Shown here piece after piece: positions 1-64,000 of a stretch of DNA of 64,000 nucleotides. The stretch is taken from the NCBI RefSeq assembly GCF_013408535.1, contig NZ_JACBZA010000001.1, positions 5,974,850-6,038,849 on the forward strand, read 5' to 3'. The stretch comes from Actinopolymorpha cephalotaxi. Its GTDB lineage: Bacteria > Actinomycetota > Actinomycetes > Propionibacteriales > Actinopolymorphaceae. The notes beneath the pieces are model-generated. The model was given only the letters and a program-made list of their open reading frames with translations. It searched no databases and had not been told where the DNA came from. A program made the translations under genes and the position numbers. The first letter of the stretch is position 1. Each line of letters starts with the position of its first letter.

Positions 1-2
1 CG

Positions 3-464
3 CCGGAGCACCCCACGCCCGAACGGGCCGCGTCCGTACGCCGCTCCACGCCCGAACGCGGCACGCCCGAACGTCGCACGATCGACGACGTGCTCGCGCA
101 GGCGCGCGCCCGGCTGAACCGCCTCAGCCCGGAGCAGGCGTACGACCGGGTGCGGGCCGGCGCGGTGCTGGTCGACATCCGGCCCAGCGAGCAGCGGGCC
201 CGGGAAGGTCAGGTCGAGGGTGCGGTCCCGGGCGCGCTGGTGGTCGAACGCAACGTCCTGGAATGGCGGTTCGACCCGGCCGGCGACGCTCGGCTGCCGG
301 AGGCGACGGGGTACGACGTGGAGGTCCTCGTCCTGTGCTCGGAGGGCTACACCTCCAGCCTCGCGGCGGCCGCGCTGCAGGACCTCGGCCTGCACCGCGC
401 CACCGACGTGGACGGCGGCTTCGTGGCCTGGGCCGCGGCCGGCCTGCCCACCCGCACCGGCTGA
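3..464 (+). CDS. Rhodanese-like domain protein (5' end outside window)
   Basis: Single rhodanese domain, a sulfurtransferase/phosphatase-like fold. The active-site loop is CSEGYTS, with the catalytic Cys in the position expected for the family; the domain begins near LSPEQAY and ends with GGFVAWAAAGLP, a usual rhodanese C-terminus. The frame is open to the left edge of the window with no ATG, GTG or TTG before GTG at 90. The residues just before that GTG (RTIDD) look like part of the domain's usual N-terminal helix, so the true start probably lies outside the window. The upstream codons encode a repetitive TPER-rich stretch. The sulfur donor and acceptor cannot be inferred. It converges on the methyltransferase gene across a 345-bp spacer. 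Confidence 0.8.
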   Translation, partial: PEHPTPERAASVRRSTPERGTPERRTIDDVLAQARARLNRLSPEQAYDRVRAGAVLVDIRPSEQRAREGQVEGAVPGALVVERNVLEWRFDPAGDARLPEATGYDVEVLVLCSEGYTSSLAAAALQDLGLHRATDVDGGFVAWAAAGLPTRTG

Positions 465-493
465 CCGAGCCGAGCTCCCGGTCACGAGTCGGA

Positions 494-513
494 GATTCTT
501 CCGCGGAAGAATC
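494..513. repeat. 20-bp perfect palindrome, copy 1
   Basis: GATTCTTCCGCGGAAGAATC is a perfect inverted repeat. An identical copy lies at 759-778. Either could form a 10-bp stem or serve as a binding site for a dimeric protein. It sits 30 bp past the rhodanese stop codon. There is no T-tract, so it is not a classical terminator. Confidence 0.85.
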
Positions 514-758
514 CGCGGCGCTCGGGCCCGCCGGTCCTGACCTGGTGCGGGCGCGCCGATGTGGCCGGCCGAAGCGTGAAGACGAACGGGTGTCAGGGCC
601 ACCGCGAGGTTTCGCACTACGGTCGCCGGACCGTCGTGCCCGCCGAAGCGTGAAAACCCGCCGCGGTCGTAGCCACCTGCCGTCTCCCCACTTCCGTCCG
701 GCCGGCCTGGCGGCTGTTCTCGCTTGAGCTGTGGGCCGACGTTCGCGGTCGGGGCCGG

Positions 759-778
759 GATTCTTCCGCGGAAGAATC
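759..778. repeat. 20-bp perfect palindrome, copy 2
   Basis: Same 20 bases as the palindrome at 494-513, with a 245-bp interval. It lies 32 bp beyond the stop codon of the leftward methyltransferase gene, so each convergent gene ends about 30 bp from one copy. This symmetry suggests a role at 3' ends or a paired insertion of a small repeat. Confidence 0.85.
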
Positions 779-809
779 CGACGAGGCCGGCAGGTTCTTG
801 GGCCGCGGA

Positions 810-1475
810 TCAGCTCCGCCGCGCCCGGAACAGGCTGTGCCCGCTGTCTCCTTCGGGCACGAACTCCTCTCCGGTGATAGTGAGCCCCGCCCGCGTCAGC
901 CATCCGCGGTAGGTCGCGGCGTCGGCGTGGCTCCACCACATCGGCGCGCCGAGCCAGTTCTCCTCCGAGCCCGTCCAGGCGGTGTGGCCGGCCGTGGCGA
1001 GGAGCCGGCCGCCGGGCCGCAGCCAGGACGCGATCCGGGCCAGCAGCGCCGGCTGCTCGTCCAGTGGGACGTGGATGAGGGCGTACAGGCAGACGACCGC
1101 GTCGAAGGACCCGGCCGGGAACTCCACCGCCGTGGCGTCGGCCCGCAGGAACGTCGCGCCGGGTACGAGGGCGCGCGCACGTGCGATCTGGACGTCGCTG
1201 AGGTCGACGCCGGTGACCGCGTACCCCGCCTCGTGCAGCGCCCGGGCCACCGGCACCCCACACCCGCACCCCAGGTCGAGCACCGCGCCACCAGCGGGAA
1301 CGCGGGCGGTCAGCTCGTCGATCCACCGCGCGTACCGCGGGTCGTCACCGTCGTCACCGTCGTCACCGTCACCGCGGTAGGCGTACGAGATCGCGTCGTA
1401 TCCCCGGCGGACGATCTGTTTCGGATCGGTCTCCGGATCGGTCTCCGGACCAGGTTCCGGGTCTTGGCCTGCCAC
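810..1475 (-). CDS. Class I SAM-dependent methyltransferase
   Basis: Small Rossmann-fold methyltransferase of 221 residues. Motif I is VLDLGCGCG (SAM binding), followed by the acidic ribose-binding residue in TGVDLS, an FDAVVCLYALIHVP segment corresponding to motif IV, and WLRPGGRLL (post-motif). The substrate is unknown. The start is GTG at 1475. The N-terminus is low-complexity: ETDP occurs twice and GDD three times, encoded by near-perfect 12-bp and 9-bp tandem DNA repeats, so its length may vary between strains. It stands alone; the neighbour upstream on the same strand is 80 bp away and functionally unrelated. Confidence 0.85.
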   Translation of the reverse strand: MAGQDPEPGPETDPETDPKQIVRRGYDAISYAYRGDGDDGDDGDDPRYARWIDELTARVPAGGAVLDLGCGCGVPVARALHEAGYAVTGVDLSDVQIARARALVPGATFLRADATAVEFPAGSFDAVVCLYALIHVPLDEQPALLARIASWLRPGGRLLATAGHTAWTGSEENWLGAPMWWSHADAATYRGWLTRAGLTITGEEFVPEGDSGHSLFRARRS

Positions 1476-1554
1476 ACCGCAGAACCGTAGGGATTCCCGC
1501 CCCCGACCGCGACCGGTTTCGACCGCCGGCCGGGATCAGGCGCCGAACGTGGCT

Positions 1555-2763
1555 TCAGCTGGTTCGAAGCACCGCCCACAGGTCGGCGCCGCGGCGCAGG
1601 CCCAGCGCGAGGCCGGGCCGCCAGCCGGGCGGGTCGGTCTCGGTGAGCAGGGAGTACGCGATGGCGGGGCTGAACTCTCCCGCCCGCACGCTCGCGCCGA
1701 CGCCGCACTGCCCGTCGGACTCACCCGGCGGGCGGGCCCACACCTGCATGTCCAGCGCGTGCGAGCCGCCGAGGCGCGGTGCCTGCCCGACCCGCTGACC
1801 AGGCGGGTTGCACCACTGCGCGTCCTCCGTCGGCCGGCCGTTGCGGCTGGTGTCGACGAGGAACCGCGACGAGATCCCCTTCGCGCCGAGCGCGTCCGCG
1901 ATCGCGTGGCCGTAGTCGACGTTCGCCTCCGTGGACCGGTAGTTGGACACGTTCAGCGAGAAGCCGCGGGCGTTCGCCACGTGCGCCCGGCGCAGCCGCT
2001 CGGCCATCACCTCCGGCGGGATCCAGGCCGCGTGCCCGGCGTCGACGTACACCCACGTACCGGGTGAGACGGCGCGGAACCGGTCCACCGCGTACGCGAT
2101 CAGCCGGTCGTACTGGCGCTGCCAGGCGGCGGGCAGGCAGGTCTGCCCGGCCAGCGCGTCGGGTTCGAGCACCACCACGGCGGGGCGGGAGCCGATCCCG
2201 GCGGCCAGCCCGTCGATCCAGGACCGGTACGCCGCGGGGTCGGACGCACCGCCCGCGCTGTAGCCGCCGCAGTCGCGGCGCGGGATGTTGTACGCCACCA
2301 GGACCGGCAGCCGGTGTGCCCGCGCGGCCGCCGTGGCGTACTGCCGCGCCGAGGTGGCGTCGTCCCAGCCGCCCAGGAACCACCGGGCGACTGGCCGCTG
2401 CGCGATCCCCTCCGCGATCAGGGACCGGCGCGGGTCGCGGGGGTTGTCACGGACCCAGACCGTGGGCTGGCCGTGCGGGTCGACGTAGAAGCCGTTGGTA
2501 CGCGAGACCGGGTTGTCCCTCGTGGGATGTGCGGCCATCGGCCAGGTGGGGCCGTTCGAGGACAGTTCGCCGTTCGTCGGGCTGATCACCACCGCCGTGA
2601 CCGCGGCCACCGCCAGGATTGCCGCCGCCCCGACCATGCGCCGGGTACGCCGGCCCGGCTCGAACGGCGCGAGCACCGGCCGCAGGATCCACCTCAGCCG
2701 AGGTCCCAGCTCACGCCACCACACCGGATCCGGAATGTCTCGCAGGATGTCCCGAAGGCCCAT
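1555..2763 (-). CDS. Glycoside hydrolase family 6 (endoglucanase/cellobiohydrolase), membrane-anchored or secreted
   Basis: GH6 enzymes hydrolyse beta-1,4-glucan with inversion. Family landmarks: YNIPRRDCGGYSAGGA (loop with a conserved Asp), VVLEPDAL, YVDAGHAAW, NVSNY, FLVDTSRNG and the WCNPPG motif near the C-terminus. The 402-residue protein has a hydrophobic segment at about 44-62 (AAAILAVAAVTAVVI), so it is a signal-anchored or cleaved extracytoplasmic enzyme. I placed the start at ATG 2763, directly after a GGGGAG ribosome site, rather than at the longer in-frame 2826. No carbohydrate-binding module is present. Single-gene transcription unit; endo- versus exo-action cannot be decided from sequence. 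Confidence 0.88.
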   Translation of the reverse strand: MGLRDILRDIPDPVWWRELGPRLRWILRPVLAPFEPGRRTRRMVGAAAILAVAAVTAVVISPTNGELSSNGPTWPMAAHPTRDNPVSRTNGFYVDPHGQPTVWVRDNPRDPRRSLIAEGIAQRPVARWFLGGWDDATSARQYATAAARAHRLPVLVAYNIPRRDCGGYSAGGASDPAAYRSWIDGLAAGIGSRPAVVVLEPDALAGQTCLPAAWQRQYDRLIAYAVDRFRAVSPGTWVYVDAGHAAWIPPEVMAERLRRAHVANARGFSLNVSNYRSTEANVDYGHAIADALGAKGISSRFLVDTSRNGRPTEDAQWCNPPGQRVGQAPRLGGSHALDMQVWARPPGESDGQCGVGASVRAGEFSPAIAYSLLTETDPPGWRPGLALGLRRGADLWAVLRTS

Positions 2764-2979
2764 GCCGCTCCCCTCGCCGAGCGGGGCGCACGACTTGCCG
2801 GCGCCACGACCGCCCACGGTGGCCAACAGCCGCCAACGTAACCCCGCCCGTCCGGGCCGAGGGGGCGACTCAGGCGGAGAGGGGAGGCAGGTTCACCCGA
2901 ACGGGGGAGCCGCCGTCACCCGCGTCGCGCGTCGCCGGCCGACCGGTTCCTGGTGGCCGCGGCGCAGCCCAGGAAGGGA

Positions 2980-3861
2980 TCAGGCGCGTTCGGCGGCCAC
3001 CTGCGCGCGGACGGCGGGGATCACCTCCGCGGCGAACCTCCGCCACTGCTCCGGATCCTCCGCCCACAGCACGAACGTGTCGAACCCGAGCCCTACCGCG
3101 AGGTCGGTGAGCTCGTCCACCCACTGGTCGGCGGGCCCGCGCAGGAGGCCCTCGGACCGTCCGGTGGTGAGCGTTCCGGCGACGTTCAGGATCCGGCGTA
3201 CGTCGGAAGGCCGGCGACCCGCGGCGAGCGCGGCCTCGTCGATCCGGGCCGCCCCCTCGGTCAGCGCACCGACGTCGCCGTCGCGGAGGGAGGGCAGCCA
3301 CCCGTCGGCGGACCGGCCGGTCAGGGCGAGCGCCCGCGGACCGTGGACGCCCAGCCAGATGCCGATCGGGTGCGCGGGCACCGGGCCCGAGGCCGTCCCG
3401 GCGAGCCGGTGGAAGCGGCCCTCGAACCGTAGGTCGCGCTGCCCGCTCCACAGCAGCCGGATCACCTCGATCGCCTCACTGAGACCGGTGATCGCCTCGC
3501 CGGGGCTGCGCCGGGTGCCGCCGTACGCCTCGATCGCGTCCCAGAACGCGCCGCTGCCCAGGCCGAGCTCGCACCGCCCGCCGCTGAGCAGGTCCAGGCT
3601 GGCCGCGGCCTTGGCGAGGACGGCGGGCGGGCGCAGGGCGAGGTTCGCCACGTCGGGAAAGACCCGGATCCGCTCGGTGCGGGCGGCGATCATCGCCAAC
3701 AGCGTCCAGGTCTCGACGTAGCGGCGCTGGTACGGGTGGTCCTGGACGCCCACGCAGTCGAAACCGGCCCGCTCCAGCTCCCGGGCGGTGTCCAGCAGCG
3801 GGTCGGCGGCGTTCGGCACCAGGAAGTATCCGAACGCCAGATCCCGTCCGTAGTCGGGCAT
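2980..3861 (-). CDS. LLM-class F420-dependent oxidoreductase
   Basis: Luciferase-like TIM-barrel oxidoreductase of 293 residues. Diagnostic segments are AGFDCVGVQDHPYQ, TERIRVFPDVANLALRPP, LAKAAASLDLLSGGRCELGLGSG and PIGIWLGVHGPRAL, matching the actinobacterial group that usually binds coenzyme F420 rather than FMN. The substrate is unknown. Start at 3861; the upstream sequence is pyrimidine-poor but has only a weak ribosome site. It stands between the GH6 gene and glutathione peroxidase, all leftward, with gaps over 90 bp, so operon membership is uncertain. Confidence 0.85.
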   Translation of the reverse strand: MPDYGRDLAFGYFLVPNAADPLLDTARELERAGFDCVGVQDHPYQRRYVETWTLLAMIAARTERIRVFPDVANLALRPPAVLAKAAASLDLLSGGRCELGLGSGAFWDAIEAYGGTRRSPGEAITGLSEAIEVIRLLWSGQRDLRFEGRFHRLAGTASGPVPAHPIGIWLGVHGPRALALTGRSADGWLPSLRDGDVGALTEGAARIDEAALAAGRRPSDVRRILNVAGTLTTGRSEGLLRGPADQWVDELTDLAVGLGFDTFVLWAEDPEQWRRFAAEVIPAVRAQVAAERA

Positions 3862-3958
3862 CCCACCACCTCCCCGACGACCACGACGACCAGGGACGAC
3901 CCGTGACGATCCCGGACGACGCCCCTTGCCTACGTCCTCGTGCCGAGCGGAGCGGCGG

Positions 3959-4447
3959 CTACTTCGGCAGGTTCGCCTCGATCGTCTCCACCAGCTTGGG
4001 GTCGTCCGGCTCGGTACCGGGGCGGAACCGCGCGACGATCTTGCCGTTCGGTGAGACCACGAACTTCTCGAAGTTCCACTGGATGTCGCCGGCCTCGCCC
4101 TCGGCGTCCGGCACGGCGGTCAGCTCGGCGTAGATCGGGTGCCGGTCGGGCCCGTTGACCTCGACCTTCTCGTACATCGGGAACGTCACGCCGTAGGTCG
4201 CGGAGCAGAACTCCTGGATCTCCTCGGCCGTACCGGGCTCCTGCCCGCCGAACTGGTTGCACGGGAAACCGACGACCGCGAAGCCCCGGTCGGCGTACTG
4301 CTCGTGCAGCCGCTCCAGTCCGGTGTACTGCGGAGTCAGGCCGCACTTGGATGCGACGTTGACGACCAGCAGGGCACGCCCGGCCAGGTCGGCCAGGGAT
4401 CCGGGTGCACCGGCCAGCGTTCGTACGGGGGTGTCGTAGAGGCTCAC
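3959..4447 (-). CDS. Glutathione peroxidase family (thioredoxin-dependent peroxidase type)
   Basis: Reduces hydrogen and organic hydroperoxides. The peroxidatic residue is Cys in NVASKCGLT (not selenocysteine). The second signature GFPCNQFGGQEPG supplies a Cys likely to be the resolving residue, and WNFEKFVV supplies the catalytic Trp/Asn. Actinobacteria lack glutathione, so the electron donor is probably thioredoxin or mycothiol-linked (family knowledge, not visible here). I chose GTG 4447, with GGAAGGA ten bases upstream; an in-frame start at 4492 would add 15 basic residues outside the domain. 162 residues. It is divergent from the ECF41 sigma gene. Confidence 0.9.
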   Translation of the reverse strand: MSLYDTPVRTLAGAPGSLADLAGRALLVVNVASKCGLTPQYTGLERLHEQYADRGFAVVGFPCNQFGGQEPGTAEEIQEFCSATYGVTFPMYEKVEVNGPDRHPIYAELTAVPDAEGEAGDIQWNFEKFVVSPNGKIVARFRPGTEPDDPKLVETIEANLPK

Positions 4448-4538
4448 GCGTGGGTCCTTCCGTCGAGGTGGCTCCCGCCGTACCCCCATCAAACCCCAGG
4501 ACGCCGACAGACCGAACGCCGCGACCGATCCGGCCGCA

Positions 4539-4565
4539 TGTCACGTACGCCGGACCGGCCTCGTC
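4539..4565 (+). promoter_or_regulatory. ECF41-type promoter of sigJ
   Basis: TGTCACG, exactly 16 bases, then CGTC. This matches the published ECF41 promoter form (TGTCACA-N16-CGTC). It lies 50 bp upstream of the ATG of the ECF41 sigma gene itself, which implies autoregulation. An element with the same two hexamers and the same spacing precedes the next gene at 5623. Confidence 0.75.
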
Positions 4566-4615
4566 TACGGTCGAGTTCGCGGCCACAGCTCGACCGTGGG
4601 ACAGGAGGCGCGGCC

Positions 4616-5617
4616 ATGACCATGGCGCACGAGGCGGGAGGTCCCGGCGAGCCCGAACCCCCGGCCGGGGCCGAAGCCAGGGCCGACACCGGGACCGACA
4701 CCGGGATCGACGCCGGGATCGACGCCGGCGACCCGACGGCGGTCTTCGACGAGCACCGGGACCTGCTGTTCGGGGTCGCCTACCGCGTGCTCGGCCGGGC
4801 CGTCGACGCCGAGGACGCGGTCCAGGACGCCTGGCTCCGCTGGCGCGAGGTCGACCACGCGAGCGTGCGGGATCCCCGCGCGTACCTCGTCCGGGTGGTG
4901 ACCCACCTCGCCGTCGACCGGCTGCGCAGCGCCCAGCACCGCCGCGAGACCTACGTCGGGCCGTGGCTGCCCGAGCCGATCCTCACCGCGCCCGACATCG
5001 CCGACGACGTGGCGCTGGCCGACTCGGTGTCGTTCGGGATGCTGGTGGTGCTGGAAACGCTGTCCCCGCTGGAGCGCGCGGTGTTCGTGCTGCGGGAGGC
5101 GTTCGGGTTCTCCCACGCCGAGATCGCCGGCACCCTCGGCCGCTCGGAGGATGCCGTCCGCCAGCTGGCCCGGCGAGCGCGCCAGCACGTGGAGGCACGC
5201 CGGCCGAGGTTCGAGACCGACCGGACCACCCAGCGGGACGCGACCGAACGCTTCCTGGCGGCCGCCAACTCCGGCGACCTGGCCGGCCTGATGAACCTCC
5301 TCGCTCCCGACGTCACCCTGCTCAGCGACGGCGGCGGCGTGGCCAAGGCGGCGCTGCGGGTCATCGAGGGCGCGGACAAGGTGGCCCGCTTCCTGGCCGG
5401 CATCGCCCAGAAGCCGCCGCCGGAGCCGCGCACCTACCTCGCCTCCGTCAACGGGCGGTTGGCGCTGGTGGTCACCTCCCGCGGTGAGCCGCACAGCGTG
5501 TTCTCGCTGGACGTCGTGGACGGGCGGGTCACCACCATCCATGTCCAGGTCAACCCGGACAAACTGCACGGCCTGCACGACATCGCGACCGTGGGAAACC
5601 CGGTCGGCCTCCTGTAG
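4616..5617 (+). CDS. sigJ: ECF41-family RNA polymerase sigma factor (SigJ type) with SnoaL-like C-terminal domain
   Basis: Contains sigma region 2 (about 40-105; DAEDAVQDAWLRW, PRAYLVRVVTHLAVDRLRS), region 4 (about 150-200; LSPLERAVFVLREAFGFSHAEIAGTLG) and a SnoaL-like domain at about 215-333. The three ECF41 hallmarks are present: WLPEP in the linker, DGGG in the extension, and NPDKL near the C-terminus. In this family the extension replaces a separate anti-sigma factor and tunes activity. Start at ATG 4616 after AGGAGG; the frame is open upstream to 4139 but that part is antisense to glutathione peroxidase. The N-terminus has a tandem TGTDTGIDAGIDAG stretch. 333 residues. The downstream oxidoreductase is the likely target. 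Confidence 0.92.
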   Translation: MTMAHEAGGPGEPEPPAGAEARADTGTDTGIDAGIDAGDPTAVFDEHRDLLFGVAYRVLGRAVDAEDAVQDAWLRWREVDHASVRDPRAYLVRVVTHLAVDRLRSAQHRRETYVGPWLPEPILTAPDIADDVALADSVSFGMLVVLETLSPLERAVFVLREAFGFSHAEIAGTLGRSEDAVRQLARRARQHVEARRPRFETDRTTQRDATERFLAAANSGDLAGLMNLLAPDVTLLSDGGGVAKAALRVIEGADKVARFLAGIAQKPPPEPRTYLASVNGRLALVVTSRGEPHSVFSLDVVDGRVTTIHVQVNPDKLHGLHDIATVGNPVGLL

Positions 5618-5622
5618 GCAGA

Positions 5623-5649
5623 TGTCACGTCCGGCCGGCGTACCCCGTC
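5623..5649 (+). promoter_or_regulatory. ECF41-type promoter of the FAD oxidoreductase gene
   Basis: TGTCACG-N16-CGTC, the same elements and spacing as at 4539-4565, begins five bases after the sigma-gene stop and ends 55 bp before the oxidoreductase ATG. It marks this gene as a direct target of the upstream sigma factor. Confidence 0.75.
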
Positions 5650-5704
5650 GTCCTGACGACCGCCCGTGGAGTCTCGCGGGCGGCATCTGGACGAAGGGGG
5701 AACC

Positions 5705-7015
5705 ATGGCGCAACGCACCGACCACGCCGAACCTGTCGAATCCGCCGAACCTCTCGAACCCGCCGGCCACGGCGGCCACGCCGGACCCGCCGACCTCACC
5801 GTGATCGGCGGCGGCCTGGGTGGGCTGGTGGCCGCGGTCGCGGCGGCCGAGGAGGGTGCCCGGGTCCAGCTCTTCGAGGCACACCGAACGCTGGGCGGCC
5901 GGGCGCGTTCGACGACGTCGGATCCTGGCGAGCCGTACGTCGCGAACGAGGGCCCGCACGCCCTCTACAGCGACGGCCCGCACTGGTCCTGGCTGGTCGA
6001 GCGCGGGCTGGCGACCCCGGCCCGGCCGGCGCCGCTGGGTGCGACGTTCCGGCTGCGGTTCCGACACCAGGGCCGGCTGCGCGCGCTTCCGCCCCGGGGC
6101 GTCCTCGCCGCCTCCGCCCACCGGCGCCTGCGGGCCCCCGTCGACCAGGACTTCACCACCTGGGCGACCGGCCGGTTCGGTGAGCGGGACGCGGCCGCGA
6201 TGGCCGCCGCCACCGGCGTGACGGTGTACGACTTCGACCCCGGTCGGCTGTCCGCGGCGTACGTCTGGGAACGGTTCCAGCGGCTCGTCCGGCCCGGGCG
6301 ACCGTCCGCTCGGTACGTCGTCGGCGGCTGGCAGGCCATGGTCGACCGGCTCGCGGCCAGGGCGCGTGAGCTCGGCGTCGTGATCGAGACCGGCGCCCGG
6401 GTCGACGCCGTACCGACGCGGACACCGGTGATCGTGGCCACCTCGCTGCCCGCGGCCCGGCGACTGCTCGGCGACCCCGCGCTGGCCTGGGCGAGCGGCC
6501 GGGCGGTACTGCTCGACCTGGGCCTGCGTCAGCGGCGGGGTGACCCGTTCATCGTGTTCGACCTGGACGAGGCGGGCTTCGTCGAGCGGGTCACGGTCCC
6601 CGACCCGACCCTCGCGCCGGCGGGACACTCGCTGGTCCAGGCCCAGCTGCCGCTGCGGCCGGACGAGTCGAAGGCGGCCGGCCTCACCCGGCTGGAGACG
6701 ACGCTCGACCTGGGCCTGCCCGGCTGGCGGGAACGCGTGACGTGGCGCCGCGACGCCGTCGCGTCCGGGCGTACGGGAGCGGTGGACCTGCCCGGGACGA
6801 GCTGGCTGGACCGGCCGGCGATCGACCGCGGCGACGGCGTCTTCCTCGTCGGCGACCAGGTGGCCGCACCCGGCATGCTCGGGGAGGTGACGCTGGCCAG
6901 TGCGCTGACGGCCGCCGAGCTCGCTCTCGCTCAGCTCCGTCCGGGCATCAACAGGCCGCGGTCGAACGCCACCGCGACCGCCGCGGCGCGGTCATTCACG
7001 CCGAGCTTGCCGTAG
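5705..7015 (+). CDS. FAD-dependent oxidoreductase, phytoene-desaturase/amine-oxidase-like
   Basis: 436 residues with an N-terminal dinucleotide-binding motif (VIGGGLGGLVAAVAAAEEG) followed by a glutamate and the LGGRAR signature of flavin amine oxidases and carotenoid desaturases. The C-terminal FAD-contact segment is DGVFLVGDQVAAPGMLGEVTLASALTAA. The substrate is unknown. Start at ATG 5705 with AAGGGGG upstream. Preceded by an ECF41 promoter; oxidoreductases are frequent partners of ECF41 sigma factors. The last 28 codons overlap, tail to tail, the end of the leftward response-regulator gene (85 bp), so the C-terminus after LALAQL is probably not conserved. Confidence 0.85.
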   Translation: MAQRTDHAEPVESAEPLEPAGHGGHAGPADLTVIGGGLGGLVAAVAAAEEGARVQLFEAHRTLGGRARSTTSDPGEPYVANEGPHALYSDGPHWSWLVERGLATPARPAPLGATFRLRFRHQGRLRALPPRGVLAASAHRRLRAPVDQDFTTWATGRFGERDAAAMAAATGVTVYDFDPGRLSAAYVWERFQRLVRPGRPSARYVVGGWQAMVDRLAARARELGVVIETGARVDAVPTRTPVIVATSLPAARRLLGDPALAWASGRAVLLDLGLRQRRGDPFIVFDLDEAGFVERVTVPDPTLAPAGHSLVQAQLPLRPDESKAAGLTRLETTLDLGLPGWRERVTWRRDAVASGRTGAVDLPGTSWLDRPAIDRGDGVFLVGDQVAAPGMLGEVTLASALTAAELALAQLRPGINRPRSNATATAAARSFTPSLP

Positions 7016-7608
7016 ATGTGCAGCAGGTGCGTCTTGACCGTCGCCTCGCTGATGAACAGCCTGGCGGCGGCCTCGCGGTTGGTGGAGCCGCGCGCGATCA
7101 GGCCGAGCACCTCCAACTCCCGCTGGCTCAGCGGCTCCACCGCGGGGCGGCGGACCTGTCCGAGCAGCCGGGTCGCCACCGCCGGGGACAGCACCGCCTC
7201 GCCGCGGGCGGCCGCCACCACCGCACGGAACAGTTCCTCGCGGGGAGCGTCCTTGAGGAGGTAGCCGGTCGCGCCCGCCTCGATCGCGGTCACCACGTCG
7301 CTGTCGGTGTCGTACGTCGTGAGCACCAGCACCCGGACCGGCGTACCGGCCCGCGCCAGCCGGGTGATCGCCGTGACCCCGTCCATGACCGGCATCCGCA
7401 GGTCCATCAGGACGACGTCCGGACGTAGCTCCGGCACCATCCGGACCGCCTCGGCACCGTCGGCGGCCTCGCCCAGCACCTCGAACCTCGGGTCGGCGCC
7501 GAACATCCCGTGCAGGCCGTCGCGGACGACCGGGTGGTCGTCGACGATCAGCACCCGGATCGGCGCGGGCCGGGCGGCCGGCTCACCGGACGGCGTCGGT
7601 GAGGTCAT
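6931..7608 (-). CDS. LuxR/NarL-family response regulator
   Basis: 225 residues. Receiver domain with acidic pocket DD in LIVDDHP and phospho-acceptor Asp69 in DVVLMDLRMPVMDG; switch residues T and K in VLTTYD and LLKDAP. C-terminal LuxR helix-turn-helix: LSQRELEVLGLIARGSTNREAAARLF, then ISEATVKTHLLHIYGKLGV. Its ATG overlaps the TGA of the histidine kinase gene by ATGA, so the two are translationally coupled. Together they probably control the ABC exporter genes immediately upstream in the same leftward operon. Confidence 0.93.
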   Translation of the reverse strand: MTSPTPSGEPAARPAPIRVLIVDDHPVVRDGLHGMFGADPRFEVLGEAADGAEAVRMVPELRPDVVLMDLRMPVMDGVTAITRLARAGTPVRVLVLTTYDTDSDVVTAIEAGATGYLLKDAPREELFRAVVAAARGEAVLSPAVATRLLGQVRRPAVEPLSQRELEVLGLIARGSTNREAAARLFISEATVKTHLLHIYGKLGVNDRAAAVAVAFDRGLLMPGRS

Positions 7609-8924
7609 GGCGTACCACCGGCGTCGATCGCGGGTACGACGGCCGACAGAGCGGTGCCGGCCCCGGGCTCGGACTCCACCTCGAACCGGCCGGCCAGCCG
7701 CTGCACCCGTTGCCGCATCCCGGTCAGGCCGTAGTGGCCGGGGGCGGGATTGCGTTCCGGCGCCGGTCCGCCGACCTGCGCCGGCACCAGCCCCTTGACG
7801 AGGGCCGGGACGAACCCGATCCCATCGTCGCGGACGTCCAGCGACACGACGTCCTCCATGTAGGACAGGGTGAGCCCGACCCGGGTCGCCCGGGCGTGCC
7901 TGGCGACGTTCGTCAGCGCCTCCTGCGCGGTCCGCAGCAACGCGATCTCGACCTCGGGGTGCAGCGGGCGGGCGGTGCCGGTGGTGGTGACCTCGGCGGC
8001 CACGCGGTGCAGCGTCGACCAGCGGCCGGCGACCTCGGCGAGGGCCTCGGGCAGGCGCGCGGTCTCCAGCGCCTCCGGCCGGATCGCCCGCACCGAGCGC
8101 CGTGCCTCCGACAGGCTCTCCCGGGCCAGCCGGGTGGCGTTGTCCAGGTGCCGGCGCCACGCCTGGACGTCGGCCCTGGCGGAGCCGGTGGGCCCCGCCA
8201 GGGCCGCCGCCTCCAGTTGGGTGATGATGCCGGTCAGCCCCTGGGCGAGGGTGTCGTGGATCTCCCGGGCCATCCGCTGGCGTTCGTCCAGGATCCCGGC
8301 CTCGCGCGCCTGGGTGAGCAACTGGGCGTGCAGCCCGGCGTTCTCCGCGAGCGCGTCCTGCAGCCGCTGGTTGGCCTCGGCGAGCTCGGCGACGGTGCGC
8401 CGGCGTTCCTCGTGCTCGCGTTCGTTGGCCATGGCGAAGAAGGTGACCGTGCCGGCGATGCCGACGTTGACCAGCAGGAGCACGCCGAGCGCCGCGAGGT
8501 AGTACGGCTCCAGTTTGGGCAGGCCGCCGCCGACCTGGGAGGACGCGGCGATCAGCCCGGTCGCGGCGATCCCGGCGTACCTCCAGCGGCCGCGCAGGAA
8601 CGCGCCGGCATGCAGGTAGCCGACCCAGACGAAGATCCCGAACCACGGGCTCTGCACCACCAGCGCGGCGGACAGGACGAGGAAGCCGGCGAAGTAGATC
8701 CGGGCGTACGCCGCACGCTCGACCAGGGTGGGACGCCGGGTGATCCAGGCGTAGACCCAGCCGGCGGTCAGCACCATGAGCCCGGCCGCGACCCGTACCT
8801 TCGGCCAGGACCCACCCGCCTGGATCGTGGTGGGCACCATGGACACGGCCAGCAGGACGTACGGAATGACGGCGTACACCGGGCTTTCCAGGTGTTCCCA
8901 CGACCGCACGCTGAACCGTGCCAT
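7605..8924 (-). CDS. Sensor histidine kinase (HisKA_3/DesK-like)
   Basis: 439 residues: about six transmembrane helices in residues 15-165, a short coiled coil, a HisKA_3 dimerisation/phosphoacceptor helix with His223 in ERQRMAREIHDTLAQGL, and a GHKL ATPase domain (N-box EALTNVARHA, G1 DVRDDGIGF, G2 GHYGLTGMRQR). This is the partner of NarL-type regulators; such MDR-linked kinases often respond to membrane-active compounds. Start at ATG 8924 preceded by AAGGAGG. It follows the ABC permease by 77 bp on the same strand. Confidence 0.92.
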   Translation of the reverse strand: MARFSVRSWEHLESPVYAVIPYVLLAVSMVPTTIQAGGSWPKVRVAAGLMVLTAGWVYAWITRRPTLVERAAYARIYFAGFLVLSAALVVQSPWFGIFVWVGYLHAGAFLRGRWRYAGIAATGLIAASSQVGGGLPKLEPYYLAALGVLLLVNVGIAGTVTFFAMANEREHEERRRTVAELAEANQRLQDALAENAGLHAQLLTQAREAGILDERQRMAREIHDTLAQGLTGIITQLEAAALAGPTGSARADVQAWRRHLDNATRLARESLSEARRSVRAIRPEALETARLPEALAEVAGRWSTLHRVAAEVTTTGTARPLHPEVEIALLRTAQEALTNVARHARATRVGLTLSYMEDVVSLDVRDDGIGFVPALVKGLVPAQVGGPAPERNPAPGHYGLTGMRQRVQRLAGRFEVESEPGAGTALSAVVPAIDAGGTP

Positions 8925-9001
8925 CGGACCGCCTCCTTCCCTGACCACGGCGCTGCTGGTACGCGGTCCACCGCCGAGTTGTTGCGTACGCACCGACCGG
9001 A

Positions 9002-9736
9002 TCACTCCCAGCGGAACATCCGGGCGGCGCCCGCGGCCGCGGCCACGGCGATCGCCGCCATTATCACCAGCTGGAGCACCTGCGGGCCGCCGCCGGTCCA
9101 CGCATCCTGCAGCGCCTGCACCCCCGGAGGCGCGTACCGGCCGAGCGTCACCACCAGGTCGGGCAGCAGGTAGCGAGGCAGGAACACCCCGCCGAGGAAC
9201 ATGCACACGAAGTAGATCGGCATCGCGATCGCGGCCACCGCGCGGGTCGTCGACGCGGTCGCCGCCGCCAGCGTTCCGAGCGCGAACATCGACCCTCCGC
9301 CGACCAGCAGCGCGGCCGCGAAGCCGAGCGGATGGCGCGGCATCGGCACGTCGAAGGCGACGTGCCCGACGACCATCAGCAGGCCGATCGCCACCAGCGC
9401 GACGACGCCGTTCAGCACGAGCTGGGCGGCGAGCAGGTTGCGGGGATGGACCGGGGTGGTCGACAACCGGCGCAGGATGCCCTTCTCGCGGTAGCCGGCC
9501 AGCCGGGTCGGCATCGTGTTCACCCCGAGCAGGGCGAGGACCAGCACGATCAGCGAGGGCATGAAGACGTCCACGAACCGCATGCCGCCGAACAGCTCGT
9601 CCGGCCGGCGAAGGGCCGGGATCAGGCCGAGGACGACGAGGAGCAGGGCGGGGAAGGCGATGGTCAGGACCGCCATCCCGGTCTCGCGGAGGAACAGCTT
9701 CGCCTCCACGACGGTGAGCTTGGCCAGGGCAGACAT
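9002..9736 (-). CDS. ABC-2 type transporter permease
   Basis: 244 residues with six predicted membrane segments. The conserved EKG in GYREKGILRRLSTTPV is the cytoplasmic coupling motif of the drug-exporting ABC-2 permeases. It pairs with the ATPase gene 29 bp upstream to form a DrrAB-like exporter. Start at ATG 9736. The substrate is unknown; linkage to a two-component system suggests an antibiotic or lipid-like substrate. Confidence 0.9.
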   Translation of the reverse strand: MSALAKLTVVEAKLFLRETGMAVLTIAFPALLLVVLGLIPALRRPDELFGGMRFVDVFMPSLIVLVLALLGVNTMPTRLAGYREKGILRRLSTTPVHPRNLLAAQLVLNGVVALVAIGLLMVVGHVAFDVPMPRHPLGFAAALLVGGGSMFALGTLAAATASTTRAVAAIAMPIYFVCMFLGGVFLPRYLLPDLVVTLGRYAPPGVQALQDAWTGGGPQVLQLVIMAAIAVAAAAGAARMFRWE

Positions 9737-9765
9737 GGGGTTTCTCTTTCCGGTGCCGAGGGTGG

Positions 9766-10674
9766 TCAGTTGGCGAGGGTCCGGCCGGTGAGCTCGACGA
9801 ACGCGTCGTCCAGGCTGGCCTGCTCCACCCGGAGGTCGCGGGCGACGACCTGGCGCCGGGCCAGCGTGGAGGTGACGGCTGCCAGGACGTCGCCGGTGCC
9901 GGTGACGACCACCTGGTCGCCCGTCCGGCTGACACCGGTCACCTCCACCAGGTCGGCGAACACGTCGTCGGGCAGCGGCGCCGACGGCCGGAACCTGATC
10001 CGCTGCTCACCGCCCGTGCGGGCGACCAGGCCGGCCGGGGTGTCCAGCGCGACCACCCGGCCCGAGTCGATCAGCGCCAGCCGGTCGCAGAGGCGTTCGG
10101 CCTCGGCCATGAAGTGGGTGACCAGCACGATCGTGACGCCGCTGTCGCGGACCTGCTCGATCAGGCTCCAGGTGTCCCGGCGCGCCTGCGGGTCCAGGCC
10201 GGTGGTCAGCTCGTCGAGGATCGCCACCTCGGGGTTGCCGATCAGGGCCAGCGCGATCGAGACCCGCTGCTTCTGCCCGCCGGACAGCTTCGCGAACGCG
10301 GTGTTCAGCTGGCCGGCCAGCCCCAGCCGGTCGACGAGCTCCCGCCAGTCCGCCGGGGCTCGGTAGAAGGAGGCGTACAGCTCCAGCGCCTCCCGAACCC
10401 GCAGCTGACCGGGCAGTTCGCTCTCCTGGAGCTGGCAGCCCAGGCGTTCACGGAGCGCGGACCGGTCGCGGCGCGGGTCGAGCCCGAGCACCCGCAGATC
10501 GCCGGAGTCGGCGGTCCGCAGTCCGCTCACGCACTCGACGGTGGTGGTCTTGCCCGCTCCGTTGGGGCCGAGGATGCCGAAGATCTCACCGGCCTCCACC
10601 GTCAGCGACACGTCGTCGACGGCGACCTTCTCGCCGTACCGCCTGTGCAGGTGGGACACCTCGATGACCGGCAT
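9766..10674 (-). CDS. ABC transporter ATP-binding protein (DrrA-like)
   Basis: 302 residues. Walker A GPNGAGKTT, Q-loop QLQES, signature LSGGQKQR, Walker B VAILDELTTGLDP (Leu replaces the usual Pro after the catalytic Glu), and H-loop VTHFM. The C-terminal extension of about 80 residues is typical of drug-export ATPases. The partner permease is immediately downstream. Start at ATG 10674 with GGAAGG upstream. It is divergent from the MocR-type regulator; the 189-bp spacer carries an 18-bp perfect palindrome that may control one or both genes. Confidence 0.93.
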   Translation of the reverse strand: MPVIEVSHLHRRYGEKVAVDDVSLTVEAGEIFGILGPNGAGKTTTVECVSGLRTADSGDLRVLGLDPRRDRSALRERLGCQLQESELPGQLRVREALELYASFYRAPADWRELVDRLGLAGQLNTAFAKLSGGQKQRVSIALALIGNPEVAILDELTTGLDPQARRDTWSLIEQVRDSGVTIVLVTHFMAEAERLCDRLALIDSGRVVALDTPAGLVARTGGEQRIRFRPSAPLPDDVFADLVEVTGVSRTGDQVVVTGTGDVLAAVTSTLARRQVVARDLRVEQASLDDAFVELTGRTLAN

Positions 10675-10797
10675 GACGCCCGCCCTTCCGTCGTACGGCC
10701 GGACGCTCGGCCGGGTCTTTCGGTGGCTTGTTTCTGGTGACTTCGAGTCTGGCCGTGGCAGGGGGCCGTGCGGATCGCCCGACCGGCCACACCTGCG

Positions 10798-10815
10798 ATC
10801 AACCGATCGGTTGAT
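10798..10815. promoter_or_regulatory. 18-bp perfect palindrome, candidate operator
   Basis: ATCAACCGATCGGTTGAT is a perfect inverted repeat in the spacer between the leftward ABC operon and the rightward MocR gene, 49 bp before the MocR ATG. Such a site is expected for a dimeric TetR- or MarR-like regulator; the MarR gene two positions downstream is one candidate. Confidence 0.55.
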
Positions 10816-10863
10816 GGGCGTACGGAACGGGCGCGGATTGGTGCGGGCGTACGATCCCTGATC

Positions 10864-12399
10864 ATGGCGATCACCCGAGCCAAACTCGCCTGGGACACCC
10901 TCCTCGACGTCGAGGGCACCGGTCCGCTGCACGAACGCCTGACCCGGGCGCTGCGGCACGCGATCCGGACCGGCCGGCTCGGGCCTGGCAGTGCGCTGCC
11001 ACCCAGCCGGGCCCTCGCGGTCGACCTGGGCTGCTCGCGGTGGGTGGTCACCCAGGCGTACGAACAACTCGTCGCGGAGGGCTACCTCACCGCCCGGACC
11101 GGCTCGGCCACCGTCGTCCGCGCGGACACGCCCGCCGGGCCGAGTGGAACGGCCCGGGCGAGTGGTCGGGTCGGAGCGAGCCGTTCGGCCGGCCCCCGGC
11201 CGTACGACCTCCGGACCACCGCGCCGATCGACCAGTCACCTCGCCGGCCGGGTGGCCAGGCGCCCGCGACCGGACCTGCCGCAGCTCCGGCCACCACGCC
11301 CTACGACCTGGCTCCCGGCCTGCCCGACCTGCGCGAGTTCCCCCGCCGCCGCTGGGCGGAGGCCGTCCGCACCCAGCTGTCCACCGTGTCGTACACCGAT
11401 CTCGGCTATCCGCCGCCGGGCGGCACCCCACACCTGCGGCAGGTGCTCGCCGACTACCTCCGGCGCTGCCGCGGTGCGCACCCACGGGCCGGTGACCTGC
11501 TGGTCACCGCCGGCGTCACCGACGGGGTGACCCAGCTGGGACGGCTCCTCCGCACCGAGGGGCACACCCACATCGGCGTCGAAGATCCGGGGTGGACGCG
11601 GCTGCGGGAGGCGCTGGAGAGGGTCGGTCTGGAACCCGTCGGGATCCCCGTCGACGCCGACGGCCTGCGGGTGGACGCGCTCGCCGCGGACTCCCGGGTG
11701 CGTGCGGTGGTGGTCACGCCGGCGCACCAGTTCCCGGCAGGGGTGGTGCTCGGGCCGCGCCGCCGGGCCGCGCTGCTGGCCTGGGCGCGGCAGGTCGACG
11801 GGATCGTGCTCGAGGACGACTACGACGCGGAGTTCCGCTACGACCGGCGCCCGGTTGGCACCCTGCAGGGAACCGACCCGGACCGGGTCGCGCTGCTCGG
11901 CTCGCTGTCGAAGACGCTGTCACCCGCGATCGGGATCGGCTGGCTCCTCCCGCCGGGCCGCTGGGCGGCCGCGCTCCGCGAGACGCCCGAACACCGCACG
12001 TCCGGCCCGCCGGTGATCGACCAGCTCGCGCTGGCGTCGTTCGTGGAGACCGGTGGGTACGACCGGCACCTTCGCGCCGCCCGGCACCGGTACCGCCACC
12101 GCCGGGACGCCCTGGTGGCCGCACTCGGGGCGAGCCTGCCCGGGTGCGAGCTGTCCGGCGTCGCCGCGGGCCTGCACCTCGTTCTCCACCTCGCACCCGA
12201 GACCCCCGCCGCGACCGTCGTTGCCCGGGCCGCCGCTCACGGCGTCCACGTCGCGGACCTGGACGGCTACCGGCTCCGCCCGGACCCGGCCCGGCCCGCC
12301 CTCGTGCTCGGCTACGGCAACCTGCCCGACAACGCCGTCGGCACCGCCGTCACGCGGCTCACCGACGCGATCCGCTCCGCCGCCGGCAAGGGACAATGA
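10864..12399 (+). CDS. MocR/PdxR-type transcriptional regulator (GntR helix-turn-helix plus aminotransferase fold)
   Basis: 511 residues. N-terminal GntR winged helix at about 20-90 (LHERLTRALRHAIRTGRLGPGSALPPSRALAVDLGCSRWVV), a low-complexity linker of about 70 residues, then a fold-type I aminotransferase domain at about 140-500. The PLP-binding lysine is in LGSLSKTLSPAIGIGW; the Asp and Tyr that contact PLP are in EDDYDAEFRYDRRP. These proteins sense PLP or an amino-acid adduct and often regulate pyridoxal or amine metabolism, but no such genes are adjacent. Start at ATG 10864. The MarR gene follows after 4 bp, so they are co-transcribed. Confidence 0.92.
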   Translation: MAITRAKLAWDTLLDVEGTGPLHERLTRALRHAIRTGRLGPGSALPPSRALAVDLGCSRWVVTQAYEQLVAEGYLTARTGSATVVRADTPAGPSGTARASGRVGASRSAGPRPYDLRTTAPIDQSPRRPGGQAPATGPAAAPATTPYDLAPGLPDLREFPRRRWAEAVRTQLSTVSYTDLGYPPPGGTPHLRQVLADYLRRCRGAHPRAGDLLVTAGVTDGVTQLGRLLRTEGHTHIGVEDPGWTRLREALERVGLEPVGIPVDADGLRVDALAADSRVRAVVVTPAHQFPAGVVLGPRRRAALLAWARQVDGIVLEDDYDAEFRYDRRPVGTLQGTDPDRVALLGSLSKTLSPAIGIGWLLPPGRWAAALRETPEHRTSGPPVIDQLALASFVETGGYDRHLRAARHRYRHRRDALVAALGASLPGCELSGVAAGLHLVLHLAPETPAATVVARAAAHGVHVADLDGYRLRPDPARPALVLGYGNLPDNAVGTAVTRLTDAIRSAAGKGQ

Positions 12400-12403
12400 C
12401 GCC

Positions 12404-12844
12404 GTGACGACGATGCCGCGCAGCTTTCCACGCGACGAGTTCCAGGGCGTCTTCTGGGCCACCAAGCGGGCCCTCGCCGAGGCGGCCGACGAGGCCTACC
12501 GCGCGCACGGGGTTCGCGACGGCCAGCAGTTCCTGCTCCGGGAGCTGTGGAAGGAGGACGGGCTCGCCCCCGGTGAGCTCGCCCGCCGGCTCGGCCTGGC
12601 CACCCCCACGGTGACCCGGGCCGCGATCCGGATGGAGGCCGCCGGGCTGGTCACCCGCGAACCCGACCTGCACGACCGCCGGCTGGTCCGCATCCAGCTC
12701 ACCGATCGCGGCCGCGAGCTGGAGAGCGTCCTGGACGCGGAGACGTGGGCGCTGTCGGACCGGGCGCTGGCCGGGTTCGGCGAGGACGACCGCGCGGCGC
12801 TGATCCGGGCGCTGGAGCGGATCCGGGGCAACCTCGGCTCCTGA
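12404..12844 (+). CDS. MarR-family transcriptional regulator
   Basis: 146 residues with the MarR winged-helix core (LAPGELARRLGLATPTVTRAAIRMEAAGLVTREPDLHDRRLVRIQLTDRGREL), including the wing Asp-Arg-Arg. Start GTG at 12404 (next in-frame ATG 12413) is favoured because AAGGGA lies about ten bases upstream, overlapping the end of the MocR gene. It lies four bases after the MocR stop. Possible ligand of the palindromic operator at 10798-10815; target otherwise unknown. Confidence 0.88.
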   Translation: MTTMPRSFPRDEFQGVFWATKRALAEAADEAYRAHGVRDGQQFLLRELWKEDGLAPGELARRLGLATPTVTRAAIRMEAAGLVTREPDLHDRRLVRIQLTDRGRELESVLDAETWALSDRALAGFGEDDRAALIRALERIRGNLGS

Positions 12845-12869
12845 GGTCGCCCCCGGAAACCACGACGCG

Positions 12870-13805
12870 TCAGGGGCAGCGCACGACCTGTCCGGCGTAC
12901 GCCAGTCCACCACCGAAACCGAACAGCAGCGCCGGCGCACCCGTCGGCACCTCGCCGCGTTCGACCAGCTTGGACAGTGCCAGCGGCACGCTCGCCGCCG
13001 AGGTGTTGCCGGACTCCACCAGGTCGCGGGCGAGGATGGCGTTCGTCGCGCCGAGCTGGCGGACGAGCGGCTCGATGATGCGCAGGTTGGCCTGGTGGGG
13101 TACGACCGCGGCGAGGTCGGCCGGGTCGACCCCGGCCCGCGCGCACACCTCCCGGGCGATCGGCGCCAGCTTCGTGGTCGCCCACCGGAACACCGACACG
13201 CCCTCTTGGCTGAACACCGCCGGCTGGCCCTCGATACGCACCGCGTCGCCGAGCTCGGGCGCCGAACCCCACACGACCGGGCCGATCCCCGGCTCGGTCG
13301 AGGCGGTGACCACGGCGGCACCCGCGCCGTCGCCGACCAGGATGCAGGTCGACCGGTCGGTCCAGTCGGTGACCTCCGACAGCTTCTCCGACCCGATCAC
13401 GAGCGCGGTGCGCGCCGCGCCGGCCCGGATGGCGTGGTCGGCTGTGGCCAGCGCGTAGCAGAACCCCGAGCAGGCGGTGTTGATGTCGTACGCCGCCGGC
13501 GCCGCGATCCCGAGGCGGGCGGCGACCCGGGCTGCCATGCTCGGCGACCGGTCGACGGCGGTGCAGGTGGCGACCACCACCAGGTCGACCTCGCCTGCGG
13601 TGTGCCCGCTGGCCGACAGCGCCTTCTCCGCCGCCGCGGCCGCCATCTCGTCCACCGTCTCGGTCTCGGCGATGTGCCGCGTACGGATGCCGACCCTGCT
13701 CTGGATCCACTCGTCGTTGGTGTCGACGAGCCGGGCGATGTCGGCGTTGGTGAGTACCTTCGGGGGCTGGTAGTGGCCCATGGCCACGATCTGCGAACCG
13801 CTCAT
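12870..13805 (-). CDS. Beta-ketoacyl-ACP synthase III family
   Basis: 311 residues with the full KAS III catalytic triad: Cys112 in NTACSGF, His237 in VPHQAN, Asn267 in SGNTSAAS. These enzymes condense an acyl-CoA starter with malonyl-ACP at the start of fatty-acid or polyketide synthesis. No other fatty-acid synthesis genes are near, so this is probably not the housekeeping fabH of an FAS II cluster but a specialised copy. Its ATG overlaps the stop of the upstream amidase gene by ATGA, so the two are coupled in one operon. Confidence 0.9.
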   Translation of the reverse strand: MSGSQIVAMGHYQPPKVLTNADIARLVDTNDEWIQSRVGIRTRHIAETETVDEMAAAAAEKALSASGHTAGEVDLVVVATCTAVDRSPSMAARVAARLGIAAPAAYDINTACSGFCYALATADHAIRAGAARTALVIGSEKLSEVTDWTDRSTCILVGDGAGAAVVTASTEPGIGPVVWGSAPELGDAVRIEGQPAVFSQEGVSVFRWATTKLAPIAREVCARAGVDPADLAAVVPHQANLRIIEPLVRQLGATNAILARDLVESGNTSAASVPLALSKLVERGEVPTGAPALLFGFGGGLAYAGQVVRCP

Positions 13806-15151
13806 CGGAGTCCTTCGCGTCGTCGGGTAGTTCCCAGGACGGCTGCCAACCGCCGTGCCCAGGCCAGCAGGGTCTCGTCGGCGCCGGGGCGGGCCACGCA
13901 CTGCAGGCCGACCGGCAGGCCGTCGACCAGACCGGCCGGCACGCTCACCGACGGCAGCCTGGCCTGGGTCCACGGCAACGTCATCAGCGGGCTTCCGGTG
14001 GAGTCGAGGCCTTCGGGCGCGGGGCCGGTCGCCGCGGGGGCGATCCACCCGTCGATCCCCTCGGCGTCCATCCGGCGCACCAGGTCGTCGGCGAAGCGCT
14101 GCCGCCGCTCCAACGCGTCCGCGTAGTCGGCTTCGGACACCCGCTGCCCGTCACGGACCGCGGCCGCCGTCAGCGGGTGGTAGCGGTCGGCGTACTCCGC
14201 GAACCAGCGCTCGTGCACGCGCGCGAGCTCGAAGCCGTTGATCGTCCGGTTGCGCCGGTTGACCGCCTCGATGTCCTCCAGCAGCGGGATCCGCCGTACG
14301 ACGTGACCCGCCGCGACCAGCGTCTCCACCTGCGCGCCGAACGCCTGCCGTGCCGCCGGGGTCGCCTGCCGCAGGTAGGCACCGTCGGGTACGCCGAGCA
14401 CGGGCAGTGCTCCCGACTCGGGATCCGCATCGGCCACCAGGTCCGGGCGCCAGTCCGTGCACAGGACGCCGGCCGCCCGGGCGGCGGTGGCGACGTCGGC
14501 GGCGAGAATGCCCACCGTGTCGAAGGTCGGGGCGTTCGGCACCAGGCCGTCGGCCGGGATCCGGCCGTGGCCGGGCTTGAAGCCGACGATCCCGCAGTAC
14601 GCCGCCGGCCGCAGCACCGAGCCGACGGTCTGCGTACCGAGCGCGAACGGCACCAGCCCGGCAGCGACCGCCGCCGCGGACCCGCTGCTCGACCCACCGG
14701 GCGTGTGACCGGGCCGGTGCGGGTTGCGGGTGGGGCCGGGCGCCACCGACGCGAACTCGGCGGTCACCGTCTTGCCCGCCACCACCGCGCCGGCGTCCCG
14801 GAGCCGGGTGACCGCACCGCCCTCGGGGCCGGCGAGCACCTCCGGCGGCAGTCGCGATCCGGCGGCCGTGGGGAGTCCGTCGACGTGGAAGATGTCCTTC
14901 ACCCCGACCGGAACGCCGAACAACGCCGGGCGGCCGGGGACGTGATCACCGCCGGAGCCGGAGCGCGCGGTGCGATCGCGTAGCTCGGCCAGCTCGCGGA
15001 GGTCGCGGCGCAAGCGCTCACCCCGGCCTGGCTCGGCGACGAACGCGTGCAGGCCGGCCGCTGCGTCGATCCGTGCGCACAGGGAGTCGGCGGACCCGGG
15101 ATCGTCCGGGTCGAGGGCATGCCGGTCCAGCCCTGCCCTCGTCTGCGCCAT
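13802..15151 (-). CDS. Amidase signature family protein
   Basis: 449 residues from ATG 15151 (an alternative GTG at 15178 adds nine residues). The amidase signature is clear: catalytic Lys in VGVKDIFHVDG and the glycine/serine stretch GGSSSGSAAAVAAG with the cis-Ser, followed by the nucleophilic Ser in LGTQTVGSVLRPAAYCG. The substrate is unknown; it resembles AtzF/GatA-type amide hydrolases, but the absence of gatB/gatC neighbours argues against an aminoacyl-tRNA amidotransferase. It is translationally coupled to the KAS III gene downstream. Confidence 0.9.
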   Translation of the reverse strand: MAQTRAGLDRHALDPDDPGSADSLCARIDAAAGLHAFVAEPGRGERLRRDLRELAELRDRTARSGSGGDHVPGRPALFGVPVGVKDIFHVDGLPTAAGSRLPPEVLAGPEGGAVTRLRDAGAVVAGKTVTAEFASVAPGPTRNPHRPGHTPGGSSSGSAAAVAAGLVPFALGTQTVGSVLRPAAYCGIVGFKPGHGRIPADGLVPNAPTFDTVGILAADVATAARAAGVLCTDWRPDLVADADPESGALPVLGVPDGAYLRQATPAARQAFGAQVETLVAAGHVVRRIPLLEDIEAVNRRNRTINGFELARVHERWFAEYADRYHPLTAAAVRDGQRVSEADYADALERRQRFADDLVRRMDAEGIDGWIAPAATGPAPEGLDSTGSPLMTLPWTQARLPSVSVPAGLVDGLPVGLQCVARPGADETLLAWARRLAAVLGTTRRREGLR

Positions 15152-15305
15152 CTCCCCACAGTGCCACACGTGTCCCACCGGACCAGGACGTTGTATGCCC
15201 TTCGTCCCGAATCAGGCCCCGGGCCGGTTGCGGCGCCCGGGGTTCGTCCCGTCCACCCGGCGGTGAGGGCCAGGAGCCGAGACCGGCGGGCAACGGCGGG
15301 CAACG

Positions 15306-15339
15306 AAAAACTCTCCCGGCCGACAGGGCCGGGAGAGTT
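15306..15339 (-). terminator. Rho-independent terminator of tRNA-Leu
   Basis: Perfect 13-bp stem (15309-15321 with 15327-15339, five-base loop) directly followed, on the minus strand, by TTTTT. It sits a few bases past the 3' end of tRNA-Leu. This is the clearest intrinsic terminator in the window. Confidence 0.9.
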
Positions 15340-15345
15340 CGAAGC

Positions 15346-15432
15346 TGGTGCGCGAGGGGGGAGTTGAACCCCCACGCCCTTGCGGGCACAGGAACCTGAA
15401 TCCTGCGCGTCTGCCTATTCCGCCACTCGCGC
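15346..15432 (-). tRNA. tRNA-Leu (anticodon CAG)
   Basis: Class II tRNA with acceptor stem GCGCGAG/CTCGCGC, long variable arm (GCCCGCAAGGGC), T-arm GGGGG-TTCAACT-CCCCC, discriminator A and an encoded CCA. The anticodon stem CAGGA/TCCTG encloses TTCAGGT, giving anticodon CAG. A tRNA-Leu beside fhaA is also seen in other Actinobacteria. Confidence 0.96.
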
Positions 15433-15764
15433 GCACACTTGCACTCCGTCTCGCCGCACCGCGGTGATCTGGAGCGCCCAAAGGCTAGCACGGGCCTACT
15501 GGCGACGCCGTCCCCAGCTCGTCACACTGGTCCGGCTGGTGGCACGCGGCCGGCGGGGGGCGCTTGCGTGTAGAACGTCACCTGGACCTGTGGCAGCTCC
15601 CCGGCGGCTCCGAGGCGGTGCCGTGACGGTGCCGTGACGGATGGGCGACGGCTCCTGTCGTACGCCCGAGAACCCACAGGAGGTGGTTGGAGTCAGCCCC
15701 ACTCTGGAACGACAGTTACGATCGACGCGAACATGGCCGGCGCTGGTACGGGAAGGAGGTACCC
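15433..15764 (+). other. Upstream region of the fhaA-pknB operon
   Basis: 332 bp without a gene between tRNA-Leu (leftward) and fhaA (rightward). It must hold the promoters of both. It contains an 11-bp tandem duplication (GGTGCCGTGAC at 15617-15627 and 15628-15638). The in-frame extension of fhaA to 15687 is ignored because the GTG at 15765 has a near-perfect ribosome site. Confidence 0.5.
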
Positions 15765-16649
15765 GTGGGAGTCTTTCGACGTTTTGAGCGCGGCCTGGAA
15801 GGTCTCGTGACCGGGACCTTCGCGCGCGTTTTCCGCTCGGCCGTCCAACCGGTCGAGATCGCCTCCGCGCTGCAGCGGGAGCTGGACAACTCCGCTCAGG
15901 TGCTGTCCCGTGACTCCAGCCTCGTCCCCAACGACTTCGTTGTCGAGCTGTCACCGAGCGACCACGAACGGCTAGCACCGTACGAACAGACCCTCAGCAA
16001 GGAGCTCGCCGAGGTGGTGAGCCGGCACGCCAGCAACCAGAGCTACGCGTTCACCGGCCCGGTCACCGTCGCGTTCGAGCGCCAGGACGGCCTGTCCACC
16101 GGGCGGTTCCGGGTCCGCAGCAGCGCCGTCGCCCAGGTGACGCCCGGGCGCCGTCAGGCCTCGCCGGACCGTCGGCAGGGTCCCGGTGGCCCGCCGCGCG
16201 GACCGGGCCAGGGTCCTGGCCACGGACCGGGTCAGGGACCGGGTCAGGGACCGGGTCAGGGACCGGGTCAGGGCCACGGGCCGGGGTACGGACCGGGGTA
16301 CGGACCGGCCGGTAACGGCGGCCCCGGTCAGCGCCGGGCGCCCGCACCCTCCCCCTTCCTCGAGGTCAACGGCCAGCGCCACCCGCTGGAGCCGCCGGGC
16401 GTCGTGCTGGGCCGGGGCACCGAGGCCGACCTCCGCATCACCGACCCGGGCGTCTCCCGCCGGCACGCCGAGATCCGCGTCGTGCAGGAAGGCCCCCGTT
16501 ACACCGTCACCATCCACGACCTGGGCTCCACCAACGGGATCGTGGTCAACGGGCAGCGCGTCGACTACGCGCCGCTTCGGGAGGGCAGTCAGATCCTGCT
16601 CGGCAACACGCTTCTCGTCCTGCGCCACCCGGACGGAGCGCAGCGGTAG
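15765..16649 (+). CDS. fhaA: FhaA: DUF3662 and FHA domain protein
   Basis: 294 residues. The N-terminal DUF3662 domain (about 1-115) carries the conserved VGVFRRFERGLEGLVTG start. A Gly/Pro/Gln-rich linker with tandem GPGQ repeats follows (about 145-190), then a C-terminal FHA domain (about 200-294; VLGRGTEADLRITDPGVSRRHAEI, LGSTNGIVVNG) that binds phosphothreonine. In mycobacteria FhaA is a PknB substrate that helps recruit the peptidoglycan regulator CwlM/MviN. Start GTG 15765 follows GGAAGGAGGT. The linker is encoded by a 12-bp tandem DNA repeat, so its length may vary. First gene of the operon. Confidence 0.95.
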   Translation: MGVFRRFERGLEGLVTGTFARVFRSAVQPVEIASALQRELDNSAQVLSRDSSLVPNDFVVELSPSDHERLAPYEQTLSKELAEVVSRHASNQSYAFTGPVTVAFERQDGLSTGRFRVRSSAVAQVTPGRRQASPDRRQGPGGPPRGPGQGPGHGPGQGPGQGPGQGPGQGHGPGYGPGYGPAGNGGPGQRRAPAPSPFLEVNGQRHPLEPPGVVLGRGTEADLRITDPGVSRRHAEIRVVQEGPRYTVTIHDLGSTNGIVVNGQRVDYAPLREGSQILLGNTLLVLRHPDGAQR

Positions 16650-17125
16650 TGTCCGAACTCACCCTCACCATCATCAAGCTGGGCTTCCTCGCGGTGCTCT
16701 GGCTGTTCGTGCTGTCGGCCGTCTCGGTGATCCGTTCGGACCTGTTCGGCACCCGGGTCAGCGGGTCGGCCAAGTCCGAGCGGCCCCAGAAGAAGCCGTC
16801 CAAGCCCACCAAGCCGCCGCGGCGCAAGCGCGGAGAGCCCACGACGGCGGTGGTGGTCCAGGGTGCGAGTTCGGGACTTCAGGTGCCGCTGGGTGACTCG
16901 CCACTGGTGATCGGCCGGGGCGGGGAGTGCGAGCTGCAGATCGACGACGAGTACGTATCCACCCGGCACGCCGTGCTGCGACCGCAGTCCGGCTCGTGGT
17001 ACGCCGAGGACCTCGGCTCCACCAACGGCACCTTTGTGGGAGAGTCGCGCATCCACGGACCGACCGCGGTCGGTCCCGGCATCCCTGTCCGCGTCGGCAA
17101 GACGATCATCGAGCTGTACAAATAG
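16649..17125 (+). CDS. fhaB: FhaB (FipA): membrane-anchored FHA domain protein
   Basis: 158 residues: one N-terminal transmembrane helix (about 4-26), a basic Lys/Pro-rich linker, and an FHA domain (VIGRGGECELQIDDEYVSTRHAVL, LGSTNGTFVGESR). In mycobacteria it links the PknA/PknB kinases to the divisome. The GTG start shares its first base with the last base of the fhaA stop (TAGTG), so translation is coupled. Confidence 0.95.
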   Translation: MSELTLTIIKLGFLAVLWLFVLSAVSVIRSDLFGTRVSGSAKSERPQKKPSKPTKPPRRKRGEPTTAVVVQGASSGLQVPLGDSPLVIGRGGECELQIDDEYVSTRHAVLRPQSGSWYAEDLGSTNGTFVGESRIHGPTAVGPGIPVRVGKTIIELYK

Positions 17126-17260
17126 GCGCGCCACGATGAGCTGCGAGGTTGTACGGATGAGCGTAGTGACGGCCGGGCTGCCCGGTGCCGCTCCGCGGGC
17201 GGGCCGCGTCCGGTCCCGCCGCGTCCACCTTCCGACCTCTCCCGGCGAAGAGAAGGCAGG

Positions 17261-18865
17261 ATGACGCTCGCGCTCCGGTACGCCGCCCGCACCGACGTCG
17301 GTCTCGGTCCGAAGAAGCGGAACGAGGACTCCGGGTACGCCGGCCCCTTCCTCCTCGCCGTCGCCGACGGGATGGGCGGCGCGGTCGGCGGCGACGTCGC
17401 CAGCGCCATCACGATCACCACGGTGCGCGACCTCGACGTGGCCGAGCACGCGGACCCCGACCAGGAGCTCAACCGGGTCGCGGGCGAGGCCAACTCGCGC
17501 ATCGCCGCCCGGATCGAGACCGAGCCCCACCTGGAGGGCATGGGCACGACGCTGACGGCGATCCTGTTCGACGGGAACGTCGCGCACGTCGCGCACATCG
17601 GCGACTCCCGCGCCTACCTCCTGCGCGGCGGCCGGCTGCGGATGCTCACCCACGACCACACGTTCGTGCAGAGCCTGGTCGACGAGGGCCGGATCACCCC
17701 GGAGGAAGCCGAGTACCACCCCCACCGGTCGCTCATCATCCGGGTGCTCGAGGGGCGGCAGGACGCCCGCCCGGACATCCAGCCGATCGAGGTCGACCCG
17801 GGCGACCGGTTCCTGGTCTGCTCCGACGGCCTGGACAACGCCGGGATCAAGGACCCCGCGATCGCGGAGATCCTCGGCCGGGCGGCCACGCCGGAGGAGG
17901 CCGCGACCAACCTGATCGAGGCGGCCCTCGACCACGGCAGCCCGGACAACGTGACCTGCGTGGTGGCCGACGTCGTGGACCCCGAGCGCGACGGCGGGCA
18001 GGGCGCGGCCGCGGCCGCGATCGCCCTGGTCGGCGCGGTGGCCGCGGTCGACCCGGAGGTGAGTGCCGGCGGCAGCAGCGTCACCTCCTCCCACCCCACC
18101 TCCACTCATGACGTCCTGGACGAGGACGACGACCTCACCCGGCCCCGGACCGTCGGCGCCGACGACACCGACGTCGCGATCGCCGGCGTCGGTGCCGGGG
18201 TGCCCGGCGACCCCGACCGCGAGGAGGAGCTGCGCTACGCGCCGCGCCCGCCGCGACGCCGGTTTCGCTGGCTGGTCCGCATCCTGTGCATCCTGGCCGT
18301 GCTGGCGTTGCTCGCGGTCGGCGTCCGGTGGGCGTACGACTGGACCCAGAAGCAGTACTACGTCGGCGCCTACCCCACCGACGCGGCAGACCATGACGGC
18401 ACAGCCGGCGCCGGTGGCGCGGGCACCCCCGCCCGGGTGGCGATCTTCCGCGGTATCTCCCAGCAGATCCCGGGCCTGCGGGTGTCCCAGCTCTACGAGC
18501 TGGAGCCGCTGGCGCTGGCCAAACTTCCGCAGTACCACCGTGAGCGGGTTTCCGGCACGATCGCGGCCAACGACCTCGGCGAGGCCCGGGCCATCGTCTC
18601 GATGCTGTCCGACGTCGCCCGCCGCTGCTCCGCCCAGGGCACCCCCAAGCCCACACCCACCCCGACCCCCAAGCCCACCGGCAAGGCCACGCCGGGGCGG
18701 CCCACCCCCACGAAGACGCCGAACGCCAACGCCGCCCTGCCCTCTCCGTCCCCCACCGAGACCCCGGCACAGTCCACCGGCAACCGCGCGGCCGGTGTGC
18801 CCGACATCCCCCTCGAGTGCGACGGCGGCGAAGCCCCGACCCCGACCCCGACAGGTACGAAGTGA
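17261..18865 (+). CDS. pstP: PstP: PP2C-family Ser/Thr protein phosphatase
   Basis: 534 residues. Cytoplasmic PP2C domain at about 1-245 with the metal-binding aspartates in RNEDSG, VADGMGG, CSDGLDN and SPDNVTCVVAD; one transmembrane helix at about 337-357 (WLVRILCILAVLALLAVGV); then an extracytoplasmic domain ending in a Pro/Thr/Lys-rich tail. It removes phosphates placed by PknB on FhaA, FhaB and wall enzymes. 135 bp separate it from fhaB. Its TGA overlaps the GTG of rodA (GTGA). Confidence 0.96.
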   Translation: MTLALRYAARTDVGLGPKKRNEDSGYAGPFLLAVADGMGGAVGGDVASAITITTVRDLDVAEHADPDQELNRVAGEANSRIAARIETEPHLEGMGTTLTAILFDGNVAHVAHIGDSRAYLLRGGRLRMLTHDHTFVQSLVDEGRITPEEAEYHPHRSLIIRVLEGRQDARPDIQPIEVDPGDRFLVCSDGLDNAGIKDPAIAEILGRAATPEEAATNLIEAALDHGSPDNVTCVVADVVDPERDGGQGAAAAAIALVGAVAAVDPEVSAGGSSVTSSHPTSTHDVLDEDDDLTRPRTVGADDTDVAIAGVGAGVPGDPDREEELRYAPRPPRRRFRWLVRILCILAVLALLAVGVRWAYDWTQKQYYVGAYPTDAADHDGTAGAGGAGTPARVAIFRGISQQIPGLRVSQLYELEPLALAKLPQYHRERVSGTIAANDLGEARAIVSMLSDVARRCSAQGTPKPTPTPTPKPTGKATPGRPTPTKTPNANAALPSPSPTETPAQSTGNRAAGVPDIPLECDGGEAPTPTPTGTK

Positions 18866-20298
18866 GCGACACTCAGCAGGCCAACTCCGTGCAGCCCCGC
18901 AAGCGCCGCGGTGCGGAGCTGGTCCTGCTCGTCCTCGCGCTCGGAGTCGCCGTCGGGGCGTACGCCGTCGTCGGCGTCGCGGTCACCGGTCACATCTCCT
19001 CACAGATCGTGTCGTACGCCCTCGGCCTCGTCCTGCTGGTGGGGATCGCGCACCTGGTGGTCCGCTTCCGCGCGCCGTACGCCGACCCGATCCTGCTGCC
19101 CTGCGTGGTCCTGCTCAACGGCCTCGGCCTGGCCCTGATCCACCGGCTCGACCTGTCCAAGGTCAAGGCGGCCCAGGACGCCGGCGAGGCGATGCCCCGG
19201 GTCGACGCACCCGCCCAGCTCACCTGGACCGCGGTGGGCGTGGCGGCGTTCATCGCCATGTTGCTGCTGGTCCGCGACCACCGCTGGCTGCAGCGGGCCA
19301 CCTACACCGCGCTGTTCGCCGGTGTGGCCCTGCTGCTCCTCCCGCTGGTGCCCGGTATCGGCGTGCGCTTCCAGGGCGCGCAGATCTGGGTGCGGTTCGC
19401 CGGGCTGTCGTTCCAGCCGGGCGAGGTGGCGAAGATGCTGCTGATCGTCTTCTTCGCGGGCTACCTCGTGGTCAAGAAGGAGGCGCTGGCACTAGCCGGG
19501 CGGCGGTTCCTCGGCCTCGACCTGCCCCGCGGCCGCGACCTGGGCCCGATCCTGGCGGCCTGGTTCATCAGCCTGGCGATCCTGGTCTTCCAGCGCGACC
19601 TGGGCACCGCGGTGCTGTTCTTCGGCGTCTTCGTGATCATGTTGTACGTCGCGACCGAGCGGCCCGGCTGGCTGTTCCTCGGCGGCACGATGTTCGTCGG
19701 CGGCGCGTGGTTCGCCTACATCGCCGCCACCCAGCTCCACATCTCGCAGTTCTCCCACATCGCCAACCGCGTCAACGCCTGGTTGCACCCGTTCGACCCG
19801 GCCAACGCCAACGGCGCGTACCAGATCATCCAGTCGCTGTACGGCTTCGCCTACGGCGGGCTGCTCGGCCGCGGCCTCGGTGAGGGCCACCCGACGCTGG
19901 TGCCGCTGGCCAAGAGCGACTTCATCGCGGCGGTGATCGGCGAGGAGCTCGGCCTGACCGGGCTGATGGCGATCCTGCTGCTGTACGGCGTGATCGTCGA
20001 ACGCGGCCTGCGCACCGCGCTGGTCTGCCGGGACCAGTACGGCAAGCTGCTCGCCATCGGCGTCGCCTCGGTCTTCGCGATCCAGGTGTTCGTGGTGATC
20101 GGCGGGGTGACCAAGCTGATCCCCCTGACCGGCCTCACCACCCCGTTCCTGTCCTACGGAGGTTCCTCGCTGGTCGCCAACTGGGCGCTGGTCGCCCTGA
20201 TGTTGCGGATCAGCGACTTCGCGCGGAGGCCGGCCGCCGTGCTGCCGCCCGCGCCGACCGAAGATGCCCTGACCCAGGTAGTGGTGGTACGCCGGTGA
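18862..20298 (+). CDS. rodA: FtsW/RodA/SpoVE-family peptidoglycan glycosyltransferase
   Basis: 478 residues, polytopic with about ten to twelve membrane helices. SEDS-family landmarks include FQPGEVAKMLLIVFFAGYL, FQRDLGTAVLFF, QIIQSLYGFAYGGLLGRGLGEG and PLTGLTTPFLSYGGSSLVANW. SEDS proteins polymerise lipid II together with a class B PBP, here the pbpA product next door. Start at GTG 18862, overlapping the pstP stop; the frame extends upstream but that part lies inside pstP. Confidence 0.95.
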   Translation: MSDTQQANSVQPRKRRGAELVLLVLALGVAVGAYAVVGVAVTGHISSQIVSYALGLVLLVGIAHLVVRFRAPYADPILLPCVVLLNGLGLALIHRLDLSKVKAAQDAGEAMPRVDAPAQLTWTAVGVAAFIAMLLLVRDHRWLQRATYTALFAGVALLLLPLVPGIGVRFQGAQIWVRFAGLSFQPGEVAKMLLIVFFAGYLVVKKEALALAGRRFLGLDLPRGRDLGPILAAWFISLAILVFQRDLGTAVLFFGVFVIMLYVATERPGWLFLGGTMFVGGAWFAYIAATQLHISQFSHIANRVNAWLHPFDPANANGAYQIIQSLYGFAYGGLLGRGLGEGHPTLVPLAKSDFIAAVIGEELGLTGLMAILLLYGVIVERGLRTALVCRDQYGKLLAIGVASVFAIQVFVVIGGVTKLIPLTGLTTPFLSYGGSSLVANWALVALMLRISDFARRPAAVLPPAPTEDALTQVVVVRR

Positions 20299-20305
20299 TG
20301 TCTCG

Positions 20306-21757
20306 ATGAACCGTTCGATCCGCCGGGTCGCGGTGGCCTTCATGGTGTTGTTCCTGGCCCTGCTGGCCAACGCCAACTACATCCAGGTCTTCCAGGCCTC
20401 CGACCTCAACGACCGCGCCGACAACAAGCGGGTCACGCTGGACGAGTACGCCCGGGAGCGGGGCCCGATCATGGTCGGCGGCACCCAGGTCGCCTACTCC
20501 GTGAAGACCAAGGACGACCTGGTCTACCTCCGCAGGTACCGCGACCCGCAGTTGTACGGCCACCTCACCGGCTACTACTCCTACGTGCTCGGCCGGCGCG
20601 GCCTGGAGAAGGCGGAGAACTCCGTCCTGGCCGGAACCGACGACCGGCTGTTCGTCCGCCGGATCGTCGACCTGATCACCAACCGCCAGCCGCAGGGCGG
20701 CAGCGTCCTGCTGACGATCAACCCGAAGGCGCAGCAGGCGGCCTACGACGCGCTCGGCAACAACCGCGGCGCCGTGGTGGCGATCGAGCCGTCGACGGGC
20801 AAGATCCTCGCGATGGTGAGCAAGCCGACGTACGACCCCAACCAGCTCTCCTCCCACGACGCCAACTCCATCCTCAAGGCGGCCAACCGGCTGGGAGACA
20901 ACTCCGACAGGCCGATGGAGAACCGCGCGGCGCAGCGCCGGTACCCCCCGGGTTCGACGTTCAAGCTGGTCACCGCCGCGGCTGCGCTGTCGAGCGGACG
21001 CTTCAATCCCAACACCCAACTCCCCGCGCCGGCCCAGTTGGACCTCCCGCTGACCACGTTCAACATGAAGAACTGGCAGAACGGCCTGTGCGGCCCCGCG
21101 CCACAGGTCACCCTCACCGAGGCGCTGGCCACCTCCTGCAACACCGCGTTCGCGGGACTCGGCCTCAAGGTCGGCGACAAGGCACTGCGCCAGCAGGCGG
21201 AGAAGTTCGGCTTCGGCCAGGAGTACCTCTCAGATCTCAACGCCTCCACCAGCGTGTTCCCCAAGGAGCTGAACACACCGCAGCTCGCGCAGAGCTCGAT
21301 CGGCCAGTACGACGTCGCCGCCACGCCGCTGCAGATGGCGATGGTCTCCGCCGGCATCGCCAACGGCGGCAAGGTGATGCAGCCCTACGTCGTGGCCAAG
21401 GTGAGCGGGCCGGACCTGAAGACGCTCGAGGTGACCGATCCCCAGACCCTCTCCCAGGCGGTGTCCGGTGACGTCGCCGGGCAGTTGACCCAGATGATGG
21501 TCAACGTCGTGGACCACGGCACCGGCGCGCCGGTGAAGATCGACGGGGTGTCGGTGGCCGGCAAGACAGGAACGGCGCAGACGACTCCGGACAAGCCGCC
21601 GTACGCCTGGTTCGCGTCGTTCGCCCCGGCGAACGCCCCCCAGGTGGCGGTGGCCGTGGTCATCGAACACGCCAACGTGGGGCGCAACGAGATCTCCGGC
21701 GGGAAGCTGGCGGCCCCGGTGGCCAAGGCCGTGATGCGGGCGGTGATCGGGCGATGA
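20306..21757 (+). CDS. pbpA: PbpA: class B penicillin-binding protein (transpeptidase)
   Basis: 483 residues: N-terminal signal anchor (about 7-24), PBP dimerisation region, and transpeptidase domain with all three motifs: Ser217-x-x-Lys220 in PPGSTFK, Ser277-Cys-Asn279, and Lys420-Thr-Gly in AGKTGTAQ. It cross-links peptidoglycan with the RodA partner encoded eight bases upstream. The ribosome site is weak, consistent with translation re-initiating after rodA. Confidence 0.96.
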   Translation: MNRSIRRVAVAFMVLFLALLANANYIQVFQASDLNDRADNKRVTLDEYARERGPIMVGGTQVAYSVKTKDDLVYLRRYRDPQLYGHLTGYYSYVLGRRGLEKAENSVLAGTDDRLFVRRIVDLITNRQPQGGSVLLTINPKAQQAAYDALGNNRGAVVAIEPSTGKILAMVSKPTYDPNQLSSHDANSILKAANRLGDNSDRPMENRAAQRRYPPGSTFKLVTAAAALSSGRFNPNTQLPAPAQLDLPLTTFNMKNWQNGLCGPAPQVTLTEALATSCNTAFAGLGLKVGDKALRQQAEKFGFGQEYLSDLNASTSVFPKELNTPQLAQSSIGQYDVAATPLQMAMVSAGIANGGKVMQPYVVAKVSGPDLKTLEVTDPQTLSQAVSGDVAGQLTQMMVNVVDHGTGAPVKIDGVSVAGKTGTAQTTPDKPPYAWFASFAPANAPQVAVAVVIEHANVGRNEISGGKLAAPVAKAVMRAVIGR

Positions 21758-21788
21758 GGCCTGGGCACCGTGTAAGGAAAGGTACGTC

Positions 21789-23678
21789 ATGACGGAGGCG
21801 CGTTTCCTCGGCGGCCGCTACGAGCTCGGCGAGGTGCTCGGGCACGGCGGCATGGCCGAGGTAAGGATCGGCGTCGACCGCCGACTCGGCCGGACGGTCG
21901 CGGTGAAGACGCTGCGCCCCGACCTCGCCACCGACCCGATCTTCCAGGCCAGGTTCCGTCGCGAGGCGCAGTCCGCCGCGGCGCTCAACCAGCCGACCAT
22001 CGTCGCCGTCTACGACACCGGCGAGGAGAAGGCCGACGGCATCTCGATTCCGTACATCGTGATGGAGTACGTCGAGGGGCGGACCCTGCGCGACGTGCTC
22101 CGCGAGGGCCGCCGGATCCTCCCCGAGCGGGCGCTGGAGATCACCGCGGACGTGCTGGAGGCGCTGGAGTACAGCCACCGCGCGGGCATCATCCACCGCG
22201 ACATCAAGCCCGGCAACGTCATGTTGACGCCGAACGGCGACGTCAAGGTGATGGACTTCGGCATCGCCCGCGCGGTCGCCGACGCCTCCGCGACGATGAC
22301 CCAGACCGCGGCCGTGATCGGCACCGCGCAGTACCTCTCCCCGGAGCAGGCGCGCGGTGAGTCGGTCGACGCCCGCAGCGACATCTACTCCACCGGCTGC
22401 CTGCTGTACGAGCTCCTCACCGGCCGGCCGCCGTTCGTCGGCGACTCGCCGGTCTCGGTGGCCTACCAGCACGTACGGGAGGAGCCTCGGCCACCGTCGA
22501 TGCTCGACCCGGAGGTGCCGCCGATCGCCGACGCGATCACCCTCAAGGCGCTGCAGAAGAAGCCGCACGACCGGTACCAGTCCGCGGCGGAGATGCGGCA
22601 GGACATCGAGCGCGGGCTGTCCGGCCAGGAGCTCATCGCACCGATGCTCGCCGCCGGCGCGACCGCGCGCTTCCTGCCGCCGGACGAGCCGATCACCCCG
22701 GCGGACCCCGAACGCGCGGCCGCCTACGCCGAGGACGACGAGACCCGCGACCGCGGACGGAAGGCGGCGTACATCCTGCTCGCCATCGCGATCGTGTTCG
22801 TGCTCGGGGTCGCGGCGTTCATCGGCCTGCAGAGCCTGGGCAAGGACTCGGCCAAGACCGTCTCCACCCCCACGCTGCAGGGAAAGACGCTGACCGAGGC
22901 GCAGGCCGCGCTCGCCCAGAGCCGGCTTCGGCTCGGCAAGGTCACCCAGCAGGCCAGCGAGAACGTCGCGAAGGGCCAGATCGTCTCCCAGAACCCCACC
23001 CCGGGCGCTTCGGCGAAGATCGACAGCGCCGTGGACGTCGCCGTGTCCAGCGGGCAGGGCGAGGTCACCATCCCCGCGGTGGTGGGCAAGAAGGTCTCCG
23101 CGGCCCGCGCGATGCTGGAGAAGGAAGGCCTGAACGTCCTCAGCAAGGAGGATTCGAAGGCTTCCGGCGACGCCACCGACGTCAGCCGGGTCAACCCGGA
23201 CGAGGGGTCCGTCGTCAAGGCCGGCAGTACGGTCACGCTCTACCACCCCAGCGGGCTGGTCTCCGTCCCGGACGTCGTGGGGGACAGCGCGGCGGTCGCG
23301 GAGGCCCGGCTCGCCGACGCGGGGTTCCGGGTGGGCAAGAGCTACGACACCACGTCGCAGGCACAGGCGGGCACGGTCGTCCGGCAGGTGCCCGGCTCCG
23401 GTCGGCGCCGTGAACCCGACACCACGGTCACGATCGTGATCGCCCGGGCACCGGCACAGCAGCAGCCCAAGCCACAGCCGAAGCCCAAGCCGACCAAGAC
23501 CCAGGAGCCGTCGCCGACTCCGACGCAGACGCAGCCGGAGCCGACTCCCACTCAGACCGAGACGCCGCCGCCGCCCACGGAGACACCGAAGCCGACGCCG
23601 ACGGACACTCCGGAACCCCCGCCACCGCCGCAGGGCGACGGGGCGACGACTCCGCCTCCTCCGCCACCCGCGGCCTGA
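21789..23678 (+). CDS. pknB: PknB: transmembrane Ser/Thr kinase with three PASTA domains
   Basis: 629 residues. Kinase domain about 10-275: glycine loop LGHGGMAEV, Lys40, catalytic HRDIKPGN (Asp138), DFG at 156-158, and an activation loop with threonines (ATMTQTAAVIGTAQYLSPEQ). Transmembrane helix about 323-345, then three PASTA repeats (about 355-555), which bind muropeptides or lipid II, and a long Pro/Thr/Gln tail. PknB phosphorylates FhaA/FhaB and division proteins. ATG 21789 follows AAGGAAAGG. The pknA gene usual between pbpA and pknB is absent (31-bp gap), so this is the only kinase in the cluster. Confidence 0.97.
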   Translation: MTEARFLGGRYELGEVLGHGGMAEVRIGVDRRLGRTVAVKTLRPDLATDPIFQARFRREAQSAAALNQPTIVAVYDTGEEKADGISIPYIVMEYVEGRTLRDVLREGRRILPERALEITADVLEALEYSHRAGIIHRDIKPGNVMLTPNGDVKVMDFGIARAVADASATMTQTAAVIGTAQYLSPEQARGESVDARSDIYSTGCLLYELLTGRPPFVGDSPVSVAYQHVREEPRPPSMLDPEVPPIADAITLKALQKKPHDRYQSAAEMRQDIERGLSGQELIAPMLAAGATARFLPPDEPITPADPERAAAYAEDDETRDRGRKAAYILLAIAIVFVLGVAAFIGLQSLGKDSAKTVSTPTLQGKTLTEAQAALAQSRLRLGKVTQQASENVAKGQIVSQNPTPGASAKIDSAVDVAVSSGQGEVTIPAVVGKKVSAARAMLEKEGLNVLSKEDSKASGDATDVSRVNPDEGSVVKAGSTVTLYHPSGLVSVPDVVGDSAAVAEARLADAGFRVGKSYDTTSQAQAGTVVRQVPGSGRRREPDTTVTIVIARAPAQQQPKPQPKPKPTKTQEPSPTPTQTQPEPTPTQTETPPPPTETPKPTPTDTPEPPPPPQGDGATTPPPPPPAA

Positions 23679-23711
23679 GCCTGTCGCCGGTCACTCGACC
23701 GGCCACAGGCT
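23678..23711. terminator. Hairpin at the end of the fhaA-pknB operon
   Basis: Fifteen-base arms (23678-23692 with 23697-23711), one internal C/C mismatch and a four-base ACTC loop. It overlaps the last base of the pknB stop codon and lies between convergent genes. There is no T-tract, as is common in GC-rich Actinobacteria; it could act in both directions. Confidence 0.65.
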
Positions 23712-23750
23712 GCGACCCGGGGAACAGGGGTACGGCTCAGCCGACCCGGC

Positions 23751-24377
23751 TCACGACCGGCTGACCACCGGCGCCAGCCCGGCGGACCGCTCCACCGCGC
23801 CGGCTTCGCCACAGGTGACCAGCCAGTTGGCCAGCAACCGGTGGCCTCCCTCGGTGAGGACCGACTCGGGGTGGAACTGCACACCCTCGCAGTCGAACTC
23901 GCGGTGCTTGAGCGCCATCAGTACGCCGGAACCGGTTCGGGCGGTCACCTCGAACTCCGGCGGCACCGAGGTCGGCTCGACCGCGAGCGAGTGGTAGCGG
24001 GTCGCGGTGAACGGGTCGGGCAGTCCGGCCAGCACCCCGGCGCCGTCGTGGTGGACCAGGCTGGTCTTGCCGTGCAGGAGTTCGGGGGCGCGGGAGACCA
24101 CCCCGCCGTACGCGACGGCGATCGCCTGCAGCCCCAGACACACCCCGAACACCGGCACCCGCCCGGCGGCCCGGCGCACCAGGTCGACACACACGCCGGC
24201 GTGCTCCGGGGTGCCCGGCCCGGGGGAGAGCAGGACACCGGCATAGCCGTCGATCTCGGACAGCTCCACCTCGTCGTTACGGCGTACGTCGCACTCGACT
24301 CCGAGCTGGTAGACGTACTGCACCAGGTTGAAGACGAAGGAGTCGTAGTTGTCGACGACGAGGATGCGGGTGCTCAC
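23751..24377 (-). CDS. pabA: Glutamine amidotransferase component of anthranilate/aminodeoxychorismate synthase
   Basis: 208 residues, class I glutamine amidotransferase. Nucleophile Cys in FGVCLGLQAIA, His and Glu in GVQFHPESVLTEGG, oxyanion segment LLSPGPGTPEHAG. It supplies ammonia from glutamine to a chorismate-using partner for folate or tryptophan synthesis. The equivalent gene next to pknB is called trpG in M. tuberculosis; the lack of a trp or pab partner here leaves the pathway open, and many such proteins serve both. Start GTG 24377. Confidence 0.93.
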   Translation of the reverse strand: MSTRILVVDNYDSFVFNLVQYVYQLGVECDVRRNDEVELSEIDGYAGVLLSPGPGTPEHAGVCVDLVRRAAGRVPVFGVCLGLQAIAVAYGGVVSRAPELLHGKTSLVHHDGAGVLAGLPDPFTATRYHSLAVEPTSVPPEFEVTARTGSGVLMALKHREFDCEGVQFHPESVLTEGGHRLLANWLVTCGEAGAVERSAGLAPVVSRS

Positions 24378-24428
24378 CGGACCATTGTGCTGCGCGGCTC
24401 GTCCGGGCGTCCGGGCACCCGGCTCCTA

Positions 24429-24448
24429 GGGTCTGTCAGGACAGACCC
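24429..24448 (-). terminator. Hairpin downstream of the DUF881 gene
   Basis: Perfect eight-base arms GGGTCTGT/ACAGACCC around a four-base CAGG loop, eleven bases past the DUF881 stop and before the pabA start. Likely a factor-assisted or weak intrinsic terminator; there is no T-tract. Confidence 0.55.
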
Positions 24449-24458
24449 AAGGCACCGG

Positions 24459-25340
24459 TCAGCGGGCGGCCGCGTCCCCGCTGACGTCGCGTTCGGCGGC
24501 GTAGTCGAGGTTGAGCGGCCCGTCGAACGCCGGCATCCGCAGGTTGGTGGACCGGGTGAGCTTCCACCCGAGGCGGTACCTCGGGTCCGTGACGTAGGCG
24601 AGATAGGTGTTGATCGCCGGCGAGTCCCCGATCGCCTGGATCATGCCGCCCACGTCACCGACCGCCTCGATGCGGTACGGCGGCGGGTAGGGGACGCCGT
24701 GGAGGACGACGGAGTTGCCGACGCAGCGGATCGCGGAGGTGGAGATCACCCGCTGGCCCTGGATCGTCATCGCCTCCGCGCCACCGGCCCACATCGCGTT
24801 CACCACGGCCTGGATGTCCTGCTGGTGGACGACCAGGGCGTCGGGGTCGGTGTCGTTGGAACGGGCGCTGGGTGGCGCGTCGTCCAGGACGACGGTCACT
24901 CCCGGTCCACGCAGCGGGGTCAGCCCGGCGACGGGTGCCAGCCGGTCGACCTTCTTCTGGGCGGCGCCGGACCGGTCGCTGCGAAGCTGCCGGGCCAGCA
25001 GGTCGTCGACCTCCGCCCGGAGCTTGCTCACCCGGTCGCCGAGCCGCTGGTTGGTACGCAGCTGGGACCGCGCGAGGTCGGCCAGGTCGGTCTGGCGTTC
25101 GGCCCGCAGATCGGTGCCATCGGCGCTCACCGCGCTGGTCACTCCGAGAAACCCGGCCAGCGCGAACGTCAGCGCGGTCAGCAGCCGTGCGGGGCGCAGC
25201 CAGCGAAGACGCCAGCGGGGACGACGCCGCGTGTCCGTGCCGTTGGTTGCGCCGGTGCCGTCGGTTGCGCCGGCGCCGTCGGTCGTGTCGGTGGCGTCTC
25301 CCTGCCGGGAGGTCGACGAGTCGGGCAGTTGGTCAGCCAC
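24459..25340 (-). CDS. DUF881 family protein, membrane-anchored
   Basis: 293 residues: a variable N-terminus with repeats (GATDGTGATNGT), one transmembrane helix (about 53-73), a coiled coil with LRTNQRLGDRVSKLRAEV, and a DUF881 globular domain carrying GPGVTVVLDDAP, VHQQDIQAVVNAMWAGGAEAMTIQGQR and VLHGVPYPPPYRIEAVGD. The family is widespread in Gram-positives near division genes (Rv0012 is syntenic). Its molecular function is not established; the extracytoplasmic domain and the location beside crgA suggest a role at the septum. Confidence 0.92.
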   Translation of the reverse strand: MADQLPDSSTSRQGDATDTTDGAGATDGTGATNGTDTRRRPRWRLRWLRPARLLTALTFALAGFLGVTSAVSADGTDLRAERQTDLADLARSQLRTNQRLGDRVSKLRAEVDDLLARQLRSDRSGAAQKKVDRLAPVAGLTPLRGPGVTVVLDDAPPSARSNDTDPDALVVHQQDIQAVVNAMWAGGAEAMTIQGQRVISTSAIRCVGNSVVLHGVPYPPPYRIEAVGDVGGMIQAIGDSPAINTYLAYVTDPRYRLGWKLTRSTNLRMPAFDGPLNLDYAAERDVSGDAAAR

Positions 25341-25506
25341 GCGCCCTCCGTCGTCGTTCCGCTCCGAGTGTTGACTACGCTAACCGACGTCAGTGTCCGA
25401 CCCGTGTCCAGTCAGCCTCCCGTCAGGGTCCCGTCCTCGTGAGCCGGCCCCAGCCGGCGTCGGCCGGTGCCGGCCGGCTCGGACGTCTACGACGAAAGGT
25501 GGCGAG

Positions 25507-25767
25507 GTGCCCGAATCACACGGCCGGAAGAAGCAGGTCTACAGCCCTCCGCGCGGTGGCACCGCAAAGGGCGAGAAAAGCAGGCACGCCGGGCGGTGGG
25601 TCGTGCCGGTGATGCTGGTCTGCTTCCTGGTCGGGCTGGCCTGGATCGTCACGTTCTACCTCGCCGGCACCGAGATCCCGGGCATGCGCGACCTGCACAA
25701 CTGGAACATCCTGATCGGGATGGGCCTGATCGCCACCGGGTTCGTCGTCTCCACCCAGTGGCGCTGA
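25507..25767 (+). CDS. crgA: CrgA: cell division protein
   Basis: 86 residues with two transmembrane helices (about 31-50 and 68-84) and the family's conserved NWNILIGMGLIATGFVVSTQWR end. CrgA recruits or stabilises FtsZ-, FtsQ- and PBP-containing complexes at the septum and poles. Start GTG 25507 follows AAAGGTGGCGAG. Divergent from DUF881; downstream lies the DnaA-box-like cluster. Confidence 0.95.
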   Translation: MPESHGRKKQVYSPPRGGTAKGEKSRHAGRWVVPVMLVCFLVGLAWIVTFYLAGTEIPGMRDLHNWNILIGMGLIATGFVVSTQWR

Positions 25768-26185
25768 CGCCGACCTCCCCGCGGGTGGCCGTGGTCACCG
25801 CACGGTGACTCGCCGACGGTGCGGGGAGCGGCTTACATCCGTGTAGTTCATCCACACGACCATCCCCAGGCTGTGGACAAGTTCCTTGTGGAAACGGCGC
25901 CTGTGGACCCGTGATCGGCCGTTCCGGCGCGCGAACTGTGCAGACAGACCGGTTCGGCACGGCGTTCGCCCGGATTCCAGCGGCTCGGCAACGCCGAGTA
26001 AACCTGAGAAAGCTGCAGGTCAGGGACTTGCCCCGCCCTGCGCGACGGGCGTCCACACGCTGTCCCCAGCTATCCGGGAGTTGTCCCCAACATCCACAGG
26101 TGGGCTGGGGATATCCCAAGGGATCCGCGGTCGGGTTGTCCCCAGCTGTGGACTGTGGAGCTGGTGAGTCGGGCGGCTCGGGGTG
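25768..26185. other. Gene-free region with a cluster of DnaA-box-like sites
   Basis: 418 bp between convergent crgA and the rhomboid gene. It contains a perfect actinobacterial DnaA box, TTGTCCACA, on the minus strand at 25872-25880, and single-mismatch copies TCATCCACA (25849-25857), TTGTCCCCA (26081-26089) and TTGTCCCCA (26136-26144), with several two-mismatch copies (GGGTCCACA, GCGTCCACA, CAGTCCACA). It lies about 31 kb from dnaA. It might act as a DnaA-titration or accessory initiation site. No gene is visible in it. Confidence 0.6.
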
Positions 26186-27103
26186 TCAGGCCAGGCCGGC
26201 GTTGATCTGCGCGGTCCGCCACAGGATCAGCGCGATCGAGGCGAGCAGGACCCCCGCGAAGCCGAGGCCCTGCACCAGGTCACGACGCTCCCGTGGCGCG
26301 TACGCGATCACCGCACCCAGCGCCAGCCCCGCGACGAACCCGCCGAGGTGGCCCTGCCAGGACAGGAAGTGCCGGAAAACGACGTTCAGCACGACGTTCA
26401 TGAGCAGGATCCCGAGGAACCAGCTCATGTCGGCGCGCATCCGCCGGGCCATCATGACGGTCGCGCCGAAGAGGCCGAAGACCGCGCCGGACGCGCCGAG
26501 GATGGGCGTCAGCGGCGAGGTGAAGGCGTACGCGACGGCGCTGCCGGCCAGCGCCGCGACGAGGTAGAGCCCGGCGAACCTCAGCCGGCCGAGCAGCCGC
26601 TCCAGCGGTGGGCCGAGCACCCACAAGGAGAACATGTTGATCGCGAGGTGCCAGATCTCGACGTGCAGGAACGCCGAGGTCAGCAGCCGCCAGTAGGCGC
26701 CGCCGGCTACGCCGAAGGACTCACCGACCGCGTCGGCGAAGAAGAACCTGTTGCCGACCAGGGACAGCTGCTGCTCGACCGACCGGCCGAGCACCACCGT
26801 CAGCAGGAAGACCACGAGGTTGAGCCCGATCAGCACCTTGGTGACGAGCGCACCCTCGCCCCGGACCACGCCGCCGAACCGGGTGCGGGCGGTGGGGGTG
26901 GAGCGGGCGCCTTCGCGTACGCACTCCACACACTGGAACCCCACCGCGGCCTGCCGCTGGCAGTCAGGACAGATCGTCCGGTCGCACCGCTGGCAGCGGA
27001 TGTAGGTCTCGCGCTCGGGATGGCGGTAGCACGTCGGCACCGGCGGGTGCCCGGAGGACTGGCTGGCCTCCGGGCCCTCGTCCGGCCGTGGCTGGTCGGT
27101 CAT
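26186..27103 (-). CDS. Rhomboid-family intramembrane serine protease with N-terminal zinc-binding region
   Basis: 305 residues. The N-terminal B-box-like region has paired cysteines and histidines (CYRHPERETYIRCQRCDRTICPDCQRQAAVGFQCVECV), followed by six or seven membrane helices. Catalytic Ser is in GASGAVFG and catalytic His in WQGHLGGF; the L1-loop HLAINMFSLWVLG region carries the conserved His/Asn. It cleaves transmembrane substrates within the bilayer; targets are unknown. ATG 27103 is chosen; GTG 27106 is directly before it. Syntenic with Rv0110-like/Rv0010c surroundings; it follows ppiA on the same strand after 27 bp. Confidence 0.93.
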   Translation of the reverse strand: MTDQPRPDEGPEASQSSGHPPVPTCYRHPERETYIRCQRCDRTICPDCQRQAAVGFQCVECVREGARSTPTARTRFGGVVRGEGALVTKVLIGLNLVVFLLTVVLGRSVEQQLSLVGNRFFFADAVGESFGVAGGAYWRLLTSAFLHVEIWHLAINMFSLWVLGPPLERLLGRLRFAGLYLVAALAGSAVAYAFTSPLTPILGASGAVFGLFGATVMMARRMRADMSWFLGILLMNVVLNVVFRHFLSWQGHLGGFVAGLALGAVIAYAPRERRDLVQGLGFAGVLLASIALILWRTAQINAGLA

Positions 27104-27130
27104 CACTGGTCCGCCCCCAGGTCGTCGGGG

Positions 27131-27661
27131 TCAGGCCTCGCGGCGCTCGATGTCGACCGACTCCACGATGACCGGCTCGAGCGGCCGGTCCATCGGCCCG
27201 GTGGGCACGGAGTTGATCTCGTCCAGCACCGCGCGGCTGGCCTGGTCCTCGACCTCGCCGAAGATCGTGTGCCGGCCGTTGAGGTGCGGCTGGGGGCCCG
27301 CGGTGATGAAGAACTGCGAGCCGTTGGTGCTGGGACCGGCGTTCGCCATCGCCAGGAGGTAGGGACGGTCGAAGCGAAGGTCGGGGTGGATCTCGTCGCC
27401 GAAGCGGTAGCCGGGCCCGCCGGTGCCGGTGCCGAGGGGGCAGCCGCCCTGGGTCATGAAGCCCTGGATGATCCGGTGGAACGTGAGGCCGTCGTAGAAA
27501 CGGTCGGAGGACTTCTCCCCGGTCTCGGGATTGACCCACTCGCGGGTGCCCTCCGCCAGGCCGACGAAGTTCTGCACCGTCTTGGGCGCGTGATCGGGGA
27601 ACAGCCGGATCACCACATTGCCCTTCGAGGTCCGAAGTGTGGCGAACGTCTCTTCACTCAC
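27131..27661 (-). CDS. ppiA: Peptidyl-prolyl cis-trans isomerase, cyclophilin type
   Basis: 176 residues, cyclophilin fold. Active-site elements FHRIIQGFMTQGG, NAGPSTNGSQFFIT and NGRHTIFGEV are present, with the catalytic Arg in FHRII. It speeds proline isomerisation in folding proteins. No signal peptide is visible, so it is cytoplasmic. Start GTG 27661 follows AGAGAGGA; the frame extends to 27871 without a better ribosome site. Same position relative to gyrA/crgA as Rv0009 in M. tuberculosis. Confidence 0.95.
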   Translation of the reverse strand: MSEETFATLRTSKGNVVIRLFPDHAPKTVQNFVGLAEGTREWVNPETGEKSSDRFYDGLTFHRIIQGFMTQGGCPLGTGTGGPGYRFGDEIHPDLRFDRPYLLAMANAGPSTNGSQFFITAGPQPHLNGRHTIFGEVEDQASRAVLDEINSVPTGPMDRPLEPVIVESVDIERREA

Positions 27662-27875
27662 CGGTACGTCCTCTCTGCGCTTGCATTGCCGTAGCGGCGA
27701 TCCTTTCACGGCAACGAGTGGAATGCTTGCGGGGTGCCCCCGCGACAGGAACGTGCCGACCGGGCATGATCGGAGGCACCGTGGGAAAGGCATCCCGACA
27801 CATCCCCGCCGCGAGGTGCCCGGGGACTTCAGACGAAGCCGCACGCCGCACGTGTGGACAAGGAGGCGCAACCAG

Positions 27876-28769
27876 ATGGGACGCCAGAAGAAGCGAGCGG
27901 GCCTGGCCCCGGAGCTCCGCGAGCGGGTCGCTCCGGCCGCCGACTACACCCGCGAACGGCTGAATCCCGCCGTCGACAGTGCGCGCCAGCGACTCGTACC
28001 CGCCGTCGAGTCCGCCCGCGAGCGCGTCGTGCCGGCCGTGGAGAGCGCCCGTGAGCGGATGAGCCCGGCGGTCGACAGTGCCCGTGAACGCCTCGCCCCC
28101 GCCGTCGAGAGCGCCCGTGGGCGCCTCGCCCCCGCGGTCGAGAACGCCCGGACGCATCTCACTCCCGCCGTGGAGAACGCCCGGACACACCTCGGCCCGG
28201 CGGTCGAGGAGGCCCGGGAGAAGGTCACCCCCGCCGTCGAGCACGCCCGCCACGTCCTCGTCGAGGACGTCGCGCCGCGGGTGAGCGAGGCGGTCTCGCA
28301 CGCGCTCGAGGTCAGTGAGCCCTACCGCGACGAGGCCCTGCGCCGCGGCACCGCCGCCTACGCCGCCCTGCGCGGCGAGGTCGAGGTGGCCAAGCCGCAC
28401 CGTAAGCGCAAGTGGGGCCTGCTCCTGCTCGTCGGGGCACTCGGTGGCGCCGCCATCGCCGCCTACCGCGCCCTCAAGGGAAGCAGCCAGCAGCAGTGGC
28501 AGCCGATGCCGTCGGCGGCACCGCCGCAGACCTCGGCTCCCGCGAGCCCGCCCGCGCCCGGCCAGACCCCGGAGACCGTCGCGGGGTCCGGGGCGCCCAA
28601 GCACGCGTCGGCCGAGCCGGCCGACACGGTGGGCGCCAGCCCGGGTGAGGCGGTCGCCGACCGCACTCCCACACCGCCGATTCCGACCACGCCGGACGCA
28701 CCTGCCGAGCACGTCGAGACGTCGGAGGCCGGCGAGGACAACGACCGCGACGGCCGGCACGCCGGCTGA
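27876..28769 (+). CDS. Membrane protein with ten tandem 11-residue amphipathic repeats
   Basis: 297 residues. After a short basic N-terminus, about ten repeats of an 11-residue unit of the form RLxPAVESARE fill residues 17-125. Their period fits an amphipathic alpha-helix of the apolipoprotein/LEA kind that can lie on a membrane. A second part (about 130-170) precedes a basic KPHRKRKWG stop-transfer site and one transmembrane helix (about 173-190, GLLLLVGALGGAAIAAYRAL), then an acidic Pro-rich tail. ATG 27876 follows AAGGAGG. I know no characterised homologue. Actinobacterial proteins of this general build occur beside ppiA. Function unknown. Confidence 0.85.
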   Translation: MGRQKKRAGLAPELRERVAPAADYTRERLNPAVDSARQRLVPAVESARERVVPAVESARERMSPAVDSARERLAPAVESARGRLAPAVENARTHLTPAVENARTHLGPAVEEAREKVTPAVEHARHVLVEDVAPRVSEAVSHALEVSEPYRDEALRRGTAAYAALRGEVEVAKPHRKRKWGLLLLVGALGGAAIAAYRALKGSSQQQWQPMPSAAPPQTSAPASPPAPGQTPETVAGSGAPKHASAEPADTVGASPGEAVADRTPTPPIPTTPDAPAEHVETSEAGEDNDRDGRHAG

Positions 28770-28822
28770 CCGCACCCGTCGACAACGATCACCCCTCCGG
28801 CACCGAGACCCCGCGGCACAGC

Positions 28823-28894
28823 ACCTCCGCGCCGGCAGTGCGACCTCGCCCGCATTCCAGCGGGTCACGAGCGTCGCACTGCCGGCGCGGAGGT
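28823..28894. terminator. Very strong hairpin between convergent genes
   Basis: Perfect 22-bp arms (28823-28844 with 28873-28894). The 28-base interior folds further (CTCG/CGAG and CCCGC/GCGGG around ATTCCA), for about 31 pairs in total. It lies between the convergent repeat-protein and ABC permease genes. It could be a bidirectional terminator, although the length and perfect arms also fit a mobile repeat. Confidence 0.7.
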
Positions 28895-28907
28895 TTCGCG
28901 TGCCGGC

Positions 28908-29744
28908 TCAGCGGGCGAGCCGGCCGAGCAACGCGGACGCCGTGGCGATGCCCACCCCCGCGGCGACGGCGAGCACCGCGAAGTCCAGCGCCAGGTGGGC
29001 CGGCGTACCCACCAGCAGTCCCCGTAGCGCGTCCACCTGGTAGCTCAACGGGTTGGCGAGGGCGATCCAGCGCAGCCACTCCGGCATCAGCGCCACCGGG
29101 TAGAGCGCGTTCGAGGCGAAGAACAGCGGCATCGTGAGGGCCTGCCCGATCCCCATCAGCCGGTCGCGGTTGAGCACCAGCCCGGCGATGCTGAGGGACA
29201 GGCAGCAGAAGAACGCCGCACCGAGCATCAGGGCGGCGAACGCGCCCAGGATGCGCAGCGGGTTCGCGGTCAGGTCCACCCCGAGCACCGCCGCGAGAAG
29301 CAGCACGATCACCGCCTGGGCGCACGCCCGTACTCCCGCCGCGAACGCCTTACCCGTGACCAGCGCGGCGCGCGGTGTCGGCGTGACCAGCAGCTTGGCG
29401 AGCACCCCGGCGTCCCGCTCCCAGATGATCTGGATGCCATAGAAGATCGCGATGAACAACGCCGACTGCGCCAGGATCCCCGGTGCCAGGAAGTCGAGGT
29501 ACGGCACCTGGCCGGTGGGGATGACGTGCAGCCGGCTGAACGTCGTACCGAAGACGGTGAGCCACAACGCCGGCTGCACCGCGCGGGTGACCAACTCGGT
29601 CCGGTCGTGACGCAGCTTCTGCAGCTCGAGCAGGCACAGGGTCACCACCCGGCTCGGCAACCGCCACGGGACGCGCTGCCGGGTGGGCTGGTCAACCGAG
29701 CCGCCGGGCCGTGCGACGCGTGCTTCGGACGCCACGGAAGTCAC
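28908..29744 (-). CDS. ABC-2 type permease (daunorubicin-resistance-like)
   Basis: 278 residues, six membrane helices, with the ABC-2 signature ERDAGVLAKLLVTPTPRAALVTGKAFAAGVRA in the coupling loop and NPLSYQVDALRGLLVGTP near the C-terminus, as in DrrB. It forms an exporter with the ATPase encoded immediately upstream; its start lies 53 bp inside that gene. The substrate is unknown. Confidence 0.92.
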   Translation of the reverse strand: MTSVASEARVARPGGSVDQPTRQRVPWRLPSRVVTLCLLELQKLRHDRTELVTRAVQPALWLTVFGTTFSRLHVIPTGQVPYLDFLAPGILAQSALFIAIFYGIQIIWERDAGVLAKLLVTPTPRAALVTGKAFAAGVRACAQAVIVLLLAAVLGVDLTANPLRILGAFAALMLGAAFFCCLSLSIAGLVLNRDRLMGIGQALTMPLFFASNALYPVALMPEWLRWIALANPLSYQVDALRGLLVGTPAHLALDFAVLAVAAGVGIATASALLGRLAR

Positions 29745-30597
29745 CGCCCTCCTCGCCCTCGCCGGTTCCGTCGCCGAACACCTCGCCGGAGTGGTGCCGG
29801 AAGACCGCCTCCAGGGTGGCGCCCGGGCCGAGTGCCGCCTTCAGCTCCGCCGGTGCGCCGACCGCGCGCAGCCGGCCGAGGTGCATCAGCGCGATCCGGT
29901 CGCACTCCTGCTCGGCCTCGTCCATGTAGTGGGTGGTGACCAGCACCGTCATGCCGGTGTCGGCTCGCAACTCCTGGACGCGTTCCCAGACCGTTCCGCG
30001 CGCGATCGGGTCCAGGCCGATGGTGGGTTCGTCGAGCACCAGCAGCCGGGGCCGGCTGACCAGGGCCTGGGCGAGTTCGAGCCGGCGGATCATGCCGCCG
30101 GAGTACGTCGAGGCGAGCCGGTCGGCGGCGTCGGACAGGCCCATCACGGCGAGCGCGTCGTCGACCTGGGAGCGTCGCTCGCGCCGCGGCACGTCGAACA
30201 GCCGGGCGAACAGCGTGACGTTCTCCCGCCCGGTGAGGGACGCGTCCGCGGACAGCTGCTGGGGGACGTAGCCGAGCAGCCGGCGGACCGCCATCCTCGA
30301 CCGGCGTACGTCGCGGCCGAAGACGTGCACCTGGCCGTCCTGGACGGGCAGCAGCGTGGTGAGCAACCTGATGGTGGTGGTCTTGCCCGCGCCGTTGGGC
30401 CCGAGTAGTCCGAACACCTCGCCGGGCCGTACGTCGAGATCGACGTCGTCGACGGCCGGATGGTCGTTGAAGCGGTACGACAGACCGCGCAGGCACACCG
30501 CAGCCGGCTCGCGGTGCCCGTCGTACGACCCTGTGGACAGCCCTGTGGACTGATCGGAGAAAGGCCCGTCGGACGGCCCGGTGGGACCGACGCTCAT
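29692..30597 (-). CDS. ABC transporter ATP-binding protein (DrrA-like)
   Basis: 301 residues. Walker A GPNGAGKTT, Q-loop YVPQQ, signature YSGGMIRRLELA, Walker B LLVLDEPTIGLDP, and H-loop TTHYMDEAE. The TRP-like C-terminal sequence EAVFRHHSG is typical of drug-resistance ATPases. Start ATG 30597 is favoured; the frame extends further but without ribosome site. The last 53 bp overlap the permease gene, a translational coupling. The final residues after GEVFGDG are low-complexity. Confidence 0.93.
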   Translation of the reverse strand: MSVGPTGPSDGPFSDQSTGLSTGSYDGHREPAAVCLRGLSYRFNDHPAVDDVDLDVRPGEVFGLLGPNGAGKTTTIRLLTTLLPVQDGQVHVFGRDVRRSRMAVRRLLGYVPQQLSADASLTGRENVTLFARLFDVPRRERRSQVDDALAVMGLSDAADRLASTYSGGMIRRLELAQALVSRPRLLVLDEPTIGLDPIARGTVWERVQELRADTGMTVLVTTHYMDEAEQECDRIALMHLGRLRAVGAPAELKAALGPGATLEAVFRHHSGEVFGDGTGEGEEGGDFRGVRSTRRTARRLG

Positions 30598-30697
30598 CCT
30601 GCCAGCGTAGCTCCGGACCCCTCCGGTCGTGAGCCGGCGAACAACCCGGCCGAGCGCTGTCGAAGGGCCGGTGACCTGCGGTTTCGCGGCCTGGACG

Positions 30698-31690
30698 CTA
30701 GGAGAGGACGTCCTTGCGGAGGAACGTCCACCACGCCAGCCCGAGGAAGACGGCGGTGTACGCCAGGGACGACAGACTGCCCTTGGCCAGGTCCTCCCAC
30801 TGCAGGGGATCGGTGAACAGCCCACGCCAGGCGGTGGCGTAGTGCATCGGCAGCACCGAACGGATCCCGCCGAGCGCCTCCACCGCGTCCAGGATGTTCG
30901 CGACGATCATCACCAGGACCGCTCCGCCCACCGCGACCAGCGGCGCGTCCGTGCGTACCGAGAACCAGAACGCCAGTGCCGCCACCAGCAGCAGACAGAC
31001 CGCCAGGTAGCCGACCATCACCGCGATCCGCCACAGAGCGTCCATCGGTGGCAGCTCGTCGCCGCGCGGGGTGCGCAGCGGGTGCCAGCCGAACGCGGCA
31101 GTCCCCACGGCCAGGGCGGTGACGGCGAGGACCAGCAGTGCGACCGTCGAGGTGGCCAGGCCGACCGCCAGCTTCACCCCGAGCAGCCGGGCGCGCGGGA
31201 CCGGCACCGCGAGCAGGTAGCGCAGACTTCCCCACCCGGCCTCGCCGGCCACCGCGTCCCCGCACACCAGCGCGACGATCAGGTTGAGCAGCAGGGCCGC
31301 CGCGGTGGCCAGGGTGAACACCGTGAAGTTGGCGCCGCCGGACGTCGCCAGGGCGCCGAACGACGGCAGCCCGCCGCCGTCTCCGGACCCCCAGGTGAAC
31401 GCCGCCACGAGCAGAAGTGGGAGCGCGACGACGAGTGCGAACGCGAGGGCGGTACGCCGGCGGCGCAGCTGCCGCCGGAGCTCGGCCCGGAACGGCAGGG
31501 TGGCGCCGGACCGGTAGCCGGGCGTTCCACCGTCGGCGGCGGGGGTCGGTTTGGCGGCGTTCTCCGCTCCGGTCCCGGTGCCGGCAGCGGGGCCGTCCTC
31601 GGCCGTCGCGGCGTCCTCGGTCGTGGCGCCCTTCTCGGTCGTCGCGGCGTTCTCGGTCGTCGCGGCGTTCTCGGTCGCCCGCTCGGTCAT
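30698..31690 (-). CDS. ABC-type permease subunit paired with hydrolase-ATPase fusion
   Basis: 330 residues with a low-complexity N-terminus of repeated ENAATTE units (about 1-50), then six predicted membrane helices. The segment RYLLAVPVPRARLLGVKLAVGLA matches the coupling region of ABC-2 family permeases. Its ATG overlaps the TGA of the 900-residue fusion gene upstream (ATGA), so the two form one transporter. The N-terminal repeats are encoded by tandem DNA repeats of about 18 bp (31607-31680). Confidence 0.88.
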   Translation of the reverse strand: MTERATENAATTENAATTEKGATTEDAATAEDGPAAGTGTGAENAAKPTPAADGGTPGYRSGATLPFRAELRRQLRRRRTALAFALVVALPLLLVAAFTWGSGDGGGLPSFGALATSGGANFTVFTLATAAALLLNLIVALVCGDAVAGEAGWGSLRYLLAVPVPRARLLGVKLAVGLATSTVALLVLAVTALAVGTAAFGWHPLRTPRGDELPPMDALWRIAVMVGYLAVCLLLVAALAFWFSVRTDAPLVAVGGAVLVMIVANILDAVEALGGIRSVLPMHYATAWRGLFTDPLQWEDLAKGSLSSLAYTAVFLGLAWWTFLRKDVLS

Positions 31691-34389
31691 GCCTGACCAC
31701 CCTTCTCGGCCGTGGTCACGAGGTCGCCGGCCGGGAGCTCGTCCTCCACCAGGGTGAGGAACACGTCCTCGAGGTTCGGTGAGTCACCGACGACGGACGC
31801 CACCGCCCCGGCCGCGAGCAGCCGGCCCCGGTGCAGGACGACGACGTGACTGCAGGTGCGCTCGACCTCCGCGAGCAGGTGGCTGGACACGAGAACGGCC
31901 CGGCCTCCCGCGGTGTAGGCACGCAGGGTCCGCCGCAGGGTCGCGATCTGGGGCGGGTCGAGGCCGTCGGTGGGCTCGTCCAGGATGAGCAGGTCGGGGA
32001 GCCCTAACATGGCCTGGGCGATCGCCAGCCGCTGCCGCATGCCGTGGCTGTAGGTACGCACCTTCCGGTTCAGGGCGGGCCCGAGGGCGGCGATCGCCAG
32101 CACCTCGTCCAGGTGCGCGTCGCCCGGAGCGCGTCCGGTGGCCTGCCAGAAGAGCTCCAGGTTGGCCCGGCCGGACAGGTCCGGCAGGAAGCCCGGCCCC
32201 TCCACCAGCGCGCCCACCCGGGACAGCGCGGGGGCGCCGGCGCCGACCCGGTGACCGAAGACGAGCGCCTCGCCCGCGGTCGGCCGGACCAGGCCGAGCA
32301 GGATGCGCAGGCAGCTGGTCTTGCCGGCGCCGTTCGGGCCGAGTAGTCCGACGACCTCGCCGCGGCGGACGGTGAAGTCGACGCCGTCCAGAGCGGTCAG
32401 CCCGTCGGCGTAGGTCTTGGTCACGCCGCGGACCACCAGCGGCACCTCGGCGTACTCCGCCATCACTCGCCGAACCCGCCGCCTGCTCCGCCGGCGCGCC
32501 GCCCACCAGCCGAGCGGGAGTACGACGGCCAGCGCGGCCACGACGGCGCCGAGCAGGACCACCCACGGCCCGGTGGAGTCGGTGGCGGTGAACGCGGCCA
32601 CCTGCGGCAGCTGGATGCCGGAGCCCGGGGCCAGGCCGACGGTGTAGACCTGCGGTTGCGCCGGACCGGCGTACGCCTGGTCGGTGGTGGCGAGGGTGAC
32701 CCGGAGCCGGTGGCCCGCGGGGAACCGGTGCACGATGCCGGGCAGCGTCACCGACACCGGCCGGGCCTCCTCGATGGAGGCGGGCAGCCCGCTCAGCCGG
32801 ACCGGGGCGACACCGCCGCCGGGGAGTTCCCGGGCGCCGCTCGGCGCCACGTCGTACAGCTTGACGAACAGCACCGCGCTGCCCGACCGCGACGCCGCCC
32901 GGATCCGCACGGTGGGTGCGCCGGTGACGTCGGCGGGCGCCGTCAGCGGCGCCGAGTCGTACGACACGAACTGGCCGGGGACGTCCGTGGTGAGCGAACT
33001 GCCGAGAGCCCCGGCGAGCGGGGAGTCCGCCGACGATCCGGACGAGGGATCCGACGGGGACCTGGACGAGGAAGCGCCCGAGGACTGGGACAGCAGCGAG
33101 CCGGCGAGGCTGCCCAGCCCGGGGATGGAGGACACGGCCGCGGGGGTGCCGGCCGGAGGGTTGCTCACCGCGCGCGGCGACCCGCGCAGCTTCACGTTGC
33201 GGGCCGGGCGGTCCCCGTCGAGGCGGGGGTAGCTGTCGGCGTACAGGCCGAGCACCCGCACGCCGTCCCCGCCGTAGCCGGTGCCGGTGACCCGGCTGAA
33301 CGCGAACGAGTCCGGCGGCGGCGACCCTTCGTGGCGCAGGTGGTAGTCGAGCCAGCCGAGGGTCGCGGCCTTCACCCGGCGCTGGTCGAGGTCGGCGCCC
33401 GCACCGCCGTCGTGACCGCCGGAGAACCACGCCACCCGCACCCTGGTGCCGGCCTTCGCGATGCCGATGGCGTTGGCGTCGGCCTCACTCAGCGGGAAGA
33501 GCGTGTCCGCCGTGCCCTGGATCAGCAGCGTCGGTGCGGTGATCCGGTGCAGGACGGAGGCCGGGCTGGACCTGGCCAGCAGGTCGCGGGTGATCGGGTC
33601 GACACGTCCGGTGAGAATCAGCCGCTGGTACGTCCGGCACACGTTCTCGGCGTACCGTCCGCAGTCGGCGGGGGCACCGGTGGCGGAGCCGATCCCGGCG
33701 GCGAACAGCCGGCCGGCCCAGGCCCGCTTCAGTACGCCGGCACCGGAACCTCGCCCGGTCGCCTCCGGCGCCAGCGCGTTGCCAAGGTCGTTCCAGGTGA
33801 CCTGGGGAACGATCGCGTCCACCCGCCGGTCGTAGCCCGCCACCAGCAACGCCAGCGCGCCGCCGTAGGAGGCGCCGACCACGCCGACCCTCGGGTCGCC
33901 CGGGCCGTCGCGGCGCACCTCCGGGCGACGGGCCAGCCGGTCCAGCAGCCGGCGCGCGTCGGTGACCTCCCAGTCGGGGCTGTCCAGGTGGATCTGGCCA
34001 CCGGAGGCCCCGAACCCCTCGGCGGTCCAGGTGAGCACGACGTACCCGCGTCGTACCAGGTCACGGGCCTGCCCGGCCACGCTGTCCTTGGTTCCACCGA
34101 GTCCGTGGGCGAGCAGGACCGCCGGCGCCGGGCGGTCGGCGGTCGCCGACGAGGGGAGGTACAGCCGGGTGTCAAGCCTGACCGGCCGGTCACCGTGCGG
34201 GCCGGTGCGGACGGTGACCAGGGCGTCGTCGGTGCGGTAACCAGCACCCTGCCCGCCCTGCCCGTCCGAGCCGTCCGCGGCCGCTACGACGGCGACGCCG
34301 CCGCCCGTGACGAGAGCGGCGACGGCGACGAGGAGAGTGACCAGTGCCGCGCGGGTGCGTGTCCGGCCGCGGGCTGCCGATGCGGCCAT
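31687..34389 (-). CDS. Fusion of extracytoplasmic alpha/beta hydrolase (X-Pro dipeptidyl-peptidase-like) and ABC ATPase
   Basis: 900 residues. N-terminal signal anchor (about 13-37), then an alpha/beta hydrolase (about 55-355) with nucleophile Ser174 in VGASYGGAL, acid Asp295 in QGTADTLFPL and His326 in SGGHDGG. A jelly-roll-like domain of the S15/CocE type follows (about 400-600). A membrane helix (609-629) leads to a cytoplasmic ABC ATPase (about 648-890): Walker A 684-691 GPNGAGKT, signature YSHGMRQR, Walker B LLILDEPTDGLDP. The predicted topology puts the hydrolase outside and the ATPase inside. No frame error is visible. Such fusions are known in other Actinobacteria but, as far as I know, not characterised. 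Confidence 0.9.
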   Translation of the reverse strand: MAASAARGRTRTRAALVTLLVAVAALVTGGGVAVVAAADGSDGQGGQGAGYRTDDALVTVRTGPHGDRPVRLDTRLYLPSSATADRPAPAVLLAHGLGGTKDSVAGQARDLVRRGYVVLTWTAEGFGASGGQIHLDSPDWEVTDARRLLDRLARRPEVRRDGPGDPRVGVVGASYGGALALLVAGYDRRVDAIVPQVTWNDLGNALAPEATGRGSGAGVLKRAWAGRLFAAGIGSATGAPADCGRYAENVCRTYQRLILTGRVDPITRDLLARSSPASVLHRITAPTLLIQGTADTLFPLSEADANAIGIAKAGTRVRVAWFSGGHDGGAGADLDQRRVKAATLGWLDYHLRHEGSPPPDSFAFSRVTGTGYGGDGVRVLGLYADSYPRLDGDRPARNVKLRGSPRAVSNPPAGTPAAVSSIPGLGSLAGSLLSQSSGASSSRSPSDPSSGSSADSPLAGALGSSLTTDVPGQFVSYDSAPLTAPADVTGAPTVRIRAASRSGSAVLFVKLYDVAPSGARELPGGGVAPVRLSGLPASIEEARPVSVTLPGIVHRFPAGHRLRVTLATTDQAYAGPAQPQVYTVGLAPGSGIQLPQVAAFTATDSTGPWVVLLGAVVAALAVVLPLGWWAARRRSRRRVRRVMAEYAEVPLVVRGVTKTYADGLTALDGVDFTVRRGEVVGLLGPNGAGKTSCLRILLGLVRPTAGEALVFGHRVGAGAPALSRVGALVEGPGFLPDLSGRANLELFWQATGRAPGDAHLDEVLAIAALGPALNRKVRTYSHGMRQRLAIAQAMLGLPDLLILDEPTDGLDPPQIATLRRTLRAYTAGGRAVLVSSHLLAEVERTCSHVVVLHRGRLLAAGAVASVVGDSPNLEDVFLTLVEDELPAGDLVTTAEKGGQA

Positions 34390-34470
34390 GGCGCAACCGT
34401 ACGCGGCACCGACCGGACTCGTCGGCGCGTTCGTCCCGGCCGGGACGTGTCTCGCCGGGACTACGTACCG

Positions 34471-35109
34471 CTACTGCGTGGCGTCCAGCATCAGCCGCAC
34501 CGCGAGGGCACCGAAAATGGTCGCGGACGCGCGCTCCAGCCAGCGGCGGAACGCCTGCCGGCGCAGCACCCGCTCGGAGAACGTCCCGGCCAGCATGGCC
34601 ACGGAGGAGTCCACCACGATCCCGATGGCGATGAAGATCGCGCCGAGGACCAGGAACTGCGCGGTGGCCGGCCAGCTGTGCGCGCCGGTGGTGAGGAACT
34701 GCGGCATGAACGCGAGGTAGAAGAGGATGACCTTCGGGTTCGCGAGGTTGGTGAGCACGGCCATCACGTACACCCGTGGCAGCGAGCGCGGCTTGCTCGG
34801 CGTACGCACCGAACCGCCCCGGCCCCGGCTGGCCCGCCAGGTCATCACGGCGAGGTAGACCAGGAACAACGCCCCGGCGATCCGGATGCCCTCGAGGACC
34901 AGCGGCGCGGTCCTGATCAACGCGCCCAGGCCGAACGCCGCCGCCACGGTGTGCACCGTGAGCCCGGTCGACATTCCGGCCGCGGCGACGAAGCCCGTCC
35001 GGCGACCGCCGGAAACCGCGTGGGCGAGGACGAACATCATGTCCGGGCCGGGTACGACGCTGATCAGCGCCACCGCGACGACGAACGCGATGAGCAGGGC
35101 GTGGTTCAT
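34471..35109 (-). CDS. LysE/RhtB-family amino-acid exporter
   Basis: 212 residues with six membrane helices; N-terminal signature VVPGPDMMFVLAHAVSGGRRTGFVAAAG and central NPKVILFYLAFMPQF, both typical of LysE/RhtB exporters of amino acids or their analogues. ATG 35109 is preceded by AGGAGGACC; the longer frame to 35166 lacks a ribosome site. Monocistronic. Substrate not determinable. Confidence 0.92.
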   Translation of the reverse strand: MNHALLIAFVVAVALISVVPGPDMMFVLAHAVSGGRRTGFVAAAGMSTGLTVHTVAAAFGLGALIRTAPLVLEGIRIAGALFLVYLAVMTWRASRGRGGSVRTPSKPRSLPRVYVMAVLTNLANPKVILFYLAFMPQFLTTGAHSWPATAQFLVLGAIFIAIGIVVDSSVAMLAGTFSERVLRRQAFRRWLERASATIFGALAVRLMLDATQ

Positions 35110-35435
35110 GGAGCTGGGGTCCTCCTGGTTCAGCTGAGACGGTCGCCCGGTCGGGGCGCACGCCAAAGGGGAGCCACTGTGTGGGCGGCTCCCTGGTGGT
35201 TACGTTGTGTGCCGGCCGGGGGTCTGGGATCGCCAGCGCCGGCGGCCTGCACACCTTAGATGGCCGAGGTCCACCGTCCCGAACGCCCTGGCACCCAGGG
35301 CGCATTCCACCGCGTTGGGTGGCCGATCGGTCGCCGCCGGGTATGTCGATCAGTGCTCGTCGCCGTTGTTACGCTCTGCCACTGTGCGGACCCTCCGGCG
35401 GCTCGGGCAGCTCGGGCAGGCACTCTCGGCGCCCG
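35110..35435. other. Gene-free spacer between dedA and lysE
   Basis: 326 bp downstream of the dedA stop and upstream of lysE, both leftward. It presumably holds the lysE promoter. I see no conserved gene, strong hairpin or tandem repeat in it. Confidence 0.5.
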
Positions 35436-36194
35436 TCACTCCGCGGTTTCGTCGCCCAGTCGCCGGCGGCCTCGCCGCGTTCGGCGTTCCACCCACTCAC
35501 CGTCCCGGTCGACTCCGTCGTCACCGACCTGGTCGCGTTCGCGGCGCAGCAGGCGGACCGCGACGAACGCCACCACCACCAGGGCGGCGACCGCGACGAT
35601 CGCCGTGGAGAACATCCCGACGTACACCTCGACCAGCGACCAGTGCTCGCCCAGGAAGTAGCCGGCGAGGATCAGTGCGGAGTTCCACAGCGCGCTGCCG
35701 GCCGCGGTGAGCGGTACGAACAACATCAGCGGCATGCGTTCCACACCGGCCGGGATCGAGATCATGCTGCGGAACAGCGGCACCATCCGGCCGAAGAACA
35801 CCGTCGACCGCCCGTGCCGCAGGAACCACTCCTCGGTCCGGTCGACGTCGGACACCTTCACCAGGGGCAGCTTCCGCACCAGTCCACGCGTACGCTCGCG
35901 CCCCACCGCCGCGCCGAGGAAGTACAGAACGAGCGCGCCCAGCGTCGAGCCCAGCGTGGTCCAGCCGATGGCGCCCACCAGGCTCAGGTCACCCCGGCTG
36001 GCGGCGAACCCGGCCAGGGGCAGGATCAGCTCGCTGGGGATGGGCGGGAAGAGGTTCTCCAGGAAGACCGCCACGCCGGCGCCCGGGCTGCCGAGCTTCT
36101 CCATCAGTCCGGTGACCCAGCCGACGATCCCGCCGGTCGGCTCGGCCTTCGCCGCCACTGTCATGGCGCTCACAAACCCACTCCGTTCGATCAT
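35436..36194 (-). CDS. DedA-family membrane protein
   Basis: 252 residues. DedA/VTT-domain landmarks: ENLFPPIPSELILPLAGFAASRG, GSTLGALVLYFLGAAVGRERTRGL, RHGRSTVFFGRMVPLFRSMISIPAG and the final AAGSALWNSALILAGYFLGEHW. DedA proteins act as lipid (undecaprenyl phosphate or phospholipid) flippases or transporters and support envelope homeostasis. The ATG at 36194 is used; ATG 36164 is an alternative. The gene is divergent from the methyltransferase over 281 bp. Confidence 0.93.
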   Translation of the reverse strand: MIERSGFVSAMTVAAKAEPTGGIVGWVTGLMEKLGSPGAGVAVFLENLFPPIPSELILPLAGFAASRGDLSLVGAIGWTTLGSTLGALVLYFLGAAVGRERTRGLVRKLPLVKVSDVDRTEEWFLRHGRSTVFFGRMVPLFRSMISIPAGVERMPLMLFVPLTAAGSALWNSALILAGYFLGEHWSLVEVYVGMFSTAIVAVAALVVVAFVAVRLLRRERDQVGDDGVDRDGEWVERRTRRGRRRLGDETAE

Positions 36195-36475
36195 GCCTGG
36201 ACGCTACGAACCGCCACTGGGTGGCGACCATGAGGTACGCCGCACAGTTCGGTGGCCCGGCCACACCTCGCCCCTGCGGAAACCGCACTACCCGAAAGAG
36301 CGCGGCGCCCCGGTGTCACGACTGTGGCGGCCCACCTCAGGGAGCAACGATCGGGCCCTTCCGGGCGCTCCCGATCAACTCGTCCGTGGTGTGGCGAACG
36401 CTTCGCTCGGGCCGCTGTGTCCGACCCTTCTGGTATTCATCTGTGCACACCAGTCCGACGACTTCGGAGCCGCAG

Positions 36476-37120
36476 ATGAGCACCCGATACGACGACGTAC
36501 TCGACAGTCTCCGGGTCGCCTACGACGGCGGCGCCGAACGCCGCGACGCGATGGACAAGGCGCCGTGGAAGCTCGCCGAACGCGAGGCCTACCTCGACCG
36601 GCTGCGAGCCGAGGGAGTCGCGACGCTTCTCGAGGTCGGCGCGGGCACCGGCCAGGACAGCGCCTACTTCCGCGACCACGGTCTGCGGGTCGCGGCCACC
36701 GACCTGTCCCCGGCGATGGTGGAGCGCTGCCGGGAGAAGGGCATCGACGCACACGTCGCCGACTTCCTGCACCTCGGCTTCCCGCCCGAGTCCTTCGACG
36801 CCGCGTACGCCATGAACTGCCTGCTGCACGTGCCGAACGCCGACCTGCCGGCGGCGCTGGAGTCCATCGCGACCGTGCTACGGCCGGGCGGGTTGTTCTA
36901 TCTCGGTGTGTACGGAGGCGCACAGGGCGAGGGGCCGCTGGCCGACGACCGGCACGACCCGCCGCGGTTCTTCGCCTCGCGGACCGACGAGGAGCTCCAG
37001 GACTACGCGCGGCAGGCGTTCGAGGTGGTGGACTTCCACGTGGTGGAGGTCACGGACTTCCACGGCGACCCCGCGGCGGTGTTCCGGTTCCAGTCCCTGA
37101 CCCTTCGACGCCCGGCCTGA
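36476..37120 (+). CDS. Class I SAM-dependent methyltransferase
   Basis: 214 residues. Motif I LLEVGAGTGQDSAYFRDHGLRVAATDLS (with acidic residue for the ribose), motif II AHVADFLHLGFPPESFDAAYAMNCLLHVP, and post-motif VLRPGGLFYLGVYGG. The substrate is unknown. ATG 36476 begins MSTRYDD; the longer in-frame extension to 36221 is rejected because it lies in the promoter area of dedA. No co-transcribed neighbour. Confidence 0.88.
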   Translation: MSTRYDDVLDSLRVAYDGGAERRDAMDKAPWKLAEREAYLDRLRAEGVATLLEVGAGTGQDSAYFRDHGLRVAATDLSPAMVERCREKGIDAHVADFLHLGFPPESFDAAYAMNCLLHVPNADLPAALESIATVLRPGGLFYLGVYGGAQGEGPLADDRHDPPRFFASRTDEELQDYARQAFEVVDFHVVEVTDFHGDPAAVFRFQSLTLRRPA

Positions 37121-37186
37121 GCGCCCGCGGCGACCGTTCAGAGCGCCTGCGGCCGCGTCGGCCGCAGCCCCCGAGGCGGACGTACC

Positions 37187-37888
37187 TCAGCCGCCGGTGA
37201 GCTCGACCCGATCGAGTGGCACCGGTCGTACGGTTCCGCCCTTGGCGTCCCAGCGGACGAGTTCGGCGGCCGGAAGGACGACGGAACCCAACTCGGCCTC
37301 CCCCTGGTCGTCGCACCAGGTGAGGACGGCTCCGACGTCGATCGCCGGGGCGGCGAAGTGCACCAGGTTGACGTACCAGTCCCGGGCCAGCCGAGAAACG
37401 GACGGTCCCGGTCGGTCCGAACCAGAACCCGCCCGGAGCGAGCTGTCGATCCGCCGCCTCAGCGTGTCCGCCGTGTCGTCCTCGGGGTGGGCGAGCACCG
37501 CGACCCCGCGCGGATGCGGACCGACACCCCGAAGGACGAGGCGTACGGCAGGCAGACCGGTCGCCGCGGCCCGCAGCGCGGCGCCGAACATCCGCACCCG
37601 CCGGTCGGTAGGCGAAACGCCGGGGCGATGCGGCTCGAACGTGCAGATGGTCAGGTGCAGGCTGTCCGCGTCGTGTATCCAGTGGCCCGGACCGGCGACC
37701 GCGCCCACCTGCCGGGCCAAACCCGCAACGTCGTGGCGGACCTGGCCGGGCAGTCGGAAGATCGCGCTGATCCCCCAGCGGCCACCGTGGCCGACCGCGA
37801 CCTCCGGGACCACCTCGCCGGCCGCGAACCGGTCGCGCGCCCGGACCCGCATCCGGTCCGTCTCGTCGCCTGTTCGCTCGTCCACCAC
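37187..37888 (-). CDS. Possible 2H-phosphoesterase-like (2'-5' RNA ligase fold) protein
   Basis: 233 residues from GTG 37888 (alternatives: GTG 37885, ATG 37852). One HxT motif is visible (LHLTICTFEPH), and DWYVNLVHFAAP might be the second half, but its HxT/S is degenerate. Between them lie RLVLRGVGPHPRGVAVLAHPEDD and DTLRRRIDSSLRA, which resemble the 2H fold's strands and helix. I therefore propose this family with low confidence. The gene ends 24 bp before methyltransferase 36476-37120's tail region on the opposite strand and begins 26 bp after the VOC gene's stop. Confidence 0.55.
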   Translation of the reverse strand: MVDERTGDETDRMRVRARDRFAAGEVVPEVAVGHGGRWGISAIFRLPGQVRHDVAGLARQVGAVAGPGHWIHDADSLHLTICTFEPHRPGVSPTDRRVRMFGAALRAAATGLPAVRLVLRGVGPHPRGVAVLAHPEDDTADTLRRRIDSSLRAGSGSDRPGPSVSRLARDWYVNLVHFAAPAIDVGAVLTWCDDQGEAELGSVVLPAAELVRWDAKGGTVRPVPLDRVELTGG

Positions 37889-37914
37889 GCCGCGATCATG
37901 GCAGGCGCCGGGCG

Positions 37915-38289
37915 CTACAAGTAGAGGCAGAAGGGATGGCCGGCCGGATCGAGGTACACGCGTACGTCGTCCTGCGGCTGGTGGTCGGCGAGGGTTGCGC
38001 CAGCCGCCTCCGCGTGCGCGCCGGCCGCGTCGAGGTCGTCGACGTTGATGTCGAGGTGCGCCATCATCTGCTGCGCGCCGGCGGCGGCGGGCCACGTGGG
38101 GCGGACGTAGGCGGGCTCGGTCTGGAACGACAGGGCCGCACCGCCGCCGTCGCGATCCAGGCGCACCCAGCCGGGCTTGTCCTGCACGACCTTCCAGCCC
38201 AGCAGCCGGACGTAGAAGGCCGCCAGCGCCTGCGCGTCGGAGGACTCCAGCACGGTGGCTGTGACGTGCATGCGGGGTCGCTCTGTCAT
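37915..38289 (-). CDS. VOC-family (glyoxalase/bleomycin-resistance fold) protein
   Basis: 124 residues with paired beta-alpha-beta-beta-beta modules: HVTATVLESSDAQALAAFYVRLLGW and the C-terminal DDVRVYLDPAGHPFCLYL, a standard ending for this family. Metal ligands are plausible (His in the first strand, Glu/Asp in MAHLDINVDD). The substrate is unknown. ATG 38289 follows AAGGAGG at ideal spacing. Confidence 0.9.
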   Translation of the reverse strand: MTERPRMHVTATVLESSDAQALAAFYVRLLGWKVVQDKPGWVRLDRDGGGAALSFQTEPAYVRPTWPAAAGAQQMMAHLDINVDDLDAAGAHAEAAGATLADHQPQDDVRVYLDPAGHPFCLYL

Positions 38290-38399
38290 GGCTGCCTCCT
38301 TCAGCGGCCGGGCACGCAGGGGTTCGGCCCGGTGCCGCCGGACAGTAGCGACGCCCACCGACAAGCCGCGCAGTCAAGCCACGGAGTCAGGCCGCGGAC

Positions 38400-38966
38400 T
38401 CAGCGCCGTGCGGTCAGCTCCACCGTCGTCGGGAGTTCGTCCAACTCGACGGCCTGCCGTACTCGCGCCAGCGCCTGGTCGATCCGGGCCCGGGCCGCTG
38501 CCGGGTCCGCGTCGTGGTCCAGGACCACGTGCAGGTGAAGCCGGGGATGGGCCGCCGAACCGGTCAGCCGGGCGTGGCCGCGATGGAGGTACGGGCTGTC
38601 GGCGAGGTCGTTCTCGATCGCGGCGGTGACCGCCTTGCCGGGGAGGTTGGTCACCCCCTGCCGCGAGTCGGGTTCGAGGCGGAGGTTGCGCAGGCTGTCG
38701 ACCCGGGTCTGGCTGGCCAGCCACCACAGTGCCAGCAGCGCCAGCACGATCGCGACCACGGCGAGCGCGGGCCAGAACCACTTCTGCTCGACGCCGAACC
38801 GGACGGTCGCCGGATCGATGACCGGGCCGGAGGCGGGGCCGAACATGCGGGGAAGAAGGTTCAGTCCACGCGCCAGCCCGGCCGCGCCGGCCAGCAGCAG
38901 GACCAGCCCGACCAGGGCGAGCCCCACTCGGTTCCTCAGGGCGGTGCGACGATTCCTCGTGGTCAT
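38400..38966 (-). CDS. AmaP-like membrane anchor for Asp23 proteins
   Basis: 188 residues: two membrane helices (about 15-35 and 63-84), then a soluble domain of about 100 residues (RVDSLRNLRLEPDSRQGVTNLPGKAVTAAIENDLADSPYLHRGHARLTG, ending DELPTTVELTARR). The build matches AmaP, which in Staphylococcus anchors Asp23 at the membrane. It is the last gene of the Asp23 operon, five bases after the DUF6286 gene. Role inferred from architecture and context. Confidence 0.75.
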   Translation of the reverse strand: MTTRNRRTALRNRVGLALVGLVLLLAGAAGLARGLNLLPRMFGPASGPVIDPATVRFGVEQKWFWPALAVVAIVLALLALWWLASQTRVDSLRNLRLEPDSRQGVTNLPGKAVTAAIENDLADSPYLHRGHARLTGSAAHPRLHLHVVLDHDADPAAARARIDQALARVRQAVELDELPTTVELTARR

Positions 38967-38971
38967 CTGAC

Positions 38972-39610
38972 TCAGTCCTGTCTGCGGCGAACGGTGACCC
39001 GGACGGTCGGGCGACCCGCCATCGGTGCGAGTTCGTCGACGCGTTCGGTGACGGCCGTACGGATCTGCTCGTCCAGGCCAGCTACGTCGCGCAGGGGACT
39101 CGACGCGGCCACCCGCACCTTGCGGGCGCTGACAGTGACCTGAGCCGAGGAGACTCCGGGCACCGACTCCGCCGCGCGGGCGAGGTGCCGGCTCATCCCG
39201 ACGGTCTCGATCCCCATCACGACCTGCGGGTCCGCCGACGTCAGCACCACCGCACGCGGTCGGCCCGGCTTCACCGCGAGGAAGAGCAACACCAGCCCGA
39301 GCAGGATGGCGAGACCGCAGACGGCGAACGGGAGCGAGTCGTTCCAGCGCGTGTCCCGGCCCAGCGAGTTCAGCTGTTCGACCGGCAGCAGCCCGGGCGG
39401 GGACCCGAACAGTCCGCCGATCACCTCGATGGCCACCAGCGCGGCCACCACCGCGAGCACGAGCGCGACGATCGTGGCCGGCAGCACCCGGTGGGGACGG
39501 AACACGTGGGTGGCCCGGCGGAGCGACCTGCGGTCACCCGCTCCGGTGGGCGGCGGGGGCGGGGTGGCCCGGTCGTCCGCCGTACGGATCTCCTCGGTGG
39601 TCGCGCTCAC
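38972..39610 (-). CDS. DUF6286-type membrane protein of the Asp23 operon
   Basis: 212 residues: a cytoplasmic N-terminus, two membrane helices (about 45-70 and 92-113), and an Asp23-like soluble C-terminal domain (SVPGVSSAQVTVSARKVRVAASSPL, then TVRVTVRRRQD). The start overlaps the stop of the Asp23 gene upstream (ATGA). Its co-occurrence with Asp23 genes suggests that it is a membrane partner. Confidence 0.75.
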   Translation of the reverse strand: MSATTEEIRTADDRATPPPPPTGAGDRRSLRRATHVFRPHRVLPATIVALVLAVVAALVAIEVIGGLFGSPPGLLPVEQLNSLGRDTRWNDSLPFAVCGLAILLGLVLLFLAVKPGRPRAVVLTSADPQVVMGIETVGMSRHLARAAESVPGVSSAQVTVSARKVRVAASSPLRDVAGLDEQIRTAVTERVDELAPMAGRPTVRVTVRRRQD

Positions 39611-40047
39611 AACACCCTCCTACCGTGCTCGGCCGGGGGTACGAGGTGCGCGACGTCGATGTCGACCTGGCGCACCTGGATCCCGGTGAGTCCGGAGATC
39701 CGCTCCATGACCTGGGTACGGAGGTTCCGCGTCACCTCGCGTACCGGTGCGGGATAGACCACCGAGACGGTCATGCGTACGGTGGCCAGGTCGCCGTCCA
39801 CCTGGGCGGACACCTGCGGTCCGGAGTCGAGTTCGTCGCGGCCGAGAGGGACGCCGAGCACCCGCCGGCTGGCCCCGCCGGCCTGGTCGACCTCGGCGAG
39901 CGCCTGCCCGGCGATGCGTTCGAGGACCCGGCCGGCGATCTCGGTCCGCCCCCGCGACTCCGGCGGGCCCAGCGTCTCCGTCCGGTCCCCTGTGCCGGAC
40001 GCGGACTCGGGCGGGCGGTCCACCGGCGCCTCGGTGGTGGTGGTCAC
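39607..40047 (-). CDS. Asp23/Gls24-family envelope stress protein
   Basis: 146 residues. Core of the Asp23/Gls24 fold: EIAGRVLERIAGQALAEVDQAGG (strand-helix), VDGDLATVRMTVSVVYPAPVREVTRNLRTQVMERISGLTGIQVRQVDIDVAHL. These proteins form membrane-associated sheets or clouds with AmaP. Its ATG overlaps the DUF2273 gene stop by four bases. Second of three Asp23-like proteins in this operon. Confidence 0.88.
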   Translation of the reverse strand: MTTTTEAPVDRPPESASGTGDRTETLGPPESRGRTEIAGRVLERIAGQALAEVDQAGGASRRVLGVPLGRDELDSGPQVSAQVDGDLATVRMTVSVVYPAPVREVTRNLRTQVMERISGLTGIQVRQVDIDVAHLVPPAEHGRRVL

Positions 40048-40235
40048 GACCGCCTCCGGCTACCCAGCAACGCACCCACGTCCAGGTCACCGGTCATCGC
40101 CCGGCCGACCAGCAGGCCCAGCAGACCGAGCACCGCCACGATCAGGAACGCCGAGAACCCGCCGAACGCTCCGGCGAACCCCACGGCCGTACCGAACGCC
40201 AGGCCGATCATCGGCCACCAGCGCGTCTCATCCAT
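40044..40235 (-). CDS. DUF2273-like small membrane protein
   Basis: 63 residues with two hydrophobic stretches (about 9-26 and 28-45: MIGLAFGTAVGFAGAFGGFSAFLIVAVLGLLGLLVGR). DUF2273 proteins are small membrane partners of Asp23 in Gram-positives. ATG 40235 has AAAGGG about eleven bases upstream; a GTG at 40247 would sit too close. Stop and next start overlap by ATGA. Confidence 0.75.
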   Translation of the reverse strand: MDETRWWPMIGLAFGTAVGFAGAFGGFSAFLIVAVLGLLGLLVGRAMTGDLDVGALLGSRRRS

Positions 40236-40275
40236 CGAAGCCCACACCCTTTCGATCAGTCGTCCCGCGAACGCG

Positions 40276-40557
40276 TCACCGCACCCGGGGTTCCCGGCGG
40301 CGCATTCGTCGCCACCACCGGATCAGAAGCCACAGCCCGCCACGTCGGCGGAACGTGCTCACGTCGTCGGCCCGCGCCGCGTCCGCTCGCGATCCCGGCG
40401 ACGGTGTGCGTGCCGACGGGACGCCGCGGCCGGCACGTATCCGCTCCAGCCCGGCGACGAACGCCGCGTGGTCACCGCCCACGTCCGGGTGGTGCGCACG
40501 GACCCACGCCCGGAACGCACTGCGTTCCGCGCGGGAGGTGGCGGGATCCGCGCTCAT
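40276..40557 (-). CDS. Small protein with DnaJ-like HPD motif
   Basis: 93 residues. Residues 12-42 (FRAWVRAHHPDVGGDHAAFVAGL) resemble the second half of a J-domain: HPD at 23-25 followed by VGGD. The helix before HPD is short and basic, and no Gly/Phe or zinc-binding regions are present. The C-terminus is strongly basic and Trp-rich (LWLLIRWWRRMRRR), suggesting membrane or nucleic-acid contact. ATG overlaps the stop of the upstream gene, so it is a bona fide operon member. Co-chaperone function is a hypothesis. Confidence 0.7.
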   Translation of the reverse strand: MSADPATSRAERSAFRAWVRAHHPDVGGDHAAFVAGLERIRAGRGVPSARTPSPGSRADAARADDVSTFRRRGGLWLLIRWWRRMRRREPRVR

Positions 40558-41027
40558 GCGACGCCCGGACCCGTTCCCTCACCGTCCCTGCGCACCGCGC
40601 CACCAGGCCCCTGTCTCCGGTCGGGCTCCTCGTCACCGATCGCCAGGTCGTCGATCGACACGTCGACCCGGCGACCGGGTACGAGCGGAGTGACCGCCGC
40701 GCGTACCTGCTCGGCGACCTCGGCCAGCGGCCGGCCGTACCGAGCCACCACGGCCACCCGGACCTCCTCGTCGCGTACCGCCACCCCGGACACCGAGCGC
40801 CCGGGAAGGTACGTGGCGATGGGCCCGGCGCTGAGCCGGGCCACGTCCGGGCAGGCCGTGATCGCCGCGGCGATCCGGTCCGCCAACCGGCCCGCGTCGG
40901 TGGACTCGGCGGACTCGGAGCGCTCCGCGGACTCGGCGCCGGCCGGCCCGGCACCGATCGGTTCCGTGCCGAGCGACTCCGTGCCGAGCGACTCCGTGCC
41001 GAGCGGCCCGGCCGTCGGTCGGCTCAC
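40554..41027 (-). CDS. Asp23/Gls24-like protein
   Basis: 157 residues. The N-terminal third is low complexity, with tandem SLGTE units encoded by a 15-bp DNA repeat. The rest is an Asp23-like domain: GRLADRIAAAITACPDVARLS, VSGVAVRDEEVRVAVVARYGRPLAEVAEQVRAAVTPLVPGRRVDVSIDDLAI. GTG start at 41027 overlaps the stop of the first Asp23 gene by GTGA. It resembles the C-terminal domain of the anti-sigma fusion encoded divergently at 42339-42914. Confidence 0.75.
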   Translation of the reverse strand: MSRPTAGPLGTESLGTESLGTEPIGAGPAGAESAERSESAESTDAGRLADRIAAAITACPDVARLSAGPIATYLPGRSVSGVAVRDEEVRVAVVARYGRPLAEVAEQVRAAVTPLVPGRRVDVSIDDLAIGDEEPDRRQGPGGAVRRDGEGTGPGVA

Positions 41028-41515
41028 TGGACCCGGGGCTGCTCGGGGGCGTCGTTGGACTCCTGCTCACCGGGCAGGTGAATGTCGCCGACGGTGATGT
41101 TGACCTCGGTGACCTCGAGCCCGCACAGCTTCTCCACCGCGCCCACGACGTTGCGGCGGATGCCCGCGGCGAGGTCGGGGATGGAGACGCCGTACTCGAC
41201 CACGACGTCCAGGTCGATGGCGGCCTGGCGTTCGCCCACCTCGACCGCGACGCCCTGGGTGACGGTGGACGTCGAGCCACCGATCCGTTCGCGCACCGCG
41301 CCGAACGCGCGGGAGATGCCCGCACCCATGGCGTACACGCCACGGACCTCACGGGTGGCCATGCCGACGATCTTCGCGACGACGGCGTCCGCGATCACGG
41401 TGCGGCCGCCGCTGCCGGCCAGGTCGGTCCCGGAGCGGGTGGCCACCGCACCGGTGGACGGTCCGTTGGACTCGCCGGCGGTGGGGGTCTTCTTGTCGTT
41501 CGTCTGCGCAGTCAT
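41024..41515 (-). CDS. Asp23/Gls24-family envelope stress protein (first gene of operon)
   Basis: 163 residues with a clear Asp23/Gls24 domain: TVIADAVVAKIVGMATREVRGVYAMG, VEVGERQAAIDLDVVVEYGVSIPDLAAGIRRNVVGAVEKLCGLEVTEVNITVGDIHLP. ATG 41515 with GAGAGGCG upstream; a longer frame to 41605 lacks a ribosome site. It heads a seven-gene leftward operon (to 38400) in which nearly every junction overlaps, and it is divergent from an ECF sigma/anti-sigma pair. Confidence 0.92.
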   Translation of the reverse strand: MTAQTNDKKTPTAGESNGPSTGAVATRSGTDLAGSGGRTVIADAVVAKIVGMATREVRGVYAMGAGISRAFGAVRERIGGSTSTVTQGVAVEVGERQAAIDLDVVVEYGVSIPDLAAGIRRNVVGAVEKLCGLEVTEVNITVGDIHLPGEQESNDAPEQPRVQ

Positions 41516-41667
41516 GTTCGCCTCTCGTCCGAGCTTCGACACCACCTGCGTCCGGGTGCGATGCCCGGAGTAGTGCCGTGTCCGTGCGTGTGTTGTGCGT
41601 TCCATACGTCCGTCGAAACCCGTCCGACGAGGCGTTCACCTTGCGCCTGCACGAGGTGACCGCCGCT

Positions 41668-41696
41668 TTGCGACTAATCAGGCGGGCGGATATACC
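41668..41696 (+). promoter_or_regulatory. Vegetative-type promoter for the ECF sigma/anti-sigma pair
   Basis: TTGCGA, 17 bases, then TATACC, reading toward the sigma gene whose GTG is 95 bp downstream. Good match and spacing for a housekeeping (sigma-A/HrdB type) promoter. If used, the transcript would begin near 41703 and the CRP-like site at 41741-41756 would lie in the leader. Confidence 0.5.
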
Positions 41697-41740
41697 TAGC
41701 GAAGATGTTCCTGGGTCCCTTCTCCTCACGGGGGTGTGCA

Positions 41741-41756
41741 CGTGATCTGGATCACA
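41741..41756. promoter_or_regulatory. CRP/GlxR-like operator
   Basis: GTGATCTGGATCAC: GTGA, six bases, TCAC, flanked by C and A, with perfect inner symmetry. Differs from the TGTGA-N6-TCACA consensus only at the first base. Located 35 bp before the GTG of the ECF sigma gene and downstream of the predicted promoter, where it would act as a repressor block, or as an activator site for another promoter. Confidence 0.5.
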
Positions 41757-41790
41757 GTCATCCGGACGCCCCCGGTGGCGGGGTGACCGG

Positions 41791-42348
41791 GTGACGACGT
41801 CGGCGCCCCCCGACGAGACCCTGGTGGCGCGTGCGCGGATCGGTGACGCGACCGCGTTCGAGCAGCTCGTACGCCGCTACTCCGGTCCGGCCTACCGGAT
41901 CGCGCTGCGCATCCTGGGCGACGCCGACACGGCACAGGACGTGGCTCAGGAGGCGTTCATCACGGCTTGGCGCCGCCTCGACCGGATCCGCGTGGACCAG
42001 GCCTTTGCCGCCTGGCTCTACCGCATCGTCACCACCGCTGCTCTCCAGGCGGCGCGGAGCCGCCGCGCCCACCCCGATGCCGAACTCGATCATGAACATG
42101 TCAGGCTTCCGCTCTCGGCTTCCGGCCAGCCGGAGCAGCAGGTCCTCGTCGCCGACCTGCTCGCCGCACTTCGAGCGGCCCTCGGGCTGCTCACGCCGGA
42201 GCAACGGGCATGCTGGGTGTTACGAGAGTTGGAGGGGCTCTCCTATGACGAGATCGCCGAGGTCACGGGAATCGGACCCGATGCGGTTCGGGGACGCATC
42301 CATCGCGCCCGCGTCCGCCTCGCCAGGGAGCTGAAACCATGGCGATAG
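41791..42348 (+). CDS. ECF-type RNA polymerase sigma factor
   Basis: 185 residues. Region 2 at about 15-85 (DATAFEQLVRRYSGPAYRIALRILGDADTAQDVAQEAFITAWRRL and FAAWLYRIVTTAALQAARSRR), region 4 at about 125-180 (LLTPEQRACWVLRELEGLSYDEIAEVTGIGPDAVRGRIHRARVRL). GTG 41791 is set by GGCGGGG upstream. The gene overlaps the anti-sigma/Asp23 gene by ten bases, the classic arrangement of a sigma factor with its inhibitor. The divergent Asp23 operon is the obvious candidate target. Confidence 0.92.
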   Translation: MTTSAPPDETLVARARIGDATAFEQLVRRYSGPAYRIALRILGDADTAQDVAQEAFITAWRRLDRIRVDQAFAAWLYRIVTTAALQAARSRRAHPDAELDHEHVRLPLSASGQPEQQVLVADLLAALRAALGLLTPEQRACWVLRELEGLSYDEIAEVTGIGPDAVRGRIHRARVRLARELKPWR

Positions 42349-42914
42349 ATCAGCCCAACGGGAACACTCCGCCGCCGCCCGGCCAGGACCGGCGCGAGGA
42401 GGTGCTCCCGTGCGGCCGCGACATGGGGACGGTGTACGACCACCTCACCGACGGCGGCTTGGACGACCACGAGTTGTCGTGCCCGCACTGCCGGGGCGCC
42501 GCGGCGGAGTTCGCACCGGTGCTGCAGGCCGCGGAACTCCTGCGGGACGAGCCCGCCGAGCCGCCTCCGGGGTTCGTCGACTCGATCATGGCCCGCATCC
42601 ACGCCACCCGCAGCCGAAGCTGGCGGTTGTCGCTACCCGCCGAACACCCCCTGCACCTCGCCATCACCGAACACGCGGCCGCGACCGTGCTGGCCGCCGC
42701 GGCGAGCGAGGTCGCGGGCGTCACCGTCAACCGCTGTCACTTCCCCGAACGCGGCGACCCGACGAGGCTGCAGATCAACCTCACCCTGCGCCAGCGGACA
42801 CCGGTGTCACAGATCGTGGAACGTGTCCGGAAGGCGGTGCGCTCGGCCGCCCGGCGGCAGCTCGGACTGGAGCTGAACGCGATCGACGTCCGGGTGGACG
42901 ACATCCACCTGTGA
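42339..42914 (+). CDS. Anti-sigma factor candidate: zinc-binding ZAS-like motif fused to Asp23-like domain
   Basis: 191 residues. Residues 30-51 (TVYDHLTDGGLDDHELSCPHC) contain His44-x3-Cys48-x2-Cys51, the zinc-binding motif of ZAS anti-sigma factors. No membrane helix is visible. Residues about 100-191 form an Asp23-like domain (AAATVLAAAASEVAGVTVNRCHF, RLQINLTLRQRTPVSQIVERVRKAVRSAARRQLGLELNAIDVRVDDIHL); the ending VDDIHL parallels VGDIHLP of the first Asp23 protein. The overlap with the sigma gene supports a sigma/anti-sigma pair. Inference: the Asp23 domain links sigma release to the state of the membrane-attached Asp23 layer. Confidence 0.78.
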   Translation: MAIDQPNGNTPPPPGQDRREEVLPCGRDMGTVYDHLTDGGLDDHELSCPHCRGAAAEFAPVLQAAELLRDEPAEPPPGFVDSIMARIHATRSRSWRLSLPAEHPLHLAITEHAAATVLAAAASEVAGVTVNRCHFPERGDPTRLQINLTLRQRTPVSQIVERVRKAVRSAARRQLGLELNAIDVRVDDIHL

Positions 42915-42946
42915 CGGCACCTTCGTAGTCACCGGTGCCCGCTCGG

Positions 42947-43600
42947 TCAGGACGAGCCGCCACCAGGTCGTACGGACGCCAGCAGTTTGGCCGCGAACCG
43001 GGGCAGGTGCGGGTCCAGAGTGCCCGGCGGCTCGTCGGCCACCTCGTCCACCCGCACCCACCTGATGCCGTCGAACTCGGTCGCGTCGTAGGAGACGATC
43101 GACGATCTCGGCAGGCCGAGGACATACCAGAGACTCACGTCGGTGTGCGGGCCGGCACCGCGGGTGCGGGTCACGGTGACGAAGAACGGCCGGTCGCCGG
43201 GGAGACCGGGCAGGTGGGAGGGTGCGGCCGCGACGTTGAGCTCCTCGAGGCACTCTCGTACGACCGTCTCCCACGGGTCCTCGCCGGGTTCGACGTGTCC
43301 TCCTGACGGCAGCCAGAGCCCGGCCTTGCGGTGGGCGACCAGCAGCAGCTCCAGCCGGGTCTCGTCGACCACGACGAAGTAGCTCACCAGGTGGGGGTCC
43401 GGGACGTCCGGCTTCGCGGTCCGGTAAGCCGGGGCGCCGCCGGCCAGCCAGTCCAGGACCGTCTGCCGGTGGGCCTGCTCGGTCTCGTCCCACGGGCGGA
43501 TGCCCTCGACCAGGCCGACCAGGTGCTGCCGGGACGTGGTCGTCGTCTCGGAAGGCGCGACGTCGTACGCGCGTCGCCCGATGTCTTTCGCACTGGTCAC
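42947..43600 (-). CDS. NUDIX hydrolase
   Basis: 217 residues. The Nudix box is complete (GGHVEPGEDPWETVVRECLEELNV), matching GX5EX7REUXEEXGU except for the last glycine. These enzymes hydrolyse nucleoside diphosphates linked to other groups; the substrate is unknown. GTG 43600 is the best start in a longer open frame; there is no strong ribosome site. It is convergent with the anti-sigma gene, 32 bp apart. Confidence 0.9.
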   Translation of the reverse strand: MTSAKDIGRRAYDVAPSETTTTSRQHLVGLVEGIRPWDETEQAHRQTVLDWLAGGAPAYRTAKPDVPDPHLVSYFVVVDETRLELLLVAHRKAGLWLPSGGHVEPGEDPWETVVRECLEELNVAAAPSHLPGLPGDRPFFVTVTRTRGAGPHTDVSLWYVLGLPRSSIVSYDATEFDGIRWVRVDEVADEPPGTLDPHLPRFAAKLLASVRPGGGSS

Positions 43601-43731
43601 GCCGACACCGTATCGACGGCCGCCGACCGCACCTCCGCATTGACGGTGCCAGCCACACCGGCGGGCATGGCGATGACGCTGACATGCGGACGCGGAACGG
43701 TTCGACGCGTGTTGCCGAGCGGGCGGGTTCC

Positions 43732-44331
43732 CTAGCGCTCCGGCAGCGTCGGGTGCGCAGGCGTGGGGGCGATGTCGACCATGGTGCTGGTGATCGCCCA
43801 GCGCTCGTGGTCCCGCCAGGCTCCGTCGATGTACAGCAGCTCGGGCGAGTAGCCCTCGTGCCGGAAGCCGACCCGACGGACGAGGTTCAAGGAGGCGTGG
43901 TTGCCGGGCTGGATCTGGGCTTCGAGCCGGTGCAGCCGTAGCTGCTCGAACGCGTAGCGCACCACCAGTGTGAGCCCTTCGGTCAGGTATCCCCGGCCGG
44001 CGGTGGGGGCGAAGGCGGCGTAGGAAACGGACCCGGACTGGAACCGTCCGCGAATGATGCTGTTGAGGTTGACCACGCCGGCGATGGCCCCGCTGCCGCG
44101 TACGCAGATCGCCACCGCCTCCTCGTGCGGCTCCGCGTACCGCGCGAGGTAGGCCCGGAACCGCTCCGGCGTGGACGGCAGCGCCATCCACGGGTGGTGC
44201 AGGTCCACGCTGGCGCTCACCAGGTCGAGGAACTCGTCCTGGTCATCTGCGGTGAGATGCCGCAGGGTCACCCGGTGGGAGGCGCCCGGTCGGTTGGCCA
44301 CCTGAAAGACGTCTGTCGCCCCATCGTTCAC
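43732..44331 (-). CDS. GNAT-family N-acetyltransferase (RimJ/RimL-like)
   Basis: 199 residues. GNAT core: VTLRHLTADDQDEFLDLVSASVDLHHPW, AIAGVVNLNSIIRGRFQSGSVSYAAFAPTAGRGYLTEGLTLVVRYAFEQLRLHRLEAQIQPGNHASLNLVRRVGFRHEG (acetyl-CoA pyrophosphate loop GRGYLTEG and the C-terminal RRVGFRHEG). Acceptor unknown. GTG 44331 is used because the extended frame lies in repetitive upstream sequence. Confidence 0.9.
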   Translation of the reverse strand: MNDGATDVFQVANRPGASHRVTLRHLTADDQDEFLDLVSASVDLHHPWMALPSTPERFRAYLARYAEPHEEAVAICVRGSGAIAGVVNLNSIIRGRFQSGSVSYAAFAPTAGRGYLTEGLTLVVRYAFEQLRLHRLEAQIQPGNHASLNLVRRVGFRHEGYSPELLYIDGAWRDHERWAITSTMVDIAPTPAHPTLPER

Positions 44332-44486
44332 GGACGGGAGAGTACCGAGCACTCCTGGCGGCACCCGCTGCCCGGGCGGCCAACTGGCACGCGGAGGGCA
44401 CGCGGAGGGCACGCGGGGCGGTTTCGGTCATCCGGCCGGAGCGGCCGGTGAGGGCCTTGGGTGGCCTGACCTGGGGATTCGTACGA
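44332..44486. other. Degenerate flank repeated upstream of tRNA-Ala
   Basis: Gene-free. Contains an 11-bp tandem repeat (GCACGCGGAGG, 44387-44397 and 44398-44408, plus a partial third copy) and a stretch (about 44410-44486) that resembles 45950-46029, the sequence directly 3' of the intact tRNA-Ala gene: shared blocks include GGGCACGCGG, GGTCATCCGGCC/GGTCATTCGGCC and TGGCCTGACCTGG. It reads as the original 3' flank of the tRNA. Confidence 0.55.
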
Positions 44487-44532
44487 GTGGAGACGAGGGG
44501 ACTCGAACCCCTAACCCCTGCCTTGCAAAGGC
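44487..44532 (-). pseudogene. Truncated tRNA-Ala 3' part; presumed attachment-site repeat
   Basis: 46 bases identical to 46030-46075, covering the T-arm, variable loop and anticodon stem-loop of tRNA-Ala(TGC). After 44532 the match ends abruptly (CACTCACC here against AGTGCTCT in the intact gene). The D-arm and 5' acceptor strand are missing and no CCA is encoded. A displaced tRNA 3' end of this kind marks one side of an integration into a tRNA gene. Confidence 0.85.
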
Positions 44533-44808
44533 CACTCACCCGCTCACGCTCATTCAGCGTGGATTGTTCCCGCGTCGAACACCAGGCGGCTTGACCGTGG
44601 GTTACCGACACAGACCAAGGTCATCCCCTGCTTGGGGCACGCGGGGGGGACGGAGACGGTCGCGAGGCCATGCCATTGCCTCGCGAGGTGGGGCCACGCC
44701 TAGATTGTGCAGACACGACTGGCGTGGGTGGGCGTGACCACCGGGGAGTGAAGGTCGGGGCATCGTCCGCCTGGGTGCCCCTTGCCGATGAGACGAGGAG
44801 ACGCCTCC

Positions 44809-45678
44809 GTGACCGTCCGCCACCGGATCCTGCACCTGTCCGACACCCACCTGAACAGTCCTGACGTCGATGCCTCCGCGGCGCTGGCGCGCATCCTGTA
44901 CGACGCCCGCTTCGTGCCGAAGGTGGATTTGGTCGTCGTGAGTGGCGACATCGCCGACGACGGTTCCACCGAAGGTTGCGCGGGCGTGCGGGAGCAAGTG
45001 GGCCGGTTCTGCGCCGAGCGAGGCATTCCGCATGTCTACTGCACGGGCAACCACGACACCCGAGAGGCGTTCGCGGCCGCCCTTGGCTCCGGGCACCTGG
45101 CGGCCGACAGCACCGACATGGGCACGACTATGGCGGGCGCGTCCGGCGAGCGCGCCGCCGTAAGCATCGTTGCTGGGCTGCGTGTGGTCACACTGGACAG
45201 CCTCGTGCCCGGCCACGTACACGGGCATCTCGACCCGGGCCAGCTGGTCTGGCTGCGTGAGGTGCTGGCTGAACCCGCTGCGGCGGGCACGGTGCTCGTG
45301 CTGCACCACCCACCGATCGCCGTGCCCACCTCTCCGATCATGGACACCGTGAATCTGCGTAACGCCGGTGATCTCGCCGATGCGGTACAGGGCACCGATG
45401 TCCATGCGATCCTGTGCGGTCACTTCCACCTGCAGCTGTCCGGCCTGCTGCGGGGCATACCGGTGTGGGTCACACCCGGCGTAGTCACCCGCATCGACTT
45501 CACCGCTCCGCCGCGGTGGGAACGCGCGGTGGTGGGCGCCGGGGCCACCGTGGTCGATCTCGGTGGCCCGGCTTCCCCGCTCTTCCACGTGCTGCACGCC
45601 CGCGACCCGCGTGCCGGCGAGCAGGTGTACCTCGTCGACGCGGTGTCGGGCGAGGATGTCGTCGGCGAGAAGCCATGA
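44809..45678 (+). CDS. Metallophosphoesterase, CpdA-like 3',5'-cyclic-nucleotide phosphodiesterase family
   Basis: 289 residues. All five metal-binding motifs of calcineurin-like phosphoesterases occur in order: HLSDTHL, VVVSGDIADDG, CTGNHDT, VLHHPPIA and CGHFHLQL. The family hydrolyses cAMP or other phosphodiesters in the cytoplasm. GTG 44809 has GAGGAG upstream. It is the only gene between the truncated and intact tRNA-Ala sequences, so it was probably carried in by the element. Confidence 0.92.
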   Translation: MTVRHRILHLSDTHLNSPDVDASAALARILYDARFVPKVDLVVVSGDIADDGSTEGCAGVREQVGRFCAERGIPHVYCTGNHDTREAFAAALGSGHLAADSTDMGTTMAGASGERAAVSIVAGLRVVTLDSLVPGHVHGHLDPGQLVWLREVLAEPAAAGTVLVLHHPPIAVPTSPIMDTVNLRNAGDLADAVQGTDVHAILCGHFHLQLSGLLRGIPVWVTPGVVTRIDFTAPPRWERAVVGAGATVVDLGGPASPLFHVLHARDPRAGEQVYLVDAVSGEDVVGEKP

Positions 45679-46027
45679 TGGAGTGCCAGGTCGTACTCCG
45701 CCGAACCCGTACACCGCCGACCGGCCCGGTCCAGCAGGTTGCGTCCGGCAGCCATGGCTCCAGCACAACCCACTCGCCGTCGTAGCCGGTTCATGAGCCG
45801 GGCATCGCGGCATGCGCGAAAGAGAATGATCGGACGCGGACCGACGCGCTGCAGCGGGCTGCTTTCGGATCGGCTGCGAGGGTCCTGGGCTCGGTCCTGC
45901 TCCGCGGCGGACCTGACGGAGGACCGGAAGGGGTCCGCGACCGGTGAGGGGCACGCGGAGCGGTTGTTGGTCATTCGGCCAAAGTCACCAGCGAGGGCTT
46001 TGGATGGCCTGACCTGGTGTTGTGTGG
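45679..46027. other. Gene-free right part of the tRNA-Ala element
   Basis: 349 bp with no credible gene; frames reading into the tRNA give typical mis-annotated peptides. The last 80 bp (about 45950-46029) resemble 44410-44486. No integrase, excisionase or inverted repeats are visible. Confidence 0.5.
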
Positions 46028-46103
46028 TGGTGGAGACGAGGGGACTCGAACCCCTAACCCCTGCCTTGCAAAGGCAGTGCTCTGCCAGTTGAGCTACGCC
46101 CCC
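46028..46103 (-). tRNA. tRNA-Ala (anticodon TGC)
   Basis: Acceptor GGGGGCG/CGTCTCC (with G-T pairs), D-arm AGCTCAACTGGCAGAGC, anticodon stem CTGCC/GGCAG with loop TTTGCAA giving TGC, T-arm AGGGG-TTCGAGT-CCCCT, discriminator A and encoded CCA. Its 3' 46 bases recur at 44487-44532. Neighbouring tRNA-Ile and DLW-39 are in the usual actinobacterial order beside gyrA. Confidence 0.97.
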
Positions 46104-46142
46104 GGGATCGGCGCCGAAGCGCCGGAGCGCCGAGCCGGTCGG

Positions 46143-46283
46143 TCAGTGGGCGCCACCGGAGGGCGGGACCGGGTCGGTTGCCTCCGCCCAGAGGTTCTGC
46201 TCCGCCTTGTCCGCCTGCAACCGCTTGTACGCGAACCAGCCACCGGCGATCGCGACAGCGGCGAGGAGTGCCTTCTTGATCAT
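46143..46283 (-). CDS. DLW-39 family small membrane protein
   Basis: 46 residues starting MIKKALLAAVAIAGGWFAYK, one transmembrane helix, then QADKAEQNLWAEATDPV, which contains the family's DLW-like motif (here NLW). ATG 46283 follows GGAGG. Such 39-50-residue proteins are always found between the tRNA genes near gyrA in Actinobacteria. Function unknown. Confidence 0.88.
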   Translation of the reverse strand: MIKKALLAAVAIAGGWFAYKRLQADKAEQNLWAEATDPVPPSGGAH

Positions 46284-46390
46284 CGGTAGCCTCCTTGAAC
46301 GACACCGGCCTGGGATGACCACATCCCTGCGGGTGGTCGACACGGGCACGACATCGCTGCCGTGTCGCTTGTGTCGACCGCTCGGGTGAG

Positions 46391-46464
46391 TGGGCCTAAC
46401 TGGACTTGAACCAGTGACCTCTTCCTTATCAGGGAAGCGCTCTAACCGTCTGAGCTATAGGCCC
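46391..46464 (-). tRNA. tRNA-Ile (anticodon GAT)
   Basis: Acceptor GGGCCTA/TAGGCCC, D-arm AGCTCAGACGGTTAGAGC, anticodon loop CTGATAA giving GAT, T-arm CTGG-TTCAAGT-CCAG, discriminator A. CCA is not encoded, unlike the other two tRNAs in the window. Located downstream of gyrA and the DUF3566 gene. Confidence 0.97.
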
Positions 46465-46599
46465 GGGCGCCGACGAACGTTACCGCAACCCTAGCGTCCC
46501 GCCCAAACCGGTTCGACGCGGGTACCACCCAAGGAACAGGGCGCGACCGGACGGTCCCGGAGATCACCGAAGGCACTCACCGGGCTCGGCCCCGACGCG

Positions 46600-47226
46600 T
46601 CACTCGTCCTCGGCGAGCGTGACCTCCAGGCCACCCAGCAGGCTGGCGGACAGGTTGTAGAGGAACGCACACAGCGTGGCGATCGCGGTGATCAGGATGA
46701 CGTCGACCACGCAGATCAGCGCGGTGAACCCGAGGACCCGCTGCAGCCCGATGTAGTCCTCGAGGTTGAACCGGGTCTCCGAGGCGCTGCCCAGCACGTC
46801 GGTGATCGTCCGGCTGATGGAGTCGTACACGCCGGCCGCTTGGAGGACGTACCAGACCACGCTCACTGCCACGACGGTCACGATCGCGAACGCGATGGAC
46901 AGCAGGAACGCCGTCTTCATCACCGACCACGGGTCCAGTCGGACCGCCCGGAGCCGGGCCCGGCGCACACGGGTGCGCGGGTCCGGCGGCGGCTGCGGCG
47001 CGGCCAGGATCCGCTGACGGAGCCCGTTGCGCTCCCGGATCGCCGCCGGGTCGGTCGGCCGGTTGGGTGCGGGCCGCCTCAGGTCGGGGCGCGGCGGCGC
47101 CGTACGCGGGGTGCCATCCGGGCCGTTCTGGGCCTTATGCCCAGAACGGTTGCTCTGGCCAGCTCCGCCCCCGGTCGAGGGGATGACTTGGGTAGCGGAA
47201 TCGTCAGGCCCGCCGTTCCGTGTCAC
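46600..47226 (-). CDS. DUF3566 transmembrane protein
   Basis: 208 residues: a disordered Pro-rich N-terminus (about 1-85), then two membrane helices (about 104-131 and 164-195) and the family segment [19 protein letters not shown]. The C-terminus is [12 protein letters not shown]. The gene lies immediately 3' of gyrA (GTG start overlaps the gyrA stop by GTGA), as Rv0007 does in M. tuberculosis. Function unknown. Confidence 0.93.
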
Positions 47227-49817
47227 GTGCTGTCCTCCTGGCTGTCAGCCTGGTCCTGCCCGGCCGGACCGTCGGTAGGTCCATCATCAGCGGGCAGGTC
47301 GTCGGCCGTCTCCGGTTTCCCGTCGTCCCCAGCATCGTCCTCGGTGTTCCGGGCAATGGCAACGACCGAGTCTCCCTCGCGAACGCCGGCGAAGATGACG
47401 CCCATGGTGTCACGCCCCTTCGCCGCCACATCTGTCACCGGGCTTCTGGTCACCTGTCCGCTGGCTTTGACGGACAGAACCCGGTCCCCGTTGCTTACCA
47501 CGATTGCCCCGACGAGGGATCCTCGGGCGTCGGAAATCCGCATCGCCTTGATTCCCAGTCCGCCGCGGCCCTGCCGGCGGTACTCGGTCACGGCGGTCCG
47601 CTTGGCGTAGCCACCGTCGGTCACCGTGAAGACGTACTGGCCCTCTTCCTCCCCGGCTCGGATCACCGCCATCGACAACAGTTCGTCACCGTCGCGGAAC
47701 CGCATCCCGGTCACGCCGGACGTAGCCCGGCCCATCGGCCGCAACTGTCCGTCATCGGCCACGAAACGTACCGCCTGCGCCTTGCGGGAGACCAGGAGGA
47801 GCTCGTCTTCTGCATGGACCAGCTCCGCGCCGATCAGCTCGTCGTCCTCGTCCCGGAAGTTCAGGGCGATCACCCCGGCCGCGCGGTTGGAGTCGTACTC
47901 TCGCAGCGGGGTCTTCTTGACCAGGCCCTTCTTGGTCGCCAGGACGAGGTACGGGAACTGCTCGTAGTCGGCGATCGCCAGCACCTCGGCGATCTCCTCG
48001 TCCGGCTGGAACGACAGCAGGCCGGCGACGTGCCCGCCCTTTGCGTCGCGTGCCGACTCGGGCAGCTCGTACGCCCGGGCGCGGTAGACCCGGCCACGGT
48101 TGGTGAAGAACAACAGCCAGTGATGGGTGCGGGTCACGAACAGGTGGTTGATCACGTCGTCGCCCCGCAGCGACGCACCTCGCACGCCCTTCCCGCCGCG
48201 CTTCTGGCTGCGATAGAGATCGCTACGGGTGCGCTTGGCGTAGCCACCCATCGTGATCGTGACCACGACCTCCTCGTCCGGGATGAGGTCGGCCGCGGTG
48301 AGGTCGCCGTCGGCGGGGATGATCTGCGTACGCCGGTCGTCGCCGTAGCGGTCGACGATGGAGGTCAGCTCCTCGGCGACGATCCGCCGCTGCCGCTCCG
48401 GCGAGGCGAGGATGTCCTTGTAGTCGGCGATCCGGGCCTCGAGTTCGGCCAGCCGCTCCAGGATGGCCTGGCGTTCGAGCGCGGCCAGCCGGCGCAGCTG
48501 CATGTCGAGGATGGCCCGCGCCTGGATCTCGTCGATCTCCAGCAGCTCGATCAGCCCGGTGCGGGCGTCGTCGGCCGACGGGCTGCGCCGGATCAGCGCG
48601 ATGACCTCGTCCAGGGCGTCCAGCGCCTTGGCCAGGCCGCGGTAGACGTGCGCATCCTCCTCGGCCTTGCGCAGCCGGAAGCGGGTGCGCCGCTGGATGA
48701 CGTCGATCTGGTGGTCGATCCAGTGGGAGAGGAACAGGTCGAGGGAGAGCGTGCGCGGGATCCCGTCGACGAGCGCCAGCATGTTGGCGCCGAAGTTGTC
48801 CTGCAGCTGGGTGTGCTTGTAGAGGTTGTTGAGGACGACCTTCGCGATCGCGTCCCGCTTGAGGACCACGACCAGCCGCTGGCCGGTGCGGGAGGAGGAG
48901 TCGTCGCGTACGTCGGCGATGCCGGTGACCTTGCCGGAGTCGGCGAGCTCGGCGATCCGCAGAGCGAGGTTGTCCGGGTTGACCTGGTAGGGCAGCTCGG
49001 TGATCACCAGACAGGTGCGGCCCTTGCTGTCCTCCTCCACGTCGACCACCGCGCGCATCGTGATCGAGCCGCGGCCGGTGCGGTAGGCGTCCTCGATCCC
49101 GCGGTTGCCGACGATGAGCGCGCCGGTCGGGAAGTCCGGGCCGGGAATGCGCTCCATCGCGGCCGCGAGGATCTCCTCCCTGGTGGCCTCCGGGTGCTCC
49201 AGCGCCCACAGCGCCGCCGAGGAGACCTCACGCATGTTGTGCGGCGGGATGTTGGTCGCCATCCCGACCGCGATCCCGGCCGAGCCGTTGATCAGCAGGT
49301 TGGGGAAGCGGCTGGGGAGTACGACCGGCTCCTGCCCGCGGCCGTCGTAGTTGGGGCGGAACTCGACGGTGTCCTCGTCGATGTCACGCACCATCTCCAT
49401 GGCCAGCGGGGCCATCCGGCACTCGGTGTACCGCATCGCGGCCGGCGGGTCGTTGCCGGGCGAGCCGAAGTTGCCCTGCCCCTGCACCAGCGGGTGCCGC
49501 TTGGTCCACGGCTGCGCCAGACCGACCAGGGTGTCGTAGATCGCGGAGTCGCCGTGGGGGTGGTACTGACCCATCACGTCACCGACGACGCGCGAGCACT
49601 TGGAGAAGCCCCGGTCGGGGCGGTACCCGCCGTCGTACATGGCGTACAGCACGCGGACGTGCACGGGCTTCAGCCCGTCGCGGACATCCGGCAGCGCCCG
49701 GCCCACGATCACGCTCATGGCGTACTCGAGGTAGTTGCGCTGCATCTCCGCCTGGAGATCGACGGGGTTGACCCTGGAGGGGGGTGGGGGCGGAGCGGCG
49801 GTGGTGTCTTCGGTCAC
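47223..49817 (-). CDS. gyrA: DNA gyrase subunit A
   Basis: 864 residues. Breakage-reunion domain with catalytic Tyr130 (AMRYTECRM), quinolone-resistance region [12 protein letters not shown] with Ser91 and Asp95 unmutated (sensitive-type residues by E. coli comparison), and the C-terminal beta-pinwheel with repeated GYAKRT-type motifs. The GyrA-box region is present as [10 protein letters not shown]. It introduces negative supercoils together with GyrB. GTG 49817. gyrB lies 97 bp upstream. Confidence 0.98.
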
Positions 49818-49914
49818 TGGACCTGTTCCTTCGCACTACGGTCGTCAGCGGGGGACGACGCGAGGTGTCCGGTCGAACCGGTGGACGGGTGGCTGGGCGT
49901 CGCGACGAGGTTCA

Positions 49915-52311
<2,397 letters not shown>

Positions 52312-53064
52312 TCAGCCGTAGGTGTCCCGGGGTCCCCGTCCGTCGCGGACGCTGCGCAGACCCCGCTGCCAGCTGGGCGCCGACGGGCCGAGGACGACCA
52401 CCCGCCGGACGGTCCCGTCACCGAGTTCCTCGTTCAGCCGCCGCACCAGGCTCGGAGCGAGCAACCGCACCTGGGTCGCCCAGGCGGTCGAGTCGGCCCG
52501 GACGGTCAGCTCCGCGTCGACGTACCGCTCCGCCCGGCAGTGGGCGGCGACGTCCGGCCCCACGATGTGGTCCCAGCGGGCGAGTGCCCCGGCGACGGCC
52601 ACGTCGGTGGTCCAGCCGCGTTCGTTGACCAGCCTCCCGATGGTGGAGTCGAGCGCCTGCGGGTCGCGGTCGTCGGGGCCGGCGCCGGACCTGGTGGTCC
52701 GGGTCGTGTTTCCAGCGCGGGAACGCCGGTCGCCGGCGCGACCCGAGCCGGACCGCCCGCCCCGGCGGCCGCCGCCGATCACGGGGCGCGCCAGGGCGGC
52801 CGCGACCGCCCGGGCCAGTTCGAGGCCGGAGGGATTCCAGGTCGCGTCGCCGTCGTCGGGTGAGCGGGGCCCCTCCTGAGCGTCAGTACGCCGGCCGGCC
52901 GGATCCGGGGCTTCACCGTCGACCCCGTCGGCACCGTCACCGGGGTCACCGGGGTCGACGGGACCCGCGGAGTCGACGGAGTCGAGAGAGTCCGCAGCGT
53001 CGAGAGGCCCGGTCAGGTCGGCCGGAGCGGCGCGTTCTGGCAGGTCAGGCGGCTCGGTCGGCAT
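52312..53064 (-). CDS. dciA: DciA (DUF721) replicative helicase operator/loader
   Basis: 250 residues. The N-terminal half is acidic and disordered (repeated [12 protein letters not shown]-like units); the C-terminal DUF721/DciA domain (about 140-245) carries [27 protein letters not shown] and [43 protein letters not shown]. DciA loads DnaB helicase in bacteria without DnaC. Its ATG lies 20 bp inside the recF end. Position recF-dciA-gyrB is typical. Confidence 0.93.
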
Positions 53065-54166
53065 GTTCGACCCTCCCGTCCGCGACGACGTAGCGCGCCC
53101 CGGCCAGCTGCTCCGGGACGTCCTCGGCCACGGCGGCGGTGACCAGCACCTGTTCCGCGCCCGCCACCAGACCTGCCAGCCGGCGCCTGCGTCCGGCGTC
53201 GAGTTCGGCGAACACGTCGTCCAGGATCAGCACCGGCTCACCGCCGTCACTGCACAGCAGGTCGTACGCCGCCAGCCGCAGCGCCAGCGCCACCGACCAC
53301 GACTCGCCGTGGCTGGCGTACCCCTTCGCCGGGAACTCGCCGAGGCTGAGGACCACGTCGTCGCGGTGCGGACCGACCAGGGAGACGCCGCGGCGTACCT
53401 CCTCGTCCCGGCGTTCGGCCAGCGCGGCGGTGACGTCGTCGGCCAGCGCGGCGGCGGTGACCTGGTCACCGAGGTCGGCGGAGCTGCGGTAGTCGAGCCG
53501 GACCTCCTCCTGCGTGGGCGAGACGTGGGCGTACGCCTTCGCCACCAGCGGGCGCAGCAACTCGAGCGTGGCCAGCCGGGCCGCGAGCAGCTCCCCACTG
53601 AGCCGGGCCAGGTGTGAGTCCCACGCGTCCAGCGTGCGCAGTGCCCCGGAGGACGCCTGCGCGGCCGTCTTCAGCAGGGTGTTCCGCTGACGCAGCACCC
53701 GGTCGTAGTCCTGTCGTACGCCGGAAAGACGTGGCGCGCGAGCCACCATCAGCTCGTCCAGGAACCGCCGCCTGGTGTCCGGGTCACCCTTCACCAGAGC
53801 GAGGTCCTCGGGTGCGAACAGGACCGTACGGAGAACGCCGAGAACGTCCCCCGGACGGGAGACCGGCGACCGGTTGAGCCGGGCCCGGTTGGCGCGCCCG
53901 GGCGTGACCTCCAGCTCGATCAGTGCGTGCCGGGCGTCGCGGACGACGTCCCCGCGGACGATCGCCCGGGTGGCGTCGGCGCGCACCAACGGCGCGTCGT
54001 GCGGCACCCGGTGCGATCCGAGAGTCGCGAGGTAGCCGACCGCCTCCACGAGATTGGTCTTGCCCTGGCCGTTCTGGCCCAGAAACACCGTGACTCCGGG
54101 TTGGAGGTCGAGTTCGACCGTGGCGTAGTTGCGGAAGTCGGTGAGGGAGAGGTGCGCGACGTACAC
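53045..54166 (-). CDS. recF: RecF: DNA repair and replication-gap ATPase
   Basis: 373 residues. Walker [10 protein letters not shown], Walker [13 protein letters not shown], signature [12 protein letters not shown] and the RecF N-terminus [14 protein letters not shown]. Loads RecA at gaps with RecO/RecR. GTG 54166 is chosen as the conserved start. The end overlaps dciA by 20 bp, and gnd lies 21 bp upstream. Confidence 0.97.
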
Positions 54167-54186
54167 GGCAGGGTGTCGGGATCGAC

Positions 54187-55095
54187 TCAGGGAGCCTCGG
54201 TGTCCGGACGCACCGAATGCGCGTCCGGGTGCACCGCGTGGCCGCCGAACTGGTTGCGCATCGCGGCGATCGCCTTCATCGCCGGGGAGTCGTCCTGGCG
54301 GGAGGCGAAGCGGGCGAAGAGCGCTGCGGCGATGGCCGGCATGGGTACGGCGTTGTCGATGGCGGCCTCGACCGTCCACCGGCCCTCGCCGGAGTCGTCG
54401 GCGTATCCCCGGATCTTCTCCAGGCCCTGGTCCTCCTCCAGCGCCGAGACCAGCAGGTCGAGCAGCCAGGACCGGATCACGGTGCCCTCGCGCCAGGAGC
54501 GGAAGACGTCGGTGACGTTGTCGACGATGTCGGTGGCCTCGAGGAGCTCGTACCCCTCGGCGTATGCCTGCATCACGCCGTACTCGATGCCGTTGTGCAC
54601 CATCTTGGCGAAGTGCCCGGCACCGACCTTACCGGCGTGGACGAAGCCGAACTCGCCCTCCGGCTTGAGCGCGTCGAAGGCCGGCTGAACCTTCGCCACG
54701 TCCTCCGTCGTGCCGCCGCACATCAGCGCGTAGCCGTTGGTGCGGCCCCACACACCGCCGGAGACCCCGCAGTCGACGAACCCGATGCCGCGCTCGGCGA
54801 GCTTCTGGGCGCTGATCACGTCGTCGGTCCAGCGGGAGTTGCCGCCGTCGACGACGACGTCACCCTCGTCCAGGAGCGCGGCGAGTTCGGCGATCACCGA
54901 GCGGGTCACGTCGCCCGCCGGCACCATCACCCACACCACGCGCGGCCGCGACATCTGGGCGACCATCGCCTCGAGACTGTCCACGTCGGAGACCTCGGGA
55001 TTGCGGTCGTATCCCACGACCGTGTGGTCGGCGGCACGCAGGCGCTCCCGCATGTTGGCGCCCATCTTGCCCAGGCCGACGAGCCCGATCTCCAT
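54187..55095 (-). CDS. gnd: 6-phosphogluconate dehydrogenase, short (decarboxylating) form
   Basis: 302 residues, the short YqeC/GntZ-like form. N-terminal [12 protein letters not shown] dinucleotide motif, [13 protein letters not shown] substrate site, [19 protein letters not shown] and the catalytic Lys in [16 protein letters not shown]. Makes ribulose-5-phosphate, CO2 and NAD(P)H from 6-phosphogluconate. Placed between dnaN and recF as in many Actinobacteria. Start ATG 55095. Confidence 0.96.
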
Positions 55096-55227
55096 CAGAA
55101 CCAGTCCCTTCTCGTGTGCCGGTACGCCGTTCCTCCCGTGTGCTGCCCCAACAGCGTCGGGGCATTCCCGCGCCGGCCCGCTGGTCGGCCGATATGGCTG
55201 GTGCGGCTGGTGCGGATCTCGGTCGGC

Positions 55228-56376
55228 TCAGCTCTGCAGTCGTACCGGCATCAGCAGGTAGCGGTAGTCGCTGTTCGGCTCGGCGTCGGCGGCGGCCAGG
55301 CCGGTGAGGACGGCCGGACGGGTCGACTGGGTGAACGCGAACTGCGCGATCGGCGCCTCGATCGCGCCCAGGCCGTCGAGGAGGTACTGCGGGTTGAACC
55401 CGATGGTCAGCCCCTCACCCTCGATGGTCGCGTCGATCGACTCCGACGCCTGCGCCTCGTCGCTGCTGCCCGCCTCCAGCGTGGCGACCCCGTCGTCGAA
55501 CGTCAGCCGGATCGGGGTGTTGCGTTCGGCCACCAGGGCGACGCGCTTCAGCGACTCGACCAGCGCCCCGGTCTCGACCCGGGCGACGGTCTGCTGCTCG
55601 GGCGGGAAGAGCGTGCGGTACTTCGGGAACTCACCGTCCAGCAACCGGGTGGTGGTGCGGCGCTGGGAGCCACCGGTGGTGCCGGTGAAGCCCACGAGCC
55701 CCTCGCCGCTGCCGGTGCCGGGAGCGGCGAGCGCGATCGTCACGTCCGATCCGGCGCCGAACGCCTTGGCCGTGTCGGCGAGCACTCTCGCCGGCACCAG
55801 GGCGGTGGCCGACAGGTCGGACTGCTCCGGCGACCAGGTGAACTCGCGTACCGCGAGGCGGTAGCGGTCGGTCGCGGCGAGCGTCACCGACGATCCCTCG
55901 ATCTCGATCCGGACACCGGTGAGGACCGGCAGCATGTCGTCGCGGCCGGCGGCCACGGCCACCTGCGAGACGGCGTTGGCGAACACGTCGCCCTTCACCG
56001 TGCCGGAGGCGGCCGGCATCTGCGGCAGCTCGGGGTAGTCCTCGACCGGCAGGGTCTGCACGGTGAACCGCGCGCTGCGGCAGGTCACCACGACCTTGCC
56101 GCCCTCTGCGGTGAGGTCGACCGGCTGCGCGGGCAGGCTCCGGCTGATGTCCGCGAGCAGTCGCCCGGACACCAGCGCCGAACCCTCTGCGGAAACCTCG
56201 GCCGGTACGCCGACGCGTGCGGATGTCTCGTAGTCGAAGCCGGACAGCAGCAACTCGCCGTCGCGGGCCTCGACCAACATGCCGGCGAGCACGGGCAGCG
56301 AGGGCCTGGACGGAAGGCTGCGTGCCACCCATGCCACCGAATCGGCGAGGACGTCACGGTCTACGCGGAACTTCAC
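55228..56376 (-). CDS. dnaN: DNA polymerase III sliding clamp (beta subunit)
   Basis: 382 residues, three beta-clamp domains; begins VKFRVDRDVLADSVAWVARSLPSRPSLPVL and ends YRYLLMPVRL, both hallmark ends. Conserved ATDRYRLAVREF and NPQYLLDGL segments. Clamp for DNA polymerase III. GTG 56376 follows GGAGGCGAGGAG. Confidence 0.98.
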   Translation of the reverse strand: MKFRVDRDVLADSVAWVARSLPSRPSLPVLAGMLVEARDGELLLSGFDYETSARVGVPAEVSAEGSALVSGRLLADISRSLPAQPVDLTAEGGKVVVTCRSARFTVQTLPVEDYPELPQMPAASGTVKGDVFANAVSQVAVAAGRDDMLPVLTGVRIEIEGSSVTLAATDRYRLAVREFTWSPEQSDLSATALVPARVLADTAKAFGAGSDVTIALAAPGTGSGEGLVGFTGTTGGSQRRTTTRLLDGEFPKYRTLFPPEQQTVARVETGALVESLKRVALVAERNTPIRLTFDDGVATLEAGSSDEAQASESIDATIEGEGLTIGFNPQYLLDGLGAIEAPIAQFAFTQSTRPAVLTGLAAADAEPNSDYRYLLMPVRLQS

Positions 56377-56890
56377 CGCTCCTCGCCTCCTCGACGGACA
56401 GCGGCCAACTGGGAGCACGACGCTACACCGACGACCATGTCGGCGGTGGTGGCGGGGCGACCTGACCGATGCGCCGCGGGCCCTCGCGCCGAAGCGGGAT
56501 CGGCTGCGGGGTGTCGTACCGCGTCAGGAGGCGAGGTGCCTGTCCGGTCGGTGGTGGGGGTCCGGAAATCGGGGTCCTGGTGACGTCGTCCCCAGGAGGG
56601 GGCCGTTGGGGATTGTGGAGTTCTTGTCATAGACGTAAATAGGCTCAGCTTCGTCGTAGGTGCGGTGGACACTGGGGATAACTCGTCTTTGCGCTGCTCA
56701 GCGGGCTTGCGGGCGTCCACCGGGGCTGTGGGCGCGGTTGGGGGCACCTGGGGGAGCCCGGTGGACCGCGGAGTTCTGTCCCACCCGATCCACAGTTCTT
56801 CCCCGACCAGGTCGGGATTGATCCACAGAGTTGTCCCCAGGGTGTGAGCACTGCGCGAACGGCGTGCGGCGGCCGGCGCGGTATCGACGT
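56377..56890. other. dnaN-dnaA intergenic region, candidate oriC
   Basis: 514 bp without a gene between dnaA and dnaN, the usual oriC site in Actinobacteria. DnaA-box-like 9-mers include TTATCCCCA (56673-56681, minus strand), TGATCCACA (56819-56827), TTGTCCCCA (56831-56839) and CGATCCACA (56786-56794). The most AT-rich tract is 56620-56646 (TTCTTGTCATAGACGTAAATA), a plausible unwinding element. Boxes are imperfect. Confidence 0.7.
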
Positions 56891-58480
56891 TCAGGACGAC
56901 CGCGCCTGTTGCTTGATGCGGTTCGTGAGCTCGGTCACCTGGTTGTAGACGCTGCGGCGCTCCGCCATCAACTGACGGATCTTCCGGTCCGCGTGCATCA
57001 CCGTGGTGTGGTCCCGTCCGCCGAACTGCTGGCCGATCTTCGGCAGCGACAGGTCGGTGAGCTCGCGGCAGAGGTACATCGCGATCTGCCGGGCCGTCAC
57101 CAGGACGCGGCTGCGGCTGGACCCGCACAGGTCGTCCATCGACAGGCCGAAGTACGACGACGTCTGCGCCATGATCTGGCCGGCGGTGATCTCCGGCTCT
57201 CCACCTGTCGGGATGAGGTCCTTCAGCACGATCTCGGCCAGGGCGAGGTCGACGGCCTGCCGGTTGAGGCTGGCGAACGCCGTCACCCGGATCAGCGCAC
57301 CCTCAAGTTCACGGATGTTGGTCTGGATCTTGCTGGCGATGAACTCCAGCACCTCCGGCGGAGCGGTGAGGCGTTCCTGAGCCGCCTTCTTGCGCAGGAT
57401 CGCGATCCGGGTCTCCAGGTCGGGCGGCTGGATGTCGGTGATCAGCCCCCACTCGAACCGGTTGCGCAGCCGGTCCTCCAGCGTCTCCAGGCGCTTCGGC
57501 GGCCGGTCGGAGGAGATCACGATCTGCTTGTTCGCGTTGTGGAGCGCGTTGAAGGTGTGGAAGAACTCCTCCTGGGTGCGCTCCTTGTTCTCCAGAAACT
57601 GGATGTCGTCGACCAGGAGCACGTCGACGTCGCGGTAGCGGCGCTGGAACGTCGGTGCCTTGTCGTCCCGGATCGAGTTGATGAAGTCGTTGGTGAACTC
57701 CTCGCTGGACACGTAGCGGATCCGTGCGTTCGCGAAGAGGTTCCGGACGTAGTGACCGATCGCGTGCAGCAGGTGGGTCTTGCCGAGCCCGGAGTCGCCG
57801 TAGATCAACAGCGGGTTGTACGCCTTCCCCGGCGCCTCCGACACCGCCACCGCCGCCGCGTGGGCGAACCTGTTGGACGAGCCGATGACGAACGTGTCGA
57901 AGAGGTACTTCGGGTTCAGCCGCGGCGGCTCACTGTCGGCGCGTACGGGTTGACCGGGGGGCGCGGACGACAGCGTGAAGGCATCGGTCCCGCTCACGCC
58001 GCCGTTCAGCCCGGACCGAGGCAGGTCGGGTACGCCGGCCTGGCCGGGCGCGCCCGAGCCCTGGGAGCCGGGCGAACCGGACATCCCGGGCGATCCCTGG
58101 GCGAGCGGTCCGGCGGACGCCCCGCCCCGCTCGTGCCCCTGGTCGTACTCGTCGCGGTCGGCCGCGGCCGCGTTCCCCGCGCCGTCAGGGTCGTGGAGGT
58201 CGTCGTGATCGTCGAGGGAGAGCGAGGGCTCGACGGTGACGGCCAGCCGGACCGACTGGCCGAGCGCCGTGGACAGAGCGTCCTCGAGTCGCGGACGGAG
58301 CTTGGTCTCGAGCTGGGTGCGGGTGAAGTCGTCGCGGACGGCGATGATCGCGGTGTTGCCGTGCAGGGTGACCGGGCGACTCTGGGCGAGCCACACCCGG
58401 TGCGTGGCCGGCAGGTCCTGGTCGAGGCCTTCGCGGACCAGTCGCCAGGTGGCGCTGAGTGGGTCAGGTTCGCCGGCCAC
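56891..58480 (-). CDS. dnaA: DnaA: chromosomal replication initiator
   Basis: 529 residues. Domain I (about 1-85), an acidic/Gly/Pro-rich domain II linker (about 100-190), AAA+ domain III with Walker A GDSGLGKT, Walker B LLVDDIQF and arginine-finger region NRFEWGL, and domain IV with the DNA-binding signature [18 protein letters not shown] 58480 has CGGGAGTG upstream; longer frame to 58696 is in the promoter region. Divergent from rpmH. Confidence 0.98.
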
Positions 58481-59039
58481 TAGGTCACTCCCGTCTCGAC
58501 ATACCTTCGGTCTTGCGCCCACGTCCTGTGGATTACCACTCTCGAGGCGGCTGTGGACGGACTTCGGTCGACCACAATCCCAGGCGCTCGCAGGCGTCCA
58601 CAGATCCTTCCACAGGCTGTGTAAAGCGACTGTGGACGACCCTAAGGGTGAAGGACGGTAACAAGCGCACAATCCGGCCAACAAGCTACGGGTCATTCCC
58701 GGCGAAACCGGCGCACGGGAGTGCTCCGTAGTTCCCGGCCGGTGACACGGAGTCGCCGGGTGCCCCGGTCGCGGGGCGTTCCGGCGAACATGAGACGGTC
58801 GCCACGACCGAGCAGGGCCCGCGCGGACCCGGTTGGACCCGGTTGGGCAGAGCCCAGTTTGACCGGCCGAGCGGCTGACCCGTACCGTAAGTCGGTCACG
58901 GTGCTGTCTTCTTCGGCGCTCGCCGTATGCTCACGGATCAGACCCCACACCGCACTCGGTGCGTGTGCTGGGCCGCGGGTGGACGGTGACGTCGAGTTGA
59001 CGGTGCCCGCGATCATCGTCACTGACCAGGAGACTCCCT
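58481..59039. other. dnaA-rpmH intergenic region with DnaA-box-like sites
   Basis: 559 bp without a gene between divergent dnaA and rpmH. DnaA-box-like 9-mers: TAATCCACA (minus, 58527-58535), TCGTCCACA (minus, 58631-58639), GCGTCCACA (58594-58602) and CCTTCCACA (58606-58614). They probably control dnaA by feedback, and may extend the origin. Promoters for dnaA and rpmH must also lie here. Confidence 0.6.
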
Positions 59040-59174
59040 GTGAAGCGCACCTTCCAGCCCAACAACCGGCGCCGGCACAAGACGCACGGCTTCCGGCTGC
59101 GGATGCGGACCCGAGCCGGCCGCGCCATCCTCTCTGCCCGGCGGCGCAAGGGCCGCCAGCGCCTCGCCGTCTGA
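59040..59174 (+). CDS. rpmH: Ribosomal protein bL34
   Basis: 44 residues: [20 protein letters not shown] followed by [19 protein letters not shown] and QRLAV, an ordinary bL34. GTG start at 59040 preceded by CAGGAG. First gene of the rightward operon with rnpA (32-bp gap), yidD, yidC, jag and rsmG. Confidence 0.98.
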
Positions 59175-59206
59175 CGGCCGAGGTCGCCCAGGTCCCACTC
59201 GATGTC

Positions 59207-59575
59207 GTGGTCCCGGCCCGCCACCGCATGCGTCGTCCGGCCGACTTCGCGACGGCCATCCGACGCGGACAACGGTCGGGCCGGTCGACGCTTGTCGTCC
59301 ATCTCGCACTCACCACGGACTCTGCCCCCGCGAGGGTCGGGTTCGTGGTGAGCCGCGCCGTGGGCAACGCGGTCGTCCGCAACACCGTGCGGCGACGTCT
59401 CCGGCACCTGCTGCGAGACCAGGTCTCCGGACTGTCCCCAGGAACCCTCCTCGTCGTCCGCGCGTTACCGTCGGCAGCGGAGGCGTCCGGCCAGCGGCTC
59501 GGACGTGACCTCGACGCGGCGCTCGATGTCGTCCTGACACGGGCGCGACGGGCCGAGGCGGAGGGTGTGCGGTGA
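59207..59575 (+). CDS. rnpA: Ribonuclease P protein component
   Basis: 122 residues: begins [14 protein letters not shown], carries the RNP signature [19 protein letters not shown] and [13 protein letters not shown]. It helps RNase P RNA remove tRNA 5' leaders. GTG 59207 is the conventional start; the frame is open far upstream. The stop overlaps the yidD start (GTGA). Confidence 0.95.
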
Positions 59576-59823
59576 AGGTCGTTCTTGTCCTGCTTCTCAA
59601 GGGTTATCGCCTGGTGGTGAGCCCCTTGTACGGCCAGGTGTGCCGCTATCACCCTTCGTGTTCGGCCTATGCCCTGGAAGCAGTGGAGACACACGGGGCA
59701 CTGCGCGGTAGCTGGCTTGCCATACGCCGGCTGGCGCGGTGCCACCCCTGGACCCCCGGTGGGTACGACCCGGTCCCGCCACCCCGACCGCGCGCCGGTG
59801 TGGGCGCGCACACCCACACCTGA
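59572..59823 (+). CDS. yidD: YidD: membrane protein insertion efficiency factor
   Basis: 83 residues with the family core [49 protein letters not shown] and the C-terminal GGYDPVP. Assists YidC-dependent insertion. GTG 59572 overlaps rnpA stop. yidC follows after 12 bp. Confidence 0.96.
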
Positions 59824-59835
59824 GGTGCATGAAGC

Positions 59836-60816
59836 GTGAGTTGGTACGACACGATCCTTACGCCGCTCTACGACGTCGTGTCGTGGATCATTCGAGCGTT
59901 CTACACCGTCTTCTCCCCGATCCTCGGTCCGGACTCGGGGTGGACGTGGGTTCTGTCGATCGTTGGCCTCGTGGTCTTCATCCGGATCCTGCTCATCCCG
60001 CTGTTCGTCCGGCAGATTCGGGCCAGCCGCAACATGGCGCTGCTGCAGCCGAAGGTGCGCGAGCTGCAGAAGAAGTACGGGCACGACCGGGAGCGGATGG
60101 GCCAGGAGCTCATGAAGCTCTACAAGGAGAGCGGCACCAACCCGTTCTCCTCCTGCCTGCCGATCCTGTTGCAGTCACCGATCTTCATCGCGTTGTTCCG
60201 GGTGCTCGACGGTGCGGCGAACGGCATGGTCCGTGGTTCGGGTCTGAACCAGACGTTGGTCGACTCCCTGCGCCACGCCTCGATCTTCGGCGCGCACATC
60301 TCGGACAAGTTCATCGGCTCGACCAGCCTGTCCGTGCGGATCGTGACGATCGTGCTCATCCTTCTGATGACGGCCACGACGTTCACCACCCAGCGCCAAC
60401 TGATGCGCAAGAACATGCCGCCCGAGGCGCTGACCGGCCAGTTCGCCCAGCAACAGAAGCTTCTGCTCTACGTTCTGCCGCTCGTGTTCGCGGTCGGCGG
60501 CGTCAACTTCCCGGTCGGTGTCCTCATCTACTGGTTCACCACGAACCTCTGGACGATGGGACAGCAGTTCTGGGTGATTCGCCGTAATCCGGCGCCGGGT
60601 ACGCCTGCCTTCGACGCCTACCAGGCGCGTAAGACCAAGAAGACGGGACTTCGCTCCGGTCTTGGTGCGATCCTGCCGGGTGGCGCCAAGGAGACGGCCA
60701 AGGAGACGCCGAACGGCTCTGCCCCTGCCGCCGGTGGTCAGCAGGCGGAGGCCGCGGAGACGGTCAAGCGGGTACAACCGCAGCGCCTGCCGCGTAGCAA
60801 GCGGAAGGGTCGTTGA
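59836..60816 (+). CDS. yidC: YidC: membrane protein insertase
   Basis: 326 residues, Gram-positive-type YidC without the large periplasmic domain. Segments MALLQPKVRELQKKYGHDRERMGQELMKLYKESGTNPFSSCLPILLQSPIFIALFRVL and FAVGGVNFPVGVLIYWFTTNLWTMGQQFWV are characteristic; five or six membrane helices; a positively charged C-terminal tail. GTG 59836. Inserts membrane proteins with or without SecYEG. Confidence 0.97.
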   Translation: MSWYDTILTPLYDVVSWIIRAFYTVFSPILGPDSGWTWVLSIVGLVVFIRILLIPLFVRQIRASRNMALLQPKVRELQKKYGHDRERMGQELMKLYKESGTNPFSSCLPILLQSPIFIALFRVLDGAANGMVRGSGLNQTLVDSLRHASIFGAHISDKFIGSTSLSVRIVTIVLILLMTATTFTTQRQLMRKNMPPEALTGQFAQQQKLLLYVLPLVFAVGGVNFPVGVLIYWFTTNLWTMGQQFWVIRRNPAPGTPAFDAYQARKTKKTGLRSGLGAILPGGAKETAKETPNGSAPAAGGQQAEAAETVKRVQPQRLPRSKRKGR

Positions 60817-60883
60817 CGACGGACGGCATGGCCGTCCCTGAAGTGTGAAGCGCCACCGACGGCGCGGGAACGAAGGAGAAGTC

Positions 60884-61549
60884 GTGACTGAAGGCGCTAC
60901 GTCGTTCGTCGAAGGTGGCGATGCGGAGAAGTCCGGTGGGTCGAGTGAACAGGACGAGCGGTCCGGTCAGGACACTGCGACCGGCGCGGCGGAGTCTCCC
61001 GAGTCTGCTGACCAGGTAGCTGAGACTGAAACGTCCGAGGAGGCCGGCCTGCCCGACGACGGAGAGGAATCCGGCGAGGCGGCCGGGGATCGGGTCGCCC
61101 GGCTGGAGGCCGAGGGCGACGTCGCTGCCGACTATCTCGAGGAGTTGCTCGACATCGCCGATATCGATGGTGACATCGACCTCGACGTCGAGGGTGACCG
61201 AGCGATGGTCGCGATCGTCGGCGGCGACCTGAAGCTCCTGGTCGGCCAGGATGGCGAGGTCCTCGAGGCGCTGCAGGAGCTGACCCGTCTGGCGGTCTAC
61301 CGGGAGACCGGGGAACGCAGCAGGTTGATGCTCGACGTCGGCGGTTACCGCGCTCAGCGCCGCACTGACCTGGTCGCGCTGGCGGAGAAGGTCGTCGAAG
61401 AAGTCCGTACGAGTGGTGAACCGGTCCGGATGGCGCCGATGACGCCGTTCGAACGGAAGATCGTCCACGACGCTGTTGCTGCGAAGGGGCTGACGAGTGA
61501 GTCGGAGGGCGAAGAACCGGACCGGCGAGTCGTCGTCCAGCAAGCCTGA
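60884..61549 (+). CDS. jag: KhpB/Jag: KH and R3H RNA-binding protein
   Basis: 221 residues. Acidic, disordered first 75 residues (no Jag_N motif visible), a KH domain (about 85-145; AMVAIVGGDLKLLVGQDGEVLEALQELTRLAVYRETGERSRLMLDVGGYRAQRR) and an R3H domain (about 150-210; EPVRMAPMTPFERKIVHDAVA). GTG 60884 follows GAAGGAGAA. Binds RNA; in other Gram-positives works with KhpA in cell elongation. rsmG starts 53 bp inside this gene. Confidence 0.93.
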   Translation: MTEGATSFVEGGDAEKSGGSSEQDERSGQDTATGAAESPESADQVAETETSEEAGLPDDGEESGEAAGDRVARLEAEGDVAADYLEELLDIADIDGDIDLDVEGDRAMVAIVGGDLKLLVGQDGEVLEALQELTRLAVYRETGERSRLMLDVGGYRAQRRTDLVALAEKVVEEVRTSGEPVRMAPMTPFERKIVHDAVAAKGLTSESEGEEPDRRVVVQQA

Positions 61550-62291
61550 GTCCAAGGCGTCCGCCTCCGACGTTTCACGTGAAACGACGCCCACCGCGGT
61601 AGCCCCCGACAGTCCACCTTCTGCTGAGCAGGTGTTCGGTGAGCGCCTGCCTGTTGTTCGTCGGTATGCCGAACTGCTGGCCGGCCCGGGAACCGAGAGA
61701 GGTCTCCTCGGTCCGCGCGAGGTTCCCCGGCTGTGGGATCGGCATCTCCTGAACTGCGGTGTGCTCGCGGGGATGGTCCCGATGAACGCCACCGTGTGCG
61801 ACATCGGCTCCGGAGCAGGGCTGCCCGGCATCGTGCTCGCCATCACCAGACCCGATCTCCGCATCACGTTGCTGGAGCCGTTGTTGCGGCGAGCGGCGTT
61901 CCTGTCAGAGGTCGCGGAGGAGCTCGATCTGGCCGGCGTCACAGTGGTTCGCGAGCGAGCGGAGGATCACCGTGGCAGCTACGACGTGGTCACGGCCAGA
62001 GCGGTCGCGCCACTTTCCCGTCTGGCCCGTGTCGCGCTTGGTCTGTGTCGGCCCGGTGGGTCAGTCTTGGCCATGAAGGGAGATCGCGCGGGCACCGAAC
62101 TGGAAGAGGCGCGCCCTGAACTCGACGCGGCGGGTGCCGCGGAGTACTCCATCGAGCGCCTGGGTGCAGATCTTCTGTCGGTGCCGACCACTGTGGTGCG
62201 CGTGGTCGCAGGGACAGCGCGAGGTGGTGCAAGCTCGGCGAAGCAGAGGCGGAATCGCCGGGACGGGTCCGGTTCGGCAAGGGGAGTGTGA
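61497..62291 (+). CDS. rsmG: RsmG: 16S rRNA m7G527 methyltransferase
   Basis: 264 residues. SAM-binding motif VCDIGSGAGLPGIVLAI, LLEPLLRRAAFLSEV, VTARAVAPLSRL and AMKGDRAGTELEEA are typical of RsmG (GidB). Methylates G527 of 16S rRNA. The N-terminal 40 residues are a low-complexity extension that carries a parS core in its coding sequence. GTG 61497 overlaps jag by 53 bp. Confidence 0.95.
   Translation: MSRRAKNRTGESSSSKPESKASASDVSRETTPTAVAPDSPPSAEQVFGERLPVVRRYAELLAGPGTERGLLGPREVPRLWDRHLLNCGVLAGMVPMNATVCDIGSGAGLPGIVLAITRPDLRITLLEPLLRRAAFLSEVAEELDLAGVTVVRERAEDHRGSYDVVTARAVAPLSRLARVALGLCRPGGSVLAMKGDRAGTELEEARPELDAAGAAEYSIERLGADLLSVPTTVVRVVAGTARGGASSAKQRRNRRDGSGSARGV
61572..61585. other. parS centromere site (core)
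   Basis: GTTTCACGTGAAAC, the exact 14-bp core of the ParB-binding site TGTTTCACGTGAAACA, flanked by C and G. It lies inside the rsmG coding sequence (residues VSRET in the N-terminal extension). ParB spreads from such sites to condense and segregate the origin region. Confidence 0.95.
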
Positions 62292-62293
62292 CG

Positions 62294-64000
62294 GTGACCG
62301 ACGTGCAGGTGACAACCGGACTCGGCTGGCCCGGGGAACCGTCGCGTACGGATGAACCAGAGTTCCAGCGGGTTGGCCCTACACGTCATCGGTCCGGCCT
62401 CGGCTGGCCGGGGACCATGCCGTCGGCCAGGCAAGGCCAGACCGGAGAACGCGAGTCCCCGAGTCCGACGGCGTCGGTTCGGTCGGATGTGACGGAGGGG
62501 ACGGCCGCAGCCGGTTCCTCAGCGGAACCTTCGCCGACCGGGACGCAGGAGACCGGGCAGGCTGCCACTGGAAACCCACGGCCGTCTGGCGACATCGACT
62601 TGTCAGACACGAACTCGTTGTCGTCGACGCCCTCGGAAGATGAGTCACCTCGATCCGAGCCGGCTGAGGTCGCTTCCCTACCGGGCGCGGGTGAGCGCAA
62701 CGACCGTGGGACGACTTCGTCGGCTTACGGGTCGCCGGAGGCGAGCCGGCCGAGCACCCCGCTCGAGGCTCCTACGGGGGCGGCCTTTCCCGAACGCGGC
62801 GATGATCACCTGTCCACCGAGCAGCGTCCGGTACAGCTGGGCAGCACGGATGACGGGCCCGCGGTCGAGGACTCGGTCTCGTCCGGAGAGCGCGTGAAGG
62901 GCGACAGTGAGGCCGACGACCTGGCCGCGCACCGGCCTATGGCCCAGGCAGGCACCGTCGCCGGACTGGCCGACCAGCATCCTGAGGTCGAGGGAACTGT
63001 GGTGCCGCTCACCGTGGACGAGCAGGTCCATGAGCTTCGTGAAACCGAGGGTGATGAAGCTGCGTTTCACGTGAAACCAGCCGGCCCGAGCGAGTCACCG
63101 TGGAGTGCATCGACCGACCGGTCCGACAGACCCGATGACGTTGACTCTGCAGCTGAGTTCCGGCCCGGGACGGCGTCGGACGGGGACGTGCACCGTGCGG
63201 ACGTCCGGCCAGACGCGGCTGACAGGCCAGGGAGCGCTTTCGCCGACAGGTCGGCGGACGTCGACACCGACTCTGAAGCCCTTGCGTCGCACGACACCTC
63301 CAGTTTCGCGATTCGACGTGAGGACACCAACCTCGGTGGTCCGCTCCTGGTCGGCACCCACGGGGCACGAGAGACCGACGGCCCCGCCGGTGACGGTGAC
63401 GACGATCGGTCCGTGACCTCCCTCTGGCTGCCACCCGGTGTTCGGGAGGTTCCGTCGGACGGCGTTGGGTCGTCGACGGACGAAGCGGAGGCTGGGCGTA
63501 CGGATTCCCATGAGGCGGTAGGCGGAGGCGGCGAGCCGGTGGCAGGTACAGAGGAACCGAGCTCGGCCTCCAGGAGTGAGCACCGTTCTGCGACCTCGCC
63601 GGAGTACGACCATGACCGGGCCGCGAGTGACACCTGGGTTCGCAGCGCGGTCGATCGTGCCCGCGGGCGCGTGAGTCAGATCTTCAGTACGTGGAGGCCC
63701 ACGATCGAGCCTGGCGAGAGCAGCCTGCCGCGCGAGCGGCAGGCGTACGGTCTGGACGTGCTGGTCCCCAAACATCTGGGGTCGCCGGCGCGGGACGAGT
63801 CGGCTCCGACCACTCCGGCGCTGACCGCGCGCCATGTGGACCGTCCGGCAAACGACGAGGATCTGCCTCGCTCCACCGAGGCTGCCGCGACTGATGACGC
63901 CCAGGGTGAAGCTGCCATCGGTGGCGACCAGATGGCGTCGGACGATCCTGTGGGGTCGGGTGGCTCAGAATCTGCTGTCTTCCCAACGGAGACCGAGACG
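62294..64000 (+). CDS. Long acidic, disordered open frame in the parA position (3' end outside window)
   Basis: From GTG 62294, two bases after rsmG, an uninterrupted frame of 569 codons runs to the window edge without a stop. It is rich in Asp, Glu, Ser, Thr, Gly and Pro, with no hydrophobic or catalytic domain in view. It begins with a near repeat (GLGWPGEPS and GLGWPGTMP), holds one basic/aromatic segment (SQIFSTWRPTIEPG, near residue 461) and continues acidic. parA follows rsmG in almost all Actinobacteria, so it is most simply a huge N-terminal extension of ParA; the Walker A domain would lie outside. Codon third-position bias is lower than average here. A second parS core lies in the frame. 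Confidence 0.6.
   Translation, partial: MTDVQVTTGLGWPGEPSRTDEPEFQRVGPTRHRSGLGWPGTMPSARQGQTGERESPSPTASVRSDVTEGTAAAGSSAEPSPTGTQETGQAATGNPRPSGDIDLSDTNSLSSTPSEDESPRSEPAEVASLPGAGERNDRGTTSSAYGSPEASRPSTPLEAPTGAAFPERGDDHLSTEQRPVQLGSTDDGPAVEDSVSSGERVKGDSEADDLAAHRPMAQAGTVAGLADQHPEVEGTVVPLTVDEQVHELRETEGDEAAFHVKPAGPSESPWSASTDRSDRPDDVDSAAEFRPGTASDGDVHRADVRPDAADRPGSAFADRSADVDTDSEALASHDTSSFAIRREDTNLGGPLLVGTHGARETDGPAGDGDDDRSVTSLWLPPGVREVPSDGVGSSTDEAEAGRTDSHEAVGGGGEPVAGTEEPSSASRSEHRSATSPEYDHDRAASDTWVRSAVDRARGRVSQIFSTWRPTIEPGESSLPRERQAYGLDVLVPKHLGSPARDESAPTTPALTARHVDRPANDEDLPRSTEAAATDDAQGEAAIGGDQMASDDPVGSGGSESAVFPTETET
63064..63077. other. parS centromere site (core), second copy
   Basis: GTTTCACGTGAAAC, identical to 61572-61585 and 1492 bp further on, inside the long frame of the parA position (codes for FHVK). 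Flanks are C and C. Confidence 0.95.

Follow-up and report, generated by a model that had tools for sequence, protein, structure and literature searches.

A candidate sigma/anti-sigma loop at an Asp23/AmaP-like operon of Actinopolymorpha cephalotaxi

Described systems related to the locus

The Asp23-AmaP operon of Staphylococcus aureus is controlled by SigB, and we know of no Asp23-domain anti-sigma factor in that species. RsrA is a soluble zinc anti-sigma (ZAS) factor. The window analyzed here is a 64,000-nt stretch of DNA from Actinopolymorpha cephalotaxi in which, as in S. aureus, Asp23 and an AmaP-like anchor were found within a single operon. Asp23 proteins line Gram-positive membranes, where their molecular function is unclear; in S. 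aureus, Asp23 oligomerises and AmaP holds it at the membrane (PMC6954212). According to a 2022 review, the sigma groups ECF286 and ECF292 (Casas-Pastor 2021) adjoin soluble Asp23-family proteins, which are predicted anti-sigma factors (PMC8999054). Hence, the statement of the initial annotation that no Asp23-domain anti-sigma factor had been described was too strong, and the idea of such a factor is not wholly new. The locus and these groups have in common an actinobacterial ECF sigma factor adjoining a soluble Asp23-family predicted anti-sigma protein (PMC8999054); the neighbor in the window was recognized as such by profile comparison, its match in Pfam alone being under the cut-off. The locus differs from the review's description of ECF286 and ECF292, which makes no mention of a zinc module on the Asp23 protein or of zinc loss, nor of the Asp23/AmaP operon, of a promoter or of any fusion (PMC8999054). 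Like the soluble ZAS anti-sigma factors ChrR and RshA, the window partner is a soluble protein with a zinc-ligand motif. The second domain of ChrR is cupin-like (PMC8999054), whereas that of the partner is of the Asp23 type and shares homology with proteins encoded by the neighboring operon.

We consider it fairly probable that the locus encodes a dedicated sigma/anti-sigma loop controlling an Asp23/AmaP-type membrane layer, and that the state of this layer probably gates the loop in turn. The basis of this reading is the genes, their domains, the conserved neighborhood and the promoter pattern of the relatives. The features are collected in Table 1.

Table 1. Features of the locus, with positions in the window
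Feature	Position	Strand	Support
AmaP-like membrane anchor	38400..38966	-	NCBIfam anchor_AmaP 42 bits, under cut-off 55
DUF6286 membrane protein	38972..39610	-	Pfam DUF6286 92 bits; AmaP 31 bits, under cut-off
Asp23 protein 3	39607..40047	-	Pfam Asp23 47 bits
Small membrane protein, DUF2273-like	40044..40247	-	DUF2273 E 0.012, under cut-off
93-aa gene	40276..40557	-	homologues at matching place in three congeners
Asp23-like protein 2, weak	40554..41027	-	Asp23 E 0.018 and Spore_YhcN_YlaJ E 1.2e-4, both under cut-off
Asp23 protein 1	41024..41515	-	Pfam Asp23 101 bits
Putative -10 element ACATCTT	41702..41708	-	N16 from -35; diverged from relatives' GTGTC
Putative -35 element CGTGAG, Asp23 operon promoter	41725..41730	-	invariant in four Actinopolymorpha genomes; same as relatives' -35
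Crp-type palindrome TGTGATCCAGATCACG	41741..41756	-	10 bp upstream of -35
ECF sigma factor gene, GTG start	41791..42348	+	Pfam Sigma70_r2 E 4.9e-16, Sigma70_r4_2 E 2e-15
Asp23-domain anti-sigma candidate, 191 aa	42339..42914	+	10-nt overlap with sigma gene
ZAS core, Cys25-His44-Cys48-Cys51	42411..42491	+	motif; weak ZAS-type matches
C-terminal Asp23-type domain, residues 92-191	42612..42911	+	hhalign 97.5% to Asp23; structure models

The sigma gene and its two-domain partner

Profile searches were run against Pfam and NCBIfam, and profile-profile comparison was carried out with hhalign. The initial annotation had proposed a sigma gene overlapping a second gene, whose product would combine a zinc anti-sigma motif with an Asp23-type domain. 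Both frames were found as claimed on the plus strand, H44-x3-C48-x2-C51 was present with C25 in addition, and motif and profile comparison agreed on the combination. A homologue survey of a 296-genome class sample gave 29 strong homologues (homologue and locus counts are raw, without correction for relatedness). Alignment A1 held 26 proteins, and 13 of 38 fetched regions were excluded from it. L064, L066, L068, L070, L072 and L073 were excluded as ZAS-type proteins with a terminal membrane helix, as judged by eye, and contained no Asp23 domain; L052, L053, L056, L062, L067, L071 and L074 were long or unclear frames, a fusion, a short partner or regions with no partner. The overlap between the two genes was 10 nt in 19 of the aligned homologues, 4 nt in six and 1 nt in one.

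Whole-domain homology of the partner to the Asp23 family (PF03780) was found by profile comparison. Over 95 columns, hhalign gave 97.5% to the operon's Asp23 and 0.1% for the sigma factor as a control; the value for Asp23 protein 3 was 97.2%. Matches to Asp23 at E ≤ 0.01 were obtained for 19 of the 26 aligned homologues, the window protein included, and homologue L061 exceeded the cut-off with 36.3 bits. The window protein alone reached E 6e-5 and 23.8 bits, under the 28-bit cut-off, which counts against the loop. The predicted structure of the domain was helix-strand-strand-helix-strand with a pLDDT of 80.4. No solved Asp23 relative for fold comparison was found by sequence search, and neither model had a Foldseek match at E ≤ 0.001. 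The VIA-align Z values were 9-10 for MamM CTD and PrgK, 8.4-8.8 for EscJ and 7.1-7.7 for FliF; in these models, the resemblance is taken as a common fold, not as kinship or function.

The ZAS/ASD motif, H-x3-C-x2-C with an upstream Cys or His, was found in the window protein. The full C-H-C-C set occurred in 21 of the 26 aligned homologues (20 of 25 without the window protein), the ligands were gone in four, and a single ligand was gone in one more. The matches of the zinc part were weak (RsiW, 5wuq, E 0.0083; 3hug, E 0.0077). The NCBIfam antisigma profile gave 25 bits for the window protein, with a cut-off of 100, and matched 9 of the 26 homologues at E ≤ 0.01. Moreover, hhalign gave 94% to other ZAS-type proteins, which were themselves found by the same search. 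The three Pfam families matched by the 26 homologues included no anti-sigma or zinc-finger family, and this also counts against the loop. An anti-sigma domain structure was not listed by VIA-align for the full-length model, which according to the tool is no evidence of absence.

The partner might act as an RsrA/ChrR-type switch that responds to redox state or zinc, in which oxidation or zinc loss at C25, H44, C48 and C51 would free the sigma factor and the Asp23 domain would serve only membrane placement or stability. The frequent full ligand set and the weak matches to RsiW and 3hug agree with such a switch, and soluble ZAS anti-sigma factors normally answer oxidative stress (PMC8999054). This explanation is nevertheless unlikely, given the aligned homologues that have lost ligands and the further partners devoid of the zinc motif. 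The motif was absent from the short partners of family f22, from those of f2, f6 and f35 (inspected by eye) and from a stop-free fusion frame joining sigma and Asp23-type domain in two of four genomes of one genus; the Asp23-type domain and the neighborhood were retained in all of these.

Asp23 operon, neighborhood and promoter pattern

The seven-gene Asp23/AmaP-like operon that had been described as divergent from the sigma/partner pair was confirmed. As for its content, two clear Asp23 genes and DUF6286 stood, and the matches to the third Asp23-like protein, DUF2273 and AmaP were under the cut-offs; hence, the terms "three Asp23-like" and "DUF2273" are fair, if partly weak. The product of 40554-41027 also weakly resembles the sporulation lipoprotein YhcN/YlaJ. 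For the 93-aa gene, neither Pfam nor NCBIfam contained a family matching at E ≤ 1. The claimed start of Asp23 protein 1 at 41515 agreed with A. rutila, and an alternative in-frame ATG lies at 41605.

A canonical Asp23 gene was located within 3.5 kb of 27 of the 29 strong homologues (17 in divergent and 10 in same-strand orientation); thus, the two-gene arrangement, for which the initial annotation had suggested a genome-wide search, recurs in other actinobacteria. Sigma, partner and Asp23 co-occurred in 39 of 55 stretches examined. Among the eight family genomes, four contained Asp23 and the same four contained the anti-sigma gene. The postulated link of the pair to the operon is supported by this co-presence, by the conserved neighborhood and by the relatives' conserved promoter. 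Chance or misannotation of the arrangement was ruled out by its conservation. An Asp23-domain partner without an adjoining sigma gene was present in L075-L080, which counts against the loop. The plasmid search for the partner protein gave no match.

A conserved putative promoter, CGTGA[C/G]-N15/16-GTGTC, is directed toward the Asp23 operon in many relatives and, in some, toward the sigma gene too. The gapped word GTGA-N18-TGTC occurred in 15 of 25 spacers, with a maximum of 7 across 40 shuffled sets. A matrix score of at least 14 was reached upstream of Asp23 at 22 of 47 loci with the sigma gene, at 2 of 39 without it and in 15 of 1000 random segments; the training set was 19 of the 47 loci and supplied 17 of the 22 hits, and only 5 of the 28 non-training loci scored at least 14 toward Asp23, both of which weigh against the loop. 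Upstream of sigma, this score was reached at 6 of the 47 loci (L040, L042 and L059 outside the training set). L109, a stretch without the sigma gene, still carries a site scoring 14.6, again contrary to the loop. The exact pattern occurred 17 times in 22 chosen genomes, 13 times at sigma/Asp23 loci, and once in the reversed control; its absence from 9 of the 22 speaks against the loop. Two of the four off-locus matches, L138 and L139, fall within open frames and appear to be chance matches. A Crp-type palindrome was found 10 (once 9) bp upstream of the -35 in 13 of 28 divergent spacers; Actinopolymorpha accounted for four of these.

In the window promoter, only the -35 half and the Crp-like site match those of the relatives. 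The -10 half was mismatched in the window and three congeners; the score was 2.1, and 7-14 of 100 shuffles were equally good, which argues against the loop. The search for a wider regulon in the window's own genome gave 31 and 24 matches, versus 29 and 24 in the reversed control. Near-copies of the window's own site showed no excess in that genome, a further point against the loop. Use of the Asp23 operon promoter by the sigma factor is predicted from the conserved pattern in relatives, the -10 having diverged in this species.

In this species, the sigma factor might instead serve other genes, with an ordinary or Crp-driven Asp23 operon promoter and a merely historical neighborhood. The -10 divergence and the well-conserved Crp-type site in the four Actinopolymorpha genomes fit this explanation, yet it appears quite improbable because all four have kept the -35 and its distance of 10 bp from the Crp-type site and both genes are jointly present or absent across the family genomes.

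Proposed regulatory loop

In the favored sigma/anti-sigma loop, the partner would be a soluble anti-sigma protein that holds the ECF sigma factor and in which a zinc anti-sigma module is joined to an Asp23-type domain; the two genes overlap and are probably coupled in translation. Once released, the sigma factor would transcribe the Asp23 operon on the opposite strand, and in some relatives it would also drive its own gene. The Asp23 domain would be the means by which the anti-sigma protein senses the layer, most likely using the homotypic Asp23/AmaP/DUF6286 contacts of the operon products. Through these contacts, the anti-sigma protein would therefore be recruited away from sigma when anchor sites are empty (membrane growth, envelope damage, drying) and would be back on sigma when the sites are filled by Asp23. 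We infer the binding of sigma, promoter recognition by the window's sigma factor and gating by the layer. Ethanol shock lowered, rather than raised, the expression of an Asp23 gene in Streptomyces venezuelae (PMC9769785), which counts against the loop.

A product-sensing homeostat is a tentative but serious possibility. The anti-sigma protein may be a decoy copy of the controlled operon's own subunit; empty anchors would pull the decoy off sigma, sigma would then drive Asp23 production, and once the sites are occupied the decoy would go back to sigma. The zinc module would be a dispensable holding device that some lineages gained and others lost, and the sigma fusion an extreme form of the circuit. 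That the putative "off" protein shares its neighbors' domain, in an arrangement found in other actinobacteria too, suggests that cells may gauge the lining of their own membrane. Furthermore, a sigma factor with an Asp23-type anti-sigma candidate provides a direct handle on whether bacteria measure the state of the Asp23 layer, and could help to assign a function to the Asp23-family proteins predicted as anti-sigma factors in ECF286 and ECF292.

That the partner is a co-factor or adaptor placing sigma at the Asp23 layer or helping it, rather than an anti-sigma factor, is consistent with the natural fusion and the short partners without a zinc module and is highly doubtful in view of the full ZAS ligand set in the window protein and most aligned homologues and of the fused anti-sigma domains suggested for ECF48, ECF52 and ECF53 (PMC8999054).

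Sigma gene, partner and divergent operon

The overlap of the ECF sigma factor gene with a second reading frame, described in the initial annotation, was borne out (table below). Across 26 sigma/partner pairs, with gene starts picked by eye, the overlap measured 10 nt in 19, 4 nt in six and 1 nt in one. Seven genes were located on the opposite strand, divergent and leftward of the sigma gene, and were classified with Pfam and NCBIfam. Two Asp23 proteins and DUF6286 of the proposed operon were clearly recovered, whereas the third Asp23-like protein and the DUF2273-like protein were matched weakly and the AmaP-like match remained under its cut-off. A relative within the genus Actinopolymorpha, A. 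rutila (genome G003), was 91% identical.

Features of the sigma/partner locus and the divergent operon (window numbering)
Feature	Position	Strand or direction	Remarks
ECF sigma factor gene	41791-42348	+	10-nt overlap with 42339-42914
Partner gene	42339-42914	+	product with C25, H44, C48, C51 and a C-terminal Asp23-type domain
Operon gene 1			clear Asp23, 101 bits
Operon gene 2			weak Asp23/YhcN-like
Operon gene 3			93 aa; no family match
Operon gene 4			DUF2273-like membrane protein, weak match
Operon gene 5			clear Asp23, 47 bits
Operon gene 6			DUF6286, 92 bits
Operon gene 7			AmaP-like, 42 bits (cut-off 55)
Putative -35, CGTGAG	41725-41730	toward operon	perfect match
Putative -10, ACATCTT	41702-41708	toward operon	N16 from -35; diverged
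Crp-type palindrome, TGTGATCCAGATCACG	41741-41756		10 bp upstream of -35

Domains of the partner and their conservation

The partner protein was matched in 36 of the 296 genomes of the class sample. A total of 38 regions were fetched from the class and family searches, and 26 proteins, including that of the window, were aligned. The C-terminus of the window protein matched Pfam Asp23 with an E value of 6e-5 and 23.8 bits, which is under the 28-bit cut-off; the family was found at E ≤ 0.01 in 19 of the aligned proteins (best 8.4e-9). In profile comparison, the domain matched the operon Asp23 at 97.5%, the second operon Asp23 at 97.2% and DUF6286 at 68%, whereas the sigma factor, the negative control, gave 0.1%; the Asp23-like domain originally proposed was thus confirmed. 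The domain-only model, for which the window Asp23 paralogues were included in the alignment, had a pLDDT of 80.4, and the whole-protein model, built without these paralogues, had a pLDDT of 69.5. The order helix-strand-strand-helix-strand was identical in both models; no solved structure of an Asp23 relative was found by sequence search as a reference for this order. The modelled domain (42612-42911) resembled the MamM CTD and PrgK (Z 9-10) and the ring domains of EscJ and FliF (Z 7-9), possibly reflecting only a common fold. Several of these proteins assemble at membranes.

The zinc anti-sigma motif, also claimed initially, was present, and the complete C-H-C-C set was retained in 21 of the 26 aligned proteins. 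The ligands were gone in four others, and the histidine was missing in one more. The profile of the aligned proteins weakly matched RsiW (5wuq) and 3hug (RslA) over the zinc part only (E about 0.008), and zinc anti-sigma-type proteins ending in a membrane segment at 94%; no Pfam anti-sigma family was among the families matched by the aligned proteins. At seven loci of family f22 (L082-L084, L087-L090), the gene behind sigma encoded a shorter partner that had the Asp23-type domain and lacked the zinc motif. Similar short partners, assessed by eye, lay behind the sigma gene at L091, L092, L094 and L095 (f2), L102 (f6) and L104 (f35). Most zinc ligands were gone from the f38 partners at L060, L061, L063, L065 and L086 (the last judged by eye), and both protein parts were kept. 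At L053 (8103-9080, minus strand), one frame encoded an Asp23/DUF6286-type domain downstream of sigma regions 2 and 4, without the zinc motif. A second fusion (L142) in another genome of the same genus was 71% identical over residues 1-318 and had no stops; the fusion was present in two of the four genomes searched of that genus.

The sigma/partner arrangement recurred in other genomes, and 39 of the 55 stretches examined carried the sigma gene, the partner and Asp23 together. Searching the class sample with the 26-protein profile gave 29 matches that exceeded 100 bits; they came from 27 genomes, all of which belong to the 109 (of 296) with Asp23. A canonical Asp23 gene lay within 3.5 kb of 27 of these matches (17 divergent, 10 on the same strand), and no listed Asp23 gene was near the remaining two (G204, G218). 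Thirty-three weaker matches, selected by hand, were all at most 1,000 nt from an Asp23 gene, 32 of them divergent. Within the family of the window, Asp23 was found in four of eight genomes, and the anti-sigma gene in the same four. Six of the weaker matches (L075-L080, from four f21 genomes) were divergent Asp23-domain genes that adjoined the Asp23 operon without an intervening sigma gene; judged by eye, a second Asp23-like domain stood at their end.

Promoter motif in relatives and in the window

A gapped-word scan was carried out on 25 divergent spacers, with one of four Actinopolymorpha retained. The top 4-mer pair, GTGA-N18-TGTC, occurred in 15 spacers, against a maximum of seven in 40 shuffled sets. 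The form CGTGA[CG]-N14-17-GTGTC was directed toward the Asp23 operon in 15 of the 25 and in the opposite direction in two. When each spacer was scored with a matrix trained without its family, no more than 1 in 100 shuffles equalled the best Asp23-ward site in the spacers outside Actinopolymorpha, L065 (7 of 100) being the exception. In the f21 spacers L049, L050, L056 and L062, a further site of this kind faced the sigma gene.

In the comparison across loci, a score of at least 14 was reached within the 480 nt preceding the Asp23 core at 22 of 47 loci with a sigma gene and at 2 of 39 lacking one, compared with 15 of 1000 random segments; 19 of the 47 loci had trained the matrix. Five of the 28 untrained loci reached this score toward Asp23, and six of the 47, three of them untrained, reached it upstream of sigma. 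The two scoring loci whose fetched stretch lacked a sigma gene were L123 and L109. L123, a second Asp23 operon in genome G175, whose sigma/partner pair lies elsewhere, scored 16.9; this would fit a small regulon controlled in trans. L109, the Asp23 operon of G109, had a promoter-like site scoring 14.6. In G085, L093 and L092 shared one weak variant (score 3.1). The pattern CGTGAS-N15/16-GTGTCYWA occurred 17 times in 22 genomes, nearly all chosen as already having the pair, and its reversed control once; it was absent from nine genomes. Thirteen occurrences lay at sigma/partner/Asp23 loci, where presence is expected because the pattern was derived from such loci, and its rarity elsewhere is the informative part.

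The promoter of the window is the weak point of the case. Its site scored 2.1 with the matrix and was equalled by 13 of 100 shuffles. Both halves were invariant across four Actinopolymorpha genomes, and the palindrome spacing of 10 bp (once 9) recurred in 13 of 28 spacers; the 13 represented four families and included four Actinopolymorpha spacers. Hence, we infer that the site is probably the promoter of the relatives with a drifted -10. The kept spacing suggests that a Crp-type regulator shares in the control. The exact site occurred once in its own genome and near-matches equalled the reversed control; no wider regulon was therefore visible in this search.

Proposed sensing of the Asp23 layer

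In full-text searches combining Asp23 with anti-sigma, ECF, AmaP, Gls24 and sigma topics, no listed title or abstract dealt with the combination of zinc motif and Asp23-type domain, with the promoter, with the loss of zinc ligands or with the sigma-Asp23 fusion. A 2022 review (PMC8999054) does place soluble Asp23-family proteins, predicted to act as anti-sigma factors, beside the sigma factors of groups ECF286 and ECF292. In a drying Curtobacterium, two unspecified sigma factors are reported to rise along with Asp23/Gls24 genes (PMC12029717), and in S. venezuelae one Asp23 gene is reported to fall under ethanol shock (PMC9769785); neither report has a tie to the sigma/partner pair. Sigma factor and partner would be produced together, and the partner would hold the sigma factor. 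Once free, the sigma factor may drive the Asp23 operon, as well as its own gene in some relatives. The Asp23 layer would be sensed via homotypic contacts. This sensing is favoured over a pure redox switch because the zinc module varies while the Asp23-type domain stays, and because the main visible target predicted for sigma codes for membrane anchors as well as for homologues of that domain. In S. aureus, Asp23 forms oligomers and AmaP anchors it at the membrane (PMC6954212).
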